Source: a virus. From it: a DNA stretch of 24,130 bases. How positions within the stretch are numbered: the first letter of the stretch is position 1; every line of letters begins with the position of its first letter. Under the pieces are notes generated by a model. It made no database searches, was not told where the DNA came from, and saw nothing but the letters and a program-made list of their open reading frames with translations. Of this stretch, positions 1-24,130 are shown piece after piece. The stretch spans positions 1-24,130 of IMG/VR virus record IMGVR_UViG_3300043409_002517; one strand, 5' to 3'. The position numbers and the translations under genes are program-made.

Positions 1-1643
1 TTAACATGTCAATTGGTATTGCATCGATTGGTTTAGGTCTAGGTGGATTTCTTGCAGGTCTTGCAGCCGGAGGCGCTGCGATAGATGCATTGGGTGGTAG
101 TGGTGGTGTTAAACAAATGATGGTTGACCTTGCAGAAGGTCTTAATGCGTTTAATCCAAGTAGTATGGCAGCTTTTGCTTCATTACTTGGCGCAGGAGCA
201 TTATTTGGAGTTGTTACGGGAGTAGCTGCACCAGTTGGTCTTGCGATGATGGGTGGAACAATGTTGGGCATGACCGCCATTGGTTTAGGTCTGGGTGGAT
301 TTTTAGCAGGTCTCGCCTTGGGTGGTAAAGGCATTGATATGCTTGGTGGTGGTAGTGGTGTGAAAGATATGATGGTGAATCTTGCAGAAGGTCTTAATGC
401 ATTTAGTGGACTTGATGCTGGTAACTTAACAAATTTAGCACTCGCAATTCCAGCGTTTGGTGTTGGTATGTTAGGATTTTTTGGCATGCAAGGTATTGCG
501 GGTATTATTAAATCATTTACAGAGGGTATAAAAGGTGTAATGGATTGGGTTTTTGGAAATGAGAAAGGTGGAAAAACACCAATGCAACAATTAGCATCAG
601 ATTTGACGCTGTTTCAAAACATTAATGGTGATAACTTATCAAAAATTGGGCAAGGTTTTAAAGACTTAGCTTCTGGTCTATTAGGATTTGCAAAAGTGAC
701 AGATGAAGATTTAGCAAGAGCAAAAAAGGCAGTTGCAGCGGGTGTAGGATTAACAAAGAATGTTCCAACAACACCTTCTACACCATCTGCACCAAGTACA
801 ACATCACCATCACCTGTTAAAAATGAACAGGATCGCCTGAGAGCAGTACAGCAAGCACCTGGTAGTGGATCATCAACATCACCAACACCAGCTGGTAAAA
901 ATTCTTTATTGGATATGATTGCAAAAGGAGAATCTGCAGGCGTTGGTGGTTATAACGCAATGAATCAAGGAACTCCAGGTGGTGGACCAGTTATAGGTTC
1001 TGGTGACTCACAGAAAATTATTCAAAAGAAATTAACCGATATGACTGTTGGTGAAATTATGGATAGAGCTGCAAAACCAAATGATGATGCGAAAAAAAGA
1101 AAAGAAAATGGATTAATATTTGCTGCAGGAAGATATCAAATAATTCCCGATACTTTAAAAGGTTTAGTCAGACAAGGTATTGTTTCGAAAGATGATAAAT
1201 TTGATGAAGCAACCCAAGATAAATTGGGAATGGCTCTAATACAAGGAACCGGTGCTTTAAAATTAGCTGCCAAGGGTGACTATGAGGGAGCACAAAATGC
1301 TATGGCAAAAACATGGGCTTCTATTCCACTCGCTACAGATGTTGGTGATAAAAAAGCAGGACAATCTTACTATCAAAAAGCTGGTCAAAACACAGCACAC
1401 GCAGGACTTGATGTAAAAGGTGCCCTAATGGCTAGTTCACCATCTAGCGGTGTAACATTAGCATCTGCATCAACATCAATGTCAGACCAAAGAATGGCTG
1501 CAATGAAACCTGGTGGCGGTAACACAACTATCAATGCACCAACAACGAATGTTGCTCAAAATGGTGGTGGTGGTGGCGGTGGTAATAATGTAAACCCATA
1601 CAATACAGATATGGCAAAGTATCTGCTAGGAACAATTACATAA
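1..1643 (+). CDS. Tail/tape-measure-like structural protein with lysozyme-like domain (5' partial)
   Basis: The frame is open to the left edge, so the ATG at 6 may be internal and the N-terminus missing. Numbered from that ATG, residues 7-49 and 91-133 are a near-identical repeat rich in Gly and Leu (GLGLGGFLAGLA, then VKxMMVxLAEGLNAF), with hydrophobic stretches between. A Pro/Ser/Thr linker spans about 253-298. A lysozyme-like domain follows: a likely catalytic Glu at 309 (AKGES), then GRYQIIPDTL at 375-384, the signature of phage muramidase-like folds. The C-terminus is Gly-rich. Hydrophobic repeats plus a cell-wall domain suggest a virion protein that crosses or degrades peptidoglycan at infection. 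It is the only rightward gene here and runs convergently into gp32. The exact T4 counterpart is not clear. Confidence 0.7.
   Translation, partial: NMSIGIASIGLGLGGFLAGLAAGGAAIDALGGSGGVKQMMVDLAEGLNAFNPSSMAAFASLLGAGALFGVVTGVAAPVGLAMMGGTMLGMTAIGLGLGGFLAGLALGGKGIDMLGGGSGVKDMMVNLAEGLNAFSGLDAGNLTNLALAIPAFGVGMLGFFGMQGIAGIIKSFTEGIKGVMDWVFGNEKGGKTPMQQLASDLTLFQNINGDNLSKIGQGFKDLASGLLGFAKVTDEDLARAKKAVAAGVGLTKNVPTTPSTPSAPSTTSPSPVKNEQDRLRAVQQAPGSGSSTSPTPAGKNSLLDMIAKGESAGVGGYNAMNQGTPGGGPVIGSGDSQKIIQKKLTDMTVGEIMDRAAKPNDDAKKRKENGLIFAAGRYQIIPDTLKGLVRQGIVSKDDKFDEATQDKLGMALIQGTGALKLAAKGDYEGAQNAMAKTWASIPLATDVGDKKAGQSYYQKAGQNTAHAGLDVKGALMASSPSSGVTLASASTSMSDQRMAAMKPGGGNTTINAPTTNVAQNGGGGGGGNNVNPYNTDMAKYLLGTIT
24..404 (+). 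repeat. In-gene tandem duplication, 84-codon period
   Basis: About 129 bases at 24-152 recur at 276-404. Both protein copies share GLGLGGFLAGLA and LAEGLNAF. The DNA copies have drifted at synonymous sites (ttaggtctaggtggattt against ttaggtctgggtggattt), so the duplication is not recent and the protein repeat appears to be selected. Confidence 0.85.
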
Positions 1644-1644
1644 T

Positions 1645-1675
1645 AAAAAACCCCGCACAAGGCGGGGTTTAATTT
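1645..1675. terminator. Bidirectional Rho-independent terminator
   Basis: A 9-bp perfect stem (1648-1656 with 1662-1670, AAACCCCGC/GCGGGGTTT) closes a 5-base loop. On the minus strand it is followed by a run of six T (GGGGTTTTTTATT), and on the plus strand by TTTAATTT. It lies between two convergent genes, just after the structural gene stop and before the gp32 stop, so it can end both transcripts. Confidence 0.93.
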
Positions 1676-1687
1676 GCATAAAAGATT

Positions 1688-2590
1688 TTACTCTTTTTCT
1701 GCTAAAGACTTAAAGTAATCCAAGTCTTCGTCATCATGTTCAACAATCTTTTTATCGATTACTGCAACATCTTCATCATCAAACTTTTTAAAGACAGCAT
1801 CTTCTGCCTTAGTCTTTACGGAAGAACCACCATCAAAGCCCAAAACTTTATCAAGTTTCGCCTTCAATACTTCATATGATTTGAAGTTAGATGGTTCGGT
1901 GAATTCTTTGAGAGAATATTCTTTCTTCCAAAGTGCTTCAAGTTTCTCATCATCACCATCAAGCAATGCAGACTTATCAGCAAATTCTGATTTATCATAA
2001 TTGCGATAGCCTTCAACATTACGAATCTTCAACTTGAAGTTAGCACCTTCCCACATATCAAATGGGTTGATTGGTGTTTCATCAGCGAATTCTGGATTCA
2101 TCGCCTCTGTAATCTTATCAAAAATTTTCTTACCAAACTTAAACAGTTTGATTTGACCTTCGTTTGATGGATTACTTGGGTCTGATACGACCAAGATGTT
2201 AGCAATATAATGCAAACGGCGTTTTTGTTTCCGTGCAATTTCTTTATTTGCTTCGATGCCAGAATTCCATAATGTAGTGTTGTACTCTGATACTGGATCT
2301 TTTTGACCAAGAGTTGTAAGAGAGTTTTCAATATACCAACCGCCTGGACCTTGAAATCCATGGTCGAATCTACGAACCCAAGGTAGTGCATCATCACCGT
2401 CTACCGCAGGTGCGGGAAGAAAGCGAATAACTGCCATGCCATTGCCTGCTTTATCAACAGTAGGTTGCCAGAGTCGGGTATCGTCTTTTGACCCAGCTTC
2501 TTTAGAAGTGGGTGATGTGGTGTCTTCAATTGCTTTGGTTAGTTTATCCAAATCATTGCGACTTCTTTTGAGGTTTGCGAATGAACTCAT
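1688..2590 (-). CDS. 32: Single-stranded DNA-binding protein gp32
   Basis: This 300-residue protein matches the length of T4 gp32 (301). The N-terminus carries the basic LKRSRN patch, like the T4 LAST motif for cooperative binding. The OB-fold core includes LWQPTVDKAGNGMAVIRFLP, GGWYIENS, RKQKRRLHYIANILVVSDP and LFKFGKKIFDKI. The last 40 residues are strongly acidic, as expected for the tail that binds replication partners. There is no cysteine in the whole protein: the zinc-loop segment reads GQKDPVSEYN where T4 has the CPVCQY-type ligands, so zinc is very unlikely. A good AAGGA sits before the ATG. The gene is downstream of gp59, gp33 and dsbA, as in T4. In T4, gp32 represses its own translation; the AT-rich, weakly structured leader here would allow that. 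Confidence 0.95.
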   Translation of the reverse strand: MSSFANLKRSRNDLDKLTKAIEDTTSPTSKEAGSKDDTRLWQPTVDKAGNGMAVIRFLPAPAVDGDDALPWVRRFDHGFQGPGGWYIENSLTTLGQKDPVSEYNTTLWNSGIEANKEIARKQKRRLHYIANILVVSDPSNPSNEGQIKLFKFGKKIFDKITEAMNPEFADETPINPFDMWEGANFKLKIRNVEGYRNYDKSEFADKSALLDGDDEKLEALWKKEYSLKEFTEPSNFKSYEVLKAKLDKVLGFDGGSSVKTKAEDAVFKKFDDEDVAVIDKKIVEHDDEDLDYFKSLAEKE

Positions 2591-2646
2591 ATATTATTTC
2601 CTTGTATAAAATGTATGTTATTGTATAGCGTTTTGTTCACAGTATC

Positions 2647-2676
2647 ATTATATCACAGTATTTAGTTGCTTTGCAA
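2647..2676 (-). promoter_or_regulatory. Possible promoter for gp32
   Basis: TTGCAA, an 18-base spacer ending TGTGA, and TATAAT lie at the 3' end of the upstream nucleotidase gene, whose stop codon falls inside the -10. Transcription would start about 50 bases before the gp32 ATG. The -35 is weak, but the TGTGA before the -10 resembles other promoters in this window. Confidence 0.4.
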
Positions 2677-3151
2677 GCACACTATCTAATGTTTGCAGAG
2701 TTTCACCGATATCTTTGTGAAGTATACCGATACCGCCTGCCTTGTTGAAAACATCAATCACATCTTCTGTATCATCAATTAAGATGGTATTAGGAGTTGC
2801 ATATGATGCTTTCAAACTTCTTTGAGGAACCACATTTCGTTTGTATGCGAGTCCCTGTTTCTTTAACCAAATATCTTTCTGTTCGGCAACCAAGTTATGG
2901 TATTTTGCACCGCCAGATGAGGTTAGTATTTCAATTGGTAATTCTGTCCGTCTCACATATCGCAACAATTCAATTGCACCTGGAAAGATATCCAAGGTTT
3001 CAAATTGTTTCGTCATAATGAAATCTGTCCAGTTTTCAGACCAATTCTTTTTGTCTCTGCTTGAATTTGGTGCTTCATTGTACAATTCTGTATATCGTTT
3101 TTCGAAATCGCACAATACGCCATCCATATCAAGGTAAATTTTCTCAATCAT
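2648..3151 (-). CDS. HAD-superfamily 5'(3')-deoxyribonucleotidase-like phosphatase
   Basis: The 167-residue protein has the HAD motifs in order: DMDGVLCDF (D8 nucleophile, D10 acid/base), ILTSS around residues 75-79, a basic region near 104-114, and ILIDDTEDVIDVF with D126/D127 binding Mg2+. The layout matches small 5'(3')-deoxyribonucleotidases, which dephosphorylate dNMPs and help nucleotide balance. The start chosen is the ATG at 3151, not the in-frame TTG just before it: AAGAAGG lies at normal distance and the ATG overlaps the gp59 stop by 8 bases. The gene sits between 59 and 32. The substrate cannot be told from the sequence; a polynucleotide phosphatase is possible. Confidence 0.85.
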   Translation of the reverse strand: MIEKIYLDMDGVLCDFEKRYTELYNEAPNSSRDKKNWSENWTDFIMTKQFETLDIFPGAIELLRYVRRTELPIEILTSSGGAKYHNLVAEQKDIWLKKQGLAYKRNVVPQRSLKASYATPNTILIDDTEDVIDVFNKAGGIGILHKDIGETLQTLDSVLAKQLNTVI

Positions 3152-3740
3152 CAATCACCTTCTTCAATATAAGTTTATATTTTACACTATCCTTAGGAAG
3201 AAATGTGGCATACTTGGTGCATTTTCGCCTGTATTCTGGCCACCGAATAGTGTCTGTTATCTTCTTAGACCACATAGGAAAGAATCCAAGAATGTCATTG
3301 AGAATACACAAGGTTTCAATCTGTATATCTCTCTGTAAAGTCTTCGTCAATAGACTAGGATAGTCACCATCATGCACAACAATCAACTCATTAGGGTTAG
3401 AACAGCCGTCAAATATCTTTGTTAAATCATTCTCAAATGTATACGACAGCGATTGAATTACCTTTTGTCGTTTTCGATAATTTATATCTGCTTCTTCCAT
3501 CAATAGGTTACCTACCCAAGACTTCTCATCTTCTACAAAATTGGCAACAACAAAATTAATTAAATCATCTTTGTTATTACATTTGCGAGACAGTTTGTAA
3601 AAGTGGTACTTGTCTTTTCTATTTTCGAAAGTTGTTACATTAACGCTGGTCTTACCATTGTATTTTACAAAATCATAATTGTCCGTTGTGAAATGTAACT
3701 TGAGTGCCTGATAGATTTCAAATGTTTCATAACCAGTCAT
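3144..3740 (-). CDS. 59: Replicative helicase loader gp59
   Basis: This 198-residue basic protein follows the T4 gp59 pattern (217 residues): an early YDFVKYN like T4 YDVIKYN, then RKDKYHFYKLSRK like RRDKYFFQKLSEK, LINFVVANFVEDEKSWVGNLL like the NLVAN-AWIGD segment, and FENDLTKIF like FEEDIRNIY. In T4 it binds fork DNA and gp32 and loads the gp41 helicase. Gene order supports the call: gp33 overlaps upstream by 4 bases, and gp32 lies one gene downstream, as in T4 apart from the inserted nucleotidase. It would act at the replication fork in the cytoplasm. Confidence 0.92.
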   Translation of the reverse strand: MTGYETFEIYQALKLHFTTDNYDFVKYNGKTSVNVTTFENRKDKYHFYKLSRKCNNKDDLINFVVANFVEDEKSWVGNLLMEEADINYRKRQKVIQSLSYTFENDLTKIFDGCSNPNELIVVHDGDYPSLLTKTLQRDIQIETLCILNDILGFFPMWSKKITDTIRWPEYRRKCTKYATFLPKDSVKYKLILKKVIDD

Positions 3741-3964
3741 ATTGGCAATCTAGCACCTTTGTCTTTTAACATATTATTATCCATTGCGTTAGCTTCAATC
3801 TTTGATTTAAGGTTAGAGTTAATCAATGTTGCAGCCACTTCAATTTCAAGACCAGTGGATTTACAATGGTCAACAATTGCTTCTATGTAATTGAAATCGG
3901 TATTTGCAACAAGAGATTCTATAGACTTGGCAAATTTTGCCATTTCATCTTTAGTTGGCATCAT
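3737..3964 (-). CDS. 33: Late transcription coactivator gp33
   Basis: The protein has 75 residues, shorter than T4 gp33 (112). The core aligns by eye: FNYIEAIVDHCKSTGLEIE matches the FIIEKMVEEFGMSYLEA region, and SKIEANAMDNNMLKDKG matches EKIQSEAIDENLL. The end LPI resembles marine T4-like homologues. gp33 bridges RNA polymerase and the gp45 sliding clamp at late promoters. The start is ATGATG at 3964, overlapping the upstream gene by 14 bases; the second ATG is equally possible. The gene stands between dsbA and 59 as in T4. What is lost relative to T4 is N-terminal. Confidence 0.88.
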   Translation of the reverse strand: MMPTKDEMAKFAKSIESLVANTDFNYIEAIVDHCKSTGLEIEVAATLINSNLKSKIEANAMDNNMLKDKGARLPI

Positions 3965-4418
3965 TGCCTATTGGGCATTTAACATCCCAGCATTTTTGAT
4001 TTGCCATTACATCGAAACTGATACCACAAACTGAACACTTCTCAGCATTTGATTGAACAGTCATCGGACCTTTCATCAATTCATTCACAGTCCATTGCAT
4101 TGCAACCGATGGTGCAACACCGTTCCATTCATTTTGAGCAGGTCTTTGTTTTGGAAAAGGCCACTCAGCATCATCTCGCAATGTTTGTGTCCATTCATGC
4201 GTTTCTTCCTGCGGTGTATCAAGCTCTTCATCAGAAAATTCTAGTTCACAGTCATCATAATTCACAAAGTCTAAAGTACCTGATGGATGAAAACCTGAAC
4301 CACGGAGAAACATTTCAAAATGTTCTAAGATATCTGGAAGAGAATCTGCACTAAATTCAATAGTAGTTTCTGCATTATGTCCAGAGATATCATCTATTTG
4401 TTTAAAAATATATTTCAT
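3951..4418 (-). CDS. Conserved phage protein with C-terminal Cys4-type metal site
   Basis: I do not recognise this 155-residue acidic protein. The N-terminal half has MKYIFKQIDD and GFHPSGTLDFV and is rich in Asp/Glu. The C-terminus has CSVCG, then after 11 residues C, then C five residues on (KCWDVKCPIG), which can hold zinc. It sits between dsbA and 33 with overlaps of 4 and 14 bases, so it is translated with the late-transcription proteins. Position and metal site fit a small accessory factor for nucleic acid or protein binding, but nothing shows the function. Confidence 0.85.
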   Translation of the reverse strand: MKYIFKQIDDISGHNAETTIEFSADSLPDILEHFEMFLRGSGFHPSGTLDFVNYDDCELEFSDEELDTPQEETHEWTQTLRDDAEWPFPKQRPAQNEWNGVAPSVAMQWTVNELMKGPMTVQSNAEKCSVCGISFDVMANQKCWDVKCPIGNDAN

Positions 4419-4687
4419 TTCACAATCGTTTCATAAAGAGTTTCAAATTGGTCTTGCACAGCAACTTCTTCATCATAGTTCTGTTTAAAATAGACCTTCG
4501 CCATTTTCGCTACAATCTTCTTTGGTAATTGTAACTGTTTACTGATATCCGCAATTGCTTCACGGATATATTCTTTCTCGCCCTGAGCCCGTGCCATTGA
4601 ATCAGACACCTCACGGATTACTTTCAACAACTTTTCACGGTCTGCTGGGTTTGAAATTTGATTAACACTCACTTGCTGAATAGCCAT
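4415..4687 (-). CDS. dsbA: Double-stranded DNA-binding protein DsbA (late transcription)
   Basis: The protein has 90 residues against 89 in T4 DsbA. The C-terminal two thirds align: LLKVIREVSDSMARAQGEKE with LAKFIKEASDHKLKISGYNE, then AIADISKQLQLPKKIVAKM with IRAKDELGVDGKMFNRL, and FETLYETIVK with VVELYDTVFSK. In T4, DsbA binds late promoter DNA and assists gp33/gp55. An AGGAG lies before the ATG. The 33-dsbA neighbourhood supports the call. This is not the bacterial disulfide oxidoreductase of the same name: there is no CxxC. Confidence 0.85.
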   Translation of the reverse strand: MAIQQVSVNQISNPADREKLLKVIREVSDSMARAQGEKEYIREAIADISKQLQLPKKIVAKMAKVYFKQNYDEEVAVQDQFETLYETIVK

Positions 4688-4704
4688 AATATACTCCTAA
4701 AAAA

Positions 4705-4968
4705 TTATTTCTTAACTGTTGTCACGCCTGTATTGTGAGATTGTGCTGATGAAGCAAAAGCCACACAAATAATATCATCACTCTTTGCATATGAACATCT
4801 TACTGATAATGGGTCAATGCCTTTTGCAATTGCATTATCAATGTTTTGTGCCATAAGACTTCTATCACTTATATTATAATAGCCTAATCCAAATATTGCT
4901 GCCAATAACACTAATGTCAATGACACAACAACTGGAGTTGGATACTCTATCTTAGTTGGTAGTTTCAT
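4705..4968 (-). CDS. Small single-span membrane protein next to the cell-wall hydrolase
   Basis: The 87-residue protein has one membrane segment at about residues 12-31 (VVVSLTLVLLAAIFGLGY), a short N-terminus with lysines, and an outside or periplasmic part with two cysteines (VRC and IIC) that could form a disulfide. The ATG overlaps the SleB-like stop by 4 bases (ATGA), with AAAGGAA inside the upstream gene. Coupled translation with a peptidoglycan hydrolase makes a lysis role (holin-like or spanin-like) possible, but no family was recognised. Confidence 0.8.
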   Translation of the reverse strand: MKLPTKIEYPTPVVVSLTLVLLAAIFGLGYYNISDRSLMAQNIDNAIAKGIDPLSVRCSYAKSDDIICVAFASSAQSHNTGVTTVKK

Positions 4969-5516
4969 ATTCCTTTTCCTGTTCTATTGTAAAAGATGTG
5001 ACGGCCAATAACGGCAGTCATCTTCATGTTTTTCCATCCAGGATTAACATAGTCAGCATGGTAGAATAAAGCACCATTGGATGGATCTATCATTCGTTCA
5101 TAGTTAATATAGACACTTACTGCTAAATCTCTAATATCATTATACAACGAATTGGGGGTGGATGTCAAGCTCTTTTCGGTGGAAATGCGGTAAGGTTTAT
5201 CTTCGCAGTACCAAGAAAATTGGCAAACATTCCTGATTTTTTGTTTCACTACACCACAGATATCGGTTTCAAATAAACCGGAATTAACTCTGTTCAAGGT
5301 AACAAACGCAACGGCAATTTGTCCTTGTTTTGGTTCGTGAGCAGATTCAAAGTAAATATTTTCTGCTAGACATTCAACTTCTGCTTTTGCCTGTGGTGAC
5401 AAACTGTTGAATTTGGTTTTAAAAGGCATATCATATCTTATCTGTGCAGCCATTCCAAAACTTATTGTCAATATTACCATGATAGCGGCAATACAAATTA
5501 AAAAACTGGATTTCAT
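4965..5516 (-). CDS. SleB-type cell wall hydrolase (Hydrolase_2), exported
   Basis: The 183-residue protein starts with a signal peptide or anchor (residues 1-24, hydrophobic LICIAAIMVILTISFGMAA). The Hydrolase_2 domain follows: LAENIYFESAHEPKQGQIAV with likely catalytic E57, FVTLNRV, CGVVKQK, CQFSWYC at 98-104, then GALFYHADYVNPGW and IGRHIFY near the end. SleB-family enzymes cut peptidoglycan glycan strands by transglycosylation. The ATG has an excellent AAAGGAG. The signal peptide would let it act without a large holin, and a small membrane protein follows at once, so it is a good endolysin candidate. A possible promoter lies inside the gene. Confidence 0.9.
   Translation of the reverse strand: MKSSFLICIAAIMVILTISFGMAAQIRYDMPFKTKFNSLSPQAKAEVECLAENIYFESAHEPKQGQIAVAFVTLNRVNSGLFETDICGVVKQKIRNVCQFSWYCEDKPYRISTEKSLTSTPNSLYNDIRDLAVSVYINYERMIDPSNGALFYHADYVNPGWKNMKMTAVIGRHIFYNRTGKGI
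5139..5168 (-). promoter_or_regulatory. Possible sigma70-type promoter inside the SleB gene
   Basis: TTGACA and TATAAT are both perfect, with an 18-base spacer, inside the hydrolase reading frame. Fired from here, RNA would cover the small membrane protein, dsbA, 33, 59 and 32. The -35 sits in GCTTGACA, the same context as several other promoters in the window. Confidence 0.5.
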
Positions 5517-5550
5517 TCTTACTCCTTTGTGTTAAAAGGAGAGCGTACCC

Positions 5551-5570
5551 GAGAAGAGTGCGCTCTTCTC
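5551..5570. other. 8-bp perfect hairpin between two genes
   Basis: GAGAAGAG and CTCTTCTC pair perfectly around a 4-base loop, between the stop of the 92-residue protein and the SleB start. On the minus strand it is followed by GGGTACG and only later by CTTTT, so it lacks the T-run of an intrinsic terminator. It may be an RNA processing or stability element. Confidence 0.55.
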
Positions 5571-5575
5571 GCCCA

Positions 5576-5854
5576 TCAGGTGGTAGACTTTTTAGGTATA
5601 GTCTTTGGTTCTAGTGGGATGTTTGAAACAAAACCGTTCAATGCGTTTGCTTTGGTAACGATTTCACTTTCATTTGGAAAGGGAGGGAATCCTGGATGGT
5701 CTGGTACTGGTTGGCCATTCAGTTTAGCATATTCGCATTGTGATGCGTATTGATTGCTAATCGATTCACGCTTTCCGTAGTAGTCATCAGAAAGCATATC
5801 CTTCGCCATTTTTAGAAGTTCGAGGCGAATCTCGAACGGTGTCATATTAGACAT
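5576..5854 (-). CDS. Conserved small phage protein (92 residues)
   Basis: It begins MSNMTPFEIRLELLKMAKDM and has a central DDYYGKRE and a Pro-rich stretch (PVPDHPGFPPFP). Similar short proteins starting MTPFEIRLELLKMA are, as I recall, frequent in marine T4-like phages, but no function is known to me. The ATG follows a strong AAGGAG. No membrane span or cysteine pair is present apart from one Cys. It stands alone between two hairpins (5551-5570 and 5883-5907), so it may be expressed as its own unit. Confidence 0.85.
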   Translation of the reverse strand: MSNMTPFEIRLELLKMAKDMLSDDYYGKRESISNQYASQCEYAKLNGQPVPDHPGFPPFPNESEIVTKANALNGFVSNIPLEPKTIPKKSTT

Positions 5855-5882
5855 ATTTCACTCCTTAGTGTGTTTGTGTGTT

Positions 5883-5907
5883 ACCAGCGATTTGTGTGAG
5901 TGCTGGT
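5883..5907. other. Intergenic 6-bp hairpin
   Basis: ACCAGC at 5883-5888 pairs with GCTGGT at 5902-5907 around 13 bases, in the 60-base gap before the 92-residue gene. There is no good T-run on the minus strand, so it is a weak terminator at best. CTAAATA on the minus strand (5912-5918), just upstream, resembles a late promoter core, but this is too short to trust. Confidence 0.35.
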
Positions 5908-5914
5908 TACTTAT

Positions 5915-6091
5915 TTAGTCATTCCAATGTCGCAAAACACCGGCCATAATTGCAAAATTTGTTATAATGTATATTAACACAATGATTGAACGAATAGTGG
6001 CAATCTTATCCGCTTCATTGTCATCCGTTGATGCTTTTTCTCCTAATGCCTTAGCCCATAATCTCCAGATTTTAATCCCAAAGCGCTTCAT
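5915..6091 (-). CDS. Small membrane protein (58 residues)
   Basis: The start is placed at the ATG at 6091 (MKRFGIKIWRLWAKALGEKA), preceded by GGTAAA. The longer in-frame reading upstream lies wholly inside the previous gene and looks unlike coding. The N-terminal half is basic and aromatic, then STDDNEADK, then one membrane span (about residues 34-53, IIVLIYIITNFAIMAGV) and a short end RHWND. It overlaps the upstream gene by 20 bases. I recall this family from marine T4-like phages, without a known role. Confidence 0.8.
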   Translation of the reverse strand: MKRFGIKIWRLWAKALGEKASTDDNEADKIATIRSIIVLIYIITNFAIMAGVLRHWND

Positions 6092-6743
6092 AGTATTTAC
6101 CGAACAAACGATATCCGTTTGTGATTCGTTTCTGTACTTCTTGCATACCATCAAAATCTAATGTGTAAGTATGTTTCGGTCCGTCAATCCATTGATACAT
6201 TGTTGCTTTGCCGTTTTCATCCCATTGACAAGCAACCGTCTTCTTGTCGAATTCACCAGAACTAAATTTCTCTTGCCATGTATCATCAACTTTACATTCA
6301 AAGGCGAAAATCATTTCATTAAGTACATAATCCCATCGTTTGAAATGATTATCATCAGTATCATATTCATTTTCTTTTGGTGGTGCTGATGTTGATTTCA
6401 ATTCTTCTGGTACATCTTCATCATCAACAAAAGGTGCACCGTGTTTATCTTTTTGTAATTGTTTCAGCATTGGCAGAATGATATCTGCTAAAGTGTGATC
6501 CATTGACCATGTATCGTATCGGTCAATCTTCACATAGTTGATTCGTGGATGAACAAAATCAAGGAACTTACTCCATGCTTTACAGAATGGGTCTAAGAAA
6601 TTAACCCACTTATCATACTTGTGACCAGGAACATCTTCATGGTTGTAAAACACATCTTCATCTTTTTCCCAAAAGCAAATCACTTTGAGAATGGTGTAAG
6701 GCGACACCCAATGGTTTCGGTAATTACTTATATAAACTTTCAC
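6072..6743 (-). CDS. Conserved phage protein (223 residues), function unknown
   Basis: This soluble protein is rich in Trp, Tyr and Asp: FWEKDEDVFYNHEDVPGHKY near the start, YDTWSMDHTLADIILPMLKQ in the middle, then an acidic STSAPPKENEYDTDD linker and FKRWDYVLNEMIFAFE. This pattern is, to my memory, widespread and well kept in marine T4-like phages, but uncharacterised. The conserved His, Asp and Trp could form an active or binding site. It overlaps its upstream neighbour by 4 bases and its downstream one by 20, so it belongs to the same transcript. Confidence 0.88.
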   Translation of the reverse strand: MKVYISNYRNHWVSPYTILKVICFWEKDEDVFYNHEDVPGHKYDKWVNFLDPFCKAWSKFLDFVHPRINYVKIDRYDTWSMDHTLADIILPMLKQLQKDKHGAPFVDDEDVPEELKSTSAPPKENEYDTDDNHFKRWDYVLNEMIFAFECKVDDTWQEKFSSGEFDKKTVACQWDENGKATMYQWIDGPKHTYTLDFDGMQEVQKRITNGYRLFGKYYEALWD

Positions 6744-6889
6744 TCTATTTCCCTATATGATTTAAACTTATCGTCATTACGAATATCAGAAACTCTTTTT
6801 TTTGCGGCTGAATTACCCAGCCATCTAAAATTGGTACACAAGGTACACTTACAACTTCTTCTTGGTTTTTTTCTTTTATAGTTTGCCAT
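6740..6889 (-). CDS. Small basic Cys-motif protein (49 residues)
   Basis: The start is the ATG at 6889 (MANYKRKKPRR), whose A is the last base of the upstream TAA stop; this TAATG joint argues against the longer in-frame reading. The protein is strongly basic, with C-x-C-x2-C (SCKCTLC) followed by an aromatic/basic tail. Such short Cys and Lys/Arg-rich proteins often bind metal and nucleic acid. Three cysteines alone would need another ligand. Its 3' end overlaps the 223-residue gene by 4 bases. Confidence 0.75.
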   Translation of the reverse strand: MANYKRKKPRRSCKCTLCTNFRWLGNSAAKKRVSDIRNDDKFKSYREIE

Positions 6890-7125
6890 TACTTTAGAAA
6901 TAAGATATATGTTGAATAGGCGAACAAGGCCATTATACACACTTTTGCAATCAATGTCAATAGATAAAACAACTGAACACGGAAAAGATACAACACAACA
7001 AATAACAAAATAACAAAGACTAACTCAGTACCGTTAACCGAAGAATTTTCAACCTTCGTAATCGCTGGTTCTGCCGCAATCTTAATTTCTTCAATTGGTT
7101 TAACATCTTGTAAAATCAAAGGCAC
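6889..7125 (-). CDS. Small two-span membrane protein (78 residues)
   Basis: The GTG at 7125 is the start because GGAG lies 7 bases upstream and no ATG follows in frame before the membrane part. The first 30 residues are polar (KPIEEIKIAAEP); two hydrophobic segments then run to the end (about 34-48 and 52-76). It comes directly after the tmRNA terminator, so it probably needs read-through or its own promoter. No family was recognised; size and topology would also fit a holin, though it is not beside the hydrolase. Confidence 0.75.
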   Translation of the reverse strand: MPLILQDVKPIEEIKIAAEPAITKVENSSVNGTELVFVILLFVVLYLFRVQLFYLLTLIAKVCIMALFAYSTYILFLK

Positions 7126-7146
7126 AATATCACTCCATCATAATAT

Positions 7147-7181
7147 AAAAGGTTGGTTATTCTGTTACGAGGAAACCAACC
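7147..7181 (-). terminator. Intrinsic terminator of the tmRNA gene
   Basis: An 8-bp perfect stem GGTTGGTT/AACCAACC (7181-7174 with 7158-7151) with a 15-base loop is followed on the minus strand by TTTTATATT. It lies 18 bases after the tag stop codon. It may also serve as the last helix of the coding piece. Confidence 0.8.
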
Positions 7182-7198
7182 AAAACCCTAAGCGGCTG

Positions 7199-7231
7199 TT
7201 AGGCTGCTAATGCGAACTGTGAGTCGTTTGC
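7199..7231 (-). other. tmRNA proteolysis tag reading frame
   Basis: Resume codon GCA, then AAC GAC TCA CAG TTC GCA TTA GCA GCC TAA, encodes ANDSQFALAA. It follows GTAAAC, as in other tmRNAs. The AND start and the LAA end match bacterial SsrA tags; LAA is what ClpX recognises. The stop lies in the P5 hairpin, as in E. coli. Confidence 0.93.
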
Positions 7232-7428
7232 GTTTACTTTTTTTTCTTCTTTTTACATCGTTGCTGATGTGCTGTCCACTCTGTTACTTGTTGCCCTGTC
7301 GAAACTATGCACCCCCATCAGAAGCACACCCATTAGAGCCCATAAAATGGTTTCTTTCATCTAACACATGCACTTCTGGTGGAGGTGGGGGGATTCGCAC
7401 CCCCGTCCAGAACACTTTTTACTTTACT

Positions 7429-8106
7429 TCATACAGCAATATCACGCCAGTATTTATCAATAAATTGATTCAATTCTGGCAAATATTCTTTCTTGTCTTT
7501 CACAAATATCTGTGGCACTTCTTCTTCGGTTGCAATTGCTACCACAATCTTATTGATTGGTTTATTTGTAATCTCTCCAAACATCTCAGCATAAGCTGAA
7601 CATTGCATGAAGTAATTACGAATGTGACCTTCTTGTTTTTCCTTTGTAGAAGATTTGAAGTCAATTACCGACAACTCACCATCCCACTCCGCAATCAAGT
7701 CAACACGACCTGCCAATCTTAGACCATCACTATACAATGCCTGTTCAAGGCAGTATACATTACCAACATGTTTATCTAACTTAGGTCTCAATTGACCGAA
7801 CATCATTTTATCTAACGGCATTAGTGTCTGCCGCTTCATCTCAGTCAACTCACCAAGAATATACTTCTCACACAAGGTGTGTAATTGTGTGCCACGGCGA
7901 GAAGCACGACCTGCAATCTTATTTGCTTCTTCAGCACCAACTCTTTGTCGCCATTCCATAATTGCTTTCTTATTGTAAGAAGACAATACAGTAGTGACGG
8001 AAGGATATCTTGCACCATTTGGTGTTACATATTTTCTTCCAGATTCAGTTGTTTCAGCTTTTAAATCAAAGTCTAATTCAGGTAGTTTTATAAAGTTAAA
8101 GGTCAT
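7429..8106 (-). CDS. PD-(D/E)XK nuclease (RecB/Cas4/MGME1-like)
   Basis: The 225-residue protein has the single-domain exonuclease layout: YPSVTTVLSSYNKKAIMEW at 34-52, RGTQLH at 71-76 (the His often contacts metal), E121, then GRVDLIAEWDGELSVIDFKSS with D136, D149 and K151 as the PD-(D/E)XK core, and QCSAYAEMF as the helix that follows. Such proteins are common in T4-like marine phages and process DNA ends in recombination or repair. It has no iron-sulfur cysteines. It overlaps the upstream 103-residue gene by 4 bases (ATGA), and its stop is only a few bases from the tmRNA, so the two are probably cotranscribed. Confidence 0.88.
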   Translation of the reverse strand: MTFNFIKLPELDFDLKAETTESGRKYVTPNGARYPSVTTVLSSYNKKAIMEWRQRVGAEEANKIAGRASRRGTQLHTLCEKYILGELTEMKRQTLMPLDKMMFGQLRPKLDKHVGNVYCLEQALYSDGLRLAGRVDLIAEWDGELSVIDFKSSTKEKQEGHIRNYFMQCSAYAEMFGEITNKPINKIVVAIATEEEVPQIFVKDKKEYLPELNQFIDKYWRDIAV

Positions 8107-8414
8107 TTAATGTTTTTCGTTATCTTGTCAGTATACTTTTTGACAATCTCTCTTGTTTTCGCTTCTTTTGCTGACCTTTTGCCATGTTTATCTGCAACGG
8201 AACTATTTGGATGTTTCTCAGCAACTTTAGAAAGTACCTCTTTGAAACCATCTGGTACTTTTCCTGTTGTTGATACACTCGACACTAGCATTGGTGCAGA
8301 TACTACTGGTTGCATATGAGGATTGTTTATCAGAAATTCTTCTCTCTCTGCAATCTTCATAATTGTTTCAAAAATCTCATTAGTCTTTGTATCTAAAAAT
8401 TCATATGTTGGCAT
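8103..8414 (-). CDS. Conserved small phage protein (103 residues)
   Basis: It starts MPTYEFLDTKTNEIFE, like the N-terminus of FmdB-type zinc ribbon proteins, but has no cysteine, so the ribbon is absent. The middle has EREEFLINNPHMQPVVSAP and GFKEVLSKVAEKHP; the end is basic (TREIVKKYTDKITKNIK). I recall this family as frequent in T4-like marine phages. It overlaps both neighbours (4 and 14 bases). The role is unknown; the basic tail could touch nucleic acid. Confidence 0.85.
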   Translation of the reverse strand: MPTYEFLDTKTNEIFETIMKIAEREEFLINNPHMQPVVSAPMLVSSVSTTGKVPDGFKEVLSKVAEKHPNSSVADKHGKRSAKEAKTREIVKKYTDKITKNIK

Positions 8415-8952
8415 TATACCATCCTGGTGTGCTTCGTTTTTTCCATGACGCTAAATGCGTCTTGTTGTTTATATAGTAGTTACGATAGGACTTGATGGAA
8501 TCACCTGCAACTTTCACTTCGTCTGGCATCGCAGGAGTCGGTTCTGTAAAATCAATATGAATTTTAATATTACTTGGCAATATTTGCAAACGATTTACTA
8601 AACCATCTCTTTCACACTTATGAATTTTACCATAACGATATGTGTACTCTTTACACAATGCATCAAGCATAGTATACAACCAATAATAATTCATAGCTGA
8701 TTGTCTTGCCCAAACTGCTGACGGATGATGAATATGAGTAGCTTTATACAATGTATAATCACGACTATCTGCTAAAGTCCAGAATTTCTTTTTTCTTCCA
8801 GAAGCAGAAAGACCACTAAGTTCTACGCCATCAAGAACACGATGGGCAGTAGAAAGTAATTGAGCATATTCTAAAATCATTTTGACCACATGCTTATCGT
8901 TATGCATTTCTGCACACTTAGTCACATCATGGTCTAGATAAAAAATATTCAT
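8401..8952 (-). CDS. Conserved phage protein with DKHVVKM motif (183 residues)
   Basis: It begins MNIFYLDHDVTKCAEMHNDKHVVKMILEYAQLLSTAHR, then has THIHHPSAVWARQSAMNYYW, YRYGKIH and AMPDEVKV, ending in SWKKRSTPGWY (each given in part). Many His, Asp and Tyr residues are in well-spaced motifs, as in an enzyme or metal protein. As I recall, the family is common in marine phages and has no assigned activity. It overlaps its neighbours by 4 and 14 bases. Confidence 0.85.
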   Translation of the reverse strand: MNIFYLDHDVTKCAEMHNDKHVVKMILEYAQLLSTAHRVLDGVELSGLSASGRKKKFWTLADSRDYTLYKATHIHHPSAVWARQSAMNYYWLYTMLDALCKEYTYRYGKIHKCERDGLVNRLQILPSNIKIHIDFTEPTPAMPDEVKVAGDSIKSYRNYYINNKTHLASWKKRSTPGWYNANI

Positions 8953-9251
8953 GGTAGTTCACGGTCAGTCATTTGCTTTTTTTTCTTCATGCCGCCTTTG
9001 TGTTTCTTTTTAATTTTCTCAATTTCTTCTTTATCGTCATCTTCTAAAACAGCTTGCCATAGACTCTCAAAATCATTTCGCAATTCGTTATGAATATCAC
9101 TTAAAGAACCTTCAACATACCACAAAGCATTACGAACATCTTCTTCGCTACTTTCTTCTGCACCAGATGCCAATACACTAAACAAAGACCGCATTGTTTC
9201 AAGGCGGATAATTTGTGTCTCTAATCTATTTAATTCTGACCAATGTTTCAT
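8949..9251 (-). CDS. Coiled-coil-like small protein with basic tail (100 residues)
   Basis: The start is the ATG at 9251, which shares its A with the upstream TAA stop; GGAG lies 9 bases before. The in-frame TTG two codons earlier is less likely. The protein is helical throughout: SELNRLETQIIRLETMRSLF, an acidic stretch (EESSEEDVRN, EDDDKEEIEK), then KIKKKHKGGMKKKKQ. It could be a scaffold or nucleic acid binder. A good sigma70-type promoter sits 25 bases upstream, so it may head its own transcript. Confidence 0.8.
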   Translation of the reverse strand: MKHWSELNRLETQIIRLETMRSLFSVLASGAEESSEEDVRNALWYVEGSLSDIHNELRNDFESLWQAVLEDDDKEEIEKIKKKHKGGMKKKKQMTDRELP

Positions 9252-9436
9252 TACCAATCTCCGTTATCTATCCATATTCTAACAGTTAAAAACAAGAATG
9301 TCAAGCTGTAAGTGTGTTCTGCCGAACCCCACTCAGTATTTGTTTCATTCCTAAACCAAGGGAAAACTTTCCAATGTAGTGGGTTTAATTGGAAGATTAT
9401 ACTTGCACCACTATATCTTAGGTAACCTTTTATCAT
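9251..9436 (-). CDS. Conserved small phage protein (61 residues)
   Basis: The protein has FQLNPLHWKVFPWFRNET and TYSLTFLFLTVRIWIDNGDW, which I recall as a widespread short phage family with the same tryptophans. One weak hydrophobic stretch (SLTFLFLTVRI) may be a strand rather than a membrane span. It overlaps the lipoprotein gene by 4 bases. A promoter-like element lies inside its 3' end. Function unknown. Confidence 0.82.
   Translation of the reverse strand: MIKGYLRYSGASIIFQLNPLHWKVFPWFRNETNTEWGSAEHTYSLTFLFLTVRIWIDNGDW
9276..9304 (-). promoter_or_regulatory. Possible sigma70-type promoter
   Basis: TTGACA, a 17-base spacer and TAGAAT lie inside the 61-residue gene, with the -10 ending 25 bases before the start of the 100-residue coiled-coil gene, which has GGAG in between. 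Because it is within a conserved coding segment, chance cannot be excluded. Confidence 0.5.
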
Positions 9437-10086
9437 TGTACAGGCCTTTCATCAATTCTAACATCAGCACTATCGATTCTTGGTTGAGGTTCAACTCTTG
9501 TAATCTCAACTCTCTCTGGATTAGTTTCTTTTTCTAACTCACGAAAAGATTTAGATGCCGACAATTTGGTTTCTAATTGGCGATTTCGTTTGATTTCTGC
9601 CATCAACAATTTGTTGGTATCATCTACAGAATATCGCAATTGTATCCATGCTCTGTAACCTTCTTTTTCATGTTCAATTTTGAAATTAGTCTTTTGAATG
9701 CCGACTAAATTCACTTTGTTCACAATCAATTTTGTAGTACGGTCAATCTCACGCATTACACTAGAATCTTCACCGACTTCTGCTGCATAATCTTTCATCA
9801 TCGCACTAACATGTGACGAGAAATTAGAAGCAAGATTTCGTTTAGCAGATAATGTTGCTTTATCAACAGCAAACTGCATATCTTTAGAATACTCAGATGC
9901 AACAGCATACAAAGCACCGTCTGTATTCTTTTCAGTATACCAAGAAGGATATTTTACTTCTTCACCAGCTTTCGGTGACGATGCAAATGGACTTTTACTT
10001 TCAAGTTCCACACCACCTTGATATTTCATACTACCACAAGCAGTTAGTGCTAAGACTAACGGCAACATAACAAAAGACTTTTTCAT
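9433..10086 (-). CDS. LPP20-family-like lipoprotein
   Basis: The 217-residue protein has a lipoprotein signal: MKKSF, a hydrophobic core and lipobox LTAC with C17, so it should be lipid-anchored; Gly-Ser after the Cys favours the outer membrane. The mature part has KYPSWYTEK, GALYAVASEYSKDMQFAVDKA and AKRNLASNFSSHVSAM, the pattern of LPP20-type envelope lipoproteins. A C-terminal 50-residue extension is polar and Glu/Arg-rich. It follows directly after a secreted protein on the same strand, and the two may work together. Bacterial envelope proteins like this are unexpected in a T4-like core; superinfection exclusion, envelope change or lysis are possible roles. Confidence 0.8.
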   Translation of the reverse strand: MKKSFVMLPLVLALTACGSMKYQGGVELESKSPFASSPKAGEEVKYPSWYTEKNTDGALYAVASEYSKDMQFAVDKATLSAKRNLASNFSSHVSAMMKDYAAEVGEDSSVMREIDRTTKLIVNKVNLVGIQKTNFKIEHEKEGYRAWIQLRYSVDDTNKLLMAEIKRNRQLETKLSASKSFRELEKETNPERVEITRVEPQPRIDSADVRIDERPVQ

Positions 10087-10098
10087 TTTAATTCCCTA

Positions 10099-10824
10099 TC
10101 ACTTTACAATATTAACATAACGATTTACAACTTTGCGACCTTGGTATGGTATAGAATACACTAGACTTTGCATTTCATTTTGTGAATAACTAGTCTTCAT
10201 ATCAACCACACTTTCGGTAAACAAAAACATTATCATTTCTTTAGACTGTTGTTGCCCATGAGGCAAAACTGCAATGATTTTATTAGTATGGGTAGATGGT
10301 ATCACAAATTCGTTGTTCTGTGAGGCAATCTTCACCGAGTAAATCTTCGAATAAACACCACCATAAAAATTAAATACGGTCAAATAACCTGTTCGATTAG
10401 ATGTGCCTTTAAATTTAACTTCATCTCTTTCCCGTAAATTAAAGAAGTCTTCATTTAGGGAAATATTGATTGTGTTCTTTATCTTCTGTACATCAGCAAC
10501 AACAGAAACAATACAGGATGTATATCCTGGATTCTCTATTGTTTTTACATTCTTTGAAATTATGGTTTTGATTTCACCTTTAATTTCATTGAAGGTATTC
10601 TTCTGCATATCACAAGATTCATTTTGACATGTTTCATAAGCAAATGATTCAATCTGCTCGCCAACATATCTTGTTATAGCATGTTCTTTCGCTTTCTCTT
10701 CAGCGGCTTGACATGCAAAGTTTTGTGTGGTATCTGGACCATACCGATACTCACCAACACCAAGAGTTTCTTTGGCATTGGCGAATAGTGGTATCATCAA
10801 CAAACATAACAAAGTTTTTTTCAT
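10099..10824 (-). CDS. Secreted DUF4384-like protein
   Basis: The 241-residue protein has a clear signal peptide (MKKTLLCLLMIPLFANA, cut after A17). Residues 18-110 resemble the start of FlgT/LPP20-like domains: GVGEYRYG, then ACQAAEEKAKEHAITRYVGE and a cysteine pair (TCQNESC). The second half (from about 125) has LRERDEVKFKGTSNRTGYLT, FNFYG, EFVIPS and IIAVLPHG, which fits the DUF4384 pattern of surface or scaffold proteins. It lies 12 bases before the lipoprotein gene, and its ATG shares a base with the upstream stop (TAATG). The family match is by eye and moderate. Confidence 0.7.
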   Translation of the reverse strand: MKKTLLCLLMIPLFANAKETLGVGEYRYGPDTTQNFACQAAEEKAKEHAITRYVGEQIESFAYETCQNESCDMQKNTFNEIKGEIKTIISKNVKTIENPGYTSCIVSVVADVQKIKNTINISLNEDFFNLRERDEVKFKGTSNRTGYLTVFNFYGGVYSKIYSVKIASQNNEFVIPSTHTNKIIAVLPHGQQQSKEMIMFLFTESVVDMKTSYSQNEMQSLVYSIPYQGRKVVNRYVNIVK

Positions 10825-11039
10825 TAATAAACTACAGCACGATGAACAATAATATTTGAATTACTTTTAGCGCCAGTCGGACTTATTGGTCGACAAACGG
10901 CATTGTATTTCGAATCAACTTGCTGAAAAGCAGAAATGACTGTCTCTCGCTTATTCAAGCAATTATCTAATGATTCAAATCTTTCAAATACTGTGAAGTT
11001 ATTAGAAGATACAACCCAAATCACTAGCGCCCAATTCAT
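10824..11039 (-). CDS. Small secreted or membrane-anchored protein (71 residues)
   Basis: It starts with a short hydrophobic segment (NWALVIWVV), then a polar region with two cysteines about 20 residues apart (LDNCLNK and AVCRPI) that could pair outside the cytoplasm. The layout of a short leader and F-x-S-x2-x-C recalls many small exported phage proteins. It overlaps its upstream neighbour by 4 bases and its downstream one by 1, so it is translated with the secreted and lipoprotein genes and may share their compartment. Confidence 0.75.
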   Translation of the reverse strand: MNWALVIWVVSSNNFTVFERFESLDNCLNKRETVISAFQQVDSKYNAVCRPISPTGAKSNSNIIVHRAVVY

Positions 11040-11401
11040 GCTGTTATCCAGTATTCATTTTCTTTATAACGAATAGATTCACTACCGTCATATTCATCAA
11101 TTTCGAATTCAGTACCGATTGGCATCCATTCGATAACTAAATCTTCAGCACCACCAAAGTAACCTTCGGGACAAAGTTGTTCTGCTCTTGCAACAATTTG
11201 TGTTTCAATTTGGTCACGAGCACCTTCATCGAATTGGCTTGCATGTTTCTGTTTTACCAAATCAACTAAGATTGGATCAAACAACAAAGCAGTAGCATCA
11301 TTCAATTCAGGAAATCGACCCTGATTCCAAGTATACCAACCTGCACCAAATCCAGGTGAATAGATTACTGCAACTTGACCATTCTCAATCACTTTTTCCA
11401 T
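11036..11401 (-). CDS. Conserved phage protein (121 residues)
   Basis: The start is the ATG at 11401 (MEKVIENGQVAVIYSPGFG) because GAGAAGG precedes it; a longer in-frame reading upstream runs through a GC-richer stretch unlike coding. Conserved-looking segments are GFGAGWYTWN, ALLFDP, CPEGYFGGAEDLVIEW and EIDEYDGSESI. I recall this family from many phages of this type without a known function. It is soluble and acidic. Confidence 0.87.
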   Translation of the reverse strand: MEKVIENGQVAVIYSPGFGAGWYTWNQGRFPELNDATALLFDPILVDLVKQKHASQFDEGARDQIETQIVARAEQLCPEGYFGGAEDLVIEWMPIGTEFEIDEYDGSESIRYKENEYWITA

Positions 11402-11562
11402 AATATAATCCTTCTCAATAAAAAAAGCTTTCTCTCTGCGGTGGTAATTGTAGTCTGTAGTAACACCCACCGACCTTCCACCCACTTCCCGACCAGAGAG
11501 AATTCTCGCATTGCCAGCGCCAGTTCGGTATGACTGGAACCACCCTTGAGTAACGAACTCAC
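11389..11562 (-). CDS. Possible small ORF (57 codons) in a GC-richer stretch
   Basis: A GTG at 11562 with AGGAAG six bases before opens a frame reading SSLLKGGSSHTELALAM, then GKWVEGRWVLLQ and TTAERKLFLL, ending over the start of the next gene. The composition (Trp, Leu, charged) looks protein-like, but the codons are GC-ending unlike the neighbours, and two other frames are also open here. It could be a real small protein, a remnant, or a chance frame over a structured RNA. Confidence 0.35.
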   Translation of the reverse strand: MSSLLKGGSSHTELALAMREFSLVGKWVEGRWVLLQTTITTAERKLFLLRRIILWKK

Positions 11563-11593
11563 TTCACTTCCTACGGGTCATAGTAGCCAAGCG
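11463..11593 (-). other. GC-richer intergenic stretch with hairpins and G-tracts
   Basis: In minus orientation the stretch holds TGAGT/ACTCA and CCAGT/ACTGG hairpins, the palindrome GAGAATTCTC, and then a run of short G-tracts (GGTCGGG, GTGGGTGG, GGTCGGTGGG). No tRNA cloverleaf could be fitted. It may be a structured RNA or the body of the small ORF described above. No promoter was seen. Confidence 0.4.
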
Positions 11594-11887
11594 TTACCTT
11601 GACGGGTTCGGTTCATCTACAAAAATGGTTGACCAAGTCCTTAACTTTTTCAATTTCATTTCTGCAGCTGATTCTAAATTTGATTCACTTACAATTTTCT
11701 TATCGATAAGTAAACCAATCATACACGCTAAATCACCCAACTCTTCTTCAAGTCGTTGGAGATTATTCCTATCTTCATTTGGATGTTGTGCATCAAATCC
11801 AAATCTAAAAATCTTTGATATTGCCTGAATTACTTCTGCACATTCTTCTTGTGCAATCAACAAAATTTCTCGGTCTCGATTATTCAT
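11594..11887 (-). CDS. MazG-like nucleoside triphosphate pyrophosphohydrolase
   Basis: The 97-residue protein is one all-alpha NTP-PPase domain. QEECAEVIQAISK gives the EExxE metal motif (E14, E15, E18), and RLEEELGDLACMIGLL gives ExxD (E49, D52). These enzymes hydrolyse (d)NTPs to monophosphates and pyrophosphate with Mg2+. In phages they may clean the nucleotide pool or lower alarmone signals. It lies between two GC-richer stretches, and its ATG has only a weak AAAGAA upstream. The substrate cannot be told. Confidence 0.87.
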   Translation of the reverse strand: MNNRDREILLIAQEECAEVIQAISKIFRFGFDAQHPNEDRNNLQRLEEELGDLACMIGLLIDKKIVSESNLESAAEMKLKKLRTWSTIFVDEPNPSR

Positions 11888-12032
11888 TTATTCTTTCAAA
11901 GATGCTAAGGGGCACGCTGGATGTCTCCCGACATTCGCTGTTGTTTGAGAGTGAGCGGAATTCGCCTATATGAGACTTACTGCACGATCCATTTTTAAGA
12001 TTCATAGAATCCGGCATCTGACTGACAGCTCG
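11880..12032 (-). CDS. Possible small ORF (50 codons) upstream of MazG
   Basis: The frame opens at an ATG near 12032 (MRAVSQMPDS), with GGGGGAG some 12 bases upstream, and overlaps the MazG start by 8 bases. Segments SCSKSHIGEF, SNNSECRE and SSVPLSIFER hold two Cys and many Ser. Codons such as CGG, CCC and GTG are unlike the neighbours. The ORF may be real and coupled to MazG, or the stretch may be non-coding. No family was recognised. Confidence 0.35.
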   Translation of the reverse strand, partial: RAVSQMPDSMNLKNGSCSKSHIGEFRSLSNNSECRETSSVPLSIFERINE

Positions 12033-12067
12033 CATAAATTCTCGCAACTCCCCCATTAGCAAATTAC

Positions 12068-12487
12068 TTAGGCGGTAACTTCTGTTACCGTCATTTCTTC
12101 TGCAACGGGTACCGAAACTTCTTTCTTCACCTCTGTTGCACCCAAATCTTTCAACTTAGTCACAGCACCAGTTTGTTTCAGGTACTCTTTAACCTTAGAG
12201 TTTGCAATAAGGTCATTAGGATTGAGCAACTGATAACCAGCAACTTTGCGACCATCTTTCACAACTTTAATTGTGCCATTCATTTTTGTTTTAATCGCCC
12301 ACATGTAAGTGGACAATTTATACATTTGAATTTGGTCGCCTAAGAGAGCTTCAATCTCATCTCTGGTTACAATCTTACCCGAAATCATCACGGTCACAAG
12401 TTTTTGTGTGTGATTCAATCGTACTGTTTTCACCTTAGGGGTCTTAGGTGTCTTTACTGCTTTCGCAACTACTTTGGACTTTGCCAT
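12068..12487 (-). CDS. Small basic protein, N-terminal Lys-rich (139 residues)
   Basis: The start is the ATG at 12487 (MAKSKVVAKAV), preceded by GGAG at 6 bases; upstream in-frame residues fall in the promoter. The first 30 residues are Lys, Pro, Thr and Val-rich (KTPKTPKVKTVRLNHTQK), like a DNA-binding tail. The middle (VTVMISGKIVTRDEIEALLG) and YKLSTYMWAIKTKMNG look like a small winged-helix or swapped-hairpin fold; VVKDGRKVAGYQLLN follows. It has its own strong early promoter, so a DNA-binding or regulatory role early in infection is plausible. No named family was recognised. Confidence 0.82.
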   Translation of the reverse strand: MAKSKVVAKAVKTPKTPKVKTVRLNHTQKLVTVMISGKIVTRDEIEALLGDQIQMYKLSTYMWAIKTKMNGTIKVVKDGRKVAGYQLLNPNDLIANSKVKEYLKQTGAVTKLKDLGATEVKKEVSVPVAEEMTVTEVTA

Positions 12488-12518
12488 TTGTTTCTCCATT
12501 ATCAATTTAAGAACTTCA

Positions 12519-12547
12519 AGTATAACACATATTGGCGATTTTGTCAA
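12519..12547 (-). promoter_or_regulatory. Strong sigma70-type early promoter
   Basis: TTGACA and TATACT are spaced by exactly 17 bases. The -10 ends 32 bases before the ATG of the 139-residue basic protein. A GGCGAT/ATCGCC inverted repeat (12534-12539, 12553-12558) overlaps the -35 and could be an operator. A stem-loop lies immediately upstream. Confidence 0.88.
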
Positions 12548-12570
12548 GAGGCATCGCCGATGTTTGCCTC
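12548..12570 (-). terminator. Stem-loop directly upstream of the early promoter
   Basis: GAGGCA and TGCCTC form a 6-bp stem that starts inside the stop codon of the 129-residue gene and abuts the TTGACA. There is no T-run, so termination would be partial at best. Stem-loop plus early promoter is the layout of PeSL cassettes of T4-type phages. Confidence 0.55.
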
Positions 12571-12958
12571 ATTCAGTCACCTTGTCGTAACAAAATGACA
12601 TAAATTTATCATAAGAACCTTTGAAAATCACTTCTGTAGGATTCTTCACAATCACCATACCATCATAAACATGGTACTCATACTCTTGCCAGCATGCTTG
12701 GTCTAATTCAACTGGATAGATATAAAATCCACCAGGTGATTGTTTGAAATTAGCAATCATCTGAGCCGCCAAGCAACCCATACCATTTGCAAAACTGAAC
12801 AACTCTGGTTTACCAGGCATTCCATTGCCCATTTCTATTTGGGTTAAGAATTCTGCCAACTCAACACCATGACCACTTGGATAACCATCGAACTGGCGGT
12901 ACATACAAACGATTGGTGTATCTTCAACATACACATAGGTTAAACATCTAGTTCCCAT
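12569..12958 (-). CDS. Conserved phage protein MGTRCLT family (129 residues)
   Basis: It starts MGTRCLTYVYVEDTPIVCMY, then RQFDGYPSGHGVELAEFL, NGMPGKPELFSFANGMGCLA, and YPVELDQACWQEYEYHVYDG. The arrangement of early Cys, RQFDGYP and a later YxYxV is, as I recall, a common uncharacterised phage family. It is soluble, with six cysteines. Its stop codon is part of the downstream stem-loop. It lies 2 bases after the 63-residue gene on the same strand. Confidence 0.87.
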   Translation of the reverse strand: MGTRCLTYVYVEDTPIVCMYRQFDGYPSGHGVELAEFLTQIEMGNGMPGKPELFSFANGMGCLAAQMIANFKQSPGGFYIYPVELDQACWQEYEYHVYDGMVIVKNPTEVIFKGSYDKFMSFCYDKVTE

Positions 12959-12960
12959 TT

Positions 12961-13152
12961 TTAATCCTTATAAACTAATGACGATGTACCATCATATCGT
13001 GAAATGTCTTCATTCCATGATGGTGGTTTTCCACATTCGAAATGCATAACATCTCGACCTTCAATATCTTCTTCAATGTTCAAAAATTGAACATCTTCGG
13101 TGTTATGCCAATCTTGGCACCATTCACAATAAACTTTAAATGCTCTTTCCAT
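12961..13152 (-). CDS. Small CxxC protein (63 residues)
   Basis: It reads MERAFKVYCEWCQDWHNTED, then FLNIEEDIEGRDVMHFECGK. CEWC and a later single Cys with nearby His residues could form a zinc site, although the usual second CxxC is incomplete here (FECGKP). Its ATG shares its A with the stop of the 38-residue membrane protein gene. I recall similar phage proteins without a function. Confidence 0.8.
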   Translation of the reverse strand: MERAFKVYCEWCQDWHNTEDVQFLNIEEDIEGRDVMHFECGKPPSWNEDISRYDGTSSLVYKD

Positions 13153-13268
13153 TATCCAAACATCACAATAAGAAAAACGATAACAACAAAAAGTTGAAAC
13201 ATTTGCACAGTCATTGGATTGTACAAAAACGGATACTTCGATATAAATTCCATAATTTTAAATTTCAT
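13152..13268 (-). CDS. Very small membrane protein (38 residues)
   Basis: The reading MKFKIMEFISKYPFLYNPMT, then FQLFVVIVFLIVMFG is one C-terminal membrane span with a basic N-terminus. It is bounded exactly by its neighbours: its ATG lies just after the upstream TAA (TAATATG), and its TAA shares a base with the next ATG (TAATG), which is how genes are packed here. An internal ATG at 13253 (MEFISK) is the alternative start. Confidence 0.72.
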   Translation of the reverse strand: MKFKIMEFISKYPFLYNPMTVQMFQLFVVIVFLIVMFG

Positions 13269-13269
13269 A

Positions 13270-13485
13270 TTATCTTTCTAAAATAACATAGTCACCAAAA
13301 TACTTGTCAAAGGTTGTAACAAGGTTTTCATAGTCACCACTTTTCATTTCCTGAATGATTTGATTAGCATCAAGGTCAAGTTGGCGAGCAAATTTCTTTG
13401 CATAACCCATTAGACAAAATGCATTGCCTTCGGGACCAGTCAAATCAATAACGAGATTTTCAGCAATTTCTTTTGCACGAATCAT
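13270..13485 (-). CDS. Conserved small phage protein (71 residues)
   Basis: It reads MIRAKEIAENLVIDLTGPEG, then NAFCLMGYAKKFARQLDLDA, and ends FDKYFGDYVILER. The LTGPEGNAF segment followed by GYAK and FGDYV is, as I remember, a recurring phage family of unknown role. It is helical and soluble. The ATG lies one base after the stop codon of the GP88-like gene. It shares a transcript with that gene, driven by the promoter at 14269-14297. Confidence 0.85.
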   Translation of the reverse strand: MIRAKEIAENLVIDLTGPEGNAFCLMGYAKKFARQLDLDANQIIQEMKSGDYENLVTTFDKYFGDYVILER

Positions 13486-13486
13486 A

Positions 13487-14236
13487 TTAAGCAGCCTTCA
13501 ACATAAAAGTAGGATATTTCACAAAACCAGAGGTATCTTTTTTCGCTTTACCTTTAGCATACAAACCGACAACAACACCACGGCGGTCAAGGAATCGCAA
13601 ATCAGATTCATCACCGTTAATCACCATACGAGAAAAGTAGGTTTTAGGTAATGGTTCGGTTTTCTTAACACCGAATACTGTAGCAATATTGTAACCTTGC
13701 ACGATTGCTTTTTGTACATCAGCATCATTTCCGTCAGCGGCAGAAAATGTCAAATCATAATTATCATTCAAACCGACTTTACGACCAAGAATTTTAGTAT
13801 AGTCATAAAATTGGAACTGAGAAAATGCATCAAAAATATTTTTGTAAACAACACCGTTACGAATCACTTCGTATTTCTCCCACGATAAGTCGGAGGTGCC
13901 ATTCAAACGAAAAACTGGAATCAAATCTTTTTTAATTGATTGTTTAATTGCCAATTCAATATCTTTAACTAGACTTGCCATGAATTCAGCACGATATTCA
14001 AAAAACATTTTGGTTTTACGAATACGGGCATTTTGAATAACATTGGTTGATTCACCCTTTTTAAACATACCGCCACGACCTGCCGTATTCAAACAAGCAA
14101 ATTTGCAACCTGCGGTCGCCTTTGGACAAGTATTATAACCTGACAATGAAGCAGGCGCAAGGTGTAGAATGTAGGTCATATAACCTTGTTTCATGCCCTT
14201 GAGGACTTTAGGATTTCCAACTGTCAATAAATTCAT
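13487..14236 (-). CDS. GP88-like phage protein with Cys cluster (249 residues)
   Basis: The N-terminal part has ILHLAPASLSGYNTCPKATA and GCKFACLNTAGRGG, giving C37-x6-C44-x3-C48. RIRKTKMFFEYRAEFMASL follows, then FRLNGTSDLSWEKY, FYDYTK and LTFSAADGND. This order fits the GP88/DUF7227 family known from mycobacteriophages and others. The family has no proven activity; three close Cys at the start and a TIM-barrel-like series of strands hint at an iron-sulfur or radical-SAM-related fold, which is inference. A strong early promoter and AAAAAGG precede the ATG. Confidence 0.85.
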   Translation of the reverse strand: MNLLTVGNPKVLKGMKQGYMTYILHLAPASLSGYNTCPKATAGCKFACLNTAGRGGMFKKGESTNVIQNARIRKTKMFFEYRAEFMASLVKDIELAIKQSIKKDLIPVFRLNGTSDLSWEKYEVIRNGVVYKNIFDAFSQFQFYDYTKILGRKVGLNDNYDLTFSAADGNDADVQKAIVQGYNIATVFGVKKTEPLPKTYFSRMVINGDESDLRFLDRRGVVVGLYAKGKAKKDTSGFVKYPTFMLKAA

Positions 14237-14268
14237 AATTTAATCGCCTTTTTCATCATCATGTAGCC

Positions 14269-14297
14269 ATTGTATCACAATATGGCAAGGGTGTCAA
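14269..14297 (-). promoter_or_regulatory. Strong sigma70-type early promoter for the GP88-like gene
   Basis: TTGACA, 17 bases and TACAAT, ending 33 bases before the ATG. Its sequence is close to the promoter at 15516-15544 over about 45 bases (GCCAA-TAGTGCTTGACA, CCTTGCCAT, TGATACAATGG). CAAGTGC/GTGCTTG can form a stem overlapping the -35, and ATTGTGATACAAT is a short inverted repeat over the -10. Confidence 0.9.
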
Positions 14298-14333
14298 GCA
14301 CTATTTGGCACTTGTCGCTTAAAAACAACACTC

Positions 14334-14687
14334 TCACCTACGCATATTTGCTTGGTCGATTGCCTCTTCATTAGAGAAAATCGGGACAGCATTAGACTTA
14401 TGCAAAGTACCAATGCCTTTCATAGCAGTACCAGTATAAACATTACCTCTAACAGGTTTTGTAGCAGTACCACCAGGTGTTACCATACTCGGATAATGTT
14501 TAACATCACGACCTGGCGGAATTGTTAATTTTGGTATGGCTGTTGGATCGAAAGATATTTTACCCATAGTCTTTTTTGAAAAATTGGTTTTTTGTGAATT
14601 GATACTATCAAGCCATTGCTCGTATTGAGCAATTTCTTTTTTTGTCTTTTTTTTCTTTTTAGACTTTTGGTAAGTATAGATTAGCAT
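14334..14687 (-). CDS. Conserved small phage protein (117 residues)
   Basis: The N-terminus is very basic (KSKKKKKTKKE), followed by a helix (IAQYEQWLDSINSQ) and a Pro/Gly/Thr-rich, probably extended part: PKLTIPPGRD, YPSMVTPGGTATKPVRG, YTGTAMKGIGTLHKSNAVPI, ending EAIDQANMRR. I recall the YTGTAMKGIGTLHKSN end as almost constant in marine phages, so it is under strong selection, but its role is unknown. It is last before the promoter at 14269-14297. Confidence 0.87.
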   Translation of the reverse strand: MLIYTYQKSKKKKKTKKEIAQYEQWLDSINSQKTNFSKKTMGKISFDPTAIPKLTIPPGRDVKHYPSMVTPGGTATKPVRGNVYTGTAMKGIGTLHKSNAVPIFSNEEAIDQANMRR

Positions 14688-14697
14688 TGAATTAAAC

Positions 14698-14856
14698 TTA
14701 TTGGGTGTACTTTTTTGTACCGAAATACATTAGCGCCAATCCTAACACAGCACAAAACATCTGTGCGGTAAACTCAAGCATTGTTGCCTCTGGCATGTTT
14801 TCCATACCACCGACTGCACCGAATACCAAGAAAAAACCTAAAATTGCCCTAATCAT
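14698..14856 (-). CDS. Small two-span membrane protein (52 residues)
   Basis: The frame reads MIRAILGFFLVFGAVGGMEN, then MPEATMLEFTAQMFCAVLGL and ALMYFGTKKYTQ. Two membrane segments flank a short acidic loop. Its ATG overlaps the stop of the 63-residue gene by 4 bases (ATGA). Similar short MIRAI-type proteins with FGAVGG occur, from memory, in many marine phages. Function unknown. Confidence 0.82.
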   Translation of the reverse strand: MIRAILGFFLVFGAVGGMENMPEATMLEFTAQMFCAVLGLALMYFGTKKYTQ

Positions 14857-15044
14857 ATTGTTTCCATTTCCATATTTTCACTTGCACAAATTTGTGCATC
14901 TTGAATAGCAAAGGTAAGATAATCGCAAAGACTCTCACCCACGGATCCAGAAAGCAAAAATGCCAACTTCTGTAACTGTTCATTGCTCATTTCTGTAATG
15001 TTATAGGCAACTGAGGTCACAACAAAATCATCTATTTTAACCAT
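14853..15044 (-). CDS. Small acidic protein (63 residues)
   Basis: I do not recognise this protein: MVKIDDFVVTSVAYNITEMS, then NEQLQKLAFLLSGSVGESLC and a tail with AIQDAQICASENMEMETI. It looks helical and soluble, with two Cys. It overlaps the upstream gene by 1 base and the downstream gene by 4, within a run of four tightly joined small genes reading from the promoter at 15516-15544. Confidence 0.78.
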   Translation of the reverse strand: MVKIDDFVVTSVAYNITEMSNEQLQKLAFLLSGSVGESLCDYLTFAIQDAQICASENMEMETI

Positions 15045-15259
15045 TATGCACCCACAATCATATTATAAAAACGGCGGCCGTGTTCTTTACTTTGTAAGAT
15101 ATCGGAAAAATCATCATACAAACCATCCATGGAAAAGTAACCATCACGGACATGGCGGTCACGAATTGACGCTTCTAATTTTTGCAAAGTGTCATCATTT
15201 TGAAAATATTGTTTGAGGATGAACATGGACTCAGCAACAAAATCGTTAATATCAAACAT
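15044..15259 (-). CDS. Small acidic protein (71 residues)
   Basis: The start is the ATG at 15259 (MFDINDFVAESMFIL), with GAGG 7 bases upstream, rather than the TTG two codons earlier. It reads on with KQYFQNDDTLQKLEASIRD and GYFSMDGLYDDFSDILQSKE, ending FYNMIVGA. No family was recognised. The upstream stop codon lies between the SD and the ATG, a normal coupling arrangement. Confidence 0.8.
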   Translation of the reverse strand: MFDINDFVAESMFILKQYFQNDDTLQKLEASIRDRHVRDGYFSMDGLYDDFSDILQSKEHGRRFYNMIVGA

Positions 15260-15261
15260 AA

Positions 15262-15486
15262 TCAAACCTCAGCCTTTTCAGTAGTTTCAAACAAAATAAA
15301 TTTAGCGATATTCAAAAATTTACGAGCGGATTCAACATCACCCATTGCCATAACTTCTTGAGCATCGGACATTAAACCAGCGACAACCATTGTCGGACCA
15401 GATAATTTGAATGTAATCGAATCAAAAAATTGGTTTTTAATATCTTCAGCAGACATACCGTAGCAGTTTTTCTCAAATTCAGTCAT
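15262..15486 (-). CDS. Small early protein (74 residues)
   Basis: It reads MTEFEKNCYGMSAEDIKNQF, then ITFKLSGPTMVVAGLMSDAQ and EVMAMGDVESARKFLNIAKF. The MSDAQE...A-G-D-E-ARK-LN-AK part recurs in marine phages as I recall and is probably a helical pair. It is the first gene after a strong early promoter, with AAGGGAAC before the ATG. Function unknown. Confidence 0.82.
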   Translation of the reverse strand: MTEFEKNCYGMSAEDIKNQFFDSITFKLSGPTMVVAGLMSDAQEVMAMGDVESARKFLNIAKFILFETTEKAEV

Positions 15487-15515
15487 TTAGTTCCCTTATC
15501 AATTTCTATGGTACC

Positions 15516-15544
15516 ATTGTATCAAAAAATGGCAAGGTTGTCAA
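15516..15544 (-). promoter_or_regulatory. Strong sigma70-type early promoter, second copy of the family
   Basis: TTGACA, 17 bases and TACAAT, ending 30 bases before the 74-residue gene. The stop codon of the upstream SWIM gene (TGA) is inside the -35. It matches the promoter at 14269-14297 at most positions over 45 bases. CTGTTG/CAACAG (15559-15564, 15573-15578) forms a stem-loop just upstream, within the end of the SWIM gene. Confidence 0.9.
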
Positions 15545-15927
15545 GCACTAATTGGCGACTGTTGTTTTTCCGCAACAGCAGTAATATGTTTACATTTCCC
15601 ACGGAAATTGTAACCTGTGCAGGTGCAGGAATATGCGGAATTTGACAATTCCACGGTGTATTGTTTTTCTTTGGATTTTACTAAAAAGACACGGACGCCA
15701 AATACTGGTTTTTCCGACTTTATTAGTTTTGCCAAACCTGAATGGTTTGACCGAACAAAGGTTCTGTACCGTTTGTCCAATTTGATGTTTCCAGATTTTG
15801 ATATCATTATCTTATCCCCTCCGTGAACGGCATGGGCGATAATCTTGCCTTTATTGTCAAGCAAGTAAGTATGGTTTGCCTGGAAATCACAAGCCCATAC
15901 TGTCGTTTCTTTAAGAATTTCACTCAT
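15541..15927 (-). CDS. SWIM zinc finger protein (128 residues)
   Basis: The C-terminus has C-x-C, then C-x-H in SCTCTGYNFRGKCKH, the SWIM zinc-binding pattern, used for DNA or protein contacts. The N-terminal part has TVWACDFQANHTYLLDNKGK, IIAHAVHGGDKIMISKSG and FGVRVFLVKSKEKQYTVEL, probably a beta-rich domain. The start is set at the ATG at 15927 (MSEILKETT); ATG at 15933 is the alternative. No SD precedes either, and the promoter places the mRNA 5' end about here. Possible roles are DNA binding in recombination or regulation. Confidence 0.83.
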   Translation of the reverse strand: MSEILKETTVWACDFQANHTYLLDNKGKIIAHAVHGGDKIMISKSGNIKLDKRYRTFVRSNHSGLAKLIKSEKPVFGVRVFLVKSKEKQYTVELSNSAYSCTCTGYNFRGKCKHITAVAEKQQSPISA

Positions 15928-15933
15928 ACCCAT

Positions 15934-15962
15934 ATAGTAACACAATATGGTATGGAAGTCAA
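15934..15962 (-). promoter_or_regulatory. Sigma70-type promoter predicting a leaderless mRNA
   Basis: TTGACT, 17 bases and TACTAT. The expected start, 6-8 bases past the -10, falls on the ATG at 15927. The spacer shares ACCATATTGTG with the promoter at 14269-14297. A stem-loop GTTGTT/AACAAC (15971-15976, 15984-15989) lies just upstream. Confidence 0.78.
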
Positions 15963-15970
15963 GCCCCTCT

Positions 15971-16008
15971 GTTGTTTTTAGGCAACAACTAAGTTAGTGG
16001 TCACTAAC
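15971..16008 (-). terminator. Two stem-loops before the promoter (PeSL-like)
   Basis: GTTAGTG/CACTAAC (15993-15999, 16002-16008) spans the stop codon of the coiled-coil gene, and GTTGTT/AACAAC (15971-15976, 15984-15989) follows. Neither has a true T-run. Together with the promoter they form a stem-loop plus early promoter cassette. Termination is probable only in part. Confidence 0.5.
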
Positions 16009-16171
16009 CCTTGAGCAAAGTTTGCGTGGATTCAGTAGCCATGTCCTCTTCGAATTCTGCTACTTTTAATTTGTTAAGTTGATTCTCCAACTCGGATTTT
16101 TCACCTTGAGCGGATTGAATTTTTTGTTCCAACTCTGCAATTTGTTTTTTTAGGATATCTCTATATGACAT
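16004..16171 (-). CDS. Short coiled-coil protein (55 residues)
   Basis: The start is the ATG at 16171 (MSYRDILKKQIAELEQ), with AGGAAAAAG upstream. The protein is a heptad-patterned helix (ILKKQIAELEQKIQSAQGEK, then LENQLNKLKVAEFEED), so it probably forms a coiled coil, with a Thr/Ser-rich end. I recall this type ending in LLKG in many phages. It overlaps the 49-residue basic gene by 11 bases. Role unknown; an adaptor or oligomer is possible. Confidence 0.8.
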   Translation of the reverse strand: MSYRDILKKQIAELEQKIQSAQGEKSELENQLNKLKVAEFEEDMATESTQTLLKG

Positions 16172-16310
16172 AATCTTTTTCCTCTTGTCGCAACAATCTC
16201 CAAACACCTTTGTCCTTCTTTTGTTGCTGTTTTACTTTTACAAACCCATCTTCTTCATTCCGTTTCAATTTAGTTTTAATTGGTTTTTGACGATTCTTAT
16301 TTGTGAACAT
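16161..16310 (-). CDS. Small very basic protein (49 residues)
   Basis: The frame reads MFTNKNRQKPIKTKLKRNEE, then DGFVKVKQQQKKDKGVWRLL and RQEEKDYVI. It fills the gap between the ClpP-like gene and the coiled-coil gene, and its 3' end overlaps the latter by 11 bases. The high Lys/Arg content fits a nucleic-acid-binding peptide. The SD is weak. A similar ending (GVWRL) is familiar to me from marine phage proteins, with low certainty. Confidence 0.65.
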   Translation of the reverse strand: MFTNKNRQKPIKTKLKRNEEDGFVKVKQQQKKDKGVWRLLRQEEKDYVI

Positions 16311-16334
16311 TTTAGAATACCGTACATCCCTTCT

Positions 16335-16925
16335 TTATGTGTAGTTCAAATAACTATCTGCTATACCAAATGCAATAAGGTCCTCAGGAGTCATCCACAC
16401 ATCTGTTGGTGGTAACAACTTTGCTCTTATCGTTTTCAAATCTAAATCTGTTGCTTCTTTAAGAATGTTTGCCATTCTTTTATTCGTTGATTCCATTTCT
16501 TTACCATATGCTTTAAGGTCATGGTGTTTTCCTTCAGCTGCACAAGAATATTGGTGACACATGATACTAGTATTTCTAGCAATGAATCTTTCACCTCTTG
16601 TACCACATGCAAAAATCAGAAACGCTGCTGATATCACAGAACCTACACCAATAGTTCGTATCGGATGCCTAGAGTTCTTCATTACATCAATCAAAGCAAA
16701 CGCCTGAGACAAATCACCACCAACTGAATTAATCATTAGTGTAAGTGTTTTCTCTGGTTCTGGATTGAGATTTTCATATACTATCCAACGGATAACTTCT
16801 GATACACTTTCTTCATCAATATCATTGCCTAGGTAATGGAAAGATGCAGAAAGTAATCCGAGATTAACCGTCTCGGATGCGCTCATTATTTCATCTAGTT
16901 CTTTTTTGTTAGTCTTTGTTGCCAT
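16335..16925 (-). CDS. clpP: ClpP-like serine protease subunit
   Basis: The 196-residue protein (start ATG at 16925, overlapping galE by 17 bases) has the ClpP fold: LTLMINSVGGDLSQAFALID (the oxyanion loop SVGG at 67-70), GVGSVISAAFLIFACGTRGE with nucleophile S99, RFIARNTSIMCHQYS with H124, and LPPTDVWMTPEDLIAFGIAD with D175. The triad is complete. ClpP forms two heptamer rings and degrades substrates fed by ClpX or ClpA. No Clp ATPase is in the window, so a host partner would be needed. A phage tmRNA in the same window adds an LAA tag, the classic ClpXP signal. Alternatively it could process phage or host proteins alone. Confidence 0.9.
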   Translation of the reverse strand: MATKTNKKELDEIMSASETVNLGLLSASFHYLGNDIDEESVSEVIRWIVYENLNPEPEKTLTLMINSVGGDLSQAFALIDVMKNSRHPIRTIGVGSVISAAFLIFACGTRGERFIARNTSIMCHQYSCAAEGKHHDLKAYGKEMESTNKRMANILKEATDLDLKTIRAKLLPPTDVWMTPEDLIAFGIADSYLNYT

Positions 16926-17850
16926 TATGCCACTCATATGCTGTTTTAAGAATATCAATTATATCATACTTCGGACTATAGTTCAACACTTCTTTGGCAA
17001 TAGTGGTATCGGCAACTAAACTATCTGCATCACCACTACGGCGGGGATTGACTGTATAGGTAACTTTTTGATTGGTAATTTGTTCTAATGCGGTAATCAT
17101 CTCAAGGATAGAATGGCCTCGGTTTGTACCAAGATTCATTGTAACTGATTTGTTACCTTCAAGTAAATAATTAGCTGCGTTAATATGTGCTTCTGCTACA
17201 TCTGATACATGTACATAATCTCGAATACAAGTACCATCAGGTGTATTGTAATCTGTTCCATACAACTGAAAGTTATTTAGATTCTGAATCATCCGAGGAA
17301 TCAAGTGTGTCTCTGGTTCATGTGATTCACCAAATTCACCATCAGGATCAGCACCTGTTAAATTGAAATATCGGAAAATAACATAGTTCAAACCAGACGC
17401 TTCGATTGCCTGTTCTGCACATAGTTTAGAATTACCATATGGAGAGTTATTGAATTTTTCATCACTTTCTAATATTGGTGAATTCTTTGCTTTGTATACT
17501 GCAGCGGTAGATGAGAATACGAGATTTTTCACACCGTGATGAGACATTACATTAATCAAATTACAAGTGCCACCAGTATTGACTGAATAGAACTCAGTAG
17601 GTTCTTCGAATGAAATTCCTGCTTCGATGCGAGCAGCCAAATGAACAACTACATCAAATTTAATTCTACTAAACAATTCATATAAGGCATCTTGGTCTCT
17701 GATATCTGCATAATGCATCATATCAAAGTACGGATTAAGTGTGTGTCTCTTATGACCGAGGCCAACAACTTTCCAACCAGCCTTCTTTAGTGTTTTTGCT
17801 AGATGACTGCCTAAGTAACCTGCGCCACCTGTTATCAATGCTGTTTTCAT
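16909..17850 (-). CDS. galE: UDP-glucose 4-epimerase-like protein (extended SDR)
   Basis: The 313-residue protein has the NAD-binding GGAGYLGSH at 8-16, D-R near 50 (ADIRD), LAARIEAG at 71-78, FSSTAAVY at 112-119 (catalytic Ser/Thr) and SPYGNSK with Y138 and K142. The later part has FRYFNLTGAD and RDYVHVSDVAEAH, as in GalE, which interconverts UDP-glucose and UDP-galactose (or the N-acetyl forms). It is slightly shorter than E. coli GalE (338). It overlaps the glycosyltransferase gene by 4 bases, so together they may make and transfer a sugar to DNA, virion or host surface. Related 4,6-dehydratases are less likely, since the GalE-like RDYVHVSDVA is intact. Confidence 0.9.
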   Translation of the reverse strand: MKTALITGGAGYLGSHLAKTLKKAGWKVVGLGHKRHTLNPYFDMMHYADIRDQDALYELFSRIKFDVVVHLAARIEAGISFEEPTEFYSVNTGGTCNLINVMSHHGVKNLVFSSTAAVYKAKNSPILESDEKFNNSPYGNSKLCAEQAIEASGLNYVIFRYFNLTGADPDGEFGESHEPETHLIPRMIQNLNNFQLYGTDYNTPDGTCIRDYVHVSDVAEAHINAANYLLEGNKSVTMNLGTNRGHSILEMITALEQITNQKVTYTVNPRRSGDADSLVADTTIAKEVLNYSPKYDIIDILKTAYEWHNGNKD

Positions 17851-18617
17851 AGTATAATTTTTATTCCTGGTCCGACTTCAATTTTTTCTCCTTTGGGAAT
17901 GGTTAATAGTTTTTCACCATTCTTCCAAGGAAATTGGCCGAAGTATTTTTCTTTGTTAACTTCATTACCTTTTGTAAAGAATTCTTCTGTCACAGAGTTT
18001 GCATTTCCATCTAATCGATATGCAACACTATTTGTATTCGTACAACCATAATTTGTAAAATCAGTTTTCAACGCACTAAAGAATTGTCTATCTGCACCCC
18101 ATTGGCCGTACCAAGCATGACCAACCCGAACAGCAACATCACGCCGTACGGCAAAACATGATGTATCAATGTGGTGTACTTCAGAATTAAAATATACAGG
18201 CCATTTACCAAGCGATTCGCAATTATCTTCACAGAGAAACTTTCCTTCTTTATCATGTATGTTCCTTAAAGAATAAACCCAATCATAACCTTCTTCTAGT
18301 TTACGAACCATCTTTTCAATATGATCCGGTTCAAACCAGTTGTCTTCATCTAGATAGCAAATAACATCCGCATTGACTAAGAATGATGAGGCGGCATAAA
18401 CTCTATGCCCATACCATCCTTTACCAACATTCTCTTCCAATTCAATCATTCTGGTCTTAGATGAACCGACAAGAATCTCTCTTGCCTTTGGTTCATACTG
18501 ACAACCATCAATGAATATGTAGTGGGTGATATTTTCGTATGTTTGTTTATCTACCGAATCAATACACTTCGTTAGATATTCAGATGCAATCGTTGGTGTA
18601 ACAACAGCAACTTTCAT
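17847..18617 (-). CDS. GT-A glycosyltransferase, family 2-like
   Basis: The 256-residue protein starts MKVAVVTPTIASEYLTKCID, has VDKQTYENI and IFIDG, and a metal-binding D90-E91-D92 in VICYLDEDNWFEPDHI; DTSCFAVRRDVAVRVG follows at the acceptor side. These are the parts of an inverting GT2 enzyme using a nucleotide sugar. There is no membrane span. It overlaps galE (4 bases) and the DUF6433-like gene (4 bases). The acceptor is unknown: modified DNA base, tail protein or host polysaccharide are all possible. Confidence 0.88.
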   Translation of the reverse strand: MKVAVVTPTIASEYLTKCIDSVDKQTYENITHYIFIDGCQYEPKAREILVGSSKTRMIELEENVGKGWYGHRVYAASSFLVNADVICYLDEDNWFEPDHIEKMVRKLEEGYDWVYSLRNIHDKEGKFLCEDNCESLGKWPVYFNSEVHHIDTSCFAVRRDVAVRVGHAWYGQWGADRQFFSALKTDFTNYGCTNTNSVAYRLDGNANSVTEEFFTKGNEVNKEKYFGQFPWKNGEKLLTIPKGEKIEVGPGIKIIL

Positions 18618-19054
18618 TTTGCTTTTCCTAACATGTTCTTGTCATTATAAGCTTCTCTAATCATTTTTGGTGTTAGAAAAGGAACTTTTACATCTTTTTT
18701 GATACATTTAACCAACAACGCAGCTTCATCTTCATGTAGAGACACTAAAATAATCTCTAACAATCTTGATAACTTTTTAGGTTCAACATTAGTTCGTCTT
18801 GGATGATTCTTAACAAACCGATAAAGTTTGTTCATCTCCATATCCAAGTAAGTCATATTTAAACCAGCAGGAGAATTATCTGGTTTATAGTTTGGTATCT
18901 CAACATCAAATACAACATCGGGATTGAAAGCTGCCTCTAAGAATTCACGGAACATTTTATGGTCGTGTTCTCTTAACACTTTCAATTTTGCCGGTTTGTC
19001 TGGCGCTGCTTCGAAATCCTCAAGAATTTCGGAATATAGTTTTTCTGCACTCAT
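18614..19054 (-). CDS. DUF6433-like T4-type phage protein (146 residues)
   Basis: This protein reads MSAEKLYSEILEDFEAAPDK, then KLKVLREHDHKMFREFLEAA, FNPDVVFDVEIPNYKPDNSP and LSRLLEIILVSLHEDEAALL. The pattern fits DUF6433 of T4-like phages, helical and often found near replication genes. It overlaps RNase H by 1 base, and in this phage it is read after it. The role is not known. Confidence 0.82.
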   Translation of the reverse strand: MSAEKLYSEILEDFEAAPDKPAKLKVLREHDHKMFREFLEAAFNPDVVFDVEIPNYKPDNSPAGLNMTYLDMEMNKLYRFVKNHPRRTNVEPKKLSRLLEIILVSLHEDEAALLVKCIKKDVKVPFLTPKMIREAYNDKNMLGKAK

Positions 19055-19902
19055 TAGAATTCATCAATCACATTAAATAGGTTTTTGAGACGGTTCGCAA
19101 TCATATAATTCATAAACTCTTGCTTAGTTTTACCTTTTGCGTTCTCATATGTATGTAGTATAGACTCTTTGAGGTTTTCAGGTATTTTTGTAAGGTCGAT
19201 TAGTGTTTCATTCCGTGAGAAATTACGCAACATCAAATCATTACAAAACTCTGAAGGCTCTTGATTCATCCAAACAATAATCTTTGCTTCTGTTATCGGT
19301 TTCTGCCGAGTACCAGTAACAAAGCAATCATCAGCACTAAGAATATTAGGAATCCCATCACCTTTGTCTCCACGAATAATAAGTTGTTTCAATTGTGCAA
19401 GTGGCAATGGCTCTTTGATTACTTTCTTTAGAATTGGTGAGTATTGTTCAACATTGGGGAATCTTTGCAGTTGAGCAAAGTCTTTATCGGAGGAAAGAAT
19501 CATCACTTTTTGTGTAGCAGCAAACTTCATTGCCAAAACAGCAATGATATCATCCGCTTCACATGTTTCAATTTCAATCACTTTATATGGTGAGTATACT
19601 TTCAACTCATCACGGATTTTATTGAGACAATCAAAGATGGTGTTCCAGTCGTGACCAGAAGATTCTCTCGCCTTCTTTCTTCCCGCTTTGTATTGAGGAA
19701 AGATACCACGGCGCCAATAGTTTTTGCTATCACAGGCGATAACAACCTCAGGTCCATGGGACTCTTTATACTTCTTCACATAGGTGCGAATGGTATTCAA
19801 AATCATATGGCGAACTAGTGTCTCATCTACCGCAGTTTTAGATGAGCCAATCTGTTCCATTAAGTTTGAGATTGCTACTTGATTAAAGTCGAATATTATC
19901 AT
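19054..19902 (-). CDS. rnh: RNase H / 5'-3' exonuclease (T4 Rnh type)
   Basis: The 282-residue protein (T4: 305) is of the FEN1 type. D5 in IIFDFNQVA, VVIACDSKNYWRR with K/R beyond it, ETCEADDIIAVLA, ILSSDKDFAQLQ and IRGDKGDGIPNIL carry the acidic metal site residues and the helix-hairpin-helix end. In T4 it removes RNA primers from Okazaki fragments with gp32. In T4 rnh lies next to dsbA; here it is about 15 kb away from dsbA, so the block is split. A 50-base gap holds its start, with no obvious promoter. Confidence 0.93.
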   Translation of the reverse strand: MIIFDFNQVAISNLMEQIGSSKTAVDETLVRHMILNTIRTYVKKYKESHGPEVVIACDSKNYWRRGIFPQYKAGRKKARESSGHDWNTIFDCLNKIRDELKVYSPYKVIEIETCEADDIIAVLAMKFAATQKVMILSSDKDFAQLQRFPNVEQYSPILKKVIKEPLPLAQLKQLIIRGDKGDGIPNILSADDCFVTGTRQKPITEAKIIVWMNQEPSEFCNDLMLRNFSRNETLIDLTKIPENLKESILHTYENAKGKTKQEFMNYMIANRLKNLFNVIDEF

Positions 19903-19951
19903 AATAAGGTCATTGTACTACAGTTTTATGTAGTTATGTGGCAAAGATGGT

Positions 19952-20479
19952 TTAGTCTTTGGTGGGGAAAGGCCATTTCGGTAAACCAGTAATTGGGTCA
20001 TTTTCAAAGGTGCCTTCCCATGGTTTATAATACAATTCATCCAAACCTTCAAGTATTGTCATAACATCATTTTCATCCATGGCATTATCTTCGTCTAATC
20101 GGTCTTCAAGTGGTAAAATATCCCACAAGTTGTTTTCAACATCATACCATGCATAGATACAAACCTCTTCCGCAGGTCGATGTTGGATCATTGAACCGAA
20201 TGTGAATGAATAACTATCATGCTCTGGAAAGATAAAATCTTCAACTAAGGCATCCTTGTGAATAAAGATGGCATAAGATTCCATGTTGGTGTTTCCACCT
20301 TCTGTATACTTGTATTCACCATCAATCTCTTCTTCAAGGTCACCATAACCATCAAAGATAATTTTCACTTCAGGCAAGTCAGAGATATCCCGACCAATTT
20401 CTAAATCATCAGGATCCCGATGACTGCCTTCAAGCATCTTTGTTAAAATCTCATCGTAACGAGCATAATCATAATCCAT
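19952..20479 (-). CDS. Acidic conserved phage protein (175 residues)
   Basis: I do not recognise this protein. It is very acidic: HRDPDDLEIGRDISDLPEVK, then DGYGDLEEEIDGEYKY, ESYAIFIHKD, IYAWYDVENNLWDILPLEDR, and it ends in LPKWPFPTKD. The PF-F-K end resembles that of several phage proteins. It lies directly after the metallophosphoesterase on the same strand (no gap), so they form one unit. DNA mimicry is possible given the acidity, but there is no proof. Confidence 0.8.
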   Translation of the reverse strand: MDYDYARYDEILTKMLEGSHRDPDDLEIGRDISDLPEVKIIFDGYGDLEEEIDGEYKYTEGGNTNMESYAIFIHKDALVEDFIFPEHDSYSFTFGSMIQHRPAEEVCIYAWYDVENNLWDILPLEDRLDEDNAMDENDVMTILEGLDELYYKPWEGTFENDPITGLPKWPFPTKD

Positions 20480-21424
20480 TTAAATCTCCACAGTTTTTAA
20501 TTGAAAGTTATCAGCTCTTCCCTCATAGTTGATATAACCTCTTGGATTACAAACAATGCGAGTAGAACCAACCATATAATCAAAGTCTTCATGGGTGTGC
20601 CCATGAGTCCACAATTTAACTTGTGGATGGTCAACAATGAAATCGTCTAATGATGAACTGTAAGCGCCATTCATTAATGTGTCGTGTACATAACGAGGAT
20701 GAGTAGACAACTTGCTTGGTGCATGATGCCCAACAACAACAAACTTTTGGTCAAACTTACCTTCAATTACAGATTGAATATATCCAACCATTTTCTTGTG
20801 GTCATCATATGCATCTTCTGGTGAGAAATGAGAAGCCTCTTCTTTTCTCTTATGACCAATCTCAATATAACCACCACCTTCTTTAGTGAGATACTTATTG
20901 CCGTTCTTACCATCTTCTGTAAAATCAGGATTTAATTCATAGATTGGAACTTTCCTGGAAATCATACGGAGACTATTTCGCACACATCGAAAGTCATTCA
21001 TTCTTTGACTAACATGAAACTTTGTCATTTCATCATCATTATTCATATCAGTCCATAATGTACCACCAACAAAAGTTACATCATCAATTGTTTTAATCTC
21101 TTTGTCGAGCAAATAAACATTACTCAACATATTAGATTCTAACATCGATTTGATTTTGTTTCCACTTGTGGCAAAATCACCATTATAGTGTTCATGGTTA
21201 CCCATAATACAAATCACATGTGGAAATTGGAATGAACAGCGTTTGAAGAAATCGGTAACACGATGACTTCTTGCACCTTCAAACATATTGTCTTGGTCTG
21301 GTCGACCAATATCAGCAGCCACACAGATATCACCACCGAGTATTAAAACATCGGCATTATCTGTATTCTGCAAATTAATATCACCAAATTCTAGGTGAAG
21401 GTCTGAGCAAACTGCAATTTTCAT
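20480..21424 (-). CDS. Calcineurin-like metallophosphoesterase
   Basis: All five metal-site motifs are present in order: CSDLHLEFGD (D8, H10), GGDICV, MGNHEHYNG, VVVGHHAPS and WTHGHTHED. The 314 residues include an insertion of about 100 residues (roughly 120-230) holding charged segments. Family members hydrolyse phosphodiesters or monoesters of nucleotides, DNA ends, proteins or signalling nucleotides with two metals. In this phage it is in the early-type cluster after a conserved 361-residue protein (4-base overlap). The substrate cannot be told; 2',3'-cyclic or diadenosine nucleotides and DNA ends are candidates. Confidence 0.9.
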   Translation of the reverse strand: MKIAVCSDLHLEFGDINLQNTDNADVLILGGDICVAADIGRPDQDNMFEGARSHRVTDFFKRCSFQFPHVICIMGNHEHYNGDFATSGNKIKSMLESNMLSNVYLLDKEIKTIDDVTFVGGTLWTDMNNDDEMTKFHVSQRMNDFRCVRNSLRMISRKVPIYELNPDFTEDGKNGNKYLTKEGGGYIEIGHKRKEEASHFSPEDAYDDHKKMVGYIQSVIEGKFDQKFVVVGHHAPSKLSTHPRYVHDTLMNGAYSSSLDDFIVDHPQVKLWTHGHTHEDFDYMVGSTRIVCNPRGYINYEGRADNFQLKTVEI

Positions 21425-22506
21425 TTTATAATCCTAACTAATACTGTATCTGCATTGATTCTCCCTGATAGAGGAGATTGTACTGCACGAATACTATCTA
21501 TAACATTTTTGAGAAACACTTTTCCACCACTAATGACTTCTGGAACAATTTCATCTGGTTTTCTCAACTTCTTTTGTACCGACTTACTCTCGGTGTAATT
21601 TAAAACTGTTGAACCTTTAATTGACAACCCACCTGCATCATCAGCAAAGTAACAACCAAGTTTTCTAGTCTTTGCATTATATACCCAAAGAGCCGAACAA
21701 CCAATAATTGCTTTTGGATCTACCGACTTAAATTTAGTCAATTCATCTTCAACGCAATAGTTAAGTTTACTAACTAATTCTTCTGGTGATTTAACTTTTC
21801 TCTTTCTTGGTTTACGATTCTTTTTAGATTCATCTTCCAACATTAAAGCATCATCAATCAATTTAGAAAGGAAAGATTCAAATCGTTTCAATTCAACTTT
21901 TTTGAAATTAGAATATCCTTCTACCAATTGTTCATCTTCACCAACAAGTGCTTCTGCAATCTCTTCACGGACTTTTTTGTAGTGTTCAACAATCGCCTTG
22001 GTGTGAACAGATTTTGCTTTTAATTCAACCATCATACCCTTAGGAGTTTTACTGGTCTCTTTACATCCATTCAAAACAAAGTCATCTACAAATCCATCTA
22101 ATTCACCAATAATACGAGAAGCGGAATCTTTGATTCGTTCCTGAATTGAGGGAATTATCGAAACTGGTTTTGTTGAAGCGGTGTCAATAACTGATTCTTT
22201 TACCAGTTTCAACTTTTCAATCTCATTTTTCAACCAATCTTTGTTTTCTTCTGGTAAGATACCGCCATTGTTTACAATACGACAAATCCAACCAAATGAA
22301 CTAGCTTGATTTTTAATGTTTGCTTCGGGAATTTTTAATTTGAGTTTTTTGTTGAGATATTCACATGCCCATTTCAAAGCATCTTTGGCATCCTTGTTTT
22401 GAGAATACCAATTCAAAGCTTTCATTAAGTCCAAACGAGTTAAATCACCAACAACTTTTGGTTCACCACCCGAAAATATTGTATTAGCATCTAGCAATCT
22501 TGCCAT
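21421..22506 (-). CDS. Large conserved phage protein (361 residues), unknown function
   Basis: The N-terminal part has NTIFSGGEPKVVGDLTRLDL, MKALNWYSQNKDAKDALKWA and IKNQASSFGWICRIVNNGG, a helical region. The middle is rich in Lys/Arg (SKKNRKPRKRKVKSPEE). The C-terminal part has CSALWVYNAKTRKLGCYFAD, LSIKGSTVLNYTESKSVQKK and SGRINADTVLVRIIK. I recall the ESKSVQKKLRKP segment as typical in marine T4-like phages. It is the first gene of the leftward run and has a strong promoter and GAGGG, so it is expressed early. Confidence 0.88.
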   Translation of the reverse strand: MARLLDANTIFSGGEPKVVGDLTRLDLMKALNWYSQNKDAKDALKWACEYLNKKLKLKIPEANIKNQASSFGWICRIVNNGGILPEENKDWLKNEIEKLKLVKESVIDTASTKPVSIIPSIQERIKDSASRIIGELDGFVDDFVLNGCKETSKTPKGMMVELKAKSVHTKAIVEHYKKVREEIAEALVGEDEQLVEGYSNFKKVELKRFESFLSKLIDDALMLEDESKKNRKPRKRKVKSPEELVSKLNYCVEDELTKFKSVDPKAIIGCSALWVYNAKTRKLGCYFADDAGGLSIKGSTVLNYTESKSVQKKLRKPDEIVPEVISGGKVFLKNVIDSIRAVQSPLSGRINADTVLVRIIK

Positions 22507-22540
22507 TGTAAAACCCTCATAATATTTAATTTAGACACTC

Positions 22541-22569
22541 AGTATATCATAATGTATGTTACCTGTCAA
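22541..22569 (-). promoter_or_regulatory. Strong sigma70-type early promoter heading the leftward run
   Basis: TTGACA, 17 bases and TATACT, ending 35 bases before the ATG of the 361-residue protein. The spacer ends TTATGA, like the TTGTGA and TTTTGA of other copies. A stem-loop with TTTTTT lies just upstream of the -35. Confidence 0.9.
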
Positions 22570-22574
22570 GCGTC

Positions 22575-22630
22575 AAAAAAGGCAACTGTTGTGAAGAAAC
22601 AACCATCATCGGGATAGTTGCCTCTTTTAT
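22575..22630. terminator. Terminator-like stem-loop at the divergence point
   Basis: GGCAACT (22581-22587) and AGTTGCC (22616-22622) pair over 7 bp, with an inner hairpin GTTGT/ACAAC (22588-22592, 22599-22603). On the minus strand it is followed by TTTTTTG right before the early promoter; on the plus strand by TCTTTTATT. It would stop leftward antisense RNA from the right and so isolate the early promoter. Confidence 0.7.
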
Positions 22631-22638
22631 TGATATAC

Positions 22639-22646
22639 CATAAATA
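22639..22646 (+). promoter_or_regulatory. Possible late promoter (CATAAATA)
   Basis: The T4 late promoter is TATAAATA; this octamer differs at the first base, as in marine relatives. It is about 70 bases before the first rightward gene and is the only such element in the right gap. gp33 and DsbA in this genome fit late transcription of this kind. Confidence 0.4.
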
Positions 22647-22717
22647 GGCATAGTTCCTTGCACGATAATTGCAATCCTATGGATGTCAGTTTAATGACAA
22701 ACATTCAAAGGAAAAAA

Positions 22718-22843
22718 ATGTTCAAGGAATTACCCAAAGTGTTTTTCATTGTTATGGTTAGTTTATGGTTTTTTGATAGTAAACCAAATTTAACCAAAAA
22801 GGACAATGTACCATCTTGTGGCATTATCGAACAAAAGAAATAA
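22718..22843 (+). CDS. Very small membrane protein (41 residues)
   Basis: The start at 22718 (MFKELPKVFFIVMVSLWFF) is supported by AAAGGA upstream; a longer in-frame reading to 22658 has no such site. One membrane span (residues 8-19), then a polar tail with a single Cys (KKDNVPSCGIIEQKK). It is the first gene of the right-hand plus-strand group, probably late. It overlaps the next frame by 28 bases. Function unknown. Confidence 0.6.
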   Translation: MFKELPKVFFIVMVSLWFFDSKPNLTKKDNVPSCGIIEQKK

Positions 22844-23070
22844 TCTTACTATTAGTATTACTTTTAATACTATGCTTTCCCACGAACATTTTAACTTCAC
22901 CTATGTATGGCGGAGATAAGACAAATGTAGCAAAAGAATTGCCTTCTAGGGAAAGAGAAGTCAAATTAAATCACGGAATAGCTGAATGTGTTAGAACTGC
23001 TTGGATAGGTGACATTAACGCTCAAAAATTAATCTGTGTCGAATACCGTTATAAAAAAGAAGTCAAGTAA
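22816..23070 (+). CDS. Small membrane-anchored or exported protein (84 residues)
   Basis: The protein has an N-terminal hydrophobic anchor (IILLLVLLLILCFPTNIL), then GGDKTNVAKEL, CVRTAWIGDINAQKLICVEY and a Lys-rich end; two Cys 17 residues apart may pair outside. The start is uncertain: TTG at 22816 is the only upstream start codon in frame before the anchor, and no clear SD was seen. Its stop shares a base with the ATG of the next gene (TAATG). Probably a virion-assembly or envelope protein, by position only. Confidence 0.65.
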   Translation: MWHYRTKEIILLLVLLLILCFPTNILTSPMYGGDKTNVAKELPSREREVKLNHGIAECVRTAWIGDINAQKLICVEYRYKKEVK

Positions 23071-23840
23071 TGGATCCGTTAACCCTCTTTGCACTTGCTA
23101 ATGGCGCTGTATCTGCTATCAAGGCAGGATGTAAGCTATACAAGGACATTAAGGGTGCAGCTGGCGATATTAAAGATGTACTTAAAGATTTAGATGAACA
23201 GTTTCATGGTGCATATGCGGCTAAAGGTAAAGCGCCTCCGCCTGCGGCAATCAAACAACTGAATGAAGAAAAAGCCAGAGTAAAAGATTTAAACAAACAA
23301 GATTCTGGCGATATTTATTTTGAATTGGGTCAACATCTTGGTGCCTTCTTTGATAATCAAGCCAAGTGTATAGCAGTATTTGAAGTGGAAGAAAAAAGGT
23401 CTTATCAGTTATATACTGGTGACGCTTCAGTAGGCAGTCGTGCTCTACAAAGAGTATTGATGAAGAAAAAACTTGAGCAGATGGAAGTTGAATTGCGAGA
23501 AGTAATGGTCTATCAAAGTCCGCCAGAATTAGGTGCTTTATGGACTGAAGTATTACAACAGTCTAAGATAATAAATGCAAGACAAGCAATTGCTTTGAAG
23601 GCACAAATTGAAAAAAACCATAGAGAAGAAGTTAAACACGCTAAATTTATGGAAAAAGTTTATGCATGGACTTGGTGGATTGGTAGTTTAATAATGATAT
23701 TATTGCTTACTTTTATTATAATGATTTTTGTAGCACAAGATAGAATGAAAAAATATCCTCAGTTGGGTTATGAATTATTTCCCAAAACGGAAAAACAAAG
23801 AAAAGAAGAAGCACAACCTAAAAAATATATTGGTAGATAG
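23070..23840 (+). CDS. MDPLT-type phage membrane protein (256 residues)
   Basis: The N-terminal part is helical (MDPLTLFALANGAVSAIKAG, then CKLYKDIKGAAGDIKDVL), followed by a Pro-rich joint (KAPPPAAIKQ), a long helical region (KKKLEQMEVELREVMVYQSP) and, at about residues 205-230, one membrane span (WTWWIGSLIMILLLTFIIMI). The C-terminus is basic. As far as I recall, this family occurs in marine T4-like phages near structural genes, with no known role. Helix and single span near the end suggest a membrane-bound assembly factor. Confidence 0.83.
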   Translation: MDPLTLFALANGAVSAIKAGCKLYKDIKGAAGDIKDVLKDLDEQFHGAYAAKGKAPPPAAIKQLNEEKARVKDLNKQDSGDIYFELGQHLGAFFDNQAKCIAVFEVEEKRSYQLYTGDASVGSRALQRVLMKKKLEQMEVELREVMVYQSPPELGALWTEVLQQSKIINARQAIALKAQIEKNHREEVKHAKFMEKVYAWTWWIGSLIMILLLTFIIMIFVAQDRMKKYPQLGYELFPKTEKQRKEEAQPKKYIGR

Positions 23841-23848
23841 AGAAAGAA

Positions 23849-24130
23849 ATGGATCCAATTTCAACTGGTGCAAAAGGTGCAGTTAGCACATTAAAGAATG
23901 CTCAAAATGCAGGTAAAGATTTGGGCAAAATTGTTGTAGACCAACAAGCGGATATAGAAGCGACTGTAAACGAACAACACCGAATAAGAGTAGAAGCAAA
24001 ATTAAAAGAGAATGCTATTAAAGCGGCCGCAGAGTTTAAAGCATTTGAACGGTATGAAAGAGATAAAGCACACCAAAGAGAGTTGCAACACCTGAAAGAA
24101 AGAGCAATTGCAAAGTATGGTAAAAATGCT
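23849..24130 (+). CDS. MDPIS-type helical protein (3' partial, 94 residues seen)
   Basis: The frame runs off the right edge. It starts MDPISTGAKGAVSTLKNAQN, echoing the MDP(L/I) start and AV-S-(I/L)K of the gene before, and continues as a charged helix (EQHRIRVEAKLKENAIKAAA, then FKAFERYERDKAHQRELQHL). A weak AGAGAAAG precedes the ATG, 8 bases after the previous stop. The similarity of the two N-termini suggests paralogues or a shared interaction segment. Function unknown. Confidence 0.78.
   Translation, partial: MDPISTGAKGAVSTLKNAQNAGKDLGKIVVDQQADIEATVNEQHRIRVEAKLKENAIKAAAEFKAFERYERDKAHQRELQHLKERAIAKYGKNA

Follow-up and report, generated by a model that had tools for sequence, protein, structure and literature searches.

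A complete circularly permuted tmRNA gene carried by a phage, and the possible role of its intervening segment as an exchangeable cargo site

Phage tmRNAs are known yet little studied. Circularly permuted (two-piece) tmRNAs are an established gene type in phages, a few cultured marine ones included, and the one described here is not a first: the paper on phage Melnitz (2022; PMC9004378) reports 53, 50 of which are aquatic, from 18,146 phage genomes. The present locus, which lies in a stretch of 24,130 nt of viral DNA (IMG/VR record IMGVR_UViG_3300043409_002517; hereafter the window), raises the question of whether such a gene is a working one and what role is played by the segment between its two halves, which is presumed to be discarded. 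We propose that it is a functional phage ssrA gene for ribosome rescue and tagging, in which the slot of the intervening segment (IVS) acts as an exchangeable cargo bay, and we assign this explanation as a whole a probability of about 0.85. The window shows a lineage in T4-like phages of fresh water that is intact and under selection. An overlooked feature is the spacer of such genes, where conserved RNA modules and nested genes for proteins are found. If this is confirmed, a tRNA-processing reaction would serve at the same time to release a further gene product, and both are missed by annotation pipelines.

Structure and neighbourhood of the gene

Positions 7147-7439 of the window, on the minus strand, are a complete and intact circularly permuted tmRNA gene borne by a phage (Table 1). 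The 3' half precedes the 5' half, as an earlier note on this DNA had proposed and as the sequence, ARAGORN and Rfam agree. The scan with the Rfam permuted models, which that note had suggested, returned a full-length match to tmRNA_permuted (RF04321; 127.6 bits, E 5e-25, cut-off 47) and, as the best subtype, beta_tmRNA (RF01850; 112.6 bits, cut-off 84), while ARAGORN, run in permuted mode, called a tmRNA* at 7108-7469 with the tag ANDSQFALAA. CCA is encoded (ACCA, 7380-7377), the 5' half begins at 7316 with GGGGGTG...TTTCGACAGGG, and the tag frame is closed by a stop. The anticipated acceptor of 7 bp with G3-U70 (alanine) is present as GGGGGUG/CACCUCC, and the description of a 60-base spacer with a 9-bp helix flanked by ACCA and TGAT proved exact; this segment folds independently (-18.6 kcal/mol, z -3.65), and ACCA and UGAU alone separate its closing helix from the mature ends. 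The extent first given (7147-7425) was right at its start and too short at its end, as the distal P2 strand takes the gene to 7439. The plus-strand frame with GGGGGIRTPV said to run over the gene does exist, as an antisense artefact.

Table 1. Features of the permuted tmRNA locus and its neighbours (window coordinates)
Feature	Position	Strand	Remarks
gp59 candidate	3144-3740		judged by eye
gp33 candidate	3737-3964		judged by eye
3'-terminal hairpin GGUUGGUU...AACCAACC, then UUUU (7150-7147)	7151..7181	-	most of 7 pairs covary in 24 relatives
Tag frame GCA AAC GAC TCA CAG TTC GCA TTA GCA GCC TAA	7231-7199	-	ANDSQFALAA-stop; ARAGORN
ORF with GGGGGIRTPV	7210-7599	+	antisense artefact across T arm
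UUUCGAC motif, preceded by 5-nt D-linker CAUAG	7298..7304	-	short linker goes with UGC T-loop in relatives
Acceptor 5' strand GGGGGUG, G3-U70	7310..7316	-	pairs with CACCUCC, 7 bp
Intervening segment (IVS), 60 nt	7317..7376	-	between ACCA and mature 5' G; presumed removed in maturation
IVS closing helix, 9 bp	7376-7368 with 7329-7321	-	followed by UGAU 7320-7317
Family A module UUAGAUGAAAGAAACC-AUUUUAU-GGGCUCUAAUGGG	7329..7364	-	within window IVS
3' half: P2 strand, T stem-loop GGGGG UGCGAAU CCCCC, CACCUCC, ACCA	7377..7415	-	ARAGORN, RF04321
PD-(D/E)XK exonuclease, upstream conserved neighbour	7429..8106	-	phrog_298 8.6e-73, PF12705
Distal P2 strand UUGCUGU	7433..7439	-	overlaps last codons of exonuclease ORF; pairs with ACAGCA in 5' half

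The carrier is a freshwater phage and, judged by its gene similarities, T4-like: its gp32 shares 64% identity with that of Pelagibacter phage HTVC008M, its RNase H has its best match in Methylophilales phage Melnitz (51%), and its exonuclease is 47-49% identical to those of cyanophages, which supports the claim of a complete permuted tmRNA in a phage of this kind. SmpB was not seen when the 24-kb fragment was inspected by eye, so that the function of the tmRNA would depend on the host. A ClpP-family protease is encoded at 16335-16958 (PF00574, 113.5 bits; PHROG head maturation protease), alongside the degradation-tagging tmRNA.

Assigning a host by tmRNA similarity or by tag was tried and dropped: blastn against 61 genomes of one beta family returned short conserved stretches only, and of 399 genomes from the order to which that family belongs, one showed the tag pattern ANDxQFALAA, in a standard non-permuted gene. 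Among 50,697 phage records, blastn found no match to the window tmRNA.

Content of the intervening segment

The content of the IVS is, as it appears, the more unusual part of the locus, and this property looks new. Phage segments have a median length of 78 nt (229 distinct), compared with 30 nt in bacteria (55 sequences, mostly alpha and beta, which makes the contrast no census), and the sampled bacterial ones are short hairpins. A closing helix of at least 6 bp is formed in 88% of the phage segments, against 33% with mispaired ends, and 176 of the 229 terminate in TGAT.

To judge from sequence comparison, the IVS of the window appears to hold a conserved, structured and exchangeable module, in the following referred to as family A. 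Its core was found 30 times in 4.7 Mb of fetched loci (some contigs counted twice), always inside a tmRNA IVS. This core is identical in 17 tmRNA backgrounds, an invariance that is partly a selection effect, since the members were mostly gathered by a core-matching pattern; one divergent member (L258) came to light by an independent route. In the structure of the segment 98% of the cells are paired and three pairs have changed on both sides, compared with 26-53% in slid controls. The T arm, acceptor and 5' half that surround family A differ between its carriers, among which are the alpha-like L600, L602 and L603, and because the core is kept under such different flanking tmRNA sequences, it moves as a cassette. 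There is no ORF ending at UGAU in the window IVS, and another reading frame within it (MKETILWALMGVLLMG...), which enters the tmRNA, was rejected: a codon-degenerate scan gave no synonymous variants and the frame diverges in L600, and for these reasons family A seems to act at the RNA level.

A known RNA family was likewise considered as the content of the IVS and rejected. No Rfam family reaches its gathering threshold in the window IVS, and matches up to E 10 in the segments of L606, L117, L223, L228, L258 and L425 are to tmRNA models only, apart from a minus-strand chance match in L223. Further recurring modules with variable closing helices are family B (L117, L439, L448), D (L019, L223, L492, L502), E (L202, L228, L267) and F (L101, L425, L480), and one member of each, scanned against Rfam, had no match within its IVS.

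Other phage segments contain small ORFs of a particular layout: the Shine-Dalgarno sequence is part of the closing helix, immediately behind CCA, and the stop codon is the TGA of TGAT. Such ORFs are present in 18 of 180 IVSs of at least 60 nt, where core shuffles predict 1.6 (s.d. 1.4, maximum 5 in 30); a scan directed at the signature contributed five of the 18 (L278, L281, L293, L298, L300), and 13 are unbiased. Between homologous pairs, pN/pS ranges from 0.07 to 0.47 in the groups of 41-aa, 49-aa and 48/34-aa ORFs and from 0.22 to 0.94 in a 22-aa group (0.94 in one pair); the small proteins encoded in the IVS are mostly under purifying selection. Nested ORFs, many of them membrane-spanning, were seen in L082, L148, L161, L281, L300, L462, L534, L055, L060, L116, L174, L124 and L015. 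The 53-aa ORF of L293 is matchless among cultured phages, and our searches of the open-access literature turned up no mention of IVS ORFs.

Alternatively, the tmRNA could be functional and its IVS neutral filler, any helix-closed sequence being tolerated and sharing being due to recent recombination. The segments indeed range from 20 to 237 nt, their content is highly variable, and many are without an ORF or a recurrent module. We nevertheless consider neutral filler rather unlikely, given that IVS ORFs are about tenfold more frequent than in shuffles, that most homologous pairs are under purifying selection, and that the recurring modules A, B, D and E are closed by helices that have changed. 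For the specific proposal that the phage IVS is an exchangeable cargo site, from which maturation of the tmRNA releases a structured RNA or a small-peptide message, we see the odds as roughly even.

Selection in relatives and variation of the tag

Relatives were reached through the neighbouring exonuclease; most of those found in this way possess the tmRNA, and in the closest ones it lies directly downstream of the exonuclease. In the covariation set of 24 distinct relatives, every sequence keeps the acceptor, the T stem and proximal P2 paired, and the loss of acceptor pairing in close relatives, which the earlier note had named as the sign of a remnant, is thus absent. Acceptor positions 4-6 have changed on both sides (compensatory), G1, G2, G3-U70, G7 and ACCA do not vary, and all six positions of distal P2 are paired in 20 of the 24, with exchanges of U-A for C-G and of A-U for G-C. 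The window tmRNA is under selection. The tag frame is also intact in the relatives, though the tag sequence differs, even among close ones. Tags ending in RIAA, LMAA or RMAA, not ALAA, were noted elsewhere among the phages (L009, L013, L024, L126, L127); endings other than LAA are also common among the sampled bacteria.

The variation of the tag among close relatives would fit a phage tmRNA that mainly competes with or replaces that of the host and so alters the tag, with steered degradation or early amino-acid recycling as the result. Phage tags are unlike the ANDERFALAA or ANDERFAIAA of nearly all fetched beta-type bacterial tmRNAs (which may not be the host's), the window encodes a ClpP-family protease, and amino-acid recycling was proposed for the Melnitz tmRNA by its authors (PMC9004378). 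Against this stands the usual LAA ending of 218 of about 243 distinct phage tags, and we hold altered tagging as the main role to be improbable. Although ssrA fragments that stem from imprecise excision are known from prophages (literature cited in PMC9004378), a functionless piece captured from a host, or a remnant in decay, is hardly conceivable here, because the covariation of acceptor, T stem and P2 across relatives rules a remnant out and the gene is complete, with full compensatory covariation, an intact tag in relatives and a stable place beside the exonuclease.

Proposed maturation and comparison with known permuted tmRNAs

If the locus is, as we propose, a functional ssrA gene with an exchangeable IVS, the tmRNA is probably co-transcribed with the upstream exonuclease, since the two genes overlap. 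By analogy with known two-piece tmRNAs, the precursor would be cleaved by host tRNA-processing enzymes at two places, upstream of G1 by RNase P (the nucleotide at -1 is U) and downstream of CCA; the 60-nt IVS would be freed as a self-closed hairpin RNA, and base pairing in the acceptor and in P2 would keep the two pieces of the tmRNA together. The resulting RNA, relying on SmpB and alanyl-tRNA synthetase (G3-U70) of the host, would free ribosomes that stall in infection and tag the stalled peptides with ANDSQFALAA, and it is reasonable to expect that the phage would have its own ribosome rescue. As the flanking T arm/CCA and acceptor/UUUCGAC are conserved among phages, IVSs may be swapped by recombination, and the slot may have come to carry cargo: small structured RNAs, represented by family A in the window and by B, D, E and F elsewhere, or, in relatives, small proteins. 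Peptide cargo would often be membrane-spanning, with its Shine-Dalgarno sequence in the closing helix and its stop provided by the TGA of the conserved TGAT. Being released by maturation of the tmRNA, the cargo would have its expression coupled to tmRNA processing.

Permuted tmRNAs are common among the phages of IMG/VR, where they number in the hundreds: scans with two motifs of the 5' half and one of the T arm found at least 120, 91 and at least 120 stretches. A tree computed from 155 sequences places the window in a clade made up of 62 phage sequences only, with support 0.87; the bacteria nearest to it are betaproteobacterial but distant, and neither Melnitz nor Mosig is among its nearest sequences. 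Although its score passes the beta_tmRNA cut-off, the window thus falls outside the bacterial beta clade; a real betaproteobacterial gene reaches 251.5 bits with RF01850, compared with 112.6 for the window. Beta-type bacteria differ from the window in their tags (mostly ANDERFALAA) and in having short hairpins as IVSs, and the one bacterial beta example taken in full has a UUC T-loop where the window has UGC. The UGC T-loop, which in the phage tmRNAs sampled first went strictly together with a D-linker shorter by one G, was considered as a novel rewiring of the elbow; this was rejected in favour of an ordinary alternative, because in wider sampling UGC T-loops are found in many bacterial tmRNAs with relaxed D-linkers. 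The tmRNA_permuted model (RF04321) spans the tRNA domain only and, in the available part of its description (PMC11915505), is silent on cargo in the IVS.

In Stenotrophomonas phage Marzo (Menderavirus; L598), a permuted tmRNA lies within a tRNA cluster, and neighbouring T4-like Stenotrophomonas phages match it, frequently without a tmRNA annotation. The ssrA of the Pelagibacter phage Mosig (MT647606) is also permuted and is located between a PD-(D/E)XK nuclease region and gp33, but differs from that of the window in its tag (GEDNFALAA) and its IVS of about 44 nt.

The T4-like (Kyanoviridae) phage Melnitz (MZ577097) likewise has an ssrA of the permuted, two-piece form; in both Melnitz and Mosig the gene is annotated and shares its neighbourhood with that of the window. 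The gene order in Melnitz is exonuclease - tmRNA - gp33 - gp59 - gp32, which the window matches if the gp33 and gp59 candidates hold. A glutamine riboswitch was reported in Melnitz (PMC9004378), unlike in the window, where the Rfam scan detected none. According to its authors the Melnitz tmRNA is alpha-like (PMC9004378), and in our tree it stands far from that of the window; to our knowledge the latter would, on its sequence, represent a separate and previously undescribed lineage. The tags differ as well (ANDNYVPVDYALAA in Melnitz, ANDSQFALAA in the window). In Melnitz (L596, 25985-26437), an unannotated candidate ORF with a Shine-Dalgarno sequence (MFKWLSKTRLVVITRDYFRERNRKADAKIPKYLSGTRSVYDGG...) starts in the IVS of 142 nt and enters the tmRNA, whereas the 60-nt IVS of the window contains family A.
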